Assembly: GCA_028286365.1 (NCBI GenBank)
Contig: JAQBRR010000001.1
Span: 372,001 to 436,000 of the forward strand
Source of the DNA: Candidatus Saccharimonadota bacterium
GTDB taxonomy: Bacteria; Patescibacteriota; Saccharimonadia; Saccharimonadales; Saccharimonadaceae
Reading direction: 5' to 3'
DNA: 64,000 bases
The notes beneath the pieces were generated by a model, which was given only the letters and a program-made list of their open reading frames with translations, made no database searches and was not told the origin of the DNA. A program made the position numbers and the translations under genes. Shown in pieces: positions 1-64,000 of this stretch (position 1 is its first letter; each line of letters opens with the position of its first letter).

Positions 1-1
1 T

Positions 2-700
2 GTTGGTGCTATGCTCAAAGAAAAAGGTGTCACACTTACGGCAGATGACCATGTTTCACCGGACCAATCAACACCATTAACGAATGGTTTAGCAGTACGT
101 GTATGGCGAGAGGGCAAGCAAACAATCACTGTGGCTGAACCGGTTGCTTTTACAACTCAAAAGATTCAAGACGGTGACTATAACGTAGGCTATGATGCAG
201 TCCAAACCCCTGGAGTCAACGGCTCACAGAGTGTAACGTATGAAGTAACAATCCAAGATGGTAAGGAGGTTGGTCGAACGCCAATTGCGAGTATTGTGAC
301 GGTTCAACCGGTACAGCAAGTTGAAATTGTTGGTGTTAAAGTTGCTCTTTCAAGAAGTTATTCAGCAGACCGCGTATCGGTTATGACACAGGCTGGAATT
401 GCTGACAGCGATCAAGGTTATGCTGCCTATATCGTTGATCACGAGGATGCCTCGTGGTGCCCAACTCGTTGGCAAGGTCAATCAGGCTGTCCAGCGGTCT
501 ACAGTGCACTTTATAGTGAAGGCGCTCAGATTGGCTACGGTCTATGCCAGGCAACACCAGGTAACAAGATGGCGACAGCAGGGGACGATTGGCGTACGAA
601 CCCCGTGACCCAAATGAAGTGGTGTACTAGTTATGCGGTTTCTCGCTATGGTAGTTGGCTAGCTGCCTATACCTTTAAGGTGCAAAAAGGCTGGTGGTAA
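2..700 (+). CDS. G5-domain / lysozyme-like cell-wall protein (Rpf/YabE type), 5' truncated
   Basis: The frame is already open at the window edge, so the N-terminus is missing. The visible 232 residues contain a G5-type segment (roughly residues 25-105, with VTYEVTIQDGKEVGR) followed by a small lysozyme-like domain. That domain has a candidate catalytic Glu in VDHEDASW and a C-terminal pattern ending in RYGSWLAAY and WW. Proteins of this type (actinobacterial RpfB, Bacillus YabE) cleave peptidoglycan outside the cell and act in growth or resuscitation. The last bases overlap the start of rsmA, matching the rpf/yabE-rsmA neighbourhood known in Actinobacteria and Firmicutes. The domain assignment is by eye; the enzymatic specificity is inferred. 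Confidence 0.8.
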   Translation, partial: VGAMLKEKGVTLTADDHVSPDQSTPLTNGLAVRVWREGKQTITVAEPVAFTTQKIQDGDYNVGYDAVQTPGVNGSQSVTYEVTIQDGKEVGRTPIASIVTVQPVQQVEIVGVKVALSRSYSADRVSVMTQAGIADSDQGYAAYIVDHEDASWCPTRWQGQSGCPAVYSALYSEGAQIGYGLCQATPGNKMATAGDDWRTNPVTQMKWCTSYAVSRYGSWLAAYTFKVQKGWW

Positions 701-1470
701 AAGGTCCTAATAAATCCCTCGGTCAACATTGGCTGAAGGATAGAGATGTTCTGGCACATATCGCAGATTGTGCTGAGCTAACACCAGATGACACCGTGCT
801 TGAGATTGGACCAGGCCTTGGGACACTAACAAGTGAACTACTACGCCGGGCAAAAAAAGTAGTGGCCGTTGAGTTTGATAGTGAACTCGCCCGTAAGCTC
901 CCTGCACAATTTCCTGGTAAAAATCTAGACGTTGTTCAAGATGATATTTTATCCTTCGATCTCTCGACGCTGCCTGCGAATTATGCTGTTGTTGCGAATG
1001 TCCCTTACTACATTACGAGTAAGATTGTTCAGATGCTACTCACTGCCCAGAATAAGCCCCGCATTGCAGTCCTACTAGTGCAAAAAGAAGTGGCCGAGCG
1101 GCTGGCGGCAAAATCGGGCCAAATGAGTATACTCGCGGTTAGCGCGCAGATTTTTGCCGACGTCACACTAGGTGATGTAGTACCGGCGGCATTTTTCACA
1201 CCACCACCCAAAGTCGACAGTCAGGTCGTTATTTTACGAACTCGAAGCGAGCCGTTTCTCACTAATGTCTCGGAAAAGGATTTCTTTACAGTTGTAAAAG
1301 CAGGCTTTTCGGCAAAACGTAAAATGCTTCGTAGTAGCTTGTCGGGTGGGCTCAAGCTTTCAAAACCTGAGACTGAATCGCTCCTCGAAAAAGCCTCTAT
1401 TAACCCAAACTCGCGTGCTGAAGCGTTATCGCTCGATGATTGGGTGCGACTTACTCGCATTGTCGGTTGA
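694..1470 (+). CDS. rsmA: 16S rRNA (adenine1518-N6/adenine1519-N6)-dimethyltransferase
   Basis: RsmA/KsgA dimethylates two adjacent adenines in the terminal hairpin of 16S rRNA using S-adenosylmethionine, a late step of small-subunit assembly. The 258-aa protein has the N-terminal KSLGQHWL box (residues 7-14), the SAM-binding EIGPGLG (37-43) and the catalytic NVPYY motif (102-106). The C-terminal helical domain is complete. Translation is assigned to a GTG at 694 that overlaps the stop of the upstream cell-wall gene, with a purine-rich AAAAAGG just before it. The length is normal for the family (about 260-275 aa). Stop is TGA. Confidence 0.96.
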   Translation: MVKGPNKSLGQHWLKDRDVLAHIADCAELTPDDTVLEIGPGLGTLTSELLRRAKKVVAVEFDSELARKLPAQFPGKNLDVVQDDILSFDLSTLPANYAVVANVPYYITSKIVQMLLTAQNKPRIAVLLVQKEVAERLAAKSGQMSILAVSAQIFADVTLGDVVPAAFFTPPPKVDSQVVILRTRSEPFLTNVSEKDFFTVVKAGFSAKRKMLRSSLSGGLKLSKPETESLLEKASINPNSRAEALSLDDWVRLTRIVG

Positions 1471-1482
1471 TTCCGCTCATGC

Positions 1483-1488
1483 TAAAAT
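1483..1488 (+). promoter_or_regulatory. -10 box of the prepilin-repeat gene
   Basis: TAAAAT, 9 nt before the ATG at 1498; the transcript would begin at or within a few bases of the start codon. Confidence 0.6.
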
Positions 1489-1497
1489 GACCATACA

Positions 1498-2841
1498 ATG
1501 AAAGTACATCTCAGACGTCATTCTAATCGTGGCTTTACAATTATCGAACTTGTTATTGTAGTCGTTATTATTGCTCTCTTAGCCACAATAGTTTTAATTT
1601 CTTATAACGGCATTCAAGGTGCTGCGAGGGATAAGAGCGTATTATCTGATCTTGACGCTCTCGATGGAATTGAGACAGACTACGGTCTTAACAATAATGC
1701 CTCCGGAAAGGCATGGTATTCAGGTAGTGGCGCAGACAGCAGCATTAACTTTACCCCAAGCGCAGGTAATATTATCGATGCTGTCGTCAACTCAACCGAT
1801 TATTGTATTCGTGCCTATAATCCTAATTCTGCAACCTATAAAACACTTGCAACAGCAGCCATTAAAGAGTCAACACCCGGCGTATGTACGACGCTTAGCG
1901 CGTCTTTGGCAGCTCAAACAGGAGCAGCACCTGCTAATACATTTACGACCCTCACTTGGACACAACAATCGAATCCTGGAACTGCAAACTGGGAGGCGGT
2001 TGCTAGTTCCGCCGATGGTACTAAATTAGCCACGGCTAAGTCTAGTGGATATATTTATACATCAACTGACTCGGGTGCGACTTGGACTCAACGAACCGGC
2101 GCTGGCTCATCATCAAGTTGGGAGAATATTGTATCGTCGGCTGACGGAACGAAGCTTGTTGCTCAGGTATATAACGGATATATTTATACATCAACTGACT
2201 CGGGTGCGACTTGGACTCAACGAACCGGCGCTGGCTCAAGAGCATGGTATTCCCTAGCATCATCATCAGATGGGAGTAAGCTAGTCGCTGGTGAGAACAG
2301 TGGATATATCTATACCTCCAGTGACTCAGGTGCAACCTGGACCGCACAGACGAGTGCTGGCTCAAGAGCATGGTATTCCCTAGCATCATCATCAGATGGT
2401 TCGACACTAGCTGTCTCAACAATAAATGGCTATATTTACACCTCGACAAATTACGGTGTTACCTGGACTCAACAGACTGGTTCAGGTTCAAGAAACTGGC
2501 GAGGTATCGCATCTTCGGCTGATGGTTCTAAGCTTGTTGCAGGTGAAGCAACTAATGGCAATATCTACACGTCGACAGACTATGGTGTTACTTGGACCGC
2601 ACAAACAAGTGCAGGTACCGGATTTTGGTACGCGATTACCTCCTCTTCGGACGGAACTAAACTAGCGGCTGTAAAAAATGGTGGCTATCTATACACCTCA
2701 GTGGATTCTGGTGTTACGTGGGTTCAACAAAGTCTTCTGTTTAACTCTACGTCGTGGAATGATATTGCCTCGTCTTCTGATGGTTCTAAGCTTGTTGGGG
2801 TTTACAACAGTGGCTATATTTACACAGGCCTGTGGCAGTAA
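1498..2841 (+). CDS. Prepilin-like protein with BNR/beta-propeller-type repeats (putative adhesin)
   Basis: The 447-aa protein starts with a type IV prepilin leader. A basic stretch precedes the G|FTIIELVIVVV cleavage and methylation site (about residue 12), followed by the hydrophobic N-terminal helix. After a pilin-like region (to about 160) come seven related units of 42-43 residues, each with a GYIYTS-x-D-x-GxTW core. This resembles BNR/Asp-box or YCF48-like blades, which would fold as a seven-bladed propeller. The protein is expected to be exported and displayed on a pilus-like structure, presumably for adhesion. It lies alone between rsmA and metG with its own -10 box. The ligand is unknown. 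Repeats are nearly identical at DNA level (see repeat entry). Confidence 0.8.
   Translation: MKVHLRRHSNRGFTIIELVIVVVIIALLATIVLISYNGIQGAARDKSVLSDLDALDGIETDYGLNNNASGKAWYSGSGADSSINFTPSAGNIIDAVVNSTDYCIRAYNPNSATYKTLATAAIKESTPGVCTTLSASLAAQTGAAPANTFTTLTWTQQSNPGTANWEAVASSADGTKLATAKSSGYIYTSTDSGATWTQRTGAGSSSSWENIVSSADGTKLVAQVYNGYIYTSTDSGATWTQRTGAGSRAWYSLASSSDGSKLVAGENSGYIYTSSDSGATWTAQTSAGSRAWYSLASSSDGSTLAVSTINGYIYTSTNYGVTWTQQTGSGSRNWRGIASSADGSKLVAGEATNGNIYTSTDYGVTWTAQTSAGTGFWYAITSSSDGTKLAAVKNGGYLYTSVDSGVTWVQQSLLFNSTSWNDIASSSDGSKLVGVYNSGYIYTGLWQ
1990..2830 (+). repeat. Tandem 126-129 bp coding repeats in the prepilin-propeller gene
   Basis: The DNA at 2047-2109 is repeated exactly at 2176-2238 (63 bp, 129 bp apart). 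The DNA at 2230-2273 is repeated exactly at 2356-2399 (44 bp, 126 bp apart). The overlapping chain of identical blocks suggests recent expansion by slippage or unequal recombination, which keeps the reading frame because both spacings are multiples of three. Confidence 0.9.
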
Positions 2842-2863
2842 TTAGTTAAATCAGTACATCTGT

Positions 2864-2869
2864 TACAAT
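2864..2869 (+). promoter_or_regulatory. -10 box of metG
   Basis: TACAAT, 8 nt before the metG ATG at 2878. Confidence 0.6.
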
Positions 2870-2877
2870 AGACATAT

Positions 2878-4371
2878 ATGCAACAGCCCGAAAAGAAACT
2901 CTATATTGCGACGGCCATTCCATACGTTAACGGGACGCCACACATTGGTAATGCACTCGATTATCTGATAGCAGATATTTGGACACGTTACCAAAAACAA
3001 AATGGTCATGAAGTTCGCTTTCAGGTAGGCACCGACGAGCATGGTAATAAGATCGCCGCTAAAGCTGCCGAAATGGGTATGGACCCGAAGGCCTACACTG
3101 ACTCAACCTATATAAACTTTGAAGCATTAATGAAAAAAGTTAATGCGAGCTATACTGATTTTATTCGTACAACTGACGAGCATCACGTGGCGGCAGTTCA
3201 GTACATTTGGCAAACACTCGCTCCTTATATCTATAAAGGTACCTATAAGGGCTGGTACTGTGTTGGTCATGAGGCATTCTTTACTGATAAAGAAGTCCAA
3301 GCAACGGGAGGGATTTGCCCTGACCATCAGACGCCTTATGAACAAGTAAGTGAAGAGAATTATTATTTCAAGACGAGTGTCTTTACGGATCTGATTCGCG
3401 ATGCAATTATGACTGACACAATGAAGATTGTTCCAGAATTTCGTAAGAAAGAATTCCTCGAACTTATGAAAGATGGTCTACAAGATGTGAGTATTTCTCG
3501 TCCCAAGAAGAACCTGAGTTGGGGAGTGCCCGTACCCGGTGACTCAGATCAGATCATGTATGTCTGGATTGATGCATTAGCAAACTACATCACAGTACTT
3601 GGCTATCCTGATGATCCTACGTGGAAAGAATATTGGCCAGCGGATGTCCAAGTAATCGGTAAAGATATTTTACGCTTCCATGCTGGTATTTGGCCTGCGA
3701 TGTTACTTGGTCTCGGGCTTGAACTGCCTCGTAAGCTTCTGGTTCATGGATTTGTTATTGTTGGTGGTGCCAAAATGAGCAAGACTGTCGGTAACGTGGT
3801 TGATCCAAATGAAATTATCGATCAATACGGACTCGATGCCTTTCGTTATTTCTTTTCTCGCCATATTCCAACGCTTGATGATGGCGACTTTACCTGGGAA
3901 AAATTCGAAAATGCCTATAACAGTGAACTTGGCAATGATCTCGGCAACGTTGTGCAACGTGTTGCCAGTATGTTAACACGTTATCAAGCTGGTGTGATCG
4001 GTGAAGCACCGCAGGGTGAGCACGACATGAGTGCCTATCACGAAGCAATGGATAACCTAGAATTTAATAAAGCGATGGACGAAGTCTGGCAAATGGTACG
4101 AAGCTTGAATCAGTATATTGAGAATGTCAAACCGTGGGAGATTGCCAAAAAAATTGGTAAAGATAGTGAAGCAGAACCACATTTGTCTGAGGTCCTCGCA
4201 TATTGTGTTGGCGCACTACTTCAAATTGGTGATCTCCTTGTGCCATTTTTACCCGCAACTGCAGAGAAGATTCATAAGACCTTTGAAACAGGTGTAGTTG
4301 TCCCCTCTGAAGGTGTACTATTTCCAAAATTATACATTCATACCCCTGATCCAAAAGCTCCAAAGGCTTGA
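2878..4371 (+). CDS. metG: Methionyl-tRNA synthetase
   Basis: MetRS charges tRNA-Met with methionine using ATP. The 497-aa protein has the class I signatures: PYVNGTPHIGNA (HIGH-type motif, residues about 15-26) and KMSKT (about 300). The connective-peptide knuckle reads C-x2-H ... C-x2-H (YCVGHE and ICPDHQ, about residues 121-144). It could therefore hold one zinc with mixed Cys/His ligands, as in the short Thermus-like MetRS type. The C-terminal anticodon-binding helices are present, while the tRNA-binding EMAP/Trbp111-like appendix of longer forms is absent. tatD follows 4 nt after the stop, so the two are probably cotranscribed. Confidence 0.97.
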   Translation: MQQPEKKLYIATAIPYVNGTPHIGNALDYLIADIWTRYQKQNGHEVRFQVGTDEHGNKIAAKAAEMGMDPKAYTDSTYINFEALMKKVNASYTDFIRTTDEHHVAAVQYIWQTLAPYIYKGTYKGWYCVGHEAFFTDKEVQATGGICPDHQTPYEQVSEENYYFKTSVFTDLIRDAIMTDTMKIVPEFRKKEFLELMKDGLQDVSISRPKKNLSWGVPVPGDSDQIMYVWIDALANYITVLGYPDDPTWKEYWPADVQVIGKDILRFHAGIWPAMLLGLGLELPRKLLVHGFVIVGGAKMSKTVGNVVDPNEIIDQYGLDAFRYFFSRHIPTLDDGDFTWEKFENAYNSELGNDLGNVVQRVASMLTRYQAGVIGEAPQGEHDMSAYHEAMDNLEFNKAMDEVWQMVRSLNQYIENVKPWEIAKKIGKDSEAEPHLSEVLAYCVGALLQIGDLLVPFLPATAEKIHKTFETGVVVPSEGVLFPKLYIHTPDPKAPKA

Positions 4372-4375
4372 GCAG

Positions 4376-5122
4376 ATGTTAATTGATACACATTGTCATA
4401 TTCACGAAGTCGATTACCCACTCGATATTGATGAAACTGTAGAACGAGCACATGCGGCGAGCGTTGAGCAGTTCTTGTGTGTCAGCACGAGTCTTGATAG
4501 TTCGCGCCGAGCGATTGATTTTGCAAAAAATCATCCAGAAGCCTCAGCGACAATTGGCATACATCCACACGAGACCAAGGATGGCTACGAAGAATTATCT
4601 GAAATTATAACAGCCGATACAGTGGTTGCAGTTGGTGAGATAGGCCTCGATTATTACTACAATCACAGTCCACGAGATGTACAAATCAAAGCACTCGAGT
4701 GGCAAATTGAACTTGCACTTAAAAATAACTTGCCGATTATATTCCATGTTCGCGACGCCTTTGACGACTTTTGGCCGATATTCGATAAATTTTCAGGAAT
4801 TCGTGGTGAACTTCATAGCTTTACTGACAACCAGGCAAATCTAACGAAGGGCTTAGAACGGGGACTATATATTGGTGTTAACGGCATCAGTACCTTCACT
4901 AAGGACGAAACACAGAAACAATTATTCGCATCAATTCCACTCGATAGATTATTGCTTGAGACCGATGCGCCATTTTTAACACCTATACCATTTCGAGGTA
5001 AACCTAACGAACCAGCCTATGTAAAAAACATTGCCGAACATCAAGCTATTGCTCGAGGTATTACTTTTGAGCAAGTAGCTGAGGCTACAACGGCAAACGC
5101 CCGTGCCCTATTTGGGCTTTAA
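4376..5122 (+). CDS. TatD family metal-dependent hydrolase / DNase
   Basis: TatD proteins are TIM-barrel metal-dependent hydrolases with 3'-5' DNase activity linked to DNA repair and turnover. The 248-aa protein shows all the metal-ligand signatures: DTHCH near the N-terminus, GIHPHE, EIGLDYY, FHVRD and the C-terminal LLETDAPFLTP. The start at 4376 was chosen because it gives the DTHCH box right after the initiator; a longer frame upstream would run into metG. The metG-tatD pairing is widely conserved (metS-yabD in Bacillus). Function of the individual paralogue is inferred from family. Confidence 0.92.
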   Translation: MLIDTHCHIHEVDYPLDIDETVERAHAASVEQFLCVSTSLDSSRRAIDFAKNHPEASATIGIHPHETKDGYEELSEIITADTVVAVGEIGLDYYYNHSPRDVQIKALEWQIELALKNNLPIIFHVRDAFDDFWPIFDKFSGIRGELHSFTDNQANLTKGLERGLYIGVNGISTFTKDETQKQLFASIPLDRLLLETDAPFLTPIPFRGKPNEPAYVKNIAEHQAIARGITFEQVAEATTANARALFGL

Positions 5123-5126
5123 CTGA

Positions 5127-5132
5127 TATAAT
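5127..5132 (+). promoter_or_regulatory. -10 box of the cysteine desulfurase operon
   Basis: Perfect TATAAT, 6 nt before the ATG at 5139, so transcription would start on the start codon. Confidence 0.65.
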
Positions 5133-5138
5133 TATGAG

Positions 5139-6293
5139 ATGAATACGGAGTTGTTCTATCTTGATCATGCCGCGGCGACACCGATCGATCCGCGTGTTCT
5201 TGCTGCCATGCAGCCATATTTTACTGATGACTTTTATAATCCATCAAGTCCTTATTCTCCTGCGGTCAATGTCCGTAGGGCATACGAAGATGCCAAACAT
5301 ACACTCGCGCAAATCATTGGCGCCAAGCCCGATGAAATTGTTATCACTGCTGGTGCAACAGAGTCGATCAACCTCGCATTCAATAGTATAGGTGGTCACG
5401 TTGTGGTTCCCGCGATTGAACATCACGCAGTCTTGGCTGTGGCGAAACTTCATAATCATACAATTGTTAAGGTTGATGAGCGGGGATTGGTATCACCAGA
5501 TTCTATTAAGGATGCAATTCGTCCTGATACACGTTTAGTCAGTGTTGCGATTGCAAATAATGAGTTGGGTACGACACAGCCGCTACGTGACATTGCTACG
5601 ATTGTTAAAAATGAACGCGCAGTACGACTTGAACGTGGCGATAACACACCAATTTATTTTCATACGGATGCATCACAGGGTGTCGGACAGATTGATATTA
5701 ACGTTGCGCGTCTCGGCATCGATATGCTGACACTAAACTCAGGTAAAATATACGGTCCAAAACAAGTCGGACTTCTGTGGACTGCTAGTTTCGTAAAGTT
5801 AACACCTCTGATTGTTGGAGGTGGACAGGAAAGAGGCCTTCGAAGTGGTACCGAGAATGTTGCTGGTACTGTTGGTTTTGCAAAGGCGCTTAGTTTAGCA
5901 GCAGAACATCGCAAATTTGAATCAGAACGGCTGACTGATTTACGTGATGGCCTACAGGCAAAGCTAACAACTGCTTTCCCAGATGCAATTTTTTCAGGGC
6001 ATCATAAACACCGTCTTGGTGGCCACCTGCATATATCATTTCCGAGGCTTGATGGTGAACGACTTGTTTTCACTCTCGAGAATCGTGGAGTACTGGTGGC
6101 AACAGGTAGCGCATGTGCTGCTAATAAGGGGACTCGCTCGCATGTACTTACCGCAATTGGGCTCGCGCCAGAAATTGCCGATGGCAGCCTACGTTTAACA
6201 CTCGGTCATTTATCAACAGATGAAAATATCCAAGAGGCAGGTGACATTATTGTTGAAGAAGTTCAGCGAGAATACGCTAGGACCAAATCGTGA
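5139..6293 (+). CDS. Cysteine desulfurase (NifS/IscS family)
   Basis: This PLP enzyme converts cysteine to alanine and passes a persulfide sulfur to acceptors. The 384-aa protein has LDHAAATPID at the N-terminus, the cofactor region with IEHHAV (93-98), the PLP-Asp in HTDASQ (D177), the Schiff-base lysine in SGKIYGPK (K203) and the catalytic cysteine in GSACAANKG (C326). The following genes overlap it and end in mnmA, so its most likely role is sulfur supply for tRNA 2-thiouridine. No Fe-S scaffold gene is seen nearby. The stop is TGA overlapping the next GTG start. Confidence 0.93.
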   Translation: MNTELFYLDHAAATPIDPRVLAAMQPYFTDDFYNPSSPYSPAVNVRRAYEDAKHTLAQIIGAKPDEIVITAGATESINLAFNSIGGHVVVPAIEHHAVLAVAKLHNHTIVKVDERGLVSPDSIKDAIRPDTRLVSVAIANNELGTTQPLRDIATIVKNERAVRLERGDNTPIYFHTDASQGVGQIDINVARLGIDMLTLNSGKIYGPKQVGLLWTASFVKLTPLIVGGGQERGLRSGTENVAGTVGFAKALSLAAEHRKFESERLTDLRDGLQAKLTTAFPDAIFSGHHKHRLGGHLHISFPRLDGERLVFTLENRGVLVATGSACAANKGTRSHVLTAIGLAPEIADGSLRLTLGHLSTDENIQEAGDIIVEEVQREYARTKS

Positions 6294-6892
6294 TTCGCTT
6301 TTTAATTATTTTCCCACTGGCTGTCATTGCGATTATAGTTGGTATCAGTTTTTATCTTCAGCCGTATGACTTGAGTAGTTGTAACGATAAGGTCGGTACC
6401 GCTGCACCGTGTCTACCAGTTGGTGCAATTGTAGCGGTCAGTGGAGGGGATACTAATGCCAGGACGGACGAAGCTATTCGTATGTATAAAAATGGTTGGT
6501 CAAAGACACTAATTTTTTCTGGTGCCGCCCAGGACAAGTCAGGTCCAAGTAATGCAGCGGTCATGCAGGCTCGTGCTATTTCCCAAGGAGTTCCTGCGTC
6601 GGCTATTTTGGTTGATGAATTATCTGAGACGACGAAGCAAAATGCCGAGAATGCCAAAACCATCTTTGATACACACAATATTAAAACTATTATTCTCGTT
6701 ACGTCAGGTTATCACCAACGACGAGCTAGCCTAGAATTTAACAAGCGTGCGCCAGAAGTTACAGTCTATAATCACCCGGTTGGTACTGAGCAAGATTGGT
6801 CATTCTGGTGGTGGACCAATCCACATGGTTGGACGTTAGCAGTTACGGAACTATTTAAGATCGTACTATTTTACTTTGGAGTGAGTCAGTAA
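6290..6892 (+). CDS. YdcF/SanA-type DUF218 membrane protein
   Basis: The 200-aa protein has one N-terminal membrane segment (residues about 3-22) and a DUF218 (SanA/ElyC/YdcF) domain. Its AIVAVSGGDTN, an Arg/Asp-rich helix and the VTSGYHQRRA strand are the usual conserved elements. Members are envelope proteins of uncertain biochemical role, associated with vancomycin sensitivity or polymer carrier recycling in Escherichia coli. A GTG start overlaps the cysteine desulfurase stop by 4 nt, and the stop codon shares a base with the mnmA start. The gene therefore sits inside a sulfur-transfer operon, although no sulfur role is known for the family. Confidence 0.85.
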   Translation: MIRFLIIFPLAVIAIIVGISFYLQPYDLSSCNDKVGTAAPCLPVGAIVAVSGGDTNARTDEAIRMYKNGWSKTLIFSGAAQDKSGPSNAAVMQARAISQGVPASAILVDELSETTKQNAENAKTIFDTHNIKTIILVTSGYHQRRASLEFNKRAPEVTVYNHPVGTEQDWSFWWWTNPHGWTLAVTELFKIVLFYFGVSQ

Positions 6893-8034
6893 TGAGCATC
6901 AAAGTTTATGTTGGCATGAGTGGCGGTGTTGATTCATCGCTGACTGCTGCGCTGTTACTTGAACAGGGTTACGATGTTACGGGTGTGTATATGAAGAACT
7001 GGACACAAGATCTTCCAGGGATGAAATGTCCTTGGGCTGATGATTTGGCTGATGCTAAGCGCGTCGCTGTGCAACTAGGGATAAACTTCAAGGTATTTGA
7101 TTTTGAGACAGAATATAAGCACAAAGTTGTTGACTATATGATCGACGAATACAAAGCCGGTCGTACACCAAATCCAGACATTATGTGTAACCAAGAAGTG
7201 AAGTTTAAATTATTCCTCGAAACCGCACTCGAGGACGGCGCAGATATGATTGCAACTGGGCATTATGCTCGCGTGGTACATCATTCAGCAACAGATCGCT
7301 CTTCCGAAGAGACAGTGTTGATCGCTGGCGCTTCAACGGATGCAGTCTCTTCAGAAGAGGATCAGACACTGAGCAAGGGCGTGTCAAGACTCCTGAAGGC
7401 TGAGGATAGTAATAAGGATCAGACATATTTTCTTTATCGCATTACAGGTGAAGCACTTTCAAAAACACTCTTTCCGCTTGGTGAGTTTACGAAGCCAAGA
7501 GTTCGCGAAATAGCGAAAGAGCGTGGACTTTATACAGCAGGTAAAAAGGACAGTCAGGGAATTTGTTTTGTTGGTAAGGTTGGTATCCGTGATTTCTTGT
7601 CACAGTACGTTGAGCAAAAGCCAGGCAAGATTATTGATAAAGCAACTGGAAAAGTTCTTGGTCATCACGACGGAGCAATCTTCTATACACTCGGTCAGCG
7701 TCATGGCCTAGAACTTGGCGGCGGGCTGCCTTATTATGTTGTAGGCAAAGACATGGACAAGAATGAAGTCTACATCACGACTGATCTGAATGATGTATCA
7801 CTTTGGAAGAATACCGTAGGACTCGCAAGTACACATTGGATTAACGATGCACCAGCTGAGGGTGAGTATGATATTCGTGTTCGTCATCGAGCGCCACTTG
7901 TTAAAGCAAAATTACGCTACGAGAATGATGAAGTTATTCTGGAACTCGATAATGCCGAACGTGCCGTTGCGCCTGGTCAATCAGTTGTCGTATACGACCG
8001 AGACGTCTGCCTCGGCGGTGGTATTGTCGTCTAA
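6892..8034 (+). CDS. mnmA: tRNA-specific 2-thiouridylase
   Basis: MnmA adenylates U34 of tRNA-Lys, -Glu and -Gln and replaces its 2-oxygen with sulfur. The 380-aa protein has the PP-loop SGGVDSS (10-16), the first catalytic cysteine in PDIMCNQ (C99), GHYAR (123-127) and the second cysteine in SQGICFVG (C225). An insertion of roughly 40 mostly acidic and Ser/Thr residues (about 131-172) separates GHYAR from NKDQTYFLYRI. In most MnmA proteins these are only about 15-20 residues apart, so this loop looks lineage-specific. It is cotranscribed with the cysteine desulfurase that would supply its sulfur. Confidence 0.96.
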   Translation: MSIKVYVGMSGGVDSSLTAALLLEQGYDVTGVYMKNWTQDLPGMKCPWADDLADAKRVAVQLGINFKVFDFETEYKHKVVDYMIDEYKAGRTPNPDIMCNQEVKFKLFLETALEDGADMIATGHYARVVHHSATDRSSEETVLIAGASTDAVSSEEDQTLSKGVSRLLKAEDSNKDQTYFLYRITGEALSKTLFPLGEFTKPRVREIAKERGLYTAGKKDSQGICFVGKVGIRDFLSQYVEQKPGKIIDKATGKVLGHHDGAIFYTLGQRHGLELGGGLPYYVVGKDMDKNEVYITTDLNDVSLWKNTVGLASTHWINDAPAEGEYDIRVRHRAPLVKAKLRYENDEVILELDNAERAVAPGQSVVVYDRDVCLGGGIVV

Positions 8035-8064
8035 TATTCAATACTTTTCAATATCTTTCCATCT

Positions 8065-8133
8065 CTTTCCAAGGTTCAACCTTGGAAAGGGTGAGCATTT
8101 TGATTAACACCTTCCAAGGTTGAACCTTGGAAG
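8065..8133. repeat. Pair of opposed palindromes downstream of mnmA
   Basis: Two near-identical hairpins lie 21 nt apart in the mnmA-alaS gap. One is 25 nt at 8065-8089 (CTTTCCAAGGTT-C-AACCTTGGAAAG). The other is 23 nt at 8111-8133 with the centre base G, so it is the inverted copy of the first. Either hairpin could form in RNA, or the pair could form one long stem. A third copy lies at 55039-55062. Neither copy has a clear U-tract, so a role as transcription terminator is uncertain. Confidence 0.85.
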
Positions 8134-8179
8134 ATAAAATCACAAATGTTAGCGAATTGTAATTAACTCAGTGGACTGC

Positions 8180-8185
8180 TAAAAT
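8180..8185 (+). promoter_or_regulatory. -10 box of alaS
   Basis: TAAAAT, 7 nt before the alaS ATG at 8193. Confidence 0.6.
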
Positions 8186-8192
8186 AACAGAG

Positions 8193-10073
8193 ATGAATGC
8201 ACAGGAAATTCGTAATGCATATCTGCAGTTTTTTGCGGAGCGTGGTCACACAATTATTCCTCGTGCCAAGCTTGTACCCTTTAACGACCCAACGACTCTA
8301 TTTACAGGTAGTGGTATGCAACCGTTACTGCCCTATCTTCTTGGTCAACCGCATCAAGACGGAGTACGTCTTACTGATAGCCAGACTGCGCTTCGAGCAC
8401 AGGACATTGATGATGTCGGCGATAATCGTCATACGACATTTTTCGAAATGCTTGGTAACTGGAGCTTGGGTGATTATTTCAAGGAACAACAAATTCGTTG
8501 GTTCTTTGAATTTCTGACTGATGTCGTAGGACTAGACCCAAACAAAATTTACGTGACTGCATTTATTGGTGATGAGGCACACGGTATTCCTAGGGACGAC
8601 GAAGCGGCAAATATTTGGCAGAAAGTATTTGAAGAAAAAGATATTGAAGCCAAGATCGTTGAAGTTGGTAGCCAAGAAGATGGTAACAAGCGCGGGATTA
8701 AACCAGGCGAACGTATTTTCTTTTACGATGATGGTGAAAACTGGTGGTCACGAGGTGGTGGACTCGACAAAACTCCGATTGGTGATCCATGTGGACCTGA
8801 TAGCGAAGTATTTTATGATTTTGGTCCCCAGAATCATGCCGAGGGATTTGGCTTGGCGCATCCAGCGAGCGACAGTGGCCAATTTATGGAAATTGGTAAT
8901 CAAGTCTTTATGCAATATCGCCGTAACGAGAACGGTAGTTTCACGCCACTTGAAAAGCAAAATGTAGACTTTGGTGGAGGCCTCGAGCGAATCGCAGCAG
9001 CCCAGATTGATAGTCCTGATGTCTTTAAAATTAGCTTGCTGTGGCCAATTATTGAAAAGCTTCAAACGCTGAGCGGTAAATCTTACGAGTCTCACACAGA
9101 AAGCATGCGCGTGATTGCAGATCACCTGCGCGCGGCAACATTCCTCGCGGTTGATGGTGTAAAGCCTGCTAATAAAGAGCAAGGTTACGTAATGCGTCGA
9201 CTCCTGCGTCGTGCTATTCGTTTTGCGTTTGATCTAGGGATTGAGCAGAACTTCCTAGAGGGAATTGTTCCTGTGATTGCAGACATGTATGAGGATGATT
9301 ATCCAGAAGTTAAGGCGCAACGTGAAGATGTTATCGCGACACTTGTGAAGGAAGAAAAAGTATTTCGTCAAACTCTTCGTAAAGGCCTACGTGAACTTGA
9401 AAAATTCAAAGCGGATGGTTTAACGGGTACTGAGCTATTTATGCTCTATGATACATACGGTTTTCCAGTTGAATTATCGACAGAAGAAGCATTTAAACAA
9501 GAAATTACTTTGTCCGAAAATTGGCATGAGGAATTCGATGCCAAGATGCAAGAACAGCGCGAACGTTCGCAAACTGCCGCCAAGGGAACTTTCAAAGGTG
9601 GCCTTGCAGGTGATAAAGACATTCACAAAAAATATCATACGGCCACTCACCTATTACAATCTGCCCTTCGTGAACTATTTGGTCCTGACCTTCGTCAGCA
9701 CGGCAGCAACATTACCGAGGAGCGTCTGCGATTTGACTTCAACCACGACAGTAAAATGACGCCTGATGAGATCAAAAAGGCTGAAGATTTAGTAAATGGC
9801 TGGATCAAAGAAGACCTACCAGTAACGTATACGGATTATCCAACGCAGGAAGCGCTCGACATGGGGGCGATTGGTCCGTTTGGCGAACGCTATAGTGATA
9901 AAGTGAAAGTTTATCAAATGGGTGAAGGCGATCACATTGCTTCTCTTGAAATCTGTGGTGGTCCGCATGTTGATAACACCGGGCATTTGGCTGAAGGTGG
10001 CAAAGTCTTTAAGATTACCAAGGAGGAATCGAGCTCTGCGGGTATTCGTAGAATCAAAGCTCAACTTATCTAA
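8193..10073 (+). CDS. alaS: Alanyl-tRNA synthetase, short form without the C-Ala domain
   Basis: AlaRS charges tRNA-Ala and hydrolyses mischarged Ser- or Gly-tRNA-Ala. The 626-aa protein contains the class II catalytic core (class II motif 1 within FLGSGMQP-like FTGSGMQP, then the TTFFEMLGNWS region), the tRNA recognition helices and the editing domain. The editing domain has the metal motif HTATH (about residues 482-486) and CGGPH (588-592). It stops about 35 residues after that motif, so the dimerising C-Ala domain of canonical AlaRS (about 875 aa) is missing. No second ORF supplies it. Short AlaRS is known from reduced genomes; function in charging should be retained. Confidence 0.95.
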   Translation: MNAQEIRNAYLQFFAERGHTIIPRAKLVPFNDPTTLFTGSGMQPLLPYLLGQPHQDGVRLTDSQTALRAQDIDDVGDNRHTTFFEMLGNWSLGDYFKEQQIRWFFEFLTDVVGLDPNKIYVTAFIGDEAHGIPRDDEAANIWQKVFEEKDIEAKIVEVGSQEDGNKRGIKPGERIFFYDDGENWWSRGGGLDKTPIGDPCGPDSEVFYDFGPQNHAEGFGLAHPASDSGQFMEIGNQVFMQYRRNENGSFTPLEKQNVDFGGGLERIAAAQIDSPDVFKISLLWPIIEKLQTLSGKSYESHTESMRVIADHLRAATFLAVDGVKPANKEQGYVMRRLLRRAIRFAFDLGIEQNFLEGIVPVIADMYEDDYPEVKAQREDVIATLVKEEKVFRQTLRKGLRELEKFKADGLTGTELFMLYDTYGFPVELSTEEAFKQEITLSENWHEEFDAKMQEQRERSQTAAKGTFKGGLAGDKDIHKKYHTATHLLQSALRELFGPDLRQHGSNITEERLRFDFNHDSKMTPDEIKKAEDLVNGWIKEDLPVTYTDYPTQEALDMGAIGPFGERYSDKVKVYQMGEGDHIASLEICGGPHVDNTGHLAEGGKVFKITKEESSSAGIRRIKAQLI

Positions 10074-10075
10074 CT

Positions 10076-11053
10076 ATGAACTTACTTTTTTGGGTGGCAA
10101 TTCTTGCATTAATTATATTCTCGGCAATTTGTTCCGGACTTAATATTGCCTTGATGTCATTATCAACGCAATATTTGAAGCGCCAATCAAAACTCGGTAA
10201 TGTGTATGCAAAAAGGGTCCTGCCGCTACGACAAAATAGCCATCTCAGTCTGGCAGCACTTCTACTTTGTAATATCGCTGCGGTGTCTGTAACATCAATT
10301 TTGTTCGATTCACAAATACAGGGTTTGTTGGCTGTTATTGCGACAACTCTATTACTTGTCATTTTTGGCGAGCTATTACCACAGGCCTTGTTTGCTCGAT
10401 TTGCTCTGAGATTTTCATACTACCTAGCGCCAGTATTATGGCTTATGATTATCGCCACATATCCAATAACAAAGATCCTGCAGCTCGTACTTGACCGCAT
10501 GATTGGTCATTCGCCTGAGCGACTGCATAGTCGTGATGAGCTTGGCTATATTATTAGTGAACATTTAACTGGCGAAATTGACAGTGAACTTGATGAAAGT
10601 GAAGCCGAAATTATTCAAGGAGCACTTAGTCTCAGCGAGAAGCGCGTGCGCAGTATCGCGACACCTATTAGTGAAGTTTATTATTTGTCGCTCGACACAC
10701 TACTTGATGATGCAAAAATAGATGAGATCAAAAAACAAAACCGTAGCCGTATACCGATTTTTGACGAATATTTGACGACCTGCTACGGTGTTTTACTAAT
10801 GAAAGATCTGGTTGATGTCGACTTTGATACCTATCCGATTCACGTCAGTGACCTAAGGCTTCACAAAACAAAATCTGTTGGTAATATGACCGCACTCGAT
10901 ACGATGTTTCACAAGTTTATCACCTCACACTCTCATTTGATTCCTGTGACGGACGACGGCAAAATTGTCGCAATTGTGACAATTGAGGACCTTATTGAGG
11001 AGATCTTTGATCACGAAATCATTGATGAAGCCGATATGGGGCGAGTTAACTAG
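10076..11053 (+). CDS. CNNM/CorC-type hemolysin-family membrane protein (DUF21-CBS)
   Basis: The 325-aa protein has four hydrophobic segments in its first 135 residues, with small-residue and polar patterns typical of the CNNM (DUF21) transmembrane domain, for example SGLNIALMSLS and FGELLPQAL. A CBS-pair-like cytosolic part follows, including RSRIPIFDE, a VLLMKDL loop, and the ending IVTIEDLIEEIFDHEI. Family members are Mg2+ (or Na+-coupled) transporters regulated by ATP-Mg binding to the CBS pair. The C-terminal CorC_HlyC domain seems absent. It starts 2 nt after the alaS stop and is likely cotranscribed. Substrate is inferred. Confidence 0.85.
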   Translation: MNLLFWVAILALIIFSAICSGLNIALMSLSTQYLKRQSKLGNVYAKRVLPLRQNSHLSLAALLLCNIAAVSVTSILFDSQIQGLLAVIATTLLLVIFGELLPQALFARFALRFSYYLAPVLWLMIIATYPITKILQLVLDRMIGHSPERLHSRDELGYIISEHLTGEIDSELDESEAEIIQGALSLSEKRVRSIATPISEVYYLSLDTLLDDAKIDEIKKQNRSRIPIFDEYLTTCYGVLLMKDLVDVDFDTYPIHVSDLRLHKTKSVGNMTALDTMFHKFITSHSHLIPVTDDGKIVAIVTIEDLIEEIFDHEIIDEADMGRVN

Positions 11054-11074
11054 CTACCATAAGCGTCTTTAGTA

Positions 11075-11080
11075 TATAAT
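11075..11080 (+). promoter_or_regulatory. -10 box of the ftsA-like operon
   Basis: TATAAT, 10 nt before the ATG at 11091. Confidence 0.6.
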
Positions 11081-11090
11081 AGAGCCATCT

Positions 11091-12356
11091 ATGGTATTTG
11101 AAAAACTTCGAGCCAGCCGCAAAAACAACGCAGCCAATGACTATATTGTGGCATTAGACATTGGTACCGAGTTTGTTAAGGCTTTAATTGCCAAGCTTGA
11201 TGGTGATACTCTCAATATTGTTGGGGTTGGCCGTGCTCGTCAAGAACTGAGCGATATGCACTCTGGCGCTATCGCAGACATTGCTGGTGTTGTTCGTAAC
11301 TGCGAGGATGCGCTATCTGAGGCTGAAGATCAGGCGGGGCTACAGGCCAAACGTGTTGTTATTGGAATCGCTGGCGAACTCGTCAAGGGCGTCACTAATA
11401 CAATTCGTTATCGCCGTCCACAACCGGACCGACCTCTTGATACTGCTGAGATGGAATTCATCATTGAAAAAGTCCAGGAACGTGCCCAAGGCAAGGCTCA
11501 GAAACAGATTGCTCTCGAGACCGGTAATGATGAAGTTGAAGTGAAACTGGTAAATAGTGCCCTCGTAAGTATTCACATTGATGGATATAAAGTCAGTAAC
11601 CCAATTGGCTTTCAGGGCAAGGACGTTGCTGTCCAAATCTATACGGCCTTTGCGCCGATGGTGCACATTGGTGCACTCGAGCGAGTCGCTGACGAGCTAT
11701 CCTTGGAACTATTAGCTGTTGCGGCTGAACCTTTCGCGGTCAGCCGCACCATGTTGGGGAGTGATGTCAACAGTAACTTCACAGCAATCCTCGCTGACGT
11801 CGGTGGTGGTACAACAGACATCGCTGTCGTCAATGACGGTGGAGTTGAAGGAACTAAGATGTTTGGTATTGGTGGACGTAGCTTTACCAATACGATTGCT
11901 AGTGAAATGAATTTATCTTATACGGATGCCGAGAAGCTAAAGGTAAATATTGGTCATAGCCAGATTAAGGCCAGTGTCGCCGATGAAGTAAATGATGCCA
12001 TCGATAAGACTCTTGAGGTTTGGGTTGCGGGTGTTGAACTTGCGCTCAGTGAATTTGATTCAGTTGATCACCTACCTAATCGTATTCTGTTATGTGGCGG
12101 TGGTGCGAGCCTAGAGAAGTTAGTAGACGCGCTTGGCAAAGCTGAGTGGCACAAAGAGTTACCGTTTACCAAGAAGCCGACCGTTCACTATATTCAGCCT
12201 TCTGATGTGCTAGGCATCGTTGATTCGACAGGGGTAGTTAATGATCATACATTCATCACGGCTATGGGGCTTCTGCGCGTTGGCTATGATACACTTATAG
12301 GTAGTGGCGATGGTGATACCATCAAAGAAAAACTCAATCGGATCCTAAGAATTTAA
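11091..12356 (+). CDS. ftsA: FtsA-like actin-family ATPase (cell division)
   Basis: The 421-aa protein is an actin-fold ATPase. It has the phosphate-1 loop ALDIGTEFVKALIA (about 21-34), the phosphate-2 loop ADVGGGTTDIAVV (about 235) and the adenosine motif LCGGGASL (about 337). Between the first two lies an FtsA-type 1C/SHS2 insertion (HIDGYKVSNPIGF). The C-terminus ends in an amphipathic helix that could be a membrane tether, as in FtsA. FtsA anchors FtsZ at the septum. PilM of type IV pili is the main alternative, but it lacks the 1C domain and is shorter. No ftsZ lies beside it; a membrane protein gene follows after 2 nt. Confidence 0.75.
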   Translation: MVFEKLRASRKNNAANDYIVALDIGTEFVKALIAKLDGDTLNIVGVGRARQELSDMHSGAIADIAGVVRNCEDALSEAEDQAGLQAKRVVIGIAGELVKGVTNTIRYRRPQPDRPLDTAEMEFIIEKVQERAQGKAQKQIALETGNDEVEVKLVNSALVSIHIDGYKVSNPIGFQGKDVAVQIYTAFAPMVHIGALERVADELSLELLAVAAEPFAVSRTMLGSDVNSNFTAILADVGGGTTDIAVVNDGGVEGTKMFGIGGRSFTNTIASEMNLSYTDAEKLKVNIGHSQIKASVADEVNDAIDKTLEVWVAGVELALSEFDSVDHLPNRILLCGGGASLEKLVDALGKAEWHKELPFTKKPTVHYIQPSDVLGIVDSTGVVNDHTFITAMGLLRVGYDTLIGSGDGDTIKEKLNRILRI

Positions 12357-12358
12357 CT

Positions 12359-14032
12359 ATGAATAAAGATGTAATATATATCGATGTTGAAGATGATGTC
12401 ACCGCGATTATCGGTAAGATTAAGGCAAGTCGCGAAAAAGTCATTGCGCTTGTACCGCCAAAGCGTGTCGGAGTGCTGCAAAGTGCGGTCAATCTGCGAT
12501 TACTCGATCGTATGGCAAATTCAAGCAACAAACACCTCGTTCTTATAACGAATAACCAGGCATTAATTGCTTTATCAGCTGCTGCGGGGATTCCTGTCGC
12601 CAAGAATCTACAGAGCAAGCCAGAGCTTGCCGAGATTACAGTCCTTAACGTCGATGACGAGGAAGATATTATTGATGGTTCTAATCTGCCAATTGGTGAA
12701 CTCGAGCGAACTACAGACCGCCCTAAGGCTAACGCCGTTGATAATGCAATCGATGAGCTCGACATTGACAACAAGAAGGTAGATGTAGCCTCAGGTATGG
12801 GTGCGGTCGCAATTAAGCAACCAAAGAAGTCGAAAAATGGTATCAAAGTTCCGAATTTCAATGCCTTTCGTAAGCGACTATTTTTAGGCATTGCTGCCTT
12901 TATAGTGCTTGTTATATTTTTGATTTGGGCTAACGTCTATGCTCCAGCTGCGACAGTTATTGTAACGGCCAAAACTATTCCTTCCCCCGTCAGCGGCACC
13001 GTTAAGCTCGGTGGTACAGCGGCGACTAATTTAACAACGGGCACGTTACAAACGATAACCCAGCAAGCCAAACAAGATATGAGTGTTAAATTCACTGCAA
13101 CTGGTTCTAAGACGGTCGGCACAGCAGCAACTGGACAGGTAATTTTCAAAAACTGCGAGACGGCTACGTCACAAACCATTCCATCAGGGACTATCATTAC
13201 TGATTCAGCAGGTAATAATTATACAACTCAAGCAACGGTTGTTGTTTCGGGCGGAACGGGTAGTTTTAACGGCTGCACGAGTCCGGGCAGTTCAACTGCT
13301 ATCGCGGTAACAGCTAACGATATCGGTACTGGCTACAACGATCCGAGTGGAACGGTATTCTCAGTGTCTGGTCACTCCAATAATACTAATGCGTATCTTC
13401 GTGCGACTGCTTCAACTGATATCGCCGGTGGTGATAGTCACAAGGCTACGGTTGTAACAGATAGTGACATTACTCAGGCTCAGCAAGCCTTGTCTCAGCT
13501 TTCAACCGATACAATTAAAAAACAGCTCGTCGCTAAGTTTAATGCATCCGATGTCGTCATTAGTGATAGCTTTACCGTTGCATCAGCTGCGTCAGTATCA
13601 ACTCCAGCCGTAGGCGCAGAAGCAACAGGACAAGCTACTCTGACGGCCAGTACAACCTTCGTTGTGACGGCAATCGCCAAATCTGATCTTGATCTATATC
13701 TGAAAGATCAGCTTACGAAACAACTGACAAATGCGTCGAATCAGCGTATTTACGACGACGGAGTAAGTAAGGTTGTTCTAGCAGGCTATGCTAATGACGG
13801 CAGCGATCCAGCGACCGTTAACCTTAACACAACTGGTCAAGTAGGGCCAAATATTGATGCGACGGCCCTTAAGGGTCAAGTAAAAGGCAAAAAATCCGGT
13901 GAAGTTCAGAGTCTCTTGTCGAATATCTCAGGAGTGAACGATGTCACAGTAAACTTCTCTTATCCTTGGGTAACGACTATCCCTAACGACGTCAATAAAA
14001 TTGATGTTCAGTTCAAGTTGACTAATGGCTAG
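12359..14032 (+). CDS. Single-pass membrane protein with baseplate-J-like extracellular part
   Basis: The 557-aa protein has a soluble N-terminal domain (1-172) beginning with IYIDVEDDVTAIIGKI and containing LVPPKRVGVLQSAVN. One transmembrane segment follows (about 173-195), and then a large Thr/Ser/Ala-rich extracellular region. The arrangement resembles proteins common in Patescibacteria genomes that are often labelled baseplate J/gp47-like; I recognise the type but not a function. It follows the FtsA-like gene after 2 nt and overlaps ruvX by 8 nt. Coupling to the FtsA-like ATPase (division or surface machine) is an inference from the operon. A pilus-inner-membrane PilN/O-like role is an alternative. 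Confidence 0.7.
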   Translation: MNKDVIYIDVEDDVTAIIGKIKASREKVIALVPPKRVGVLQSAVNLRLLDRMANSSNKHLVLITNNQALIALSAAAGIPVAKNLQSKPELAEITVLNVDDEEDIIDGSNLPIGELERTTDRPKANAVDNAIDELDIDNKKVDVASGMGAVAIKQPKKSKNGIKVPNFNAFRKRLFLGIAAFIVLVIFLIWANVYAPAATVIVTAKTIPSPVSGTVKLGGTAATNLTTGTLQTITQQAKQDMSVKFTATGSKTVGTAATGQVIFKNCETATSQTIPSGTIITDSAGNNYTTQATVVVSGGTGSFNGCTSPGSSTAIAVTANDIGTGYNDPSGTVFSVSGHSNNTNAYLRATASTDIAGGDSHKATVVTDSDITQAQQALSQLSTDTIKKQLVAKFNASDVVISDSFTVASAASVSTPAVGAEATGQATLTASTTFVVTAIAKSDLDLYLKDQLTKQLTNASNQRIYDDGVSKVVLAGYANDGSDPATVNLNTTGQVGPNIDATALKGQVKGKKSGEVQSLLSNISGVNDVTVNFSYPWVTTIPNDVNKIDVQFKLTNG

Positions 14033-14432
14033 CCAGAATATTATCTGTTTAGATGTGGGCGAAAAGCGCATTGGTGTCGCAGTAGCAGATACTTCAATTA
14101 GAATCGCTGTGCCATTTGAAACTATTGAGGTCGATGGTCATGAGATAGGTGCTATCGCGCGGATTGCTATTACAGAACGTGCTGAGGTTATTGTTGTTGG
14201 CTATCCTCGTAATCAATCAGGTGAACCAACTGCACAGACTCAATACGTTGAGCAATTTGCCAAAGGTTTACAGGGTATCGTACCTACAATTGTCTTCCAG
14301 GATGAATCACTAACCAGTGTTATGGCCGAGGAGCAACTCGCCATCCATAAAAAACCATACACTAAGGGTGATATTGACGCTCAGGCCGCTGCTATCATTT
14401 TGACAGATTATCTAGAGGCTCATAATGCGTAA
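14025..14432 (+). CDS. ruvX: Putative pre-16S rRNA nuclease / Holliday junction resolvase
   Basis: The 135-aa protein is a YqgF/RuvX RNase-H-fold nuclease. The first acidic residue lies in CLDVGEKRIGVAVAD (about 8-22), the central VVGYPRN strand carries the usual Gly/Pro, and DESLTS (about 92) plus the terminal DAQAAAIILTDYL supply the remaining acidic ligands. Members process the 5' end of 16S rRNA and have been linked to Holliday junction resolution. Length is typical. It overlaps the preceding gene by 8 nt and the mltG start by 8 nt, giving a translationally coupled set. Confidence 0.92.
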   Translation: MASQNIICLDVGEKRIGVAVADTSIRIAVPFETIEVDGHEIGAIARIAITERAEVIVVGYPRNQSGEPTAQTQYVEQFAKGLQGIVPTIVFQDESLTSVMAEEQLAIHKKPYTKGDIDAQAAAIILTDYLEAHNA

Positions 14433-15606
14433 CCTGTTTAAGAAAACTACGAAGGCTCAGCCGGCTGAACCTATCATAGTACCAGTTGTCCCGGCACAGC
14501 CATCAACAGGGACACCAATCACCCAGCAGCCTATTAATGGTCAAGCGAGTGGTTTGAAGCCAAAGAAGAACGTCAAGAAAATTATGATATGGGTTGTAGC
14601 CTCGATTATTACGTTCTTCGTTGCTGCTGGTCTGACCGCATTCGTGTGGTATAACATCCAAATCGCACCTCTTGGCACAAACACGCAAAAGTTAGTTGTC
14701 GTAAAAATTGATTCTGGGTCAACACCAAAGCAAATTGGGCAACTACTGCAGGGCCATTCGGTTATCCGCTCAGGCCTTGCCTTTGATATTTATACGCGTA
14801 TTTCAGGTAAGCGAAGCGATCTGCAAGCTGGAACGTATAGGTTATCACCTGCAGAATCAACATCGCAGATTGTTGACCATTTAGTAAAAGGTGATGTTGA
14901 TCAGTTCTCAATAACTTTCTTGCCTGGTGCAACAGTTAAACAAGATCGTCAAGTACTTCTCGACGCTGGCTATAGCGCAATAGAGGTTGATCTCGCTCTG
15001 GCCGATACGTATGACTCACCATTATTCGAAAATAAGCCGGCTTCCGCAGACCTTGAAGGTTATATATATGGTGAGACCTACAATTTTACTGCGGGTACAT
15101 CGGTATCTGATATTTTGAAACGTACGTTCACGCAGTTTTATTCAGTTCTGAGTGCAGATAATATCATTTCAGGCATAAAAGCTCAGGGGCTAAATCTATA
15201 TCAGGGTATAACGTTAGCTTCGATTGTTCAAAAAGAAATAGGATCCCCAACATCGACAACGCCTACGACAGACCAAAAGCAAGTTGCCCAGGTGTTTTAT
15301 AGTCGATTGGCTACTGGTATGAACTTAGGATCTGATGTGACCTATCAGTATGCAGCAGATAAACTAGGTGTTCCTCGTGATCCAAACCTCGATTCACCCT
15401 ATAATACTCGTCGTTACCCAGGTCTGCCTCCTGGCCCCATCTCTGTTCCTGGCATTACTGCTTTAAAGGCAGTTGCTGCGCCTGCTACGACAGACTACTT
15501 ATTCTTCCTAAGTGGTGATGATAATGTGACATATTTTGCACATACCGATGCAGAGCATCAGGCAAATATCAAAGCTCACTGCGCTATTAAGTGCAGCACT
15601 TTATAG
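14425..15606 (+). CDS. mltG: Endolytic peptidoglycan transglycosylase
   Basis: MltG cuts nascent glycan strands at the membrane and sets glycan length. The 393-aa protein has a Pro-rich cytosolic tail, one transmembrane helix (about 50-72), a LysM-like region with AGTYRLSP, and the YceG domain. The catalytic glutamate is in LASIVQKEIGS (about E271), and the substrate-binding stretch SPYNTRRYPGLPPGPIS is complete. It ends shortly after the domain, as usual. It is the last gene of the ftsA-like/ruvX cluster. The stop at 15606 is followed by a separate promoter. Confidence 0.95.
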   Translation: MRNLFKKTTKAQPAEPIIVPVVPAQPSTGTPITQQPINGQASGLKPKKNVKKIMIWVVASIITFFVAAGLTAFVWYNIQIAPLGTNTQKLVVVKIDSGSTPKQIGQLLQGHSVIRSGLAFDIYTRISGKRSDLQAGTYRLSPAESTSQIVDHLVKGDVDQFSITFLPGATVKQDRQVLLDAGYSAIEVDLALADTYDSPLFENKPASADLEGYIYGETYNFTAGTSVSDILKRTFTQFYSVLSADNIISGIKAQGLNLYQGITLASIVQKEIGSPTSTTPTTDQKQVAQVFYSRLATGMNLGSDVTYQYAADKLGVPRDPNLDSPYNTRRYPGLPPGPISVPGITALKAVAAPATTDYLFFLSGDDNVTYFAHTDAEHQANIKAHCAIKCSTL

Positions 15607-15618
15607 CAAGAAAATAAA

Positions 15619-15647
15619 TTGACATATATGGCAATACTTGATACACT
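15619..15647 (+). promoter_or_regulatory. Promoter of the LysM-CHAP gene leader
   Basis: TTGACA at 15619-15624 and TACACT at 15642-15647 are separated by 17 bp. The predicted start near 15655 leaves a leader of about 230-280 nt, very long for this window. Confidence 0.65.
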
Positions 15648-15654
15648 AATTGGA

Positions 15655-15883
15655 GCGCATTTTGTGACTCTGACTACTGCTATTGTCTTCTGACAGTGCA
15701 GCAGGTGGGAAGCCCAGAATCATGAATGAGCCTACCTAAAATGTCGCACGGGTACCGAAAAGCAACACAATTCAACCACTATCAATTAAATGAAATAGGT
15801 CGACACGTACCCCGTTCTAAGCGAGAAGAAAGACAAAGTAAGGTAGACGCCCTTGTAGTAATACAGGCGGCAGGAGAACGAGT
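15655..15883 (+). ncRNA. Structured 5' leader, candidate cis-regulatory RNA
   Basis: The untranslated stretch before the LysM-CHAP hydrolase folds by eye into nested stems. GTGC/GCAC encloses AGGTGGG paired with CCTACCT (one G-U) at about 15704-15760, and GGTAC/GTACC with flanking ACG/CGT closes a second, larger domain (about 15757-15815). An AGGAGA Shine-Dalgarno at 15872-15877 ends the leader. I could not match it to a known riboswitch: the c-di-AMP (ydaO) class, which often controls such hydrolases, has conserved CCG/GGGGAACC-type blocks that are not visible here. An alternative 134-codon frame at 15726-16130 overlaps it but looks non-coding. Confidence 0.45.
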
Positions 15884-15931
15884 ATTCGTAATCAGATTCA
15901 AAGAAGTCTTACTTCTGAATCAACTGTTGCC

Positions 15932-17062
15932 TTGCGACAGCAATTATTGGCCCATCGCCGAAAACGAGCGAAGGGAGTACCAAAGGCCTCAACGGTCGCT
16001 ATTTACGCTAGTATTTTTGCGGTCGTCGTCGCGATTGTTGCAATCGGATATCATGCACCTCAAGAAACGTCAGGTGTTGCTAACGCTAGCCCTGCAACAA
16101 CAGATACGCAGGCACAATCTGCAACCGTAGACCAGGTTGTTGCAACTAGCGTTGCCGCAAGTCTCGCAGAGACAACTAACCTCTCAGTAGCGCCAAATGT
16201 CATTGAATCAGCTGTGTCAGCCCAGACTCAAAGTGATTTCTTGCAGAGTGATACAACGGTTATTTCAAAGCCTCAAATCCTTCAGCCAGGTGCTGAAAAC
16301 CGTACCATCACGAACTATACCGTTAAGGCTGGCGATACTGCCGATAGCGTTGCTGCTCAGTATGGGATCACTGCAGATACAATCAAATGGGCTAACAATC
16401 TAACTTCAAGTGCCCTCAAACCAGGTACTGTACTGACAGTATTACCAACTGACGGTATTCTCTACACTGTAAAAGCTGGTGATACACTACAGTCAATTAG
16501 CGATAAATATAGTGTTGATCAGACGCGCGTTATTCTTTATAACGACCTCGCTGATGCAAGTAGCGTAACGACAGGACTAAAATTGATTCTTCCTGGTGCA
16601 AACCTTCCTACTAACGAACGTCCAGGATATGTTGCGCCCGTTGCTGCAACAACAGCGTTCTTTACGGGATACAGTTCAGGCTTTGACGGTAATACATGGC
16701 ACATCAAGAACGGCACACCAAACAACGGTAATTATGCAGCAGGTAACTGTACAGCATATGCTTATGACCGCCGTATGGAGCTTGGTCTACCTGTTGGTAA
16801 GAACTGGGGTAACGCTGGTAGCTGGGCGTATAACGCTGCTAACGGTATTGGTGTGAGCCAGAAACTACAAGTCGACCATACACCATCAATTGGTGCAGTT
16901 ATGCAAGATTCTGGGCACGTTGCTATTGTCGAAAACATTTTGCCAAATGGTGATGTACAGGTTAGTGAAATGAACGCATACGTTTCAGGTGGAGGATGGA
17001 ATATCGTTTCAGGACGTAACGTTCCTGCTGCCTATGTTAGTCAATATCTCTATATTCACTAG
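15932..17062 (+). CDS. LysM-LysM-CHAP secreted cell-wall hydrolase
   Basis: The protein (376 aa from the TTG at 15932) has a basic N-terminus, one membrane/signal segment (about 20-40), a Ser/Thr-rich linker, and two LysM units beginning YTVKAGDT (about 129 and 178). A C-terminal CHAP amidase/endopeptidase domain follows, with the nucleophile in NCTAYAYDRR (about C272) and the histidine in DSGHVAIVE (about H330). It should bind and cleave peptidoglycan outside the membrane. The start is uncertain. No conventional codon with a Shine-Dalgarno exists; the frame is open back to 15842, and an ATT at 15884 sits 6 nt after AGGAGA, giving 16 more residues. A terminator follows. Confidence 0.88.
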   Translation: MRQQLLAHRRKRAKGVPKASTVAIYASIFAVVVAIVAIGYHAPQETSGVANASPATTDTQAQSATVDQVVATSVAASLAETTNLSVAPNVIESAVSAQTQSDFLQSDTTVISKPQILQPGAENRTITNYTVKAGDTADSVAAQYGITADTIKWANNLTSSALKPGTVLTVLPTDGILYTVKAGDTLQSISDKYSVDQTRVILYNDLADASSVTTGLKLILPGANLPTNERPGYVAPVAATTAFFTGYSSGFDGNTWHIKNGTPNNGNYAAGNCTAYAYDRRMELGLPVGKNWGNAGSWAYNAANGIGVSQKLQVDHTPSIGAVMQDSGHVAIVENILPNGDVQVSEMNAYVSGGGWNIVSGRNVPAAYVSQYLYIH

Positions 17063-17084
17063 GCCATAAAGCCTTGACATAACC

Positions 17085-17113
17085 ATCGCCTCTGTTAATT
17101 CAGAGGCGATTTT
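17085..17113 (+). terminator. Terminator of the LysM-CHAP gene
   Basis: Ten-base-pair perfect stem (ATCGCCTCTG / CAGAGGCGAT, loop of 6) followed by only TTT. It lies immediately before the obg -10 box. Confidence 0.65.
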
Positions 17114-17115
17114 GG

Positions 17116-17121
17116 TATAAT
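17116..17121 (+). promoter_or_regulatory. -10 box of obg
   Basis: TATAAT, 8 nt before the obg ATG at 17130. Confidence 0.6.
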
Positions 17122-17129
17122 GAAGCAAT

Positions 17130-18425
17130 ATGTTTGTCGACACCGCCAAAGTATTCATAACAGCAGGCAAGGGCGGCGACGGAGCCGTTAGTTTTCGTCA
17201 TGAAATTTATGTCGATAAGGGCGGTCCTGATGGTGGTGATGGCGGCAAAGGTGGCGATGTTATCTTTGTGGCAAGCGAGAACGTTAATACACTTCTCGAT
17301 TTTCGCTACAAGCCAGAGTTAAAGGGTAGCGATGGACAAAATGGCTCGAAACGTGATCGACATGGTCGCTCAGGTGAGGCACTGTACGTCAAAGTTCCTA
17401 TGGGGACGGTTGTTAAAAAAGATGGCGAAATTATTGCTGATCTAACGGCTGATGGGCAGGAAGTAATTATTGCTAAGGGTGGCGATGGCGGCTTTGGCAA
17501 TGCTCACTTCAAATCTTCGATTCGTCAAACTCCTCGAATTGCCGAAAAGGGAGAATTGGGCGACACCTTTGAAGCGGAGCTTGAGTTAAAACTCCTTGCT
17601 GATGTTGGGCTGGTTGGTTTTCCAAATGCCGGTAAATCAACCTTCCTTAGTGTTGTTAGTAATGCCCGACCTGAAATTGCTAATTATGCGTTTACGACTT
17701 TATCTCCTAATCTTGGCGTAGCTGATATTGATGATGGAAGTCTGCTGATTGCCGACCTTCCAGGACTCATTGAAGGCGCTAGCGAAGGTAAGGGCCTCGG
17801 TGATGCATTCCTACGTCATATTGAGCGTACAGCCGTTCTGTTGCATCTCATTGACGTATACACAGATGATATCGCGGCTGCTTATAAAACAATCCGTAGC
17901 GAGCTTGAAAGTTATAATATTGAGCTAACCAATCGACCAGAGGTCATTGCACTCACCAAGATTGATGGTTTGGATGAGGATATTATTCAAATGCAAATTG
18001 ATGCAGTTAAGGCTGTGGCCGGTGACGCTGAAGTACTCGCTATTTCATCAAGTGCGCATAAAGGCATCAAGGAAGTACTTCGTTCATTACGTCACAAGGT
18101 TATTGAGGCACGAAAGATCGCTGCCGAGGATGACATCGAAGCTGATGATGAAGAGTTCGAGACGATTACACTTGGCCAGAATCAGATCGCCGAAGGTTGG
18201 ACGGTCGAAAAGATCGTTGAAGATGGCCAAGTTTACTATAAGGTTGTTGGTGACAAGATTGAGAAGTTTGCCAGGCGTACACAATTTGATAACTTTGAAG
18301 GTGTAAATCGCCTTCGTGACATTATGAAGAAGATGGGTATCAGCCACGAACTGCGGCGTAAAGGCGCAGAGGGTGACACTGATATCCACATTGGTGACAG
18401 TGAATTTACCTTCCTAGAGCAATAG
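17130..18425 (+). CDS. obgE: Obg/CgtA GTPase
   Basis: Obg is a ribosome-associated GTPase that guards 50S assembly and responds to ppGpp. The 431-aa protein has the glycine-rich Obg fold (1-158, with KGGDGAVSFR and DGGDGGKGGDV), the G domain with GFPNAGKST (G1), DLPGLIEGAS (G3) and LTKIDG (G4), and a C-terminal OCT domain ending in the FLEQ region. The length fits Gram-positive Obg proteins. It is preceded by a terminator and its own -10 box, so it is a single-gene unit with a probable leaderless mRNA. Confidence 0.97.
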   Translation: MFVDTAKVFITAGKGGDGAVSFRHEIYVDKGGPDGGDGGKGGDVIFVASENVNTLLDFRYKPELKGSDGQNGSKRDRHGRSGEALYVKVPMGTVVKKDGEIIADLTADGQEVIIAKGGDGGFGNAHFKSSIRQTPRIAEKGELGDTFEAELELKLLADVGLVGFPNAGKSTFLSVVSNARPEIANYAFTTLSPNLGVADIDDGSLLIADLPGLIEGASEGKGLGDAFLRHIERTAVLLHLIDVYTDDIAAAYKTIRSELESYNIELTNRPEVIALTKIDGLDEDIIQMQIDAVKAVAGDAEVLAISSSAHKGIKEVLRSLRHKVIEARKIAAEDDIEADDEEFETITLGQNQIAEGWTVEKIVEDGQVYYKVVGDKIEKFARRTQFDNFEGVNRLRDIMKKMGISHELRRKGAEGDTDIHIGDSEFTFLEQ

Positions 18426-18470
18426 TGAAATCTGCAAGTATTGACATTCATTACGTTCGATGTTCTCTTT

Positions 18471-18510
18471 AAGCTAATTTATAGCTTACCCCAAGCTAAT
18501 CTATAGATTA
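18471..18510. promoter_or_regulatory. Putative operator (paired palindromes) before the serine hydrolase gene
   Basis: AAGCTAAT occurs at 18471-18478 and 18493-18500, 22 bp apart (two helical turns). The first copy forms AAGCTA-attta-TAGCTT, and the second overlaps the perfect 14-bp palindrome TAATCTATAGATTA at 18497-18510. The position, 19-58 bp before the ATG, fits a repressor or activator site. The regulator is unknown. Confidence 0.4.
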
Positions 18511-18528
18511 ATTTTGTATGGTTAATGA

Positions 18529-19479
18529 ATGCCAATTTCCTACATCTTTCGACGTCAAGGCTACAAAAAAGCAAGAATCGTCGTATGTCTTACACTTTTA
18601 GTTGTAGGCTTTTTGATATGGCATATTGGCGTAGACCAGTCTGACGGTGTTGCCCTGGCAAAAGTAAAGACAAATACGACTGACTTGGCGGCTGCTAGTA
18701 CGACATCGAGCGCCTCAGCAACATCTGCGAATACGCAGGCAGTTTCTACGCAACTGAAAAACGACTGGATTAATACTATTTCAGGTCGTCAAGGTGACGT
18801 AGACATTGCAGTTTACGATTCTGCTAACGGACAAACGACGCATTACTCGAATGTAAATGAGACATTCAATACGGCCAGTATCGTAAAATTGTCAATTTTA
18901 GAAGAAGTTCTTTTGAAAGACCAATCTCTTGGACAAACGATTACAGCTGATGAGTCTGCTGAAGCTGCACGAATGATCGAAAATAGTGACAATGATGCAG
19001 CAACAGATTTATGGAATGATGTTGGCGAAGCAAGTGCTATGGATTCATTTTTTACTCAAGTAGGTACGAATTCGACGGTCGCGGGAGCTGATGCGTGGGG
19101 ATTAACACAGACAACAGCACTCGATCAGTTAAAGATTCTTAATGTTATAGCTTACCCCAGTACACTATTGACCAGCAGCTCAACTACCACTGTGAACGAA
19201 TTACTTGATCAAGTCGAGGCAGATCAAAAGTGGGGTGTGAGTGGGGGAGTACCGAGTGGCGTGGCAATTGAGCTCAAAGACGGTTGGCTCAGCGATAGCG
19301 ATACTAATGATCAGTACAGTGGCACTAATGATTGGACTGTTAATAGTATTGGTCATGTTCACGGCGACGGAGTTGATTATACAATTTCAGTTCTCACTGA
19401 AGGTAATCCGAGTGAGCAGTATGGTATTGATACTATTGAGAACTTGTCGGGTGTGACATGGTCAGACTTATCAACATAA
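18529..19479 (+). CDS. Beta-lactamase-fold (class A-like) serine hydrolase, membrane anchored
   Basis: The 316-aa protein has an N-terminal membrane segment (about 17-37), a Ser/Thr/Ala linker, and a penicillin-recognising serine-hydrolase domain. It carries the S-x-x-K tetrad in TASIVKLS (S117, K120) and an SDN-like triad in ENSDNDA (S153-N155). The expected K-T/S-G box is replaced by LKDGW (about 250). Such proteins are beta-lactamases, DD-peptidases or inactive relatives; the altered third box makes true beta-lactamase activity doubtful. The upstream 100 bp carries TTGACA (18441) and palindromic repeats. A peptidoglycan-linked role is inferred from the neighbouring cell-wall genes. Confidence 0.82.
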   Translation: MPISYIFRRQGYKKARIVVCLTLLVVGFLIWHIGVDQSDGVALAKVKTNTTDLAAASTTSSASATSANTQAVSTQLKNDWINTISGRQGDVDIAVYDSANGQTTHYSNVNETFNTASIVKLSILEEVLLKDQSLGQTITADESAEAARMIENSDNDAATDLWNDVGEASAMDSFFTQVGTNSTVAGADAWGLTQTTALDQLKILNVIAYPSTLLTSSSTTTVNELLDQVEADQKWGVSGGVPSGVAIELKDGWLSDSDTNDQYSGTNDWTVNSIGHVHGDGVDYTISVLTEGNPSEQYGIDTIENLSGVTWSDLST

Positions 19480-19509
19480 AGACAAGCTCTAGCCACTTAC
19501 ATAAATCTA

Positions 19510-19538
19510 TTGACATTTTAACACATTAGTGCTATAAT
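19510..19538 (+). promoter_or_regulatory. Perfect consensus promoter of the 19.5 kb ncRNA
   Basis: TTGACA (19510-19515), a 17-bp spacer and TATAAT (19533-19538), with TG-C before the -10 (extended -10). It is the best sigma70-type promoter I found in the window; the predicted start is near 19545. Confidence 0.85.
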
Positions 19539-19544
19539 TATACA

Positions 19545-20011
19545 TGTCATCAGTTGAAACAGAGTTTCCTGAGATGTGTTAGTGTTAATTTTGAAAATAT
19601 ATGGTCTCGATTGCTATGCTTTTCTTTACATCTATGGTGTGCGGAAAAGCATAGCAACCTGACCCGAATCGGGTTGCTTGTTAGTGGATCTAATCCACGA
19701 ATGGGGGACCCGAATAACCCCAAGACCCCACAGGGTCGAGAGTAACGACGCGGGTCACTTGTTGTGATCATAGTGTGGCGTTCCCCCGACGCCGATCGAC
19801 TCTCGGCTCTGTGGCCTACTTTTTCAAAACACATTAACAACTCCCCACATCCGTGGGATGACAGCTCGTTGCCGTGACTTCATCACTGGCCGAGCACCGT
19901 AGTGACGTTTGGGAATCCCCCGCAGCTAGGCTATATGCCTTTGCCTCAAACGTCACTACGGATTCAACCCTAAGTATTTATTCAACGACGCGCTTTCGAG
20001 CGTGTTTTTTG
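19545..20011 (+). ncRNA. Highly structured non-coding RNA of about 460 nt, unassigned
   Basis: No protein-like frame is present, but pairing is dense. A closing stem joins ATGTGTT (19574) to AACACAT (19828). There is a 14-bp hairpin at 19611-19624/19644-19657 and hairpins at 19662-19674 and 19684-19698. A 9-bp stem joins 19735-19743 to 19799-19807, enclosing two smaller hairpins. GGGGG (19703) and CCCCC (19783) are complementary and could form a pseudoknot. A 15-bp perfect stem follows (19897-19911/19947-19961), then a UUCG-loop terminator. I see none of the signature boxes of RNase P RNA, tmRNA or SRP RNA. The raiA RNA class is a candidate by size and style, not verified. Confidence 0.75.
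19988..20011 (+). terminator. Terminator of the structured ncRNA
   Basis: Seven-base-pair stem with a TTCG tetraloop (ACGCGCT-TTCG-AGCGTGT, one G-U pair) running into six T residues. It ends 2 nt before the sbcB -10 box. Confidence 0.88.
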
Positions 20012-20012
20012 T

Positions 20013-20018
20013 TATGCT
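20013..20018 (+). promoter_or_regulatory. -10 box of sbcB
   Basis: TATGCT, 6 nt before the ATG at 20025, directly after the ncRNA terminator. Confidence 0.5.
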
Positions 20019-20024
20019 GGGTAT

Positions 20025-21449
20025 ATGTCAAAAACATTCTTTTTTTATGACCTTGAAACCAGCGGTCTTAGTGGGCGCGATGATCGGATTATGCAATTTG
20101 CTGGTATTCGCACCGATATGGATCTTAAGCAGGTAGGTGAGCCAGTGAATCTACTCGTCAAGCTTGGTGATGATGTCTTGCCAAGTCCTGACGCTATTAT
20201 GGTAACGGGTATTAGCCCCCAGGCAACAAAGGATGATGGCTACAGTGAGGCGGAGTTTTCTAAGATTTTATCGGAAGAAATCTTTACACCCGACACGATT
20301 ACGGTTGGATTTAACAATGTTCGCTTTGACGATGAATTTATTCGTCATCTTTTTTGGCGTAATTTTTATGATCCATATGAATGGAGTTGGCAGGACGGAC
20401 GTTCTCGGTGGGACTTACTTGATGTTGTGCGTATAACCCGGGCACTCAGGCCAGAGGGCATTAATTGGCCTGTTGATGATAAGGGTAATGCAACCAATCG
20501 TCTCGAGCTACTCTCATCAGCCAACGGCCTCACCCATACCAAAGCACATGATGCACTGAGCGACGTTGAGGCACTTATCGGTGTGACAAAACTTATTCGT
20601 GATAAACAACCACAATTATACGAATATCTCTTGAAAATGCGTGATAAAAATGAAGTAAAGAAATTAGTAAATCTGGATGTGAAGCAGCCGTTTGTCTATG
20701 TGAGTGGACGTTTGGACGGCGAGTTCAATAAGGCAACGGTAGCATTTCCATTAACGGCCGGCAAGAACGGCAACGTTGTGGTATATGATCTACGGTATGA
20801 CCCAACAACGTTTCTTGAGATGAGCTCTAAGGATCTTGCGAAAAAACTATATGCTACATGGGAGGAAAGACAGGCTGAGGGCTTTGTAAAGTTACCTGTT
20901 AAGGAACTGCAGTATAATCATGTGCCTGCAGTTGCACCGCTTGGTGTTTTGGAAAATGGCGATGGTTGGAAAAATATTGGACTGACTCAGGATCTGATAG
21001 CCAAGCATAAAAAACTATTATTATCGGCTCCTGGTTTTGCTGAGAATATTCGATCACTATTTGAGAACAAGCCAGACTACAAGAAATCACCGGACCCAGA
21101 AGCGCAACTCTACGATAGTTTTGTACCAGACATCGATAAGCTTCGGATCGAGTCGGTTCGAAACGCAAGTGCGCGTGAATTGGCTGATTTCAATCCTAAT
21201 TTTACAGATGAACGATTACCTGAATTATTGCTACATTACAAAGCGCGCAATTTTCCTTCGAGTCTTGCAGAGGATGAGTCAATTGCATGGGAAAAATGGC
21301 GAGCTGCCAAAATTAGCACAGCACTCCCAGGATTTATGAAGTCATTGACGCGTTTATCGGCAACAATAAGTGATGATAATAAGCAGTTTATGCTGCAAGA
21401 ACTGCAGCTGTGGGCAGAAAGTATCCTGCCAGCTGATATTGATAGTTAA
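20025..21449 (+). CDS. sbcB: Exodeoxyribonuclease I
   Basis: ExoI degrades single-stranded DNA 3'-5' in recombination and mismatch repair. The 474-aa protein has the DEDDh exonuclease residues: FYDLETSG (D9, E11), the second Asp in NNVRFDDEFIR, and HDALSDVEA (H175, D180). The RSRWDLLDVVR region and the SH3-like and helical C-terminal parts of the SbcB family follow. The length matches E. coli SbcB (475 aa). It starts right behind the ncRNA terminator and converges on a small reverse-strand gene, with 4 nt of overlap at the stops. Confidence 0.93.
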   Translation: MSKTFFFYDLETSGLSGRDDRIMQFAGIRTDMDLKQVGEPVNLLVKLGDDVLPSPDAIMVTGISPQATKDDGYSEAEFSKILSEEIFTPDTITVGFNNVRFDDEFIRHLFWRNFYDPYEWSWQDGRSRWDLLDVVRITRALRPEGINWPVDDKGNATNRLELLSSANGLTHTKAHDALSDVEALIGVTKLIRDKQPQLYEYLLKMRDKNEVKKLVNLDVKQPFVYVSGRLDGEFNKATVAFPLTAGKNGNVVVYDLRYDPTTFLEMSSKDLAKKLYATWEERQAEGFVKLPVKELQYNHVPAVAPLGVLENGDGWKNIGLTQDLIAKHKKLLLSAPGFAENIRSLFENKPDYKKSPDPEAQLYDSFVPDIDKLRIESVRNASARELADFNPNFTDERLPELLLHYKARNFPSSLAEDESIAWEKWRAAKISTALPGFMKSLTRLSATISDDNKQFMLQELQLWAESILPADIDS

Positions 21450-21718
21450 ACGGCTCGTCGATGAGTGCGTTTTACAGGTACTGATGTAGGTGCGGTGAAA
21501 AGCGAAGCACGAATACGTGGCCACAAAGCCAAGCGTAAGATAATTATTGTAATCGCCGTTGCGGTTGCAGCCATCATGTCTACAGGTGCAATCAATAGGT
21601 TAGTGCCAGGTATGATGCCAGCGAACAAGAATAAAAGGAGAGAATCGGCCGCGTTCATACTGTCAAGAATAAGCATCAGTGCACCAACAGTACAAATAAT
21701 TATAATAGATTTTTTCAT
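21446..21718 (-). CDS. Small membrane protein, unknown
   Basis: The 90-aa frame encodes two hydrophobic segments (about residues 3-20 and 25-65, the latter possibly two helices) and a basic tail ending in VKRTHRRAV. An AGAGG Shine-Dalgarno lies about 8 nt before the ATG. It is convergent with sbcB and overlaps it by 4 nt. I do not recognise a family. The membrane pattern and ribosome binding site support a real gene; the complementary forward frame is more polar and lacks support. Confidence 0.6.
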   Translation of the reverse strand: MKKSIIIICTVGALMLILDSMNAADSLLLFLFAGIIPGTNLLIAPVDMMAATATAITIIILRLALWPRIRASLFTAPTSVPVKRTHRRAV

Positions 21719-21833
21719 ATCGCCGACCTCTTTAATAATGACTTTGTAAGCAATATAGCACCGTGCCTGTCAGCATGCAACGATAAGCATTTTGTATAAA
21801 CAGTAAGTGTTACGGACACTGCCCCGTCATATG

Positions 21834-21888
21834 AATCTTAGAATAAACTGAGCAGAGGTCCGTCCTCTGCTCAGTTTATTTTAAGATT
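21834..21888. terminator. Long inverted repeat, probable bidirectional terminator or structured element
   Basis: A 17-bp perfect stem (21842-21858/21864-21880, loop TCCGT) extends past one mismatch by another 7 bp, for 24 paired bases in a 55-nt span. No long T-tract follows on either side, only TTTATTTT. It lies between the small membrane gene and uvrA. Confidence 0.55.
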
Positions 21889-21987
21889 TATTGATATGGT
21901 TAGTGTGATCGGAGCAATGATGGGGACAAGATGGTTTGGTAGAGTATGGTCATAATTCTCATGGTGGACCAAAACGGCAAAAAAGAG

Positions 21988-21993
21988 TATAAT
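21988..21993 (+). promoter_or_regulatory. -10 box of uvrA
   Basis: TATAAT, 9 nt before the chosen ATG at 22003; this spacing supports that start over an in-frame ATG at 21946. Confidence 0.65.
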
Positions 21994-22002
21994 AGTCGGG
22001 TT

Positions 22003-24816
22003 ATGTCAGAGGTAATTCGAGTCGTTGGCGCCCGTGAGCACAACCTAAAAAACATTAGCGTGGAGATTCCGCGCGATAAATTAGTGGTTATTACTGGTCT
22101 ATCAGGATCAGGCAAATCATCGCTTGCTTTTGATACCATTTACGCTGAAGGACAACGTCGCTATGTCGAGAGTCTTTCGAGTTATGCGCGCCAATTCTTG
22201 GGACTAATGGAAAAGCCAGATGTTGATCAGATCGATGGACTTAGCCCAGCAATTAGTATTGACCAAAAGTCGACGAGCCGTAATCCACGTTCAACGGTAG
22301 CCACTGTCACCGAAATTTATGACTATCTGCGTTTACTATACGCCCGTATTGGCGTGCCTCATTGTCCGATCTGTGGCAAGCCAGTGACTCGCCGAACAAG
22401 CGAGACAATTATCGACGAAGTTATGAAGATTGAAACAGGTAGCAAGCTGATGATTCTTGCACCAATCGTTGCAAGTAAAAAAGGTGAATTTGCCCATATT
22501 CCAGAACAATATCGTCGTTTAGGTTTTGCTCGTGCACGAGTTGACGGAGTTGTTTACTCTTTGGATGAATTCCCTGACCTCGATAAAAAATATAAACACG
22601 ATATTGAGATCGTTGTCGATCGAATTGCGATGAGTCCAGATATGATTGGTCGTGTAACGCAGTCAGTCGAACAGACACTTGAAATTGCTGATGGAATCAT
22701 CCAAATCCTAGACGTTGATAAAAATGAAGTTGTGACCTATAGCCAACGTTATGCGTGTTTGGATCACCCAAATGAGGATATCCCAGAACTTGAGCCAAGG
22801 TTGTTTAGCTTTAATGCACCTCAGGGCGCTTGTCCTGTTTGTACCGGTCTCGGTAGTCGTTTAGAAGTTGATCCTGATCTCGTTTTCAATCCGAACCTCA
22901 CTATTGCTGAAGGCGCTATTCGGCCGTATAACCGTGTTAACAGCGATGCTTGGTATATGAAAAGACTTGCCGAAGTTGCGAATGCTCATGGGTTTAGTAT
23001 TCATGCTCAGGTTAAGGAATTATCACCAGCTGATCTCGAAAAGGTGCTTTACGGAACAGGTAGTCAGAAGTATACAGTAAATCTTGGCGCAGGACGAACC
23101 TACGAGTCGACCTATGAAGGTGTTATTCCTAATCTAGAACGTCGCCATAAGGAGACCGACAGTGAGTTTATGCGTAAAGACATCGAACGTTTCATGCGTG
23201 AACGTGAATGTCACGCTTGTCACGGTGCACGTCTAAAGCCAGTTGTCCTAGCGGTCACCGTACACGATCTTAACATTATGGATATTTGTAATCTCGGTGT
23301 GGATGCGGCACTTGATCTATTCGAAAATACGTTGAAACTAAATGACCAAGAACAATTTATTGCTGTTCAGATCTTCAAAGAAATCAAAGCTCGCCTTGGG
23401 TTTATGAGTAACGTCGGACTTAATTATCTAGAATTATCACGTGCAGCCAACACGCTAAGCGGTGGGGAAGCGCAGCGTATTCGCCTTGCGACCCAAATCG
23501 GATCTGGACTTCAGGGTGTACTGTATGTACTCGACGAGCCATCAATTGGTTTGCATCAACGTGATAATGATCGTCTGATTGCCACGCTCAAGCACCTTCG
23601 TGATTTGGGTAATACGGTGCTTGTCGTCGAACATGATGAAGACACGATCCGACATGCCGATTACTTACTCGATATCGGTCCTGGCGCTGGTATCGCAGGT
23701 GGTCATGTTGTTGCGGCCGGCACACCAGATGAAGTAGCCAAAAATCCTGATAGTATCACTGGACGGTACCTAAGTGGCACCGATAAAATTGATGTACCAA
23801 AGAAGCGACGTACGGTAGATCTTGATCGTCGACTCATTGTACGAGGCGCCAGGGAGAATAACCTTAAGAACATCGACGTGGCATTTCCACTTGGTCTTAT
23901 TACAGTTGTGAGTGGTGTGAGTGGATCAGGTAAGTCAACACTAGTGAACGATATCCTAGCTAAGGAGCTATCAGCGCGCCTCCATCGATCACACGAAATT
24001 CCCGGTGCACACGAAAATATCGAAGGAATAAAATATCTCGATAAAGCTATCATTATTGACCAGTCAGCAATTGGCCGCACACCACGTTCTAATCCGGCGA
24101 CGTATACGGGTGTCTTTACACCAATTCGTGAACTATTTGCTGGCACACCTGAGGCAAACATTCGTGGATATAAGGCTGGACGATTTAGCTTCAATGTTAA
24201 GGGCGGTCGCTGTGAGAATTGTCAGGGTGATGGCGTTATTAAGATTGAAATGCACTTTTTACCTGATGTCTATGTGACCTGTGATGTCTGTAAAGGTAAG
24301 CGCTATAATCGCGAGGCACTCGAGATCAAATACAAGGATGCCACAATTAGTGACGTACTTGATATGACCGTTGAGCAAGCTGCTAAATTCTTTGAGAATA
24401 TTCCTTCCATCGCTCGAAAGCTCGATACGCTTGTTGATGTTGGTCTCGGCTATATCCACTTAGGACAACCTGCAACAACATTCAGTGGTGGTGAAGCTCA
24501 GCGTATCAAGCTCGCATCAGAATTATCACGTCGTCCAACGGGCAAAACTCTCTACATATTAGATGAGCCAACGACAGGATTACATAGTGCAGATGTTAAG
24601 CGTCTCCTTGGCATTTTGCAGAAACTAGTCGAATCAGGAAACAGTATGGTGATTATTGAACACAACCTCGATGTCATTAAAACGGCTGATTATTTGATCG
24701 ACATGGGGCCCGAGGGTGGACTTGCAGGTGGTACGATTGTTGCGACAGGAACGCCAGAAGAAGTCTCAAAAGTGGCCGAATCCTACACAGGTCAGTATCT
24801 CAAACAAATGCTTTAA
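22003..24816 (+). CDS. uvrA: Excinuclease ABC subunit A
   Basis: UvrA is the damage-sensing ATPase of nucleotide excision repair. The 937-aa protein has two ABC modules, with Walker [10 protein letters not shown] near the N-terminus and GVSGSGKST at about 640, and signatures [14 protein letters not shown] and [14 protein letters not shown]. Zinc-binding cysteine pairs ([27 protein letters not shown]) are all present. The start at 22003 fits the -10 position and the usual [16 protein letters not shown] opening. uvrC lies about 5 kb downstream as a separate unit; uvrB is not in the window. Confidence 0.98.
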
Positions 24817-24818
24817 GA

Positions 24819-25505
24819 TTATTTCTTTTTGAATATAGTCGATAATTGGTATTTTGCGCCGTTAATGAATGCAACGCGTTGCTTCTTGTCTTTAAAGATA
24901 TGAACAAGTGGCGGAAGGACAGACAATACAATGATAACGAGGACGATAGGAAGTATGACGCTGTCGATCTGAATGCCCATTGATTCAAACCATTTACCAG
25001 CAAAATAACCTAGCGAAGTAATACCAGTTGCCCATAAAAGCGCGCCAATCAAGTTAAAACTCAGGAATGTCTTGTACTTCATTGTCCCTATGCCGGCGAC
25101 AATTGGCGCAAATGTTCTGATGACAGGAATAAAGCGGGCGATGATGATGGTTTTGCCGCCATGTTTTTGGTAGAATTCCTCAGCTTTTTGGATATTCTCT
25201 TGTTTAAATAGTAGTGAGTTTCGGCGTGTGAATATCTTGCGTCCAACGCGACGTCCGAATGTATACCCGACAGTGTCACCCAGGGCCGCTGCAAAAAAGA
25301 AAATAGCGAATGCTAGAAAAATATTAAAGTGGAGATGAGTCCCACCTTGGATTAAAAACCCAACGGTAAACAGGATGCTATCACCAGGTAAAAAGAAGCC
25401 AATGAGTAGGCCAGACTCGGCAAAAATGATTAACGCCACAATCAAAATTGCAGCCCACGGGCCGGCCGTTGTTGCGAATGCGGTAAGGTCAAATCCAGGT
25501 ATCAT
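24819..25505 (-). CDS. DedA family (VTT/SNARE-associated) membrane protein
   Basis: The 228-aa polytopic protein has the DedA/VTT core: an FAESGLLIGFFLPGDS loop, AALGDTVGYTFGRRVGR, and the FIPVIRTFAPIVAG stretch carrying the essential arginine. DedA proteins are implicated in lipid-carrier (undecaprenyl-phosphate) flipping and proton-motive-force homeostasis. The start at 25505 is preferred over an upstream in-frame ATG because a TAAAAT box sits 8 nt before it. It is convergent with uvrA and leaves only 2 nt between the stops. Confidence 0.9.
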   Translation of the reverse strand: MIPGFDLTAFATTAGPWAAILIVALIIFAESGLLIGFFLPGDSILFTVGFLIQGGTHLHFNIFLAFAIFFFAAALGDTVGYTFGRRVGRKIFTRRNSLLFKQENIQKAEEFYQKHGGKTIIIARFIPVIRTFAPIVAGIGTMKYKTFLSFNLIGALLWATGITSLGYFAGKWFESMGIQIDSVILPIVLVIIVLSVLPPLVHIFKDKKQRVAFINGAKYQLSTIFKKK

Positions 25506-25513
25506 GTGTGTCC

Positions 25514-25519
25514 ATTTTA
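25514..25519 (-). promoter_or_regulatory. -10 box of dedA
   Basis: TAAAAT on the reverse strand, 8 nt before the ATG at 25505. Confidence 0.6.
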
Positions 25520-25531
25520 CCATAAATCTCA

Positions 25532-25608
25532 AATCCCTCCGAAGCAAACGAAGAGCGTAGCGCGAGCTTTGTTATACAAAGCGGAAGTGGTCTACCGAGT
25601 CAGGGATT
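25532..25608. other. Intergenic fold-back element between dedA and rplY
   Basis: AATCCCT (25532-25538) pairs with AGGGATT (25602-25608) and encloses a 7-bp hairpin GCTTTGT-TAT-ACAAAGC (25566-25582). It lies upstream of both divergent promoters, so it is in neither predicted mRNA. It could be a small RNA, a leftover repeat, or chance. Confidence 0.35.
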
Positions 25609-25650
25609 GGGGACTTAGGTTACGAGGATGCGTAAACTCAAAACTTATGG

Positions 25651-25656
25651 TATAAT
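25651..25656 (+). promoter_or_regulatory. -10 box of rplY
   Basis: TATAAT 41 nt before the ATG; the mRNA would have a leader of about 35 nt with a strong AGGAG at 25688-25692, unlike most genes here. Confidence 0.65.
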
Positions 25657-25697
25657 GAACATATTAACTGCCCAAAGTGGCCTATAAAGGAGAACAC

Positions 25698-26393
25698 ATG
25701 AGCGACAATATTTCACTTAAATTAGATACCCGAACAGTAACCGGTAAAAAGGTAGCCTCACTTCGTCGTGATGGCATTGTACCAAGTGTCGTCTACGGTG
25801 GCGATAGCGAACCGATTTCAACTCAATCAGCTATTGTTGAGACAACAAAAGTTGCTCACACGGCTGGTCTTCACTCACCAATTGATATTATTCTTGATGG
25901 CAAGAAGGTTCTCGCAATTATCAAGTCAATCGACATGGATCCAGTCAAGCACTTACTACGACATGTTGCATTCCATACTATTAACAAAGACGTCAAGATT
26001 GTTACTGAAGTTCCAGTTATCTTGGTTGGTCTCGGCGAGAGTGCAGCTGAGCGTGCTGGACTCGTTGTCCTACAAGCAATCGAACACCTTGAAGTTCGTG
26101 CACTTCCAGCTGATCTACCTGAATCTATCGAGATGTCAATTATTGACCTCGCGACCGACGAAGATAAGCTGACTGTTGCTGACGTTAAACTACCAGAGGG
26201 TGTTGAGTTTGCCGATCACGAACAAGATCTTGATCTCGTTATTGCGAATGTTTATGAACCATCAGCTCTTCAGGCTGCCAATGAGGCAACTGGTGGTGAT
26301 GCAGAGCCAGAAGAAGCCGAAGAGGTTGCTGCTGAGAATGGTGATGTACCTGCCGCTGATGCCACGAAGTCTGACGATTCTAAATCAGAATAG
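25698..26393 (+). CDS. rplY: 50S ribosomal protein bL25 (CTC/TL5 form)
   Basis: bL25 binds 5S rRNA. The 231-aa protein has the N-terminal L25 domain (about 1-95, with LRRDGIVPSVVYGG) and the C-terminal TL5/CTC beta domain, then a long acidic Ala/Glu tail (about 195-231). The ATG at 25698 was chosen because AGGAG lies 5-9 nt upstream; a GTG at 25677 is in frame but unsupported. It converges with the ABC exporter gene. Confidence 0.95.
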   Translation: MSDNISLKLDTRTVTGKKVASLRRDGIVPSVVYGGDSEPISTQSAIVETTKVAHTAGLHSPIDIILDGKKVLAIIKSIDMDPVKHLLRHVAFHTINKDVKIVTEVPVILVGLGESAAERAGLVVLQAIEHLEVRALPADLPESIEMSIIDLATDEDKLTVADVKLPEGVEFADHEQDLDLVIANVYEPSALQAANEATGGDAEPEEAEEVAAENGDVPAADATKSDDSKSE

Positions 26394-26403
26394 TCAGTTA
26401 TTC

Positions 26404-28170
26404 TTACTCTTCTATAAATCCGCCAGATTGATGTGCCCATAATTTTGCGTACGTGCCTTTCATGGCTAGCAGTTCGCCATGCGTTCCTTGTTCAACGATC
26501 TTGCCATCATCGAGTACGACAATACGATCCAGCTTCGCAATTGTTGATAAGCGATGTGCGATCACAATGCTCGTTCGATTAGTCATGAGCTTTGCGAGAG
26601 CATCTTGAATGAGTTTTTCGCTTTCACTATCAAGCGCTGAAGTTGCCTCGTCGAGTAACAGAATCGGAGCATCCTTTAATATAGCGCGAGCAATTGCAAC
26701 GCGCTGTCGTTGTCCACCAGATAGCTTAACGCCACGTTCGCCAACGACTGTATCCAAGCCTTTTGATAACTTTTCAATGAACTCAAGCGCATTAGCAGAT
26801 TTTGCCGCAGCTAGGATTTCTTTGTCGCTCGCTCCTTGTTTGCCATACGCAATGTTTTCGCGCAATGATCTATGAAACAACATGGGCTCCTGTGCTACAT
26901 AGGCGATATGGCGACGAAGATCAGCCTGCGCCACACTATCAATAGGCTGGTCGTCGATTCTAATCTGCCCACTGTCGACATCACTAAACCGGAGCAACAG
27001 CCGCGTCAGTGTCGTTTTACCTGAGCCTGATCGTCCGACGAGACCAATGCGTTCGCCGGCCTTGATATCAATTGAGAAGTTTCTAAATAATGCAGAATCA
27101 TTTTCTTCGTGTGTGAAAGTAACATTATCAAATACGACATTGCCCGCGGTTATATTTAAAGGCTGCGGATTATCAATATCCTTAAGTTCAATCTCTTCGT
27201 CGAGTGTACTAATCATGGGTCCAGCATCACCGATAATACGGACGTATGACCGCGTGATATTACCAACCGACCATAACTGTGAGACGACGCTCAGCGTATA
27301 GCTGATCACTAAGTAGACAACGCCAATGTTCGCGAGGTGGTGTTCTGTCGCAAAGATTGCCGCGACGAAGGCAGCGATATTCATGACAGTCATCATCGCT
27401 CCAAACGATCCCGTGATAAACAGAACACTTTTCATTTCTTTCATACTTGCTACGCGCAAAATGCCGATTAGATTTTTGTAGCCTTTAAGTTCGGAATCCT
27501 CGGCCGAAAATGATTTGACGATTGCAATATTGCTGACAACGTCTGCAAAATATGCCGTTGACGCACTTGATTTCTCTGCGACGTCACGGCTAATTGGTGC
27601 GATTGATGACTGTAGCCTTACAATGATGCTGATGATAATGATTGAAAGAATCGCAAGCACCAGACCATATTGCCAAAAAATAAACCCTAGGGCTGTACAC
27701 ACTGACAGAACAGTTGCGGTAATTGGGATCGCAGTAAAAACAAGCGTATCCCAAAATCGTTCGATTGAGCCATTGAGCTTGCTGGAATTTGACACCATGC
27801 TGCCGCTCATATTATTAGCGTGATACCCCATGCTCTTTTTAGTGAGGTGATCAAGCACACGAGCTGCGACAGTTGATTGCATTTTGGTCTCTGCAAAGTA
27901 TCCCATTGCAATCGTCAGTCGAATGGCGACGATATCACCAAAGATGAGGATAATGCCATATCCTAATAATAATCCAACGCTACCATGTAAGGTGGCCGTT
28001 CCATTGGCAACTTCCGTCAGTAATCGTGATACAAAAATCGGTGCAATTGTTGTCGTCAGAACTGCAAAGGCGATCTGTACGAATATCATTGAGGACGTAA
28101 GGACAGGGGCTACCTTGCGCAGCCCGAATAAAAATCCCACAACTCGTCGTGATGAATGAATTTTAGCCAT
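26404..28170 (-). CDS. ABC exporter, fused permease and ATPase
   Basis: The 588-aa half-transporter has six hydrophobic segments in residues about 20-320 (ABC type-1 exporter domain). The ATPase has Walker A GRSGSGKTT (about 380), Q-loop VAQEPMLFHR, signature LSGGQRQRVAIARAIL, Walker B ILLLDEATSALD and the H-loop in IVIAHRLST. Such homodimers export lipids, peptides or drugs (MsbA/LmrA/MdlB type). The substrate cannot be read from sequence. It is transcribed alone, divergent from the DUF2127 gene, with facing -10 boxes. Confidence 0.92.
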   Translation of the reverse strand: MAKIHSSRRVVGFLFGLRKVAPVLTSSMIFVQIAFAVLTTTIAPIFVSRLLTEVANGTATLHGSVGLLLGYGIILIFGDIVAIRLTIAMGYFAETKMQSTVAARVLDHLTKKSMGYHANNMSGSMVSNSSKLNGSIERFWDTLVFTAIPITATVLSVCTALGFIFWQYGLVLAILSIIIISIIVRLQSSIAPISRDVAEKSSASTAYFADVVSNIAIVKSFSAEDSELKGYKNLIGILRVASMKEMKSVLFITGSFGAMMTVMNIAAFVAAIFATEHHLANIGVVYLVISYTLSVVSQLWSVGNITRSYVRIIGDAGPMISTLDEEIELKDIDNPQPLNITAGNVVFDNVTFTHEENDSALFRNFSIDIKAGERIGLVGRSGSGKTTLTRLLLRFSDVDSGQIRIDDQPIDSVAQADLRRHIAYVAQEPMLFHRSLRENIAYGKQGASDKEILAAAKSANALEFIEKLSKGLDTVVGERGVKLSGGQRQRVAIARAILKDAPILLLDEATSALDSESEKLIQDALAKLMTNRTSIVIAHRLSTIAKLDRIVVLDDGKIVEQGTHGELLAMKGTYAKLWAHQSGGFIEE

Positions 28171-28180
28171 ATCTCTTACT

Positions 28181-28186
28181 AGTATA
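28181..28186 (-). promoter_or_regulatory. -10 box of the ABC exporter gene
   Basis: TATACT on the reverse strand, 10 nt before the ATG at 28170. Confidence 0.55.
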
Positions 28187-28204
28187 CTCTGTACACAAAA
28201 CAGC

Positions 28205-28210
28205 TATAAT
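28205..28210 (+). promoter_or_regulatory. -10 box of the DUF2127 gene
   Basis: TATAAT, 7 nt before the GTG at 28218, supporting that GTG over the later in-frame ATG. Confidence 0.6.
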
Positions 28211-28217
28211 AGGTAAT

Positions 28218-28712
28218 GTGAAAGACATGAGTAAAAAGATCCGCGAACAACCTTGGTTTGAGACCGTCTATAAAATAGGTGTCGGCATTAAGGGATTTGA
28301 TGGCCTTGTCGAGCTAGTAACGGGCATCGCGTTGCTGCTTTCTCCGTCGCTCGTGCACACTGTCCTTCATGGTGTCGCGGTTGAAGTCGGTGAGCGTCAT
28401 GGCAGTGTATTTCGTTTTATATCCGAGTACATTGCGCGGGTTGATACTGATCTTGCACGCAGCGGTATTACGTTTCTAATCGTCTTTCTGATTGCGCACG
28501 GACTCGTGAAGCTCGCACTTGTCTATTGTCTGTTAAAGGAAATTGTTCGCGCGTACCCAGTTGCACTAGCTATCTTGGTTGCATTCCTCATTTACCAGGC
28601 GTATATATTAATCGTTCAACCAAGTATTGGTATGGCGCTATTTACACTACTTGATATCATTATTATCTGGCTTGTATGGGGTGAGTACCAAGACCTTAAA
28701 ACCAAAAAATGA
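28218..28712 (+). CDS. DUF2127 membrane protein
   Basis: The 164-aa protein has four hydrophobic segments (about 17-50, 78-104, 110-128, 133-157). Its overall pattern (KIGVGIKGFDGLVELVTG at the N-terminus, AHGLVKLALVYCLL in the middle) is that of DUF2127. The function of the family is unknown. The GTG start is supported by the -10 spacing. It is followed closely by trhO, which nevertheless has its own -10 box. Confidence 0.8.
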   Translation: MKDMSKKIREQPWFETVYKIGVGIKGFDGLVELVTGIALLLSPSLVHTVLHGVAVEVGERHGSVFRFISEYIARVDTDLARSGITFLIVFLIAHGLVKLALVYCLLKEIVRAYPVALAILVAFLIYQAYILIVQPSIGMALFTLLDIIIIWLVWGEYQDLKTKK

Positions 28713-28718
28713 TATAAT
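28713..28718 (+). promoter_or_regulatory. -10 box of trhO
   Basis: TATAAT, 11 nt before the ATG at 28730; it overlaps the end of the DUF2127 gene's TGA. Confidence 0.5.
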
Positions 28719-28729
28719 ATACGGTACTC

Positions 28730-29635
28730 ATGGAGAAAATATTACTCTATTACAAGTTTACGCCAGTCGCTGATCCAGCGACTGTTCGTCTGTGGCAAAA
28801 GACATTGACCGAAAGCCTTAACCTTCGCGGACGAATTCTGATTGCGACACATGGTATTAATGGTACGGTTGGTGGTGATATCGAAGCGCTCAAGAAGTAC
28901 ATTAAAACAACTAAAGAGTTTCCTGGTTTTAAAGATATGGTATTCAAGTGGAGTGATGGCGAGGCCGAGGACTTCCCTCGGATGAGTGTGAAGGTGAGGC
29001 GAGAGCTTGTCGGTTTTAAGAGCAGCGATGACGAATTTTCAGTTGATGAAAGTGGTGTCGTTGGCGGTGGTAAGCATCTAAAGCCAAAACAAGTTCATGA
29101 ACTAGTAGAAAAATATGGCGACGACGTTGTGTTCTTTGATGGGCGGAATGAACATGAGGCTAAAATTGGAAAGTTCAAGAATGCGATTGTTCCAAACACA
29201 AATACCTCGCGAGATTTTATCAATGAACTCGAGAGTAATAAATATGATAAATACAAAAATAAAAAAATCGTAACGTACTGCACGGGCGGTATTCGTTGTG
29301 AAGTAATCTCGGCTATGATGAAAAAACGTGGCTTTAACGATGTCTATCAAATCGATGGCGGCATCGTAAAATATGGTGAAACGTATGGCGATGATGGATT
29401 ATGGGAAGGCAGCCTCCGCGTATTTGACGATCGTATGACAGTTGATTTTAGTGATCATGCCAAGGTTATTGGTGTTTGTAGTCACTGTGGTGGTCCAACA
29501 AACAATTACGAAAACTGTGCGTGGGCGAATTGTAATGACCTTGTTCTTATTTGCCTGAATTGTAAACAGAACCCAGATCTTCTATTTCATACCGAGGCTT
29601 GTCGCGAGAACGCTAAAGTCGGCACCACTGTATAA
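28730..29635 (+). CDS. trhO: tRNA uridine(34) hydroxylase, rhodanese type
   Basis: TrhO (YceA) hydroxylates U34 of tRNAs in an oxygen-dependent step to ho5U. The 301-aa protein has the N-terminal YceA domain (ILIATHGINGTVGG), the central rhodanese domain with the active-site loop YCTGGIRCE (about 183-191), and a C-terminal cysteine cluster (CSHCGG, CLNCKQN) typical of the family. With mnmA in the window this gives two U34 modification enzymes. Confidence 0.93.
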   Translation: MEKILLYYKFTPVADPATVRLWQKTLTESLNLRGRILIATHGINGTVGGDIEALKKYIKTTKEFPGFKDMVFKWSDGEAEDFPRMSVKVRRELVGFKSSDDEFSVDESGVVGGGKHLKPKQVHELVEKYGDDVVFFDGRNEHEAKIGKFKNAIVPNTNTSRDFINELESNKYDKYKNKKIVTYCTGGIRCEVISAMMKKRGFNDVYQIDGGIVKYGETYGDDGLWEGSLRVFDDRMTVDFSDHAKVIGVCSHCGGPTNNYENCAWANCNDLVLICLNCKQNPDLLFHTEACRENAKVGTTV

Positions 29636-29636
29636 T
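29631..29636 (+). promoter_or_regulatory. -10 box of uvrC
   Basis: TATAAT overlapping the trhO stop, 6 nt before the GTG at 29643. Confidence 0.6.
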
Positions 29637-29642
29637 AAAAGA

Positions 29643-31199
29643 GTGAATACCAAACTAGAAGCTAAGCTGAAGACTTTACCGCGAAATCCCGGGGTTTATT
29701 TTCATAAAGATAAAACAGGTGAAATTATTTATGTCGGTAAAGCGGCAGTTCTGAAAAATCGAGTCAAACAGTACTTTCAAAGCACCCGAGATATGGATAT
29801 TAAAACACGAGCGCTGGTTGCCGAGATTGAAGACACTGATTGGGTTGAGACTGAAAGTGAAATTGACGCTCTGTTCCTTGAAAGTGAAATGGTCAAACGC
29901 TATATGCCGCGCTTTAATATTTTGCTGCGCGACGATAAGTCACAGCTATTTGTTCGCATTGATATGAAAAGTGAATGGCCACATGTCGCCTTTACTCGTA
30001 ATCCGGCTGATGATGGGGCTGATTACTTTGGCCCATACTATAACGGCTATGCGGTGAAAAAAGCGCTTAGGTATCTACGCAAAGTATTTCCTTATTACAC
30101 AAAGCCAATCAAAACATCCGAGAGGATGGATCTCGATGTCCATATTGGGCTCAGTCCTAAACTCGGCACGACCAGTGAGGATTACAAGGCCACCTTGCGC
30201 AAACTAGTTCGTTATATGGAGGGCGGACGAAAGGCTCTCGCGAAGGAGCTAGAAAAAGAGATGCATCAGGCTGCCAAGCTTCATGACTTTGAAAATGCGG
30301 CAACCTTGCGTAACAAAATTCGCGACCTTCGTGAATTACAAAGTCGTATTATGTTTGGTGATCGAGAATTTATGGATATTAGTAAAGACAAGGCGCTCAC
30401 CGCACTTGTTGATTTATTTGAGTTGCCAAAAATCCCCGCTCGCATAGAGGGCTATGATATTAGTCATATGAGTGGAACCAACGTCGTCGCGAGCATGGTT
30501 GTATTTACCAACGGTGTGAGTGATCGAGCTAACTATCGTAAATTCAAGACTAAAATTGAGCAAAACGATGATTACTATAATATATATGAGACGATCCAAA
30601 GACGAACCAGTGAAAAAAATATGAAGTCGTGGGGCAAACCAGATTTAATCCTCATTGACGGGGGTAAAGGTCAACTGGATGCTGCCTTAAAGGCACTCGA
30701 GGAGAGAAGCCTAACAATCCCCACGATCAGTATTGCGAAGCGCGAAGAAGAAATTATCGTCCATAGCACACGCTCAAATATAGGAATTAATAGGTTACTA
30801 GATATAATCAAAACACCAAGCGACAGCGTATTTGTATCACGCGAAGGTGAATTTTACATAGTGAACCTTCACCCGGGGCAGATCAACGCTTCATCGCACT
30901 CGGGAAACTTACGCGGTTCAAACACTTTTTCGACATATTCGGATGTTACGAAATTATTCCAGCGTATTCGTGACGAGTCGCATCGCTTTGCCATTAGTTA
31001 TCATACGGTCCTAAAACGTGCCAAGCAAACGGCAAGTATGCTCGATGAAGTTCCAGGCATTGGTCCCGTTACTCGGCGGACTCTTATACGAAAATTTGGT
31101 AGTTTACGTGGCGTCCAAGCAGCAACCCAGGAACAGCTTATTGCAGCGATTGGCGCCTCGAAAGCAGCTCTTCTAGCTCCGTATTTGCAGACTACATAA
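29643..31199 (+). CDS. uvrC: Excinuclease ABC subunit C (short, cysteine-free)
   Basis: UvrC makes both incisions around UvrA/B-marked DNA damage. The 518-aa protein has a GIY-YIG N-terminus (NPGVYFHKD, IIYVGKAAVLKNRV), a UVR segment (about 200-235), the RNase-H-like nuclease with LILIDGGKGQLDAA (about 338), and C-terminal helix-hairpin-helix motifs (DEVPGIGPVTRR). It is about 90 residues shorter than E. coli UvrC. It contains no cysteine at all, so the four cysteines that hold the [4Fe-4S] cluster in other UvrC proteins are gone. A GTG start is supported by the -10 position. Confidence 0.96.
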   Translation: MNTKLEAKLKTLPRNPGVYFHKDKTGEIIYVGKAAVLKNRVKQYFQSTRDMDIKTRALVAEIEDTDWVETESEIDALFLESEMVKRYMPRFNILLRDDKSQLFVRIDMKSEWPHVAFTRNPADDGADYFGPYYNGYAVKKALRYLRKVFPYYTKPIKTSERMDLDVHIGLSPKLGTTSEDYKATLRKLVRYMEGGRKALAKELEKEMHQAAKLHDFENAATLRNKIRDLRELQSRIMFGDREFMDISKDKALTALVDLFELPKIPARIEGYDISHMSGTNVVASMVVFTNGVSDRANYRKFKTKIEQNDDYYNIYETIQRRTSEKNMKSWGKPDLILIDGGKGQLDAALKALEERSLTIPTISIAKREEEIIVHSTRSNIGINRLLDIIKTPSDSVFVSREGEFYIVNLHPGQINASSHSGNLRGSNTFSTYSDVTKLFQRIRDESHRFAISYHTVLKRAKQTASMLDEVPGIGPVTRRTLIRKFGSLRGVQAATQEQLIAAIGASKAALLAPYLQTT

Positions 31200-31234
31200 T
31201 CCTTATGCTATAGTTGCATAAACAGGGGTTTTAC

Positions 31235-33676
31235 ATGCGCTTACGTAAGCAAAGTACGGGTGGAGAAAAAGGCTTTACAATCGTAGAGCTTATTGTCGTG
31301 ATTGCAATCATCGCGATTCTTGCGACTATTTCTATCCTAGGATATGGGGCATGGCGTTCAAATACTATTGCGACACAAGTACAGAGCGACCTAAATGCTG
31401 TTTCTACAGCGATGGAAAGCTACCGGTCGTTTAATAATGGCTATCCCACATCAATACCTTCAACAGTACAACCAAGCGGCAACGACACGTTGACACTTTC
31501 ACCTGATTCAACGACGACTAACTATTGTGTGGATGGCGTGAGCAGTGACAGTCCGAGTAGTACATATTACGTCGCATCCGAAACAAAAGACCAAGGCGCA
31601 TTAGCTGGTACCTGTGCAACTCGTCCTGGGCAGACGCTCCCGGGTGTTCCGTCTGCTCCTATGGCGACAACTGTTGCAAGTACAACAGTTTCGCTGACCT
31701 GGTCTGCCGCCTCTGGTCCTCTACCAACAAGCTATACGGCTCAATGCGCCAGCGACCTTGCATTTGTCGAAAATATGGGGCAGGTGGTAATGACAACACC
31801 AACAGGAACCGTAACAGGACTAGCGGCAAACGCTACCCATTATTGTCGAGTCAAAGCAACTAATGGTGCGGGTGATAGTGCGTGGTCGCCAGTCACTACA
31901 GCTACAACGAACCCCTACCAGCCACCAACAGGACTTGCATTCAGTGCAACGACCAATACCTCAATTACATTGTCATGGACTGCAAACAGCGACGCTTACA
32001 CTTATACACTACAATGTGCAACAAACTCAGGCTTTACAACAGGTGTCATTTCGCAATCTGTGACAAGCCCTGCGACTACCTGGACTTTTAGCGGTCTAGG
32101 TATTAATGTGACATATTACTGTAAAATTAATACCGTCAATCCAAACGGAACAAGTGCATGGAGCTCAGCGACAAGTGGTAGAACCGTTAACGTATTTGGA
32201 TCACTGGCTGTTGGCTCATCGATCGAAGGTTATTGGACGACAGCTCCGCAGGGTTATTTGATTGAAGACGGCTCAGCCGTATCACGCAATACGTACTCAG
32301 ATTTATTTGCGGTGATTGGTACTACCTATGGTGCGGGCGATGGCTCAACGACATTCAACCTACCAGACTCACGCGCTTACACGGTAGTTAATCGCCTAAG
32401 CACAGATGCTAACTTTGCAACCGTGGGACAAAAGACTGGTGCAAAGACTGTAACGATTGCCACTGCACAGTTACCAAGCCACAGCCACAACTTTACCTAT
32501 GGAGGTAGTAACTATGCCTCTTTCCCATATACAGGAGCGCCGAATACCAGTGGAGGTCTCGCATTCTCGGTAGGTACTACATTATATGGCGGTGTTGGTC
32601 TTGCAAGTACTGGTGGTGGCGGTGCGTCAAACACCGTTCAGCCATCAATAGTAAAAATGCGCGCTATCAAGTATGCTCCGATTGATAATTCTGTATCCAC
32701 TCTGTCTGCAGGCAGCTCAATTAACGGATATTGGACATCAGCGCCAACTGGATATTTGCTCGAAGACGGTTCGGCAGTATCTCGATCGACATACTCTAAT
32801 CTATTCAGTTCTATTGGTACTACCTATGGTGCGGGCGATGGCTCAACGACATTCAACCTACCAGATTCACGTGGTCGTGCATCGGTGAATTTGAACCCGA
32901 GTGATGCAGAATTTAGTGCGATGGGTGAAAAATACGGTGAAGAAGCACACACAATGTCAATCTTGGAAATGCCGAGCCATACGCATAATTTCAACTATAG
33001 CGGTAATATTTCTTCGGCATATTCATATACAGGTTCTCCAAACACGGCAGGTGGAATCGCATTCTCAGTGGGACTTACTGTGTATGGTGCTGTTGGTATC
33101 GCTACGGCTGGAAGCGGCACACCATTTAATGATATTCAGTCATCTATCACACAGACTGCAGCTATTAAATATACACCTGCAACGACAGGTAGTGATGTTG
33201 CGGTTGCGGTTGGAACGTCAACAGCTGGGTACTGGTCATCTGTGCCATCTGGATTCCTTGCGGAAAATGGCTCAGCAGTATCACGCAGCACTTACGCTAA
33301 TTTATTCGCTGTCATCGGCACGACGTACGGTACAGGTGATGGCTCGACTACCTTTAATCTACCCGATTCACGGGGTAGAGTTGGCGTAGGTCTTAGCCCA
33401 TCGGATGTAGAATTCAATACAATCGGTGAAAAATACGGCGAGAAAACCCACACCCTCACGATTGCAGAAATGCCAAGCCACAGTCACAACTTCACCTACG
33501 GTGGAGGTAGTTATGCTTCATGGCAGTATACTGGTTCACCAAACACGGCAGGCAATATTGCGTTCTCTGTTGGTACTGTCCTGTATGGTTCAATCGGTGT
33601 CTCGAGTACGGGTGGCGGTCAACCATTTAACAACATCCAACCGTCTATTGTTAAAACATTTGTGATTAAGTATTAA
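31235..33676 (+). CDS. Prepilin-FN3-tail collar fusion protein (putative adhesin)
   Basis: The protein (813 aa from 31235) begins with a prepilin leader cut at KG|FTIVELIVVIAI. It has a pilin-like region to about 140, then two fibronectin type III domains (about 145-325; LTWSAASG, YTLQCAT, YYCKI). Three tandem repeats of about 166 residues follow, each with GY-(L/F)-x-E-(D/N)-GSAVSR, the IGTTYG-x-GDGSTTFNLPDSR core and MPSH(S/T)HNF. The repeat core is that of the phage tail-collar domain found at the tips of phage tail fibres. Pilin processing and surface display are therefore expected, with the collar repeats as binding modules. The ATG at 31235 gives a normal leader length and follows AGGGG. 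Confidence 0.85.
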   Translation: MRLRKQSTGGEKGFTIVELIVVIAIIAILATISILGYGAWRSNTIATQVQSDLNAVSTAMESYRSFNNGYPTSIPSTVQPSGNDTLTLSPDSTTTNYCVDGVSSDSPSSTYYVASETKDQGALAGTCATRPGQTLPGVPSAPMATTVASTTVSLTWSAASGPLPTSYTAQCASDLAFVENMGQVVMTTPTGTVTGLAANATHYCRVKATNGAGDSAWSPVTTATTNPYQPPTGLAFSATTNTSITLSWTANSDAYTYTLQCATNSGFTTGVISQSVTSPATTWTFSGLGINVTYYCKINTVNPNGTSAWSSATSGRTVNVFGSLAVGSSIEGYWTTAPQGYLIEDGSAVSRNTYSDLFAVIGTTYGAGDGSTTFNLPDSRAYTVVNRLSTDANFATVGQKTGAKTVTIATAQLPSHSHNFTYGGSNYASFPYTGAPNTSGGLAFSVGTTLYGGVGLASTGGGGASNTVQPSIVKMRAIKYAPIDNSVSTLSAGSSINGYWTSAPTGYLLEDGSAVSRSTYSNLFSSIGTTYGAGDGSTTFNLPDSRGRASVNLNPSDAEFSAMGEKYGEEAHTMSILEMPSHTHNFNYSGNISSAYSYTGSPNTAGGIAFSVGLTVYGAVGIATAGSGTPFNDIQSSITQTAAIKYTPATTGSDVAVAVGTSTAGYWSSVPSGFLAENGSAVSRSTYANLFAVIGTTYGTGDGSTTFNLPDSRGRVGVGLSPSDVEFNTIGEKYGEKTHTLTIAEMPSHSHNFTYGGGSYASWQYTGSPNTAGNIAFSVGTVLYGSIGVSSTGGGQPFNNIQPSIVKTFVIKY
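32315..32367 (+). repeat. 53-bp exact repeat within the tail-collar gene
   Basis: The 53 bases at 32315-32367 recur exactly at 32813-32865 (498 bp = 166 codons later). The third collar unit (from about 33300) has diverged. This indicates recent duplication or gene conversion between units one and two. Confidence 0.9.
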
Positions 33677-33686
33677 GGACAAATAT

Positions 33687-34637
33687 ATGGAAAATAACAC
33701 ACAACCCGCTCAACCAAAAAGACGATTACCTATCATACGCATCCTTCTCATTATCGTTGGTGTCGCGATAATCGTCGTGGCTAGTCTCATTGGCATTAAC
33801 TGGTATAACCAGAACCAACTAACAAACCAAGTGAAAGATGCTTTAACTAACGCGTCATCAGCTGAGATCAATCAAGCAGCAACTAACAAGGCGGGCTATT
33901 CAGTCACATTGCCTGATGGGGCAACCACTAATAAAGACGTAAAAATTGAAGGCGGCGGTAGTTTTGATGGTACGAGCTACTGTGTTACAGGAACAAGTGT
34001 TAAAGATAAAACTATAATCTACCACATTGACTCCGCTAGTAAGACGACACAGGGTGGCAGCTGTGCGTCTGCTTCTAAGCCTGCCTCAACAGGTCCTCTC
34101 GCGGTGGGTCTTGTCAGTATTGATCAAATCAGCGTTAGTTGGTATGCAGCACCATACGCTGATAACTACACACTTCAATGTGCTACGAATAAGGACTTCA
34201 CGACAAAACTTGTCACTAAATCAATAAAGACGACTAACGCGACATGTAGCAATTTGTCGCAGGGGACGACCTATTACATGCGTGTACGAGGTAACAATCA
34301 AACTGGCGCTGGGGCTTGGTCTCAGATTGTCTCAGCTACGACAACGCTACTGTCGGTTACGCCAACTGATCTAAAGGCCACAGCGACATCATCAACACAA
34401 GTTAGTTACTCTTGGGCACCGGTCGCAGGTGCAACTTCGTATATTGTTGAATGGTCACCAGATATTGATTTCATTAAAGATCTCCACACAGTGTCTCAGA
34501 CTTCTGTCTCGGGAGTGTCCAATAACCTCTTGCCTGGAACATTATATTGGTATCACGTCAAAGCGATTACGGCGAGTTTTGATGTAAGTCACGCTGCATT
34601 TTCTCCGCAAATCTCGATCACGACACCTGCAAAATAG
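33687..34637 (+). CDS. Membrane-anchored protein with two FN3 domains
   Basis: The 316-aa protein has a basic N-terminus, one transmembrane segment (about 17-38), a pilin-like middle with a paired-cysteine region (SYCVTG ... GGSCAS), and two FN3 domains (about 130-220 and 225-315). The first carries DNYTLQCATNKDFTT, which closely matches YTLQCATNSGFTT in the preceding collar protein. It starts 10 nt after that gene and probably shares its operon. It may anchor or assist the same surface structure; that role is inferred. Confidence 0.75.
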   Translation: MENNTQPAQPKRRLPIIRILLIIVGVAIIVVASLIGINWYNQNQLTNQVKDALTNASSAEINQAATNKAGYSVTLPDGATTNKDVKIEGGGSFDGTSYCVTGTSVKDKTIIYHIDSASKTTQGGSCASASKPASTGPLAVGLVSIDQISVSWYAAPYADNYTLQCATNKDFTTKLVTKSIKTTNATCSNLSQGTTYYMRVRGNNQTGAGAWSQIVSATTTLLSVTPTDLKATATSSTQVSYSWAPVAGATSYIVEWSPDIDFIKDLHTVSQTSVSGVSNNLLPGTLYWYHVKAITASFDVSHAAFSPQISITTPAK

Positions 34638-34649
34638 TGAAGTGACTGG

Positions 34650-34655
34650 TACAAT
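34650..34655 (+). promoter_or_regulatory. -10 box of the M24 peptidase gene
   Basis: TACAAT, 12 nt before the ATG at 34668. Confidence 0.45.
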
Positions 34656-34667
34656 AATAAGATATTT

Positions 34668-35870
34668 ATGACACCAGATTTTTTTCAGCGTAATCGTTCT
34701 AACTTAGTAGAAAACCTTGATAAAGGGATTATTGTTCTATCTGCATATAGCCAAATGCAACGTGGCAATGATGCTGCTTTTGGATTTGAACAGGAGGCTA
34801 ATTTTTGGTATCTGACAGGCATTAATGCACCTGACTGGTGGGTGATTATCGATGGAAGCAAAAGTTGGCTCGTTGCTCCTGAGGTTGATGCAGTTCACCA
34901 GGTGTTTAACGGAAGTCTAGCCGGAAACGACGCCAAAGAAATTAGCGGTGTTGATGAGGTTATATCTCGTGATGATGCACGCGACATGTTGCAACACATA
35001 GCGAGGACTAGTTCGGTTGTCTACACGCTTAGTTCTGATCCACATGCTAAGTATTACGATTTTGTTGTTAACCCTGCCGGGAAGGATATGCAGCAATATC
35101 TAAAGAAAAATTTTACCGACGTACGTGATTGTCGTATTGATTTGGCAAAGATTCGTGCGATTAAACAGTCAATAGAGATAGATGCAATAAAACAGGCGAT
35201 TAAGCTCACGAATGATGCATTTAGTGCTATAAAGCCAAAGCTGTCGGAATTAAAGTATGAATACCAAGTGGAGGCTGAGTTTACTTATAGGTTCAGAAAT
35301 GCAGGAGCCACAGGTCATGCTTATGATCCAATTGTAGCAAGTAGCAGCAATGCAGTGACCCTTCACTACAATACAAATAATGAACGTTTAAAGAATCACT
35401 CGTTGTTACTTATCGATATTGGTGCCAGGGTTGATGGCTATGCCGCAGATATTACCAGAACATATGCTGTTGGAGTACCAACAAAGAGGCAACAGGACGT
35501 TCATACTGCCGTAGCGCGCGCGCAACGTGACATTATTGCGTTACTTCGCCCAGGGTTGAGCGTTAGCGATTACCAGGCATCTGTTGATACGATAATGCAA
35601 GATGCTCTGATAAAACTGGGTCTTTTAAAATCACGTGATGACCAAGTGACCTATCGCAAGTATTTTCCGCATGCAATTAGCCATGGACTTGGTATCGATG
35701 TGCACGACAGTCTTGGCGCGCCTTCTGAATTTTTGCCAGGTATGGTCCTAACCGTTGAGCCTGGTATATATATACCCGAGGAGGGGATCGGCGTGCGTAT
35801 TGAGGATGATATCTTGATCACTACAATAGGCCACCAAAACCTATCAGCGAGCTTATCCACCTCTTTGTGA
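34668..35870 (+). CDS. Xaa-Pro aminopeptidase (M24B)
   Basis: This metallopeptidase removes N-terminal residues preceding proline. The 400-aa protein has an N-terminal AMP_N domain (FEQEANFWYLTG) and the pita-bread catalytic domain. The metal ligands are visible: D in LLLIDIGARV, D in AADITRTYA, H in HGLGIDVHD, E in LTVEPGIYI and E in VRIEDD. Length is slightly short compared with E. coli PepP (441 aa). Peptide recycling for an organism dependent on host peptides is a reasonable inference, given the peptide-binding protein gene 650 nt downstream. Confidence 0.93.
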   Translation: MTPDFFQRNRSNLVENLDKGIIVLSAYSQMQRGNDAAFGFEQEANFWYLTGINAPDWWVIIDGSKSWLVAPEVDAVHQVFNGSLAGNDAKEISGVDEVISRDDARDMLQHIARTSSVVYTLSSDPHAKYYDFVVNPAGKDMQQYLKKNFTDVRDCRIDLAKIRAIKQSIEIDAIKQAIKLTNDAFSAIKPKLSELKYEYQVEAEFTYRFRNAGATGHAYDPIVASSSNAVTLHYNTNNERLKNHSLLLIDIGARVDGYAADITRTYAVGVPTKRQQDVHTAVARAQRDIIALLRPGLSVSDYQASVDTIMQDALIKLGLLKSRDDQVTYRKYFPHAISHGLGIDVHDSLGAPSEFLPGMVLTVEPGIYIPEEGIGVRIEDDILITTIGHQNLSASLSTSL

Positions 35871-35876
35871 TATACT
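35871..35876 (+). promoter_or_regulatory. -10 box of the holin-like/secG/SBP operon
   Basis: TATACT directly after the peptidase stop, 10 nt before the ATG at 35887. Confidence 0.55.
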
Positions 35877-35886
35877 AAAAGTAGTA

Positions 35887-36282
35887 ATGAGACGACAATT
35901 TCTCGTATTTTTAGTTCGATGGGTGCTGAACTCTTTTGGGTTATGGGTTGCGGTTCGTGTGTTTGGAACTGGCTACAATAATGCCAGTGCAACCGCTGGG
36001 GTTTGGGGATTTCTGCTTGCGGGACTTATATTCTCGATTATTAATAGCGTCCTCAAGCCAATTACGGTTATTTTTGCACTGCCCGCAATCCTACTAACAC
36101 TCGGACTGTTTATGTTGGTCGTTAATGGCCTGATGGTCTATATATCGCTCAAACTTGCACCCGGGCTTTCAATGTCATTTATCAACTCAATTCTTACTGG
36201 AATGCTCCTTAGTCTGATAAACTATATAGTAAGTGCAGTATTAGAATTACGACAACCTACGGAGGCAGGGAACAAATCATGA
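35887..36282 (+). CDS. Phage holin family 4-like membrane protein
   Basis: The 131-aa protein has four hydrophobic segments and the pattern FSIINSVLKPITVIFALPAILLTLGLF (shown in part: SVLKPI...LPAILLTLG), which marks the PF04020-type small membrane family. Despite the name, most members are chromosomal and of unknown function. Its stop overlaps the secG start by 4 nt, so it is translationally coupled to a Sec component. Confidence 0.8.
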   Translation: MRRQFLVFLVRWVLNSFGLWVAVRVFGTGYNNASATAGVWGFLLAGLIFSIINSVLKPITVIFALPAILLTLGLFMLVVNGLMVYISLKLAPGLSMSFINSILTGMLLSLINYIVSAVLELRQPTEAGNKS

Positions 36283-36512
36283 GCATTGGTACAATTCTTC
36301 AAGTTATTACATTGGGATCGGCAGTTCTGATGATTATCGCGATATTATTGCAACAGCGTGGAGCATCTCTAGGCGCTGGGTTTGGAAGCTCTGGTGAACT
36401 CTATACGACACGCCGAGGCCTCGATAAAAACCTCTTTGAGGTGTCTGTCGTACTTGCCGTCATTTTTGTCTTATCCATCCTTGCTGGACTACTCATACCA
36501 GGCATAAAGTAG
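36279..36512 (+). CDS. secG: Preprotein translocase subunit SecG
   Basis: The 77-aa protein has two transmembrane helices (about 5-25 and 52-72) joined by the conserved cytosolic loop RGASLGAGFGSSGELYTTRRG. SecG assists SecYEG-mediated export. The start ATG overlaps the upstream stop (ATGA). A substrate-binding protein gene follows 12 nt later in the same direction. Confidence 0.92.
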   Translation: MSIGTILQVITLGSAVLMIIAILLQQRGASLGAGFGSSGELYTTRRGLDKNLFEVSVVLAVIFVLSILAGLLIPGIK

Positions 36513-36524
36513 GAATAGGACCTT

Positions 36525-38318
36525 ATGGAAGAGGGGAAACCGAGTCGGTGGCAGCGTCTCCAAAAACTAAGCTTTAATCGTAAAGACCTTGCTCGTCGTA
36601 TGCGTCGTGCAGAGGGCGTCACGATTCGTCATGCGCGCAAATTTATCTTCCATCGTCTCGATAACGTTCGTGAAGTTCGTCGACATATTATTATGTGGGT
36701 TATGGCTGTTGGTATTCTTATTGGTGCAAGCGGCCTCCAGCTGATGTGGTATCAACACAACTATCAGACAACTACCTCAGCATCAGATGGTACCTATGCC
36801 GAGGCGGTACTAGGACCGCTTAATACACTAAACCCACTCTTTGCCAGTAATAGTGCCGAAGAATCGGCAAGTCAGCTACTGTTTTCACGCTTATTGTCCT
36901 ACGACACGACAGGGCATCTCAGTAATGATCTGGCTTCAGAAGTCACTGTCGACGGAACTGGCAAGACATATACTGTAACGATTCGATCTGATGCACGTTG
37001 GAGTGACGGTATCAAAGTAACTGCTAAGGACGTTATTTTTACGATTGGCTTATTGCAGAATCCGGTCGTGCACTCTACGATTACGGGCTGGAATAATGTT
37101 ACAGCCAAAATGATTAATGATACAACCATAACTTTGACGTTACCTGCAGTTTACGCTGCATTTGAGCATGCTCTGACATTTCCGATTTTGCCAGAACATA
37201 TCTTGTCAGGAGTCGCGCCTAACGCGCTTCGCGAAAATGCCTTTAGCACAAACCCGGTTGGTAGCGGGCCATTCAAGTTACGGTTTATTCAAGATATCGA
37301 TATAGCGGGTGGCCATAGAATTATCCATATGGAGCGGAACACTAACTATTATAAAGGCGCCAGTAAACTTGAGCGTTTTCAGCTTCATGTCTATGGAACT
37401 AATGATGAAATCTTGAAAGCATTAACATCAGGTGAAGTTAATGCCGCATCAGACTTAACAGCGACTGACGTTGCACAAATTAATCAAAATCGCTATGTTG
37501 TCAGGAACAGTCCAATTCAGAGTGGAGTATATGCACTATTAAATACAACGAGTAGTACTCTAAAGGATAAAGCCGTTCGTCAGGCACTTCAAGTCGGTAC
37601 TAATACTGCAGCAATTCTTAAACAACTCACACCAGGTACACCTGGGCTTGATCTGCCATTTACGAATGGTCAACTTACTGGTGACGTACCGAAGGCACCG
37701 GCCTACAACGCCGCAGCTGCAGCGAAAATACTTGATGATGCAGGATGGAAATTGGATGGTTCGCTACGTAAAAAAGATGGCGTTGCACTAAAGCTCAATA
37801 TTGTAACAACCAAAGATAACGACTATGAACGCGTACTTGAAACACTTGCGGGACAATGGCGTAGCCTTGGAATAACCATTAATACGTTAGTAGTTGATCC
37901 AGCCGATACCAGCCAGGGCTTCGTCCAAAATATCCTTCAGCCACGTAATTTTGATGTCTTGCTCTATCAGCTAACAATTGGCGCAGATCCAGATGTCTAT
38001 GCGTACTGGCATTCGTCTCAAATAGGTGTTCAGGGTCTTAACTTTTCTAATTATGCTAATGCAATCAGCGATGATGCACTCGCAAGTGCCCGCTCACGCT
38101 TGGAACCTGCACTGCGCAATAATAAATATCTGACATTTGCGCGCGAATGGCTATCAGACGTACCGGCTATCGGGCTTTATCAGTCGACGACACATTATGT
38201 GTATAGTACGAGTGTCTCACCATACAAGGACACAAATGTTCTTGTGTCTCCTCTTGATAGATATGCAGACGTCCTTTATTGGTCGGTCGGAACGAATCTC
38301 GTCTTTAAAACACCATAA
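36525..38318 (+). CDS. Oligopeptide-type ABC substrate-binding protein (SBP family 5)
   Basis: The 597-aa protein has a long basic cytosolic N-terminus (1-55), one transmembrane or signal-anchor segment (about 57-77), and the SBP_bac_5 fold. Recognisable elements are NTLNPLFASNSAEE, RWSDGIKVTAKDVIFTI (in part), PVGSGPFKL and VRQALQVGTN. No lipobox is seen, so the protein looks anchored by an uncleaved helix. Such proteins capture oligopeptides for an Opp/Dpp importer; permease genes are not adjacent. A strong terminator begins on its stop codon. Confidence 0.88.
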   Translation: MEEGKPSRWQRLQKLSFNRKDLARRMRRAEGVTIRHARKFIFHRLDNVREVRRHIIMWVMAVGILIGASGLQLMWYQHNYQTTTSASDGTYAEAVLGPLNTLNPLFASNSAEESASQLLFSRLLSYDTTGHLSNDLASEVTVDGTGKTYTVTIRSDARWSDGIKVTAKDVIFTIGLLQNPVVHSTITGWNNVTAKMINDTTITLTLPAVYAAFEHALTFPILPEHILSGVAPNALRENAFSTNPVGSGPFKLRFIQDIDIAGGHRIIHMERNTNYYKGASKLERFQLHVYGTNDEILKALTSGEVNAASDLTATDVAQINQNRYVVRNSPIQSGVYALLNTTSSTLKDKAVRQALQVGTNTAAILKQLTPGTPGLDLPFTNGQLTGDVPKAPAYNAAAAAKILDDAGWKLDGSLRKKDGVALKLNIVTTKDNDYERVLETLAGQWRSLGITINTLVVDPADTSQGFVQNILQPRNFDVLLYQLTIGADPDVYAYWHSSQIGVQGLNFSNYANAISDDALASARSRLEPALRNNKYLTFAREWLSDVPAIGLYQSTTHYVYSTSVSPYKDTNVLVSPLDRYADVLYWSVGTNLVFKTP

Positions 38319-38488
38319 AAGTAAAAGACCCAAATAAATGGGTCTTTTACTTTGGTGCACCAGAAGCCAAACAACTTGAACCATTAGAAGCTATCAGTGA
38401 TTGGCTGTTAGATAACCAAGATGTTAGTTGGTTGAGTCTTAAACAGGAAGCGTCATCAATTGGATATGTAGCGCAGTATCAACTGTAG
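38309..38488 (+). pseudogene. Open fragment with protein-like sequence but no start codon
   Basis: One frame is open from 38309 to the TAG at 38486-38488 and reads as a plausible protein end (for example NKWVFYFGAPEAKQLEPLEA and then WLLDNQDVSWLSLKQ). It has no in-frame ATG, GTG or TTG until close to its end, and it overlaps the terminator. It is either the 3' remnant of a lost gene at the edge of the accessory island or a chance frame. No family recognised. Confidence 0.3.
38318..38353 (+). terminator. Terminator after the substrate-binding protein
   Basis: A 14-bp perfect stem (AAAGTAAAAGACCC / GGGTCTTTTACTTT) with an 8-nt loop begins at the stop codon. A/T-rich arms make it work in either direction. 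Confidence 0.88.
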
Positions 38489-38564
38489 TACTCGGATCAT
38501 TATATGAGTAGCTCGAGAGGTATTGAACCTAAAATATACGATATATGCTCTGTATTTTAGAGAG

Positions 38565-38948
38565 CTAGTGCCTTTTTTGCCATACAGTGATTATGATATA
38601 TAAAATAACGGAACACATAATCCAATAAGTGCCATTAAAATTATTCGACGACAATAGATTTACACCATAACCAGTTCCGACTGCAGAGATTATATATTTA
38701 AGGATTTCAACACCCGTGAAAAAACTAAGTTTTGAATTTAGTATTCCGTTTCTCTTATCGGATTCGTGATAACGCTCCCTCCATTCTTCCAGCTCATCTT
38801 GTGTGTGTTTGATCGTAATCTTTTGAGCACTGACTTCATGCTCCATTTGATGTACCTCTTTGTTTAAAGACATTACAAGTGCCGTTGCGCCTTCAGTAGA
38901 TTGGACTGCATCTTTTTGTCCTTTTGTGAGAGCTGATCTAATCGGCAT
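38565..38948 (-). CDS. Coiled-coil protein with C-terminal membrane segments, unknown
   Basis: The 127-aa protein has a helical, charged first part with heptad-like spacing (about 20-70; LNKEVHQMEHEVSAQ, DELEEWRERYHESDKR) and two hydrophobic stretches near the C-terminus (about 78-95 and 105-122). No family recognised. Its ATG lies inside the end of the upstream beta-flower gene (11-nt overlap), so the two are coupled. It lies in an AT-rich accessory stretch. Confidence 0.65.
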   Translation of the reverse strand: MPIRSALTKGQKDAVQSTEGATALVMSLNKEVHQMEHEVSAQKITIKHTQDELEEWRERYHESDKRNGILNSKLSFFTGVEILKYIISAVGTGYGVNLLSSNNFNGTYWIMCSVILYIIITVWQKRH

Positions 38949-39333
38949 TATCAGCTCCTAGGAATAACTCGACAGGGTTAAGTTCTGACCAACCATACTG
39001 CTTATAAGGCCTAAAATTAGGGTAACTCTTATAAGGCAAATATGGGGCGTACTGTATATATCCCCTATAAGGTAAATATTGCTTATATGGTAAGTATGGC
39101 CTTGGTACGCCTGTAGGTTTTAGACCAAATCCGACAGTTGCGCCCTCATTGTCTCTGACTATGCCTCCCTCATACCAGCCGACATGATCGCCATTGTAGT
39201 TATACAGTAAATTCTTAGATAAGAACCCAATATGCTCGCCCATCCATGTGATGATGCGACCGCTTTTTAGTATACGTAGGGTTGCTGCGCCATATCTGTC
39301 GAATATAATGTCTTGTTCATTGGTTGTTAGCAT
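38938..39333 (-). CDS. 4-fold beta-flower-like protein with Pro/Tyr-rich tail
   Basis: The 131-aa protein starts with repeated short strands of the form hG-x-h-x-(W/G), for example GRIITWMGEHIGFL, NGDHVGWYEGG and DNEGATVGF. This looks like the 4-fold beta-flower domain. It then has a tail (about 75-118) of repeated PYxxY units (PYLPYKQYLPYRGY, PYLPYKSY). GGGAG-type purines (AAGGGAG) lie 6 nt before the ATG. Function is unknown. Coupling to the downstream coiled-coil membrane protein suggests they work together. Confidence 0.65.
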   Translation of the reverse strand: MLTTNEQDIIFDRYGAATLRILKSGRIITWMGEHIGFLSKNLLYNYNGDHVGWYEGGIVRDNEGATVGFGLKPTGVPRPYLPYKQYLPYRGYIQYAPYLPYKSYPNFRPYKQYGWSELNPVELFLGADNAD

Positions 39334-39532
39334 AACAGCTCCCTTATAGGATAAGGATACTCGTGCCTATACTGATCTTGCAAGCAAAAAATAGCGAAGG
39401 TTATTGAAGGGTGGTTAAAAATATTACACAAGCGGCAATACAACTCTTCCTTAGTTAGCTAATAAGTAGCGATAATTCTAACATTAATTGCTTTTGGAAT
39501 ACTCATAATATCCACTGCCAAGCTCGTATGCA

Positions 39533-40420
39533 TTAGTTAATAGGCCACTCTTGCGATACTGCATCAGGCATATCAGCATTAATACTCCTGATGAGTGCTT
39601 CCAAGACCTCGTCATCTATAGAGTTTTTGTCTTTAATTACCAAAGATGAGTTAGCATAATTTTGACCATCTGGGAGATACTCGAAACCGTAATTCGTCAT
39701 AAGTATTGCTGTATCCTTTAGATCATTACTCCCGAATTCTTTCGACATAGCTTCATACAGATCTTTGAGATCAAATGATGCGGCTGGTGGAAGATCACTA
39801 TCGAGGCACACTAAATATTTATTTGTTCTTGTTTTAGTTAATGCATTTTTGAAGTTAGCCCTAAAAGCGCGAATTTCTCTCGTCAACTTATATTCTTCGT
39901 CCGAAGAATTATGTCTATTCCTTCTTTTGGCCTCTACGTCGATTGCTATACTATCCTTTATTGCAGTGAATTCTGGCTGGCTTTCGTCAGTAAGCCATTT
40001 AATTTTGTAGCCTAGCCTTACGAACGAAGCGGCTAATGTTAGCTCATATATTACTCCTCTAACTTCTCCGTCATTTGCAGATCGAATTCTTTTTATATGG
40101 CTTTGTAACAAGAATCCTTCCAAATAAAGTAGAACTATATCATCTGCAAATGAATACAAATATGTTTCTTTATTACTGGCTGTTCTACCTTCTGAGTTAA
40201 ATCCAGGATCATTCACTTCATCTAAGTGCTCAATTAAAATTCTGTGAAAAACTGATCCTACATTCGCATCCGATCTTTTTGGGAGACCTAATATTATGAA
40301 CAGCATCCCGATCAAATATTGGTAATAATGAACACTGACCGAAAATTGCAAATACTCACCTCTCATCAGAATGTATCTTGTACCATTCTTTACCTTGTTT
40401 GGTGAATATTTTCGAATCAT
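39533..40420 (-). CDS. Putative PD-(D/E)XK-type nuclease, accessory
   Basis: The 295-aa protein has a central alpha/beta stretch with the order of a restriction-endonuclease fold: a helix with YELTLAASFVRLGYKIKW (E126), then PEFTA (E150), then the strand IDVEAKRR (E163-x-K165). The variant first acidic residue (PE instead of PD) occurs in divergent members. The N-terminal 100 residues and the C-terminal part (about 170-295) match nothing I know. AT-rich codon use and isolation suggest horizontal acquisition. A role in defence or mobile-element biology is a guess; a catalytically dead relative is possible. Confidence 0.55.
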   Translation of the reverse strand: MIRKYSPNKVKNGTRYILMRGEYLQFSVSVHYYQYLIGMLFIILGLPKRSDANVGSVFHRILIEHLDEVNDPGFNSEGRTASNKETYLYSFADDIVLLYLEGFLLQSHIKRIRSANDGEVRGVIYELTLAASFVRLGYKIKWLTDESQPEFTAIKDSIAIDVEAKRRNRHNSSDEEYKLTREIRAFRANFKNALTKTRTNKYLVCLDSDLPPAASFDLKDLYEAMSKEFGSNDLKDTAILMTNYGFEYLPDGQNYANSSLVIKDKNSIDDEVLEALIRSINADMPDAVSQEWPIN

Positions 40421-40553
40421 ACTATTTCCATTATGCAGTTTTTAGTGATAGTTCAAAGTACTCTGCGCATCAATTATTGTGTTTATGCCTGGAGAGCATC
40501 GTGTACGAAATTAGAACCATTTTAAACAATTAACTTTTTTATTAAGACTAGCG

Positions 40554-40559
40554 TATAAT
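40554..40559 (+). promoter_or_regulatory. -10 box of the 40.6 kb membrane-anchored gene
   Basis: TATAAT, 6 nt before the ATG at 40566. Confidence 0.6.
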
Positions 40560-40565
40560 TTAAGT

Positions 40566-41120
40566 ATGTGGTCTGATATAACAAACTCTATAATTGCTGT
40601 AGCGACATTATCTGGTGCTGTTATTGCGGGTTTTGGTCTATTTACATGGAGGAAACAGCTTAAGGGTACATATGACTACGAGCTTGCTAAGAAGACTCTA
40701 TTCAGTGTTTATAAACTTAGGGATGCATTGAGATATGTAAGACAACCCTTCCTGTCAGTAGGTGAATCAAACAGTGACGATAAGAATATACCGTGGGAGC
40801 AATCGGCATACATAAATCGCTGGAAAGAAGTAAGAGAAGCATTGATTTTACTGGATACTAACTCACTAGAGTGTGAGGTTGTGTGGGGAAAAGGCATTCC
40901 GGATGCAAGGAAATCGGCCAATTCACTTATTGGCCAACTAAACCATGCTTTAACTATGTATATCAGGTCTATTACAGATAAAAAATGGGAAGATGACTTT
41001 CAGAAATTCAGTGATATATTATATGAAAAGGACGAAAACGACGAATACAACAAAAAATTAACTGATGAAATCAAGAAATTCGAAAACATTCTGAAGCCGC
41101 ATCTGGGACGAAAAGATTAA
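40566..41120 (+). CDS. Membrane-anchored alpha-helical protein, unknown
   Basis: The 184-aa protein has an N-terminal transmembrane helix (about 8-28) followed by a helical cytosolic domain rich in charged residues, beginning YDYELAKKTLFSVYKLRDAL (a recurrent opening in uncharacterised accessory proteins). It ends with a Lys/Glu-rich segment. It is transcribed divergently from the nuclease-like gene and is visibly AT-richer than the core genes. No function can be assigned. Confidence 0.65.
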   Translation: MWSDITNSIIAVATLSGAVIAGFGLFTWRKQLKGTYDYELAKKTLFSVYKLRDALRYVRQPFLSVGESNSDDKNIPWEQSAYINRWKEVREALILLDTNSLECEVVWGKGIPDARKSANSLIGQLNHALTMYIRSITDKKWEDDFQKFSDILYEKDENDEYNKKLTDEIKKFENILKPHLGRKD

Positions 41121-41220
41121 TTAGGACTGTTTTAATCTGTTAATTTGACAAAAAAAGGCTCAGTAGTGCAAAAAGACGAATTAGCGCGTACATTGTTCTT
41201 GAACCTACGCATAAATAACG

Positions 41221-41250
41221 AAAATGCCCTCTCCGTTATCTGGAAAGAGC
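41221..41250 (-). terminator. Terminator of tRNA-Leu(GAG)
   Basis: On the reverse strand GCTCTTTCC pairs with GGAGAGGGC (two G-U pairs), followed by ATTTT. It lies about 40 nt beyond the tRNA 3' end. Confidence 0.6.
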
Positions 41251-41287
41251 CTTTCGCTAGCTTGGTAAAAGCTACTCAAATTTCGAT

Positions 41288-41374
41288 TGGTGCGCGCGAG
41301 AGGACTTGAACCTCCACGTCCCGAAGGACACCAGCACCTCAAGCTGGCCTGTCTACCAATTCCAGCACGCGCGC
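41288..41374 (-). tRNA. tRNA-Leu(GAG)
   Basis: An 87-nt cloverleaf with a 7-bp acceptor stem (GCGCGCG/CGCGCGC), anticodon loop TTGAGGT (GAG), long variable arm, and regular D-loop GG and TTC T-loop. The 3' CCA is encoded. Confidence 0.96.
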
Positions 41375-41430
41375 ATTAAGGTAAATTATAACACTATTAG
41401 TCTATCAGCTAAACTCTTGTTTGATGATTT

Positions 41431-41895
41431 CTACTTCAGACAAGCTTCAATAGCGAGGAGCGATACGCAGCCAGATGTAGCGTTGACATCTATAAGAGGT
41501 GTGTTGACGATAGCATTAGTGGCCACAGTCAGACTAGGATCAACAACAGTTTTAACGAGATTTTGAAGCGGAGGCACGGGTGATGATACTGAAGGTATAG
41601 TTTGCTTTGATGGCTCGACCTTTATACTCGTGGGAATGATCCTACTGGTAGTATCTGCTCCAGAAAGGTCGGAATTAATGATGGGCACAATCTCTGGAAC
41701 ATTGAGAACTGGCTGCATAGCTACTGTGCTATACATAGCTTTGCTATAGTTCGAATTAGAAGCAGGTAATGTTGGTCTAGGGGATGAAAAGTTTATATGA
41801 GACCATACAACAACCAGAGAAGACACAATAATAAGGAAGGCAAAGGTCAGATTGACTCTTCTGTGACTTATTGCAACTTCAGCCCAAGCTCGCAT
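41431..41895 (-). CDS. Secreted or anchored Ser/Pro/Val-rich protein, unknown
   Basis: The 154-aa protein has one N-terminal hydrophobic helix (about 15-32) and a low-complexity external part rich in Ser, Pro, Thr and Val, ending in a short segment with two cysteines (SGCVSLLAIEACLK). The putative ribosome site GGTGAGGAC lies about 12 nt before the ATG, and a TATACT box lies further upstream. It sits between two reverse-strand tRNA genes. No family recognised. Confidence 0.55.
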   Translation of the reverse strand: MRAWAEVAISHRRVNLTFAFLIIVSSLVVVWSHINFSSPRPTLPASNSNYSKAMYSTVAMQPVLNVPEIVPIINSDLSGADTTSRIIPTSIKVEPSKQTIPSVSSPVPPLQNLVKTVVDPSLTVATNAIVNTPLIDVNATSGCVSLLAIEACLK

Positions 41896-41962
41896 CTTGT
41901 CTTATTGTCCTCACCGTTACATCTCTAGTATAAGCTAGACATAAGCAGAATTCAACATTACC

Positions 41963-41996
41963 AAACAAAAAGCCCGTTATAAAAACGGACTGTTTG
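41963..41996 (-). terminator. Terminator of tRNA-Val
   Basis: On the reverse strand AGTCCGTT pairs with AACGGGCT (one G-U) and is followed by TTTTTGTTT, directly beyond the tRNA. Confidence 0.75.
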
Positions 41997-41998
41997 TA

Positions 41999-42075
41999 TG
42001 GTGGGCGCTGAGGGGCTCGAACCCCCGACCCCCTCGGTGTAAACGAGGTGCTCTAGCCAACTGAGCTAAGCGCCC
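41999..42075 (-). tRNA. tRNA-Val(TAC)
   Basis: A 77-nt cloverleaf, acceptor GGGCGCT/AGCGCCC, anticodon loop TTTACAC (TAC), canonical D-loop GG and T-loop TTCGAGC. CCA is encoded. Confidence 0.96.
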
Positions 42076-42169
42076 TTATACCACCAGCGTATTATACAGC
42101 ACAGCGACATGTCAGACAACAGTGGTGAAGGAGACGTTACTTATGGTTGAATGATTTTACTATTTCTGC

Positions 42170-42202
42170 TATAATTACAGATAAGGAAACCCGGGAACGG
42201 GT
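42170..42202 (+). promoter_or_regulatory. typA promoter -10 and leader hairpin
   Basis: TATAAT at 42170-42175 lies 35 nt before the ATG at 42211. The leader holds AAGGAAA and a compact hairpin ACCCG-GGAA-CGGGT (42189-42202) between that purine run and the start codon. Confidence 0.5.
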
Positions 42203-42210
42203 ATATTTTT

Positions 42211-44034
42211 ATGAAAGACCCAAAATTTATTCGAAACATTGCAATTATTGCTCACGTCGACCACGGTAAGACGACACTGGTTGATGGCCTCTTAAAACAG
42301 AGTAATACCTTCCGTTCAAACCAAGCTGAGATGGAACAGTCTCTTATTATGGACAGTGGCGACCAGGAACACGAACGTGGTATTACAATCACTGCTAAGC
42401 AAACATCCGTTTATCACGGTGATTACAAGATTAATATTATTGATACTCCAGGACACGCAGACTTTAGTGGTGAAGTTGAGCGAACACTTAATATGGCCGA
42501 CGGAGTTCTACTGATTGTTGATGCCCAGGAAGGTCCAATGCCACAGACTAAGTTTGTGTTATCTAAGGCACTTGAACTAGGCCTAAAACCGGTTATTGTG
42601 ATTAACAAAATCGACAAACCATCTAGGCGTATTGAAGAAGTTGAAGATGAGATTGCTGATCTATTCCTAGAGCTTGCGATTGACGACAGCCAACTGCACT
42701 ACCCAACATACTTTGCGATTGGTCGCGAAGGTAAGGCATGGAAAGAGCTTCCAGAAAACCCATCAGAACACGCTGATCTTAGCCCGATTTTTGACGCAAT
42801 CATTAATGACATTCCCGCACCAACAGTTGAGACCAATAGCCCATTCCAGATGCTTGTAACGTCATTGCAGTACGATACATTTCTTGGAAAGTATGCAATT
42901 GGTCGTATAACGCGAGGTGAAGTCAAACGCGCTCAGCAGCTTGTTCTTATCAAGCGTGACGGCTCATTAATTAATGGCAAGATTGATAAAATCTTTGGCT
43001 ACCGAGGACTACTACGTGAGGAAATTGATGAAGCTGGAGCCGGTGATATTGTTGCTTTAACAGGTATTTCAGAAGCTCATATTGGTGAAACTCTTGCTGA
43101 TCGCGAACACCCTGATGCTCTACCCGTTATTGATATCGAACCGCCAACAATTAGCATGTACCTTGGTCCAAATACTAGTCCACTAAAGGGCAAAGAGGCC
43201 AAATATAATACGAGTCGTCAAATCGGTGATCGTTTGAAACAAGAGCTTGAAACCAATGTATCGCTTCGCGTACGTGACGAAGGTATCGGATTTGTTGTCT
43301 CTGGCCGTGGTGAACTCCACTTGTCGGTCTTGATTGAAACTTTGCGCCGCGAAGACTTTGAATTTGAAGTCGGTCGACCTCAGGCAGTTACAATCGAAGA
43401 AGATGGTGAGACTAAAGAGCCTGTCGAAGAATTACTTATCGAAGTAGCTTCAGAATTCCTCGGTGCCGTTAGTCAAGAGCTAGGTACACGACGTGCAGCT
43501 CCGATTAAGCAGGAACAAACCAGCAGCGGTACTACTCGTTCAACGTATATTATTCCAACTCGTGCCATGATTGGCCTTCGTAACTTACTGCTTACTGCAA
43601 CTAAGGGAACGGTTATTATGAATAGCCTGCCTCATGGTTACCAGCCACTTGGTGCGAAGTTACAGCAAACTCGTAATGGTGCGCTGATTGCGACCGAAAC
43701 GGGCAGTACAACTGCCTACGCACTTGACGCAGCAGCTGCACGTGGCGAGCTATTCGTTGGCCCTGGTACAATTGTCTATCCTGGTATGATTGTTGGTGTA
43801 TACAACCGTGGTGGTGATCTAGAGCTCAATGTATGTCGAGGTAAACAACTCACGAACATGCGTACTTCATCAAGTGATGGTGCGATTCAGCTAACACCAT
43901 ACACCGACCTGAGTCTTGAGCAGTCAATCGATTTTATCGAAAATGACGAATTGCTCGAAGTTACACCAAAGTCATTACGTTTACGCAAGCGATATCTTGA
44001 TCCAAACCAGCGTAAGCGCGCTGCCAAAAACTAA
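42211..44034 (+). CDS. typA: Ribosome-associated GTPase TypA/BipA
   Basis: TypA is a translational GTPase for 50S assembly and stress adaptation. The 607-aa protein has G1 AHVDHGKTT (near the N-terminus), the switch I/G2 threonine in ERGITITAK, G3 DTPGHADF, and G4 NKIDK. EF-G-like domains II, III and V and the TypA-specific C-terminal domain (RKRYLDPNQRKR at the end) follow. Length is standard. It is bounded by its own promoter and a strong terminator. Confidence 0.97.
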   Translation: MKDPKFIRNIAIIAHVDHGKTTLVDGLLKQSNTFRSNQAEMEQSLIMDSGDQEHERGITITAKQTSVYHGDYKINIIDTPGHADFSGEVERTLNMADGVLLIVDAQEGPMPQTKFVLSKALELGLKPVIVINKIDKPSRRIEEVEDEIADLFLELAIDDSQLHYPTYFAIGREGKAWKELPENPSEHADLSPIFDAIINDIPAPTVETNSPFQMLVTSLQYDTFLGKYAIGRITRGEVKRAQQLVLIKRDGSLINGKIDKIFGYRGLLREEIDEAGAGDIVALTGISEAHIGETLADREHPDALPVIDIEPPTISMYLGPNTSPLKGKEAKYNTSRQIGDRLKQELETNVSLRVRDEGIGFVVSGRGELHLSVLIETLRREDFEFEVGRPQAVTIEEDGETKEPVEELLIEVASEFLGAVSQELGTRRAAPIKQEQTSSGTTRSTYIIPTRAMIGLRNLLLTATKGTVIMNSLPHGYQPLGAKLQQTRNGALIATETGSTTAYALDAAAARGELFVGPGTIVYPGMIVGVYNRGGDLELNVCRGKQLTNMRTSSSDGAIQLTPYTDLSLEQSIDFIENDELLEVTPKSLRLRKRYLDPNQRKRAAKN

Positions 44035-44035
44035 A

Positions 44036-44070
44036 TAAAATGACCTTGCCGAAATAGCAAGGTCATTTTA
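44036..44070 (+). terminator. Terminator of typA
   Basis: A 14-bp perfect stem (TAAAATGACCTTGC / GCAAGGTCATTTTA), loop of 7, starting 2 nt after the stop. Confidence 0.88.
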
Positions 44071-44095
44071 GATTGAATCAACTGTACATGACGCT

Positions 44096-44101
44096 TATAC
44101 T
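44096..44101 (+). promoter_or_regulatory. -10 box of the trehalase gene
   Basis: TATACT, 9 nt before the ATG at 44111. Confidence 0.55.
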
Positions 44102-44110
44102 AGCAGTAGT

Positions 44111-45688
44111 ATGATGAAGAAAATAATAAACACTGACAAGATTAAATCATCATTCATTTCGAGTGCCGGACCACTTTTACCTGCTGGAAAGAGTCCTGAG
44201 GTTGGATTAGGAGAACTGTTTGCCGATGTCCAGGGCCAGAATGTGTACGTCGACAGCAAGACATTTGTTGATCTCATTCCAATAAAACGATCAAAGCAAC
44301 TCCTTCGTGAATATAAGCTTGCCAAAAAAGATCCAGAGTTTAATTTACATGAATTTGTCAGAAGGCATTTTTATGAACTATCAACCGCTCGTTCTAATGA
44401 GCCATTTATAGCTAATCCTAACGATACTATCACGCAACATGTTAGTAGGCTATGGTCTGATCTCGAGCGACGCAACCATCGCGATAAAGGCTCTCTGATC
44501 GCGTTGCCCTATACGTATGTTGTACCTGGTGGCCGCTTTGATGAACAGTACTATTGGGACAGCTATTTTATTATGTTAGGGCTTGCGGCTGAGGGTAAGT
44601 GGACATTAATTGAAGGCATGATCAAGAACTTTGCATATATGATGCGCAAGTTTGGCTTTATTCCAACAGCTAATCGTACCTATCTACTTAGTCGTTCACA
44701 GCCACCATTTTTTTCGCATATGGTTCGGCTACTCGCAGGGCATAAAGGCAAGTCTGCATTTATTGAATATTTGCCCTATCTGTTAAGGGAATATCGTTTT
44801 TGGACAAAGGGCAGAATCAAGCTGGCAAAGCAAGAGCACCGAGCCTATGCTCGAATAGTTGAAATGGATAATGGAGTACTACTTGGTCGTTATTATGATA
44901 ACAAAACAACACCACGTCCGGAGTCATTAGGTGAAGATACCGACACAGCGAGTGAGGCAATTGAACGAGATTCCGAGCGACTTTATCTCCATCTACGTGC
45001 TGGCGCGGAATCAGGCTGGGATTTTAGCTCGAGGTGGTTTGAGGACCCAACCGATATTCGAACAATTCACACAGCTGATATTATTCCCGTCGATTTGAAC
45101 TGTTTACTCTATCAGCTCGAGCTTACAATCGTTGATTCATATCGATTATTAAAACAACCTTTACTTGCGCGCAAATTTCAAAAGTTAGCTGATCGTCGTG
45201 CCGCTGCTATAAACTTCTACTTGTGGGATGATGAACTTAGTTTTTATAGCGATTATAATTTCCATCACCATATGCGTACGGGGAACTTGAGCCTTGCTGG
45301 AGTATTCCCTCTTTATGCAAAAATTGCCTCAACTGAACAAGCTGCGCATGTCGCAGCACGTATTGAAAAAGATTTCTTAAAACCAGGCGGACTTGTCTGT
45401 ACCTTGATTGATACTGGACAGCAGTGGGATGCACCGAATGGCTGGGCACCACTTCATTACGTGACTATTATGGGCCTTCGAAGTTATGGTTATTATGATC
45501 TTGCCAACAAAATTAAGGATGCATGGATTGGCGCTAACAAAGCCGTGTATAACCAGGAACACAAGCTTGTTGAAAAGTATGATGTAACTGGCGGGAATGG
45601 ACTTGGTGGTGGAGGTGAGTATCCACTTCAGGACGGTTTTGGGTGGACTAACGGTGTGCTCGAGGCACTCTTAGCCGGGACCGAGTAG
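44111..45688 (+). CDS. Alpha,alpha-trehalase (GH37)
   Basis: Trehalase splits trehalose into two glucose molecules. The 525-aa protein carries the two family signatures PGGRF-x-E-x-Y-x-WD (139-150) and QWDAPNGWAP (about 437-446). It also has the catalytic-acid region SGWDFSSRW (about 300) and the Gly-rich GGNGLGGGGEYPLQDGFGWTNG end. No clear signal peptide is present (the N-terminus is basic and polar), so a cytosolic TreF-like enzyme is likely. Trehalose is abundant in actinobacterial cells, the known hosts of Saccharibacteria, so a role in using host trehalose is a reasonable inference. It is converged on by rarA. Confidence 0.95.
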   Translation: MMKKIINTDKIKSSFISSAGPLLPAGKSPEVGLGELFADVQGQNVYVDSKTFVDLIPIKRSKQLLREYKLAKKDPEFNLHEFVRRHFYELSTARSNEPFIANPNDTITQHVSRLWSDLERRNHRDKGSLIALPYTYVVPGGRFDEQYYWDSYFIMLGLAAEGKWTLIEGMIKNFAYMMRKFGFIPTANRTYLLSRSQPPFFSHMVRLLAGHKGKSAFIEYLPYLLREYRFWTKGRIKLAKQEHRAYARIVEMDNGVLLGRYYDNKTTPRPESLGEDTDTASEAIERDSERLYLHLRAGAESGWDFSSRWFEDPTDIRTIHTADIIPVDLNCLLYQLELTIVDSYRLLKQPLLARKFQKLADRRAAAINFYLWDDELSFYSDYNFHHHMRTGNLSLAGVFPLYAKIASTEQAAHVAARIEKDFLKPGGLVCTLIDTGQQWDAPNGWAPLHYVTIMGLRSYGYYDLANKIKDAWIGANKAVYNQEHKLVEKYDVTGGNGLGGGGEYPLQDGFGWTNGVLEALLAGTE

Positions 45689-45690
45689 TA

Positions 45691-46863
45691 TTAGAAAATC
45701 TTTTGATCTCTAATATCATCAGGTAAAAAGCCTTTGCCAGGTTTAAAGTCTGCTTCCCATTTGTAGTCTTTGCCATAGCCAATGTCTTTCATAAGCTTAG
45801 TTGGAGCATTACGTAGGTGTAGTGGAACAGGCGAGTCAGGATACTGTTTGGCAAGCGACTGGGCACGATTCATAGCATCGGTTGTTTGGCGAGATTTTTC
45901 ACTTTTAGCAAGTGCCGTAGCGACGTGAAATAATATATAGCTTGATTCAGGCATACCGATACGTTCGACTGCCTGGAAGGCGTTCAGCGCAAGGCCGAGT
46001 GCGCCATTACCCGCAAGACCAATGTCTTCACTTGCAAAAATAACCATTCGCCGTGCGATGAATTTAGGGTCTTCACCAGCATCAATCATGCGCGCAAGGT
46101 AGTATAGCGTGCCATCAACATTACTACCACGCATACTTTTAATGAATGCACTAATGACGTTGTAGTGCATTTCACCTTTTTTATCATAGCCCGGCACACG
46201 TTTTTGGGCCGCAACTTTTACAACTTCAGGTGTTACTTTTTCGTTCATACTGAGGGCTAACTCAAGATTGCCGAGTGCTACTCGTGCGTCGCCGCCAGAT
46301 AACTCAGCGAGATAGTCGAGCGCTAAGGCTGTGACGTTTTTTGTTGCCTTCTCGAGCTTTAGTGCGTGCTTTAAAATCGTAATAATTTCTTCTTTATTAA
46401 GTGGCTCTAGGATTAGCACTCGACTACGTGAGAGTAGTGGATTAATAATTTCAAAGCTTGGATTCTCAGTTGTAGCGCCAATGAGTGTTATAAGCCCTGA
46501 CTCAACGTGTGGTAAAAACGCGTCCTGTTGGGCTTTATTGAATCTATGAATTTCATCAACGAACAGAATCGTGCGTAGTTGTAGGTTCCAATTTTGCTTG
46601 GCGTGTTCAACAACTTTTTCGACATCTTTTTTCCCACTCGTGACTGCAGATAATTCAATAAATTCGGCTTTTACCTCACGGGCGATAATGCGAGCAAGTG
46701 TTGTCTTACCACTCCCTGGTGGCCCCCATAGGATCAAACTAACAGGTTCTTTGTTTTTCACGATCTGACGTAGAATCTCACCGCTGCCTAGTAGGTGAGT
46801 TTGACCGATAACTTCATCAAGTGTTGTTGGCCGCATACGCTCAGCCAGCGGAATTCGTTGCAT
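45691..46863 (-). CDS. rarA: Replication-associated recombination ATPase
   Basis: RarA (MgsA) is an AAA+ clamp-loader-like ATPase that acts at stalled forks. The 390-aa protein has [16 protein letters not shown] at the start, Walker [11 protein letters not shown], Walker [12 protein letters not shown], sensor 1 IGATTENPS and the C-terminal tetramerisation part with [14 protein letters not shown]. The start at 46863 was chosen over an ATG 34 codons upstream because a TATAAT lies 6 nt before it and the upstream extension has no family match. Confidence 0.95.
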
Positions 46864-46869
46864 GTATCT

Positions 46870-46875
46870 ATTATA
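46870..46875 (-). promoter_or_regulatory. -10 box of rarA
   Basis: TATAAT on the reverse strand, 6 nt before the ATG at 46863; it overlaps the stop codon of the dipeptidase gene. Confidence 0.6.
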
Positions 46876-47425
46876 ACTCTTCGATGGGTGTATCGAGCAC
46901 TGGGTAGTCCGCCCATTCATGCCAATCATAATGCCACCATTCGTGCTCATTAACGATAAACCCATGTTTTTCCATTTGGCCTATAAGCAAGTCTCGATTT
47001 CTCCGACGCTCCTGATCAGGCTCGTCAAAGTTAGGTGATGCGTGCTCACTGAAGTCATCAAAATCAGTCGGCATTTTAAGTGGCTGACCCGAGGCAAGAT
47101 TAAACAAAGTCTGATCGATAGTCGTGCCTCTGTTGTGTCTGCTACCTTCCTCTGGATCGGCAACATAGTGTTTTTGTGATTCAGGCGTTGCGTTATAAAG
47201 TGCGTGTGTAACTGACAGTGGCCTATAGGCATCCCATACCATAATACCAAGACCACGGCTTCCGAGGTCCATGTGAACTTTCTTTAAAGCCATTGCTGCA
47301 TCAGGGACTAGAAAAGCTTTTGCCTCTGGATAGAGAACCCGACCGGTTATGTTATTCGTCGTAGCGTAGCGTAGATCAAGCTTTGCGCTAGGAATAATAT
47401 CAGTTATTTGTACGAGTGAATCCAT
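46871..47425 (-). CDS. D-alanyl-D-alanine dipeptidase (VanX/DdpX type)
   Basis: This zinc enzyme hydrolyses D-Ala-D-Ala. The 184-aa protein has the VanX metal signature SRHNRGTTID (H97, D104) and EWWH (E162, H165), plus the transition-state arginine in DAYRP (R68). The start at 47425 is supported by a TACAAT box 7 nt upstream. It faces murF and ddl in a divergent arrangement. Without a D-Lac pathway (no vanH seen) a catabolic role (DdpX-like, using D-Ala-D-Ala as nutrient) or control of dipeptide levels is more likely than vancomycin resistance. Confidence 0.92.
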   Translation of the reverse strand: MDSLVQITDIIPSAKLDLRYATTNNITGRVLYPEAKAFLVPDAAMALKKVHMDLGSRGLGIMVWDAYRPLSVTHALYNATPESQKHYVADPEEGSRHNRGTTIDQTLFNLASGQPLKMPTDFDDFSEHASPNFDEPDQERRRNRDLLIGQMEKHGFIVNEHEWWHYDWHEWADYPVLDTPIEEL

Positions 47426-47432
47426 ATAGATA

Positions 47433-47438
47433 ATTGTA
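47433..47438 (-). promoter_or_regulatory. -10 box of the dipeptidase gene
   Basis: TACAAT on the reverse strand, 7 nt before the ATG at 47425. Confidence 0.55.
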
Positions 47439-47467
47439 CTTCTTTTCCGTAACACCGTGGTATAAAG

Positions 47468-47473
47468 TATACT
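47468..47473 (+). promoter_or_regulatory. -10 box of the hydrolase-murF operon
   Basis: TATACT, 8 nt before the ATG at 47482. Confidence 0.55.
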
Positions 47474-47481
47474 AAATACAT

Positions 47482-48237
47482 ATGCAGATTATGGTTAGCG
47501 GACAGTTGATTGGGTACAAGGATGAGGGCAAAGGTCGGACTATTGTGATGCTCCATGGCTGGGGGTCTAATCTTGCGACTTTCGATAGTCTCGCGAGCCA
47601 TCTATCTAAGCGTTTTCATGTTGTTCGACTCGATTTTCCAGGATTTGGGAGCAGCTCTAAGCCTACTGACAATTGGGGGGTTGGTGAGTACGCGCAACTG
47701 GTAAATAACGTTATTAGCAAGTTAAAACTCGACAATCTTTATGGGATTATTGGGCATTCCTTCGGTGGTCGTGTCATCATAAAAGGCATTGCTAACAATT
47801 ACTTTCAGCCTCAAAAAGTAGTACTCATTGGTACGGCAGGTGTAAAACCTCCACGATCAGCCATGAAGTCGATCTACAAATCAATTGCTAAAGCGGGTAA
47901 GGTAGTGACAATGCTACCCGGATTGAAGTCTATGAGGCCTGCGCTACGTAAAAAGCTGTACGGCGCAGCGGGTGCGAGCGATTATCTCAACGCTGGTAGT
48001 ATGCAGCAAGTATTCTTAAATACAATCAACGAAGACCTACTACCAGATGTTCATCGAATTACTCAGCCAACCTTATTAATTTGGGGAGAGAATGACAATG
48101 AGACCCCAGTAGCAGATGCCCAGAAAATTATGCATGAATTACCTGACGGGCAATTGATTGTTATTCCCGACGCAGGACATTTTGTCTATAACGACGATCA
48201 AACTGCAGTTATTAAAGAACTGGATGCATTCTTATGA
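47482..48237 (+). CDS. Alpha/beta hydrolase
   Basis: The 251-aa protein is a standard alpha/beta hydrolase: oxyanion-hole strand VMLHGWGSN, nucleophile elbow GHSFGG (about S93), acid in IWGENDNETP and histidine in DAGHFVY. There is no signal peptide. Substrate is unknown. Its stop overlaps the start of the murF-like gene (ATGA), so it is coupled to a peptidoglycan precursor gene. A carboxylesterase acting on envelope intermediates is possible but not shown. Confidence 0.88.
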   Translation: MQIMVSGQLIGYKDEGKGRTIVMLHGWGSNLATFDSLASHLSKRFHVVRLDFPGFGSSSKPTDNWGVGEYAQLVNNVISKLKLDNLYGIIGHSFGGRVIIKGIANNYFQPQKVVLIGTAGVKPPRSAMKSIYKSIAKAGKVVTMLPGLKSMRPALRKKLYGAAGASDYLNAGSMQQVFLNTINEDLLPDVHRITQPTLLIWGENDNETPVADAQKIMHELPDGQLIVIPDAGHFVYNDDQTAVIKELDAFL

Positions 48238-49676
48238 TCAAATATTACTGGACTCGTTACACGGCTATTTACCCAACAGCAATTCTTTACATGTTGCAGG
48301 ACAGTGAGTATAAACTCGATCAGTACTTAGCGTGGTTCAACCGTACAGCAGACTTTCGCTATGTGATGAAACGACGTGGTCTTGACGTCACCCCAAAGAT
48401 AAAGCTTCTTAGGATTATGTTGTGGTCGTTATGGACCCTAGGCGAGCTTGCTGTCGCCATCTGTATTTATGTTGGGCTTGTTTCACAGTCGTCGATGTGG
48501 GGATTCGTTGCGATTTTTATTGTGCTGTTATTGCCATTTTTAATGGCTTACGGAATTATTGTGCCACTTTTTTTTGGTCGAATTCTTATTCAATTACCTC
48601 GCGAGAAGACAATTATTCAAGAAGCACACAAGATTCTTGCTGCTCACAAAGGTACTCACATTGCTGTTGTTGGTAGTTACGGCAAGACAACAGCCAAAGA
48701 GATTCTCGTAACGATCCTCAGTGAGGGACTGAACGCCAAGGCAACACCTGGTAATATGAATACGCCAATCGGTATTAGTCGCTTTGCTCATAAATTATCA
48801 GGTCAAGAGGATGTCCTCATCATAGAGTTTGGTGAGGGAAAACCAGGTGACGTAAAAGAGCTCAGTGAACTTGTTGTACCAACGATGGGAATTATCACGG
48901 GCATTAACGAATCTCATTTAGAAAGTTTTAAATCGCTCGAAAGTACTATATCGACTATTTTTGAACTCGTTGATTATGTTGGTAAAAAGGCTATCGTTTA
49001 TAAAAACAAGGAAAATAATATACTTGCAGACCTCGTGAGTCCTAAGGATGCATTCGGTTACAGTCAGAATGGTGTTGATGGTTGGAAAATCACAGATTTA
49101 CAGACCGATCTACATGGAACAAAGTTTACCATTAAAAAAGATAAAGCAGTGATTAACGCACATACCAAGCTGATTGGACTACATACAGTTGGAGTGACGG
49201 CTGCAGCAATATCGATAGCATACAATCTTGGTCTGTCCGTAAAGCAGATTGAAACGGGGCTTGCAAAAATTCAGCCGTTTGAACATCGCATGGAGCCAAG
49301 GCAACTGCATGGTGCGTGGGTAATCGACGATACATATAATGGTAATAGTGATGGAGTGAAGGCCGGTTTGGCCCTCCTGAAAAACATGAAAGCAAAACGT
49401 CGTATTTATGTAACTCCAGGCCTGGTTGAACAGGGCAATAAAACCGAAGAAGTACATATTGAAGTAGGTAAACAGGCCGCAAAGAGTGCCGATGTGGTTG
49501 TGCTTATGAAAAATTCAGTAACCGACTACATTGTGAGTGGTCTCGAAAAAGCCGGCTTTAAGGGTGAGCTTACGATTATTGATGATCCTCTTGAGTTCTA
49601 TACTAACCTCGAACATTTCGTAGCAGCCGGTGACGTTGTGCTTATGCAGAACGACTGGACGGATAACTATGTATAA
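48234..49676 (+). CDS. murF: UDP-MurNAc-tripeptide D-alanyl-D-alanine ligase with membrane N-terminus
   Basis: MurF adds D-Ala-D-Ala to the UDP-MurNAc-tripeptide. The 480-aa protein has an unusual N-terminal extension (about 1-125) with two or three transmembrane segments. The Mur ligase core follows: ATP loop VVGSYGKTTAK (about 143), GNMNTPIG, the NESHLESF region, and EHRMEPRQLHGAWVIDDTYNGN with the family histidine and Asn. The membrane extension would place precursor synthesis at the membrane. MurT-like or other Mur ligases are alternatives, but the ddl neighbour favours MurF. Confidence 0.88.
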   Translation: MIKYYWTRYTAIYPTAILYMLQDSEYKLDQYLAWFNRTADFRYVMKRRGLDVTPKIKLLRIMLWSLWTLGELAVAICIYVGLVSQSSMWGFVAIFIVLLLPFLMAYGIIVPLFFGRILIQLPREKTIIQEAHKILAAHKGTHIAVVGSYGKTTAKEILVTILSEGLNAKATPGNMNTPIGISRFAHKLSGQEDVLIIEFGEGKPGDVKELSELVVPTMGIITGINESHLESFKSLESTISTIFELVDYVGKKAIVYKNKENNILADLVSPKDAFGYSQNGVDGWKITDLQTDLHGTKFTIKKDKAVINAHTKLIGLHTVGVTAAAISIAYNLGLSVKQIETGLAKIQPFEHRMEPRQLHGAWVIDDTYNGNSDGVKAGLALLKNMKAKRRIYVTPGLVEQGNKTEEVHIEVGKQAAKSADVVVLMKNSVTDYIVSGLEKAGFKGELTIIDDPLEFYTNLEHFVAAGDVVLMQNDWTDNYV

Positions 49677-49677
49677 T
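49672..49677 (+). promoter_or_regulatory. -10 box of ddl
   Basis: TATAAT overlapping the murF stop, 8 nt before the ATG at 49686. Confidence 0.55.
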
Positions 49678-49685
49678 AGGTATAT

Positions 49686-50822
49686 ATGAAAAAGACAGTT
49701 GCTGTATTTTTTGGCGGACGTTCAACCGAACATGATATTTCGATTATTACGGCACTTTCATCGATTATTAAACCACTCGAGCTGACTAAAAAGTATGTAA
49801 TTGTACCCATCTATATTGCCAAGAACGGTAAGTGGATTAGCGATGCTGCGCTAACCGATATTAAGACCTATCGAACCGGTAAGATTAATGATCTTGCAGC
49901 CAAAGCTAAACCGCTCACCGTCTCATTTGACGGCGGATTTACTATTAATAAAAAGCGAATAGACATTGCCTTTCCTGCGATGCACGGTCCATACGGCGAA
50001 GATGGCAGTCTCATGGGGCTACTGCGAATGGCCGGTATTCCCTTCGTTGGTAGTGATATGGATGCAAGTGTGATTGCGATGGATAAAGTCCTAGCCAAAC
50101 AAGTCGCGCAGGCAAATAGTATCCCGACATCAGCATTTTATGCATTTAGTAAATTACAGTTTACTGATAGTCCCTCAGCGACAATCAAGGCGATCACGGC
50201 AAAGCTAAAATACCCGTTGTTTGTGAAGCCGGCACACCTAGGGTCAAGCATCGGTATCACCAAAGTACAGAATAATGATGAACTTAGTAACGCAATCGAA
50301 GTTGCCGCGTATTACGATAATAAAATTATTGTTGAAGAAGCAGTCGAAAATTTGATTGAAGTAACCGTGCCAATTATTGGTAACGATATTCTCACACCTG
50401 CATTTGTTGAACGACCGCTATCCAAAGACGATGGTGTCTTTGACTTTGATACAAAATACATAAATGGTGGTGGCAAGAAGGGCGGTGCCAAAACGACAGG
50501 AGCCCAGGGCTATAGCGAGCTACCTGCAAAACTACCCGATGGATTGTATGACAAATCTCTTGCTATTGCTGAGGCAACCTACCGAGCGATCGGTGCTGGT
50601 GGCATCGCCCGTGTTGACTTACTGATTGATAGTAAATCTGGAGTTGTTTACTTTAACGAGATTAACCCGCTTCCTGGTAGTCTTTATAATCATAACTGGC
50701 GCGCTAGCGGTACTTCGTCGATCGAGCTCGTGACCAAACTCATTGCATTTGCCGAACAACGCTTCGCTCAGCAACAAAAACAAGAAACTACATTTGATTC
50801 TAATTTTTTGCAGCAATTCTAA
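49686..50822 (+). CDS. ddl: D-alanine--D-alanine ligase
   Basis: Ddl joins two D-Ala using ATP. The 378-aa protein has FFGGRSTEHDIS near the N-terminus, PAMHGPYGEDGS, the ATP-grasp strands FVKPAHLGSSIG and EEAVE, and the metal site ARVDLLID ... FNEINPLPG. The omega-loop keeps a Lys-Tyr pair (FDFDTKY), the residue pattern of D-Ala-D-Ala rather than D-Ala-D-Lac ligases. A Gly/Lys-rich insertion follows it (NGGGKKGGAKTTGAQG). It lies next to murF, giving the two consecutive steps of pentapeptide synthesis. Confidence 0.94.
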   Translation: MKKTVAVFFGGRSTEHDISIITALSSIIKPLELTKKYVIVPIYIAKNGKWISDAALTDIKTYRTGKINDLAAKAKPLTVSFDGGFTINKKRIDIAFPAMHGPYGEDGSLMGLLRMAGIPFVGSDMDASVIAMDKVLAKQVAQANSIPTSAFYAFSKLQFTDSPSATIKAITAKLKYPLFVKPAHLGSSIGITKVQNNDELSNAIEVAAYYDNKIIVEEAVENLIEVTVPIIGNDILTPAFVERPLSKDDGVFDFDTKYINGGGKKGGAKTTGAQGYSELPAKLPDGLYDKSLAIAEATYRAIGAGGIARVDLLIDSKSGVVYFNEINPLPGSLYNHNWRASGTSSIELVTKLIAFAEQRFAQQQKQETTFDSNFLQQF

Positions 50823-50829
50823 ATCTATA

Positions 50830-50868
50830 AAAGAAAAAACCTCAACATATTATTGGGGTTTTTTCTTT
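50830..50868 (+). terminator. Bidirectional terminator between ddl and tRNA-Phe
   Basis: A 14-bp stem with one G-U pair (A-rich 5' arm, GGGG plus T-rich 3' arm) directly after ddl. It also sits at the 3' end of the reverse-strand tRNA-Phe, so it can serve both. Confidence 0.82.
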
Positions 50869-50943
50869 GGTGGCTCCTCCCAGACTCGAACTGGGGACAC
50901 AAGGCTCTTCAAGCCTCTGCTCTACCAACTGAGCTAAAGAGCC
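50868..50943 (-). tRNA. tRNA-Phe(GAA)
   Basis: A 76-nt cloverleaf, acceptor GGCTCTT/AGGAGCC, anticodon loop TTGAAGA (GAA), canonical D-loop GG and T-loop TTCGAGT. CCA is encoded. Confidence 0.95.
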
Positions 50944-51106
50944 ATATTGGTAACTTTGCTACATTTAATACATTTGCTAGTCGACGATATTCGGCAAGCC
51001 TCTGCTCAACTGTAGTCATACCGAGACGAACTAAACGGCCGTATTTGGTACTCAGACTATTGTACGCAAACAGGGGTTATTTTTCAAGTTGGTCATGGCG
51101 ATGAGC

Positions 51107-51112
51107 TATACT
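51107..51112 (+). promoter_or_regulatory. -10 box of the NAD(P)-binding protein gene
   Basis: TATACT, 6 nt before the ATG at 51119, supporting this start over upstream in-frame codons. Confidence 0.55.
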
Positions 51113-51118
51113 GACTAT

Positions 51119-51739
51119 ATGAAGCTACTAATACTCGGAGCCGCAGGACGAACTGGAGCATTACTCGTTAATCAGGCACTTGCTGCAGGTCACACGGTAA
51201 CTGGCTTTGTCAGAGGTAGTGATGGGACGACGATTGAGATCCCAGGTATTACAACAATTGTTGGTGATGCCCGTAACGTAGCTGATCTCGAAAAAGCCCT
51301 CAAGGGTCAGGACGCTGTTATCAGCACTCTCGGATCTAGTAAGCCTGGCGATCGCGTTATTGCTGCCTCAACAAAGTCGCTTATAACGGCTGCCAAATCA
51401 CAGGGTGTAAAGCGCGTTATTATGATGTCCAGCTTTCTCGCGACCCAAAACTTTCAACCAAATCCAATCGTTAAATTCGCATTAAGGCTGATGGGTAGTA
51501 TCGTTGCTGACATTAATTCAGGTGAAGGTCAACTGCGCGGGTCTGACCTGGATTACACAATTGTCTACGCGACGCGCCTCACTAACGAACCACTCAATCC
51601 GCACTATCGAATTGTCAGCGAGACCGAAAAAGTAGGCACAACCGACAGTATTTCTCGTGCGGATGTGGCTGAGTTTTTACTCAAGCAACTCAGTGACATA
51701 ACCCACGTTCGAAAGTCTGTCCTCATTACCGACAACTAG
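51119..51739 (+). CDS. NAD(P)H-binding SDR-type protein (NmrA/BVR-B-like)
   Basis: The 206-aa protein opens with a Rossmann dinucleotide loop (LLILGAAGRTGALLV). It follows the atypical short-chain dehydrogenase pattern of NAD(P)-binding 'epimerase-like' sensors: GDARNVADLEKAL, VISTLGSS, VKRVIMMSSF, and a C-terminal part with DYTIVYATRL and SRADVAEFLL. Members include biliverdin/flavin reductase-like enzymes and redox sensors. There is no specific substrate assignment. It is a single-gene unit before tRNA-Gly. Confidence 0.85.
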   Translation: MKLLILGAAGRTGALLVNQALAAGHTVTGFVRGSDGTTIEIPGITTIVGDARNVADLEKALKGQDAVISTLGSSKPGDRVIAASTKSLITAAKSQGVKRVIMMSSFLATQNFQPNPIVKFALRLMGSIVADINSGEGQLRGSDLDYTIVYATRLTNEPLNPHYRIVSETEKVGTTDSISRADVAEFLLKQLSDITHVRKSVLITDN

Positions 51740-51798
51740 CGTTCTACCTCTTGAAAAAAGGCTCTTGCATCGCTATACTCATATAGAACCAACACCAT

Positions 51799-51874
51799 GC
51801 GGGTGTAGCTCAGCTGTTAGAGCGCGTCCTTGCCAAGGACGAGGTCCAGGGTTAGAGTCCCTGTACCCGCACCA
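51799..51874 (+). tRNA. tRNA-Gly(GCC) with altered elbow
   Basis: A 76-nt cloverleaf, acceptor GCGGGTG/TACCCGC, anticodon loop TTGCCAA (GCC), CCA encoded. The D-loop reads AGCTGTTA and the T-loop TTAGAGT, so the universal G19-C56 tertiary pair is replaced by U19-A56. Confidence 0.95.
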
Positions 51875-51888
51875 ATTTAGTTCCATAC

Positions 51889-51914
51889 AAAAGCCCCGAT
51901 GTCAGGGGCTTTTT
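51889..51914 (+). terminator. Terminator of tRNA-Gly
   Basis: A 9-bp perfect stem AAAAGCCCC/GGGGCTTTT, loop GATGTCA, with a T-tract. Confidence 0.88.
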
Positions 51915-51916
51915 GC

Positions 51917-51922
51917 TATTAT
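51917..51922 (+). promoter_or_regulatory. -10 box of the YdeI-like gene
   Basis: TATTAT right after the tRNA-Gly terminator, 7 nt before the ATG at 51930. Confidence 0.45.
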
Positions 51923-51929
51923 TAAGAAG

Positions 51930-52502
51930 ATGAAAACTGATTATGAAATTATTACCTTCAAAGACTCAAGTATGTGGCGACTCTGGCTTGATGAAAATCA
52001 TGCCAAAATTGATGGAGTGTGGCTGAGGCTCTACAAGAAGGCATCTGGTGTTCCTACTGTTAGTTATGCAGAGGCTCTGGACGTTGCGCTATGCTATGGT
52101 TGGATTGATGGTCAAAAGAAGAGTTACGATGAAGAGTCTTTCTTGCAGAAGTTTACGCCACGACGTACAAAGAGCATGTGGTCAAAACGCAACATTGAAC
52201 ATATTGAACGACTTACCGAACAGGGTCTCATGATGCCAACTGGGATATTAGAAGTTGAACGAGCAAAAGAGGATGGTCGATGGGCTGCTGCATATGATAC
52301 ATCTAGTGAAATGATTATTTCTGATGAGTTCCTTGCCGAACTAAAAAAGCATCCTGTGGCTGAAAAGTTCTTTGCAACACTTAACAAAGCAAACACCTAT
52401 GCAATTGCATGGCGTCTCCAGACAGCTAAAACAGACGAGACTCGGAAGAAGCGACAGGACAAGATAATTGCACTTCTTGACGCTGAACAAAAACTTCACT
52501 AA
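51930..52502 (+). CDS. YdeI/OmpD-associated family protein
   Basis: The 190-aa protein has the YdeI/OmdA pattern: WLDENHAKIDGVWLRLYKK (in part), SYAEALDVALCYGWIDGQKK, FTPRRTKSMWSKRN and a C-terminal helix with ARRLQTAKTDETRKKR-like WRLQTAKTDETRKKR. Members are widespread in soil and host-associated bacteria and have been linked to stress or antimicrobial peptide resistance, but no reaction is established. A longer frame upstream runs through the tRNA and is rejected. The start is supported by the -10 spacing. Confidence 0.85.
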   Translation: MKTDYEIITFKDSSMWRLWLDENHAKIDGVWLRLYKKASGVPTVSYAEALDVALCYGWIDGQKKSYDEESFLQKFTPRRTKSMWSKRNIEHIERLTEQGLMMPTGILEVERAKEDGRWAAAYDTSSEMIISDEFLAELKKHPVAEKFFATLNKANTYAIAWRLQTAKTDETRKKRQDKIIALLDAEQKLH

Positions 52503-52509
52503 AAAGATT

Positions 52510-52677
52510 TCAATAAATTACAGTAATATTCTTGTCTGACTGTTGCATGAAAACGGTATTGGAAGGCATACCTTGCTCAAACGGGTTATCCATCAGATGG
52601 TGTAAAAGTTTGAGAAGATTCTGTTCAGTTGCACCAAATAGAGAATCCAGCGTCGATTCTTTATTTCCTCGCAACAA
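52510..52677 (-). CDS. Small protein or gene remnant with coding character, unknown
   Basis: The reverse strand is open from 52749 to the stop at 52510-52512 and reads as a plausible protein: LLRGNKESTLDSLFGATEQN, then LLKLLHHLMDNPFEQGMPSN and a short end. There is no ATG near the start. A TTG at 52677 gives 55 aa and has TATAAC 9 nt upstream with TTTACA 18 bp before that. It could be a short gene with a TTG start or the 3' part of a decayed gene. No family recognised. Confidence 0.35.
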   Translation of the reverse strand: MLRGNKESTLDSLFGATEQNLLKLLHHLMDNPFEQGMPSNTVFMQQSDKNITVIY

Positions 52678-52781
52678 ATTTCTGAATGTTATATCGTTGA
52701 CTTTTTTACATTGTAAAGAAAATTCTAACGTATTACAGTCAAAGTGTAATTAATTGTACGTATAAGAAATGGAGTTTTGTT

Positions 52782-53102
52782 ATGACAAAATATATTCTGG
52801 TCTATAAATCTAAAGCACCACTTGATTGGTCTTTACTTCCAAAGGAGGAAGTGTCAAAAATTGTAGAAGCATGGGGTGAGTGGGTTGGTTCTATGGGGCC
52901 TATGCGTAAAGATAGTATGCCTTTTAAATTTGGTGGCAAGAGTGTCAGCTATGAGGGTACGAATGAAGCGGACAATCTATTGAATGGATTTGCTATTATT
53001 GATGCTAAGGATTTCGATGAAGCGCTCAGCTTTGCAAAAAATGCCCCAAGTGTCAAAGATGACACGGGTAGTATAGAAGTTTATGAGGCATTTGGGCTTT
53101 AA
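52782..53102 (+). CDS. YCII-domain (DGPF) protein
   Basis: The 106-aa protein follows the YCII-related pattern: MTKYILVYK at the start, WGEWVGSMG in the middle, FAIIDAKDFDEALSFAKNAP and IEVYEAFGL at the end. YCII proteins are small ferredoxin-like-fold proteins, mostly of unknown function; some are linked to sigma-factor operons in Actinobacteria. A GGAG lies 7 nt before the ATG, so this gene has a conventional ribosome binding site. It precedes two other small accessory enzymes. Confidence 0.85.
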   Translation: MTKYILVYKSKAPLDWSLLPKEEVSKIVEAWGEWVGSMGPMRKDSMPFKFGGKSVSYEGTNEADNLLNGFAIIDAKDFDEALSFAKNAPSVKDDTGSIEVYEAFGL

Positions 53103-53252
53103 TAGCTCACACACTACCTATTTAATATGTATACTTGATACGGAATAGCCAAAAGCTCCTTCCATTATTCTATCTCACTACTGATTTCATGTAAACTTTT
53201 TAGTCGACTGTACCAAAAATAGAGCCCAGTTAATCTGGGATTTTGTTTTTGA

Positions 53253-53258
53253 TATAAT
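53253..53258 (+). promoter_or_regulatory. -10 box of the RibD-C-like gene
   Basis: TATAAT, 6 nt before the ATG at 53265. Confidence 0.6.
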
Positions 53259-53264
53259 GAAGAC

Positions 53265-53858
53265 ATGAGAAAAATAATTGTTTTATCATTTATTTCACTT
53301 GATGGGGTAATGCAAGCCCCTGGTGGACCTGAGGAAGATATATCGGGCGGTTTCAAATACGGTGGTTGGACTGCACCATATTTTGATAAAGCCGCTGGTG
53401 AGATCATGGGAAAACAGATGAAATCAGCGGATCTACTGTTGGGTAGAAAAACGTTTGAGATTTTTGCGAACTTTTGGCCAGAGCACGCAAGCGAATGGTT
53501 AGGGATTAATGATGTTACAAAATACGTTTTGTCCAATACCTTAGAAAAGTCAGACTGGAAAAACTCAGTTTTCCTGGAGGGCCTGGCAGATATTGAAAAG
53601 CTTAAAAATTCCGAAGGTTCTGATATCCAAGTTCACGGCAGTGGAGAGCTTATTCAATTGCTACTGCAGAATGATTTAGTCGATGAACTGTGGCTCAAAA
53701 TCTTCCCGTTGACGCTAGGCACTGGAAAAAAGTTGTTTGATGGCGGTGCGATCCCCGCTGCATTTACGTTAGCAGAGAATAGTGTGACACCTAGCGGCGT
53801 GATTTTTGCCAATTACAAGCGGGCTGGAAAAGTTAAAACCGGTACTGTTGGGGCTTAG
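53265..53858 (+). CDS. Dihydrofolate reductase-family (RibD C-terminal-like) protein
   Basis: The 197-aa protein matches the DHFR-like RibD_C family: KIIVLSFISLDGVMQAPGG at the N-terminus, LLLGRKTFEIFANFWP, KYVLSNTL, VHGSGELIQLLL and an LGTGKKLFDGG loop. These are predicted NADPH-binding reductases with unknown substrate; they are distinct from folate DHFR. The alpha/beta hydrolase gene follows after 11 nt, so they are likely cotranscribed. Confidence 0.87.
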   Translation: MRKIIVLSFISLDGVMQAPGGPEEDISGGFKYGGWTAPYFDKAAGEIMGKQMKSADLLLGRKTFEIFANFWPEHASEWLGINDVTKYVLSNTLEKSDWKNSVFLEGLADIEKLKNSEGSDIQVHGSGELIQLLLQNDLVDELWLKIFPLTLGTGKKLFDGGAIPAAFTLAENSVTPSGVIFANYKRAGKVKTGTVGA

Positions 53859-53869
53859 GCGACTAATTT

Positions 53870-54643
53870 ATGTTAAAAGTAACATCTAAAGACGGCACAC
53901 AAATTACATATGATAAAAGAGGACAGGGTCCAGCCCTGATATTAGTACTTGGTGCACTTAATAAAAGAGGCTCAGGTAAAAAGCTGACCGAATTATTGGT
54001 AGACGATTTTACTGTCGTTAGTTATGACCGCAGAGGCAGAGGCGATAGTGGCGACACAAAACCATACTCAGTCGACAAAGAAATCGATGATATAGGTGCA
54101 TTGATTGATGAACTCGGCGGAAGTGCCTATGTATATGGGCACTCATCGGGCGCTATACTTGCACTTCAGGCGGCAGAGAAGCTTGATAAAAAAGTTATCG
54201 GCCTAGCACTCTACGAGGTCCCATATAATGACGACCCACAAGCCCAGAAAATAGCAGAGCAGTACAAGAAAAATCTTAAACAATTTTTGTCAGCAGACAA
54301 AAGGGGCGATGCGATTGCATTATTCGTTACATCAGTAGGGGTCTCTGAAAAGCAGATTAGTGCGATGCAGAAACTACCAATGTGGAAAGGGCTGACGGCA
54401 ATGGCGCCGACTTTGCTATACGATACGGTTGAACTGATGGAAAGCTACCCTAACGTAAAAGCTCAAAACGTAACTACTAAATCATTAGTAATGTATGGTG
54501 GTGCAAGTCCGTCCTTTATGGCCAAGACTGCACAAAAACTTTCGCAAGCTATGCCACATAGCACGCTTCGTTCACTTGAAAACCAAACACATGACGTAAA
54601 GTCAGGTGCACTCGCTCCTGTCCTGATCGAATTTTTTAAATAG
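53870..54643 (+). CDS. Alpha/beta hydrolase
   Basis: The 257-aa protein has the order of an alpha/beta hydrolase: YDKRGQGPALILVLGALN near the N-terminus, SYDRRGRGDSGD, nucleophile elbow GHSSGA (about S97), and a C-terminal histidine in NQTHDVK. The group resembles actinobacterial hydrolases often found with YCII and RibD_C-like genes. Substrate is unknown. Confidence 0.85.
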   Translation: MLKVTSKDGTQITYDKRGQGPALILVLGALNKRGSGKKLTELLVDDFTVVSYDRRGRGDSGDTKPYSVDKEIDDIGALIDELGGSAYVYGHSSGAILALQAAEKLDKKVIGLALYEVPYNDDPQAQKIAEQYKKNLKQFLSADKRGDAIALFVTSVGVSEKQISAMQKLPMWKGLTAMAPTLLYDTVELMESYPNVKAQNVTTKSLVMYGGASPSFMAKTAQKLSQAMPHSTLRSLENQTHDVKSGALAPVLIEFFK

Positions 54644-54801
54644 CCCCTCTTTTGAGCGGAATCAATCAAATCGTTGTTCGTATCGAAGGAGTAACGGGTT
54701 GATATAGGTCTATGCAGCAATATTCTTCATTAGAAAAAATGCTAACGTAATAACATTTAACCAATCTTTCAAAAGCCCAATAAATAACTGTGCTGCTCTG
54801 T

Positions 54802-54807
54802 TATAAT
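54802..54807 (+). promoter_or_regulatory. -10 box of the tRNA-Cys/tRNA-Leu unit
   Basis: TATAAT, 10 nt before the tRNA-Cys 5' end. Confidence 0.55.
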
Positions 54808-54817
54808 AATCCCAGAT

Positions 54818-54891
54818 GGCGCGTTGGCGGAGCAGTTACGCAGCGGTCTGCAAAACCGCGTAGACGGGTGCAACTCCCGTACGTGCCTCCA
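54818..54891 (+). tRNA. tRNA-Cys(GCA) with altered elbow
   Basis: A 74-nt cloverleaf, acceptor GGCGCGT/ACGTGCC, anticodon loop CTGCAAA (GCA), U73 identity base and encoded CCA. The D-loop has AG where GG is normal, and the T-loop reads TGCAACT, so the G18-U55 pair becomes A18 and G55. Confidence 0.94.
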
Positions 54892-54905
54892 TTTACAATT
54901 TACGT

Positions 54906-54992
54906 GCGCGGGTGATGGAATCGGTAGACATGAGAGACTTAAAATCTCTTGGCCGCAAGGTCGTGCGGGTTCAAGTCCCGCCCCGCGCACCA
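54906..54992 (+). tRNA. tRNA-Leu(TAA)
   Basis: An 87-nt cloverleaf with long variable arm, acceptor GCGCGGG/CCCGCGC, anticodon loop CTTAAAA (TAA), regular elbow (GG, TTC) and encoded CCA. It lies 14 nt after tRNA-Cys and is probably processed from the same transcript. Confidence 0.95.
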
Positions 54993-55003
54993 ACCTAGAA
55001 TAC

Positions 55004-55024
55004 GCCTCGAACGGGGCTATTTTA
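55004..55024 (+). terminator. Weak terminator of the tRNA-Cys/Leu unit
   Basis: A short hairpin GCCTC-GAAC-GGGGC (one G-U pair) followed by TATTTT. Confidence 0.45.
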
Positions 55025-55038
55025 ATTTGAGCTAATCT

Positions 55039-55062
55039 CTTCCAAGGTTCAACTTTGGAAAG
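55039..55062. repeat. Third copy of the CCAAGGTT palindrome
   Basis: CTTCCAAGGTTC then AACTTTGGAAAG, followed by GGGTG as in the copy at 8065-8089. The single C-to-T change turns one G-C pair into a G-U pair, so the stem stays intact at RNA level. Confidence 0.8.
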
Positions 55063-55141
55063 GGTGGTGAGTGAAATATTAATAGATTTTAGATACGATA
55101 AAGACTAGAGTTAAACTAGTGTTTTTGATAGTAAAATTTGC

Positions 55142-55181
55142 TATACTATAAACACAAGTACGTAAAGTATATAAGGGGAGA
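55142..55181 (+). promoter_or_regulatory. lemA promoter -10 and Shine-Dalgarno
   Basis: TATACT at 55142-55147 lies 36 nt before the ATG, and AAGGGGAG at 55173-55180 is a clear Shine-Dalgarno, giving a leadered mRNA. Confidence 0.6.
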
Positions 55182-55183
55182 TC

Positions 55184-55747
55184 ATGATAGCACTTTGGAT
55201 TATTATAGGAATTGTCGTTATTGTCGCACTATTCTTTTGGGCAACCTACAATGGGCTCGTAACATTACGTGTACGCGTAGACGAAGCGTGGAGCGATATT
55301 ACCGTTCAACTCAAACGACGCCTGGATCTTATCCCGAACCTAGTTGAAACTGTTAAAGGCTATGCATCGCACGAAAAAACTGTATTCGAGGATGTTACAG
55401 CGGCTCGAGCTAATGCGCTGAATGCTCAGGGAGTAAAGGCTACGGCAGACGCTGAAAACCAATTTGAAGGCACATTGAAAAGTTTGTTTGCTGTTGCTGA
55501 GGCTTACCCTGACCTAAAAGCAAGCCAGAACTTTATCGACTTGCAGCAGCAGCTTGTTGATACAGAAGACAAAATTCAAGCTTCACGTCGTTTCTATAAC
55601 GGTGGTGTTCGTGATCTTACGACGAAGATTCAAACGTTCCCAAGTAACGTTGTTGCTGGTATTTTTGGATTCAAAGTTCGTGAATTTTTCCAACTTGGTG
55701 ACGATGAGGAAAAGGTCGCAGAACAGCCAGTCGACGTAAAATTCTAA
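55184..55747 (+). CDS. lemA: LemA family membrane protein
   Basis: The 187-aa protein has one N-terminal transmembrane helix (about 3-22) and the LemA helical-bundle pattern: [18 protein letters not shown] (in part), [33 protein letters not shown] and [11 protein letters not shown]. LemA proteins are membrane-bound, often paired with the HtpX protease, and of uncertain function. htpX follows 33 nt downstream in the same operon. Confidence 0.95.
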
Positions 55748-55780
55748 CATTCGTAACCACCACTAAAGAGAGACGCCAGA

Positions 55781-56659
55781 ATGTATAAAGCAATTGCTGC
55801 CAATAAACGAAACACGGTTTTAATCATGGCCGTGTTTATTGGTATTATCGGTGCAATCGGATGGGTCGTTAGTTATCTATATGGCAATCGTAGCATTGCC
55901 TATATTGTCATCGTTGTTGCCGTATTGTATGCATTTATCCAGTACTTTATCGCCAGTAAGCTATTAATAGCCTCAACTGGTGCGACAGAAATTGAGAAAA
56001 AGGACAATCCTCGTTACTATCGCATTGTCGAAAATTTGGCTATAACAATCGGTGTTCAAACACCCAAGGTATATATTATTGATGATCCAGCACCAAACGC
56101 CTTTGCATCAGGTCGCGATCCAAAGCATTCAGTCGTGGCTGCGACCTCTGGACTGATCGAACTAATGAACGATCAAGAGTTAGAAGCTGTTATGGCACAC
56201 GAAATGGGACACGTTCAAAATTATGATATTCGTGTCAGTATGATAGCCTTTGGTTTGGTTAGCGCGATTGGGTTTTTAACTGACATAGTTCTGCGAATGT
56301 TCTTTTTTGGTGGTAATCGACGAGATAGCAACACGTCGCCTGTCGTACTCGTCATTGGAATTATTGTTCTGATATTAGCCCCAATTATTGCGGTGATCAT
56401 TCAGCTTGCAGTGAGTCGTCAACGAGAATACTTGGCAGATGCAACCGGTGCTCTCACAACACGTAATCCGGAAGCTCTGGAAAGTGCACTGACGAAATTA
56501 GAAGAGTTTGGTCGTCCAATGAGGAAGCAAAGTACATCATCCGCGCATTTATTTATTAACGATCCTTTGAAGCCAGGGCTATTTAGTAAATTATTCAGTA
56601 CTCATCCACCACTTGCTGACAGGATTGCTAGGCTCCATGCTAATGAGGCAAAGTTCTAA
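55781..56659 (+). CDS. htpX: Membrane zinc metalloprotease HtpX (M48)
   Basis: HtpX degrades misfolded membrane proteins. The 292-aa protein has two N-terminal membrane segments, the zinc motif HEMGH (about 139-143), two further membrane segments and the third ligand in SRQREYLADA (E about 216). The ending TSSAHLFINDP ... STHPPLADRIARL is the conserved family C-terminus. It is cotranscribed with lemA, a common pairing. Confidence 0.96.
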   Translation: MYKAIAANKRNTVLIMAVFIGIIGAIGWVVSYLYGNRSIAYIVIVVAVLYAFIQYFIASKLLIASTGATEIEKKDNPRYYRIVENLAITIGVQTPKVYIIDDPAPNAFASGRDPKHSVVAATSGLIELMNDQELEAVMAHEMGHVQNYDIRVSMIAFGLVSAIGFLTDIVLRMFFFGGNRRDSNTSPVVLVIGIIVLILAPIIAVIIQLAVSRQREYLADATGALTTRNPEALESALTKLEEFGRPMRKQSTSSAHLFINDPLKPGLFSKLFSTHPPLADRIARLHANEAKF

Positions 56660-56660
56660 T

Positions 56661-60029
<3,369 letters not shown>

Positions 60030-60030
60030 A

Positions 60031-60276
60031 ATGATTAATGTCCCAGATGAACAACTCAACGTACCGTACATTGAACTCGGTACATATCAACATTATAAAG
60101 GTAACAACTATGAGGTTGTAGGTGTCGCGCTAGATAGTGAGAATCTGCAGCCATATGTTATGTACAAACCACTACAAGAAAGCAAAGTGCCATATTGGGC
60201 TCGACCCTATGATATGTTTGTTGGTACAGTTCTGATTGATGGCGCAGAAATACCGTGCTTCAAAAAAATAGCCTAA
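60031..60276 (+). CDS. DUF1653 protein
   Basis: The 81-aa protein has the DUF1653 pattern GTYQHYKGNNYEVVGVALDSE, YVMYKPL, and WARPYDMF. The family is common in Patescibacteria and many other bacteria and its role is unknown. The ATG at 60031 directly follows the previous stop. It is the last gene of the ligA cluster and meets the reverse-strand prenyl synthase end to end. Confidence 0.85.
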   Translation: MINVPDEQLNVPYIELGTYQHYKGNNYEVVGVALDSENLQPYVMYKPLQESKVPYWARPYDMFVGTVLIDGAEIPCFKKIA

Positions 60277-61347
60277 TTAGAAATTACGTTTTGTGGTGCT
60301 ACCTATAAGCTCTGCAAATTGTGTACGTGACTCGTCAGGAATATGAAGTGTGTCGAGAGATTTTTCTGCCCGCTTTGTATATAGACTGATTAATTTTTCG
60401 GTTTCATGTTTTGCGCCACTGTTTACGATAAGCTCTTTTATGGATTTTATATCCGCCTCAGTTGCGTTTTGTTTGCCAAAGTATGTCTCAAATATTTGCA
60501 ACTGAGCAGGGGATAATAGTTTAACTGTACGTTCAATCAGGTAGGTTCGTTTGCCTTCACGAATATCACCAGTATTCGATTTACCCGTTTCTGCTTCATC
60601 GCCAAATATGCCCAAAAGATCATCGGTCAGTTGGTATGCAATCCCTAAGTTCATTGCAAGGTCGCGAAGAGTCTCGGTATCTTTTTTGTTTGCACCGGCC
60701 AAACTTGCACCAGTTAGAAATGGCCCCACAAAAGAATAACTAGCTGTCTTAAAATGCGCAATCTTAAGTGCGTCAATTGACCCAAGAGGTCGAAATGATG
60801 ATTCAGTATCAAGGAGCTGGCCGCCAGCCACGTCAAAGATACTATCGTACATTATTCTTTGCAAAGCGACTTTTTGATCACTACTAAGATTACTTTCGTT
60901 GATGAGTCTCTGGGCACCTGCTAGCATAAGATCACCAGCGATAAGTGCTGCACTGTTGGCGTAGTGTGATTGATCTGATTTGTCAGACAAAACCTTGGCA
61001 TAGAGTTTTTGGTAACGTCCGCTAATATTATCGACACCGTAGCGCATGGTATCTCGATCAATAATGTCATCATGGATTAGCATGCTGAAATGGAGAAGTT
61101 CGTGTGCACAGGCAATCGGTGCAATTGTAGCATAATCGCTTCCTCCGAATGCCTCGTATGACATAAGGACAATTTTTGGCCGAATACGCTTACCCCCTGA
61201 TTTGTGTAAGTCGTACAAGTTTTTCCAAAGAGTTTCATAATGTTCATCAACATTGTGAGCTTTCTCAATTGATACCTCAAAGAAATCGATCAAGGTTTGA
61301 TTGATAAGGTTTTGAATCGTACTCTGCCTCGCACTCTGTATAATCAC
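60277..61347 (-). CDS. Polyprenyl (geranylgeranyl-type) diphosphate synthase
   Basis: This enzyme condenses isopentenyl diphosphate onto allylic primers. The 356-aa protein has the first aspartate-rich motif LIHDDIIDRD (about 89-98), a GKR(I)RP substrate motif (SGGKRIRP), and a second motif reading DDLLGIFGD followed by TGK and DIREGKRTYLI. That second-motif form is typical of actinobacterial long-chain synthases such as IdsA/GrcC relatives. The GTG start at 61347 is supported by TATAAT 7 nt upstream. No isoprenoid precursor pathway is seen here, so substrates may come from elsewhere or from a host. Confidence 0.9.
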   Translation of the reverse strand: MIIQSARQSTIQNLINQTLIDFFEVSIEKAHNVDEHYETLWKNLYDLHKSGGKRIRPKIVLMSYEAFGGSDYATIAPIACAHELLHFSMLIHDDIIDRDTMRYGVDNISGRYQKLYAKVLSDKSDQSHYANSAALIAGDLMLAGAQRLINESNLSSDQKVALQRIMYDSIFDVAGGQLLDTESSFRPLGSIDALKIAHFKTASYSFVGPFLTGASLAGANKKDTETLRDLAMNLGIAYQLTDDLLGIFGDEAETGKSNTGDIREGKRTYLIERTVKLLSPAQLQIFETYFGKQNATEADIKSIKELIVNSGAKHETEKLISLYTKRAEKSLDTLHIPDESRTQFAELIGSTTKRNF

Positions 61348-61354
61348 TACTGTT

Positions 61355-61360
61355 ATTATA
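61355..61360 (-). promoter_or_regulatory. -10 box of the prenyl synthase gene
   Basis: TATAAT on the reverse strand, 7 nt before the GTG at 61347. Confidence 0.6.
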
Positions 61361-61364
61361 CATT

Positions 61365-61398
61365 AAAAATACCTCGCTCAATTGAGCGAGGTATTTTT
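61365..61398 (-). terminator. Terminator of the RRM protein gene
   Basis: A 34-bp perfect palindrome (A5-T-ACCTCGCTCAA and its complement) ends in five T residues on both strands. It lies 16 nt beyond the RRM gene stop and just upstream of the prenyl synthase promoter. Confidence 0.9.
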
Positions 61399-61414
61399 AG
61401 GTTAGCTAGTTAAA

Positions 61415-61741
61415 TTACCAGCTGCGCTGACGAAATGAATCGCCACCACCGTTACCACGGTTGCCGCCATCGAAATCACGCTTTGGGCGATCTTCCTTTG
61501 GACGAGCTAGACCAACGCTGATTGCGCGGCCATCAAGTTCTTTGCCATCAAGCTGGTCAACAGCTTTTTGGTTGTTTGCTTCGTCTTTGAATTCTACGAA
61601 TCCAAATCCTTTTGAACGGCCGCTGTCGCGGTCTGTGATTACTCGTGCGCTTTCAACTTCACCAATTTGCTCAAAAAAAGCTTTTAGTGTGTCGTCAGTA
61701 GTAGCGTATGCTAAGCTACCGATGAATAGATTTTGTGCCAT
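61415..61741 (-). CDS. RRM-type RNA-binding protein
   Basis: The 108-aa protein is a single RNA recognition motif with RNP2 LFIGSL (residues 5-10) and RNP1 KGFGFVEF (about 44-51), followed by an Arg/Gly/Asp-rich tail with GNRGNGGG. Bacterial and cyanobacterial RRM proteins of this kind often respond to cold and act as RNA chaperones. The start codon is preceded by a structured leader that can pair around the purine-rich ribosome site. Confidence 0.93.
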   Translation of the reverse strand: MAQNLFIGSLAYATTDDTLKAFFEQIGEVESARVITDRDSGRSKGFGFVEFKDEANNQKAVDQLDGKELDGRAISVGLARPKEDRPKRDFDGGNRGNGGGDSFRQRSW

Positions 61742-61750
61742 ATTGTATGT

Positions 61751-61821
61751 ACTCTTTTCTTCTTATCTGATACTTATTATCGTCAGATCGACCGCTCTAG
61801 CGATTGTGCGAAGAAGAGAGT
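61751..61821 (-). promoter_or_regulatory. Folded 5' leader of the RRM gene
   Basis: Reverse strand: ACTCTCTTCTTC (61821-61810) pairs with GAAGAAAAGAGT (61762-61751), 11 of 12 bases, closing an inner ATCTGA/TCAGAT hairpin (61788-61783 with 61770-61765). The 3' arm is the purine run 9 nt before the ATG, so the fold would hide the ribosome site. Confidence 0.45.
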
Positions 61822-62061
61822 TTACCTAAGTGGTAAGCGCCCGCCTTTTGCCTTGAATACGCGTGTGCTTCTGAACGCTATTATTTAAGCATACTCCGAC
61901 AATAATAGCTAGTGTAAGCGGGATGAACCGCTTGTGTTTTAGTGACGCTTGCTTCATAATATCCGTCAGAGCTGGTGCGCCAAAGGGGTAACCTTTTGCG
62001 CTTAACATAAACACAAACACAAAAAAGTGCCCCGGGTGGGCGCGCAACAGCAGCATGATAG

Positions 62062-62092
62062 GCTCGTCTCTGGAAGCAGGGGCGAGCTTTTG
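62062..62092 (+). terminator. Hairpin with T-run upstream of the tRNA-Ala region
   Basis: GCTCGTCTC pairs with GGGGCGAGC (two G-U pairs) and is followed by TTTTGTT. No forward-strand gene is recognised before it, so it may end an unrecognised transcript in 61.75-62.06 kb, a stretch where I see no convincing gene. Confidence 0.5.
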
Positions 62093-62112
62093 TTATACTG
62101 CCATATGGTTAT

Positions 62113-62155
62113 GGGGCTGTAGCTCAGTTGCCTGGGGCATTTATGCCGAAAAAGT
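62113..62155 (+). pseudogene. Truncated tRNA-Ala-like 5' half
   Basis: GGGGCTGTAGCTCAGTTG repeats the first 18 bases of the tRNA-Ala at 62231 with one mismatch, then a D-arm-like closure (GGGGC) and loss of any anticodon or T-arm. A TATACT box at 62094-62099 is correctly placed to transcribe it. Probable tRNA pseudogene, 118 bp before the intact gene. Confidence 0.6.
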
Positions 62156-62230
62156 AATTAATAAGCAACTCTAATCCAAAAACAATTATTGGTTTAGGTT
62201 ACAGAACTGTATGCGAGATGCAATAATTTT

Positions 62231-62307
62231 GGGGCTATAGCTCAGTTGATTAGAGTGCTTCCATGGCATGGAAGAAGTCGAGGGTTTGAGTCCCTCTAGC
62301 TCCACCA
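62231..62307 (+). tRNA. tRNA-Ala(GGC) with altered elbow
   Basis: A 77-nt cloverleaf, acceptor GGGGCTA/TAGCTCC, anticodon loop ATGGCAT (GGC, with the A32-U38 pair typical of this isoacceptor), encoded CCA. The D-loop reads AGTTGATTA and the T-loop TTTGAGT, so G19-C56 is replaced by A19-U56. Confidence 0.95.
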
Positions 62308-62328
62308 AATTTATTAAAAAGGAAATTT

Positions 62329-62535
62329 ATGACGGAAATTGGTGAGTATGTGGATTGGGAAGGCGGATGGGGAGGTACACCATCGAGTGAGCGTTCGGTA
62401 ACAAAACCACAGCCTGAACATGATAGCGATACAGTTGATATATTACCTTCAAATAGCGAATCAGCAGATCGTATTAACCCAAGACGTGTCGGAGGAGTAG
62501 TGACGAGACCTGATCGACCAACTGACTGGGACTAA
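62329..62535 (+). CDS. Small acidic hydrophilic protein, unknown
   Basis: The 68-aa frame between tRNA-Ala and leuS encodes a Gly/Trp-rich start (DWEGGWGGTP), an acidic middle and a basic Pro/Arg-rich end (RPDRPTDWD). AAGGAAA lies about 5 nt before the ATG. No hydrophobic segment and no recognised family. The ribosome site and non-random composition support it modestly. Confidence 0.5.
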   Translation: MTEIGEYVDWEGGWGGTPSSERSVTKPQPEHDSDTVDILPSNSESADRINPRRVGGVVTRPDRPTDWD

Positions 62536-62566
62536 ACCGCCTCTGTAATATAGTCGAGGGTTTTGC

Positions 62567-62572
62567 TATACT
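62567..62572 (+). promoter_or_regulatory. -10 box of leuS
   Basis: TATACT, 9 nt before the ATG at 62582. Confidence 0.55.
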
Positions 62573-62581
62573 GAAAAAGTT

Positions 62582-64000
62582 ATGAAGCGCTATAATCCGT
62601 CCGAAATTGAGCCAAAATGGCAACAAATCTGGGAAGACCAGAAGGTGAATGTTGTTGTTGCTAATCCCGAGAAGCAAAAAATCTATGTCTCGGGGATGTT
62701 CCCGTATCCAAGTGGTGCAGGCATGCATACGGGACACGCGTTCAGTTATTCGATCGTTGATGCAATTGCTCGCTTTCATCGTCAACATGGTCGTAATGTC
62801 CTAAACCCGATGGGCTGGGATACGTTTGGTCTGCCTGCTGAAAATTACGCAATCAAGACTGGAACTGCTCCAGCTGTCGTCACTGCTCAAAATATCGAGA
62901 ACTTCAAAAAGCAATTTAAGCGCATGGGCGTCAGTATCGATTGGTCGCGTGAGCTAAACACTAGTGACCCTGAATATTATCGCTGGACCCAGTGGATCTT
63001 CACGAAATTATTCGAACGTGGCTTGGCGTACCAGAAAGAAAGTATGCAGTGGTGGTGTCCTGTCGACAAGACTGTGCTCGCCAACGAACAAGTTGAGGGT
63101 GGTCATTGTTGGCGTTGTGGTAGCGAAGTCGAAAAGAAGTCGATGAAGCAATGGTTCTTTCGTATTACCAATTATGCAGAGCAATTATTAGTTGAGATTC
63201 CTGATCTGGACTGGCCACAGAAGATCAAAACTGCCCAAACGAACTGGATTGGCAAATCCCAAGGTGCCGAGATTGAATTCAAGATTAACGAATCAGAAGA
63301 CATTATTACCGTTTTTTCTACTCGTCCCGATACGCTGTTCGGTGCAACCTTCGTTGTCTTAGCGCCTGAACACCCACTCAGCAAGCAACTTGCGACCAAG
63401 GACATGCTTGATGCAGTTGATGAGTATATTACAAAAGCTGTTAAGAAGTCAGAAATTGAGCGCATGAATGATACTCGTGAAAAAACAGGTGTTTTTACCG
63501 GATCATATGCAATTAATCCTGCGAGTGGGCAAAAGGTCCCAATTTGGATTGCTGATTACGTATTATCAGGATATGGAACTGGTGCAATTATGGCAGTCCC
63601 AGCTCACGACGAACGTGACTTTGCGTTTGCAGAGAAATATAACTTGCCAATTATTGAAGTTATCGAAAAACCAACTGATGACACCGAGGCGGGAATGTAC
63701 CACGGCGAAGGACCACTGATTAACTCTGATCGATTTGACGGAACGTCATCGAGTGATGCGCGTGAAGAAATTGTCGCATGGCTTGAAGAGCAGGGGACTG
63801 GCCATAGTCAGATTACCTACAAAATGCGTGATTGGCTTATCAGTCGTCAACGCTATTGGGGTGCGCCAATCCCGATCATCCATTGTGATGAGCACGGTGC
63901 GGTGGCTGTACCCGAGGATCAATTACCGGTTGTCCTTCCTGTTATCGAAGATTACGCACCAAAGGGCGACGGTCTATCTGCACTCGCAGCTGCCAGTGAT
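62582..64000 (+). CDS. leuS: Leucyl-tRNA synthetase, 3' truncated by the window
   Basis: LeuRS charges tRNA-Leu. The visible 473 residues start MKRYNPSEIEPKWQQIW and carry the class I HIGH-type motif in GMHTGHAFSY (about 47-50). A zinc-type cysteine cluster follows (WWCPVDKT, HCWRCGSEVEKK), then the editing (CP1) domain with FSTRPDTLFG, YGTGAIMAVPAHDERD, and the return to the catalytic core (WLISRQRYWGAPIP). The frame is open to position 64000; the KMSKS region and anticodon domain lie beyond. Confidence 0.97.
   Translation, partial: MKRYNPSEIEPKWQQIWEDQKVNVVVANPEKQKIYVSGMFPYPSGAGMHTGHAFSYSIVDAIARFHRQHGRNVLNPMGWDTFGLPAENYAIKTGTAPAVVTAQNIENFKKQFKRMGVSIDWSRELNTSDPEYYRWTQWIFTKLFERGLAYQKESMQWWCPVDKTVLANEQVEGGHCWRCGSEVEKKSMKQWFFRITNYAEQLLVEIPDLDWPQKIKTAQTNWIGKSQGAEIEFKINESEDIITVFSTRPDTLFGATFVVLAPEHPLSKQLATKDMLDAVDEYITKAVKKSEIERMNDTREKTGVFTGSYAINPASGQKVPIWIADYVLSGYGTGAIMAVPAHDERDFAFAEKYNLPIIEVIEKPTDDTEAGMYHGEGPLINSDRFDGTSSSDAREEIVAWLEEQGTGHSQITYKMRDWLISRQRYWGAPIPIIHCDEHGAVAVPEDQLPVVLPVIEDYAPKGDGLSALAAASD

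What the first reader, a model, noticed from the sequence alone, without database searches (positions are those of the whole stretch)
19510..20011. Unassigned, strongly expressed structured RNA of about 460 nt
A perfect TTGACA-17-TATAAT promoter with extended -10 and a UUCG-loop terminator bracket a region with no protein-like frame and at least eight helices, including a 14-bp and a 15-bp perfect stem, a 9-bp long-range stem and a possible GGGGG/CCCCC pseudoknot. I see no RNase P, tmRNA or SRP signature. In size and style it recalls large orphan RNAs such as raiA, but I cannot confirm any class from memory.
Basis: partly seen in the sequence, partly recalled or inferred. Interest (0 to 1): 0.72.

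Follow-up and report, generated by a model that had tools for sequence, protein, structure and literature searches.

The report
Stem-closed cargo-swapping RNA of Saccharibacteria
The window holds a real, strongly folded RNA of about 465 bases that belongs to no catalogued RNA family; it is one of a set of Saccharibacteria transcripts whose ends are tied together by matching stems while the inside, sometimes a gene with foreign-looking codons and sometimes non-coding, is replaced wholesale between relatives, as expected for molecules aimed at a host.

Summary
A perfect extended promoter and a terminator bracket an RNA without a plausible gene that folds far better than shuffled sequence (z -11.3). 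No Rfam family matches. Sequence search finds almost nothing, but synteny does: 32 of 89 obgE-sbcB gaps in the same family carry a transcript of this architecture, against none of 25 in 15 other families. Hairpin P1 and the closing stem P2 are kept while their sequences change. All 45 related transcripts fold at z below -4; ordinary genes average -0.16. Elsewhere in the same genome, stem-closed transcripts carry short ORFs with codons unlike the genome (third-position GC 0.59-0.75 against 0.39). In the nearest relative the closing stem is kept at three of five such loci while the protein is unrelated or about 26% identical. The window RNA is a non-coding member with C-rich hairpin loops, absent from that relative. 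I infer, untested, host-directed RNA effectors. Family: about 0.9; host delivery: about 0.35.

The parts
19510..19538 (+). promoter, TTGACA-17-TATAAT with extended -10 TG
19545..20012 (+). structured transcript, about 465 nt (start predicted 7 nt after the -10; end at the terminator U-run)
   Evidence: (z -11.3)
19551..19571 (+). P1, 5' hairpin with 2-nt UU bulge and GAAAC/GUUUC inner stem; kept with compensatory changes in relatives
19577..19597 (+). P2, 5' strand of the long-range closing stem (9+9 bp)
19821..19839 (+). P2, 3' strand of the closing stem
19611..19657 (+). P3, 15-bp hairpin just inside P2 (plus 6-bp apical extension 19627-19641); a long hairpin stands at this place in most relatives inspected by eye
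19728..19814 (+). cargo: 16-bp stem enclosing two hairpins, one (19777-19793) with a CCCCC loop at 19783-19787
19897..19961 (+). P4, 17-bp 3' hairpin with C-rich internal loop (AAUCCCCC, 19914-19921)
19987..20012 (+). intrinsic terminator (stem-loop and U-run)
17130..18425 (+). obgE, conserved left neighbour (named from sequence recall; synteny tested)

Best explanation
SHOWN: the window RNA is a non-coding member of an undescribed family of stem-closed transcripts found in one family of Saccharibacteria. Each runs from a strong promoter through a 5' hairpin P1, a long-range closing stem P2 and an inner hairpin P3, then a variable, strongly folded cargo and a 3' GC-rich hairpin P4, to a terminator. 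The cargo is either non-coding or one ORF with third-position GC far above the genome's. Between near relatives the outer parts stay and the cargo is replaced or lost. INFERRED: closing the two ends in one stem and folding the whole body protects the RNA from nucleases and keeps it compact, so that it acts as a discrete long-lived molecule. Wholesale cargo replacement, C/G-ending codons and avoidance of TAA stops suggest that the cargo evolves against, and in coding members is read by, a high-GC actinobacterial host. In the window RNA the C-rich hairpin loops would pair with G-rich sites such as Shine-Dalgarno sequences and block translation. A possible route out is the Patescibacterial type IV secretion system, which usually lacks a relaxase (PMC12102498); no link to it was tested. 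Confidence: structured-RNA family about 0.9; host-directed function about 0.35.
For: Synteny: obgE-[RNA]-sbcB in 32 of 89 gaps of the same family, 0 of 25 in 15 other families. P2: in 22 of 45 transcripts the stem with the own 3' end beats 95% of pairings with other species' 3' ends, 14 beat 99%. P1: 97.7% of cells paired, 17 double changes against 4.9 +/- 2.2 shuffled; sliding destroys it. Fold z: 45 of 45 below -4, median -7.9; control genes -0.16 +/- 1.19. Cargo turnover against G198 (flanks about 80-86% nt identity, SbcB 92% aa): at five shared cassette loci the closing stem is kept at three (20/22, 15/14, 10/10 bp), ORFs are 26% identical or show no convincing similarity, third-position GC 0.59-0.79 here and 0.62-0.76 there. 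Codons: third-position GC of the genome 0.39 +/- 0.06; 0 of 10 cargo stops are TAA against 55%. Cargo ORFs are more folded than synonymous shuffles (mean z -2.33 against -0.17). C-rich hairpin loops 15 against 6.1 +/- 2.0, 13 of them in the window RNA and its nearest-looking relatives.
Against: No expression, export or host data. The window RNA itself has no close homologue: its P2 lies further from the terminator than in most relatives, and its own pairs are supported by folding and by analogy, not by its own covariation. High third-position GC could come from selection for RNA structure or from recent transfer rather than from translation in a host. Some members carry Sec-like signal peptides, which suit ordinary secretion. 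No cargo ORF could be traced to Actinobacteria. At two of the five shared loci the relative has no convincing closing stem. Over all genes the link between high third-position GC and a closing stem is real but partial (6 of 16 against 21 of 836).
Confidence: 0.45

Rival explanations
1. Internal regulator: the RNA works like Staphylococcus aureus RNAIII inside the Saccharibacterium itself, its C-rich loops binding Shine-Dalgarno sites of its own mRNAs.
For: Closed architecture, C-rich hairpin loops 15 against 6.1 +/- 2.0; this type of mechanism is described for C-rich loops of S. aureus RNAs (PMC2837412, PMC3961350, found, abstracts only).
Against: Patchy presence and wholesale cargo turnover between near relatives do not suit a regulator of conserved own genes; most transcripts outside the window subgroup lack C-rich loops.
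Confidence: 0.22
2. Stabilised messenger RNAs: the closing stem and folding only protect or regulate mRNAs of secreted or injected effector proteins; the window RNA is a member whose ORF is lost or reduced to a very short peptide.
For: Coding members with Shine-Dalgarno sites and sometimes Sec-like signal peptides; in C2:154333 the closing stem covers the Shine-Dalgarno region, GACAGAGGAG/CUCCUCUGUC, conserved in G198.
Against: 29 of the 45 transcripts, taken by me as non-coding, keep the architecture and fold as strongly; no decaying ORF is visible in the window RNA.
Confidence: 0.22
3. Passenger of a variable insertion site: the cassettes are mobile or phage-related cargo, perhaps defence, dropped between obgE and sbcB, and the RNA structure serves mobility or counter-defence.
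For: The gap holds other inserts in 27 of 89 genomes; empty sites in near relatives; repeats beside some cassettes.
Against: No match in phage or plasmid collections; no integrase or attachment site seen; 5' leader and stem stay in place while the inside changes, the reverse of a moving unit.
Confidence: 0.1
4. A known housekeeping RNA or a riboswitch of sbcB.
For: Size and position.
Against: No Rfam match; RNase P and tmRNA elsewhere; dispensable (30 of 89 gaps are short); it ends in a terminator before sbcB.
Confidence: 0.01

Closest known systems
Staphylococcus aureus RNAIII (own knowledge; PMC2837412 found, abstract only)
   Same: About 500 nt, many hairpins, ends joined by long-range pairing, C-rich loops, in some relatives a short ORF.
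   Different: Different phylum, no sequence relation; RNAIII is conserved in its species and acts on own mRNAs; here the cargo is replaced between near relatives.
Large ornate RNAs (OLE, ROOL, GOLLD, raiA; Rfam)
   Same: Large, highly structured, no known protein product.
   Different: No covariance-model match; those families conserve much of their core, here only the P1/P2 architecture is kept.
lysM-TM7 RNA (RF03005)
   Same: Structured RNA of the same lineage, 3.6 kb upstream in the window.
   Different: A catalogued cis element upstream of lysM-like genes; does not match the RNA studied here.
Integron gene cassettes (own knowledge)
   Same: Constant surroundings, exchangeable single-gene cargo.
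   Different: Each unit here has its own promoter and terminator, no attC-like site or integrase was seen, and the RNA itself is folded and closed.

Membership tests
raiA, OLE, ROOL, GOLLD, 6S and all other Rfam 15 families | Match to the covariance model | tested here: not met
   best match E 0.037 to an unrelated trypanosomatid snoRNA, below its gathering score
Bacterial RNase P RNA | RF00010 match, single gene per genome | tested here: not met
   the genome's RNase P RNA is at C1:17314-17652, 250 bits
tmRNA | RF00023 match with tRNA-like ends | tested here: not met
   the genome's tmRNA is at C1:14170-14576
SRP RNA | SRP RNA covariance-model match | tested here: not met
   not in this RNA; RF00169 not found anywhere in the genome either; a dispensable RNA is not expected to be SRP RNA
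RNAIII-like regulatory RNA | Ends joined by long-range pairing | tested here: met
   9+9-bp P2; P2 conserved as a feature in relatives
RNAIII-like regulatory RNA | C-rich hairpin loops | tested here: met
RNAIII-like regulatory RNA | Binds Shine-Dalgarno sites of target mRNAs | not testable with these tools
   needs target capture
Stem-closed cassette family (defined here) | Strong promoter in the obgE-sbcB gap, P1, P2, folded cargo, terminator before sbcB | tested here: met
   in the window a 316-aa ORF stands between obgE and the promoter
Stem-closed cassette family (defined here) | Cargo ORF with high third-position GC (optional in the family) | tested here: not met
   no such ORF in the window RNA

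The most novel reading that the evidence does not exclude
Saccharibacteria make a repertoire of end-closed, nuclease-resistant RNAs, both messengers with host-adapted codons and non-coding antisense-type RNAs, and deliver them into their actinobacterial hosts, where they are translated or act directly.
Probability: 0.3. Interest if true: 0.97.

Novelty: categorically new. Interest (0 to 1): 0.82.

Why it matters
How ultrasmall episymbionts control their hosts is an open question, and their type IV secretion system is thought to be co-opted for an unknown function because it mostly lacks a relaxase (PMC12102498). A set of compact, closed, rapidly replaced RNAs with foreign codon usage would make that question directly testable: look for these transcripts inside host cells. 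Even if they stay inside, a scaffold that holds either an ORF or a non-coding RNA in the same closed frame, with the inside changing completely between species, has no precedent known to me.

Tried and rejected
Housekeeping RNA: rejected and by absence in nearly complete relatives. The first hairpin pattern search had the wrong loop length and found mostly chance hits. Free duplex folding of the two ends was too permissive to be informative and was replaced by ungapped helices with a cross-species control. A tmRNA-like stretch noticed by eye in L153 was not supported by Rfam. A P2 motif hit in G193 outside the locus turned out to be coding and chance. Phage and plasmid searches with the RNA and with cargo proteins found nothing of use; the one genome-contig scan found only the source record. 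The acyltransferase ORF C2:144374 and C1:440910 looked like cassettes by codon usage but align throughout with G198 and were set aside. Literature searches found no description of these RNAs.

Full report
What was checked first. The promoter at 19510-19538 matches the consensus at all 12 positions with an extended -10; the extended pattern with up to one mismatch is expected 0.05 times in 64 kb. The terminator is at 19987-20006. The RNA between them folds at -197.9 kcal/mol, shuffles at -131.4 +/- 5.9 (z -11.3, 0 of 100 as good). Its helices are listed. No Rfam family reaches threshold in the window except lysM-TM7 and tRNAs; a permissive scan of the RNA alone gives only chance matches. RNase P RNA and tmRNA of this genome (850,738 bases in 2 contigs) are elsewhere.

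Finding relatives. DNA search in 199 genomes of the same family aligned mostly promoters and, in three cases, the first 70 or so bases. These three, L002-L004, showed the same arrangement by eye: promoter directly after obgE, a 5' hairpin with GUUGAAAC...GUUUCC, several hundred folded bases, terminator, sbcB. I therefore collected obgE-sbcB gaps by synteny. Of 89 gaps of the same family with both genes in place, 32 carry a promoter and RNA by my pattern, 30 are shorter than 200 bases and 27 hold something else or an RNA with a weaker promoter. In 30 genomes of 15 other families of the order, 25 gaps could be read and none has this arrangement. The family is therefore lineage-bound and patchy. 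The nearest relative held, G198, with 92% identical SbcB, has only 45-48 bases there.

Structure is conserved, sequence is not. The closing stem P2 is the clearest case. For each of 45 transcripts the best helix between its 5' part and its own 3' end was compared with helices to other species' 3' ends: 22 exceed the 95th and 14 the 99th percentile, with stems as different as AUAGCUAGGUACAU, ACAAGGUAACGAUAGU and CCAAGUCGUAUCAGAGA. Several genera share UUGACAAGYUGGAUA; of six exact hits of this motif in 295 genomes, five are at this locus and one is coding. For P1, eleven arms give 97.7% paired cells, 17 double changes against 4.9 +/- 2.2 in shuffles, and lose pairing when slid; the arms were chosen by hand, so the double changes count for more than the percentage. 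A UU (once UC) bulge followed by an invariant GA stands in the middle. All 45 transcripts fold at z below -4, median -7.9, with 12 shuffles each; 40 ordinary genes give -0.16 +/- 1.19. The 45 were picked by promoter, and a few (L109, L154, L161) hold ordinary-looking membrane ORFs not adjacent to obgE, so the set is not pure.

Coding members. At the obgE-sbcB locus L122, L123, L147 and L153 have ORFs of 204, 106, 108 and 68 aa with third-position GC of 0.87, 0.67, 0.92 and 0.85, against 0.38-0.47 in neighbouring sbcB and obgE. L147_1 has the full frame: 16-bp P2, an inner hairpin, the ORF and a 3' hairpin. I then read most of the window's own genome. Third-position GC of its larger ORFs is 0.39 +/- 0.06, but about a dozen short genes reach 0.59-0.75. 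Several have a strong promoter, a 3' GC hairpin and a stem joining both ends. Over 852 genes, a strong helix between the two flanks is found in 6 of 16 high-GC ORFs and 21 of 836 others (Fisher p 4e-6, crude flanks). Ten such ORFs use C/G-ending codons throughout, never TAA as stop, and are more folded than versions with their synonymous codons shuffled (mean z -2.33 against -0.17 for 25 control genes). None but the acyltransferase, set aside below, reaches a Pfam threshold; one has a borderline Clp_N match (E 0.0012).

Cargo replacement. I read most of G198 (820 kb). Flanking genes align at about 80-86% nucleotide identity. At five loci the own high-GC ORF faces, in the same place, a G198 ORF that is also high in third-position GC (0.62-0.76) but 26% identical (Clp_N-like, upstream of ftsE) or without convincing similarity. 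The closing stems are 20/22, 15/14 and 10/10 bp at three of them and unconvincing in G198 at the other two. In the Clp_N case P2 and P3 are nearly identical while P4 is a different hairpin of similar strength. C2:101569, C2:104447 and the window RNA with its upstream ORF have an empty site in G198. C2:144374 and C1:440910 align throughout and are not cassettes.

The window RNA as a member. It has P1, P2, P3, P4 and no ORF with a ribosome site. Its P2' lies about 150 bases before the terminator rather than next to it. Hairpin loops holding CCCC or more number 15 in 29 non-coding transcripts against 6.1 +/- 2.0 in shuffles, 13 of them in the window RNA and L002, L003, L004, L059 and L069, most of which share the GUUGAAAC form of P1 or a close variant. 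C-rich loops that bind Shine-Dalgarno sites are described in S. aureus (papers found, abstracts only). This is the basis for the proposed action of this member; it is an analogy.

What it does. Shown: family, architecture, turnover, codon bias. Inferred: protection by closure, action as a separate molecule, direction towards a high-GC host. The last step rests on three indirect signs (replacement of cargo at kept scaffolds; codons and stops; an episymbiotic lineage whose T4SS mostly lacks a relaxase, PMC12102498) and could be wrong. Codon bias might instead serve folding, though the third-position GC of most coding cargo exceeds the GC of most non-coding cargo, about 0.47-0.61. Papers on cultured Saccharibacteria that I could search do not mention such RNAs.

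Verdict. Function open; the delivery reading is testable.

Noticed in passing
window 15730-15876: lysM-TM7 RNA (RF03005), 103.5 bits, upstream of a LysM-like gene: a known element of this lineage.
   Followed up: no
own genome C2:102980-103371 (L244): A second strong promoter (TTGACA..TGCTAATAT) followed by a strongly folded non-coding stretch near a cassette; no Rfam match.
   Followed up: partly
own genome C1:130668-131285 (L201): Transposase-like ORF (REP-associated type, by eye) with flanks joined by a 25-bp inverted repeat (TGCAGAGGACGGACCTTTGCTCAGT); similar repeats lie beside some cassettes and at many places in G198.
   Followed up: no
own genome: The small SRP RNA model RF00169 finds nothing in this nearly complete genome; the large SRP model was not tried genome-wide.
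   Followed up: no
own genome C2:144374-145105: Acyltransferase (Pfam PF01553, E 1.2e-16) with third-position GC 0.64 in a 0.39 genome, conserved in G198: high GC without being a cassette.
   Followed up: partly
obgE-sbcB gaps L043, L053, L055: The same gap carries protein-coding inserts in other genomes (by eye NUDIX-like in L053, pilin-like in L055), so it is a variable-insert site.
   Followed up: no
L041, L059, L122, L123, L129, L147, L153: Two or more cassettes in tandem upstream of sbcB, at times one coding and one non-coding.
   Followed up: partly
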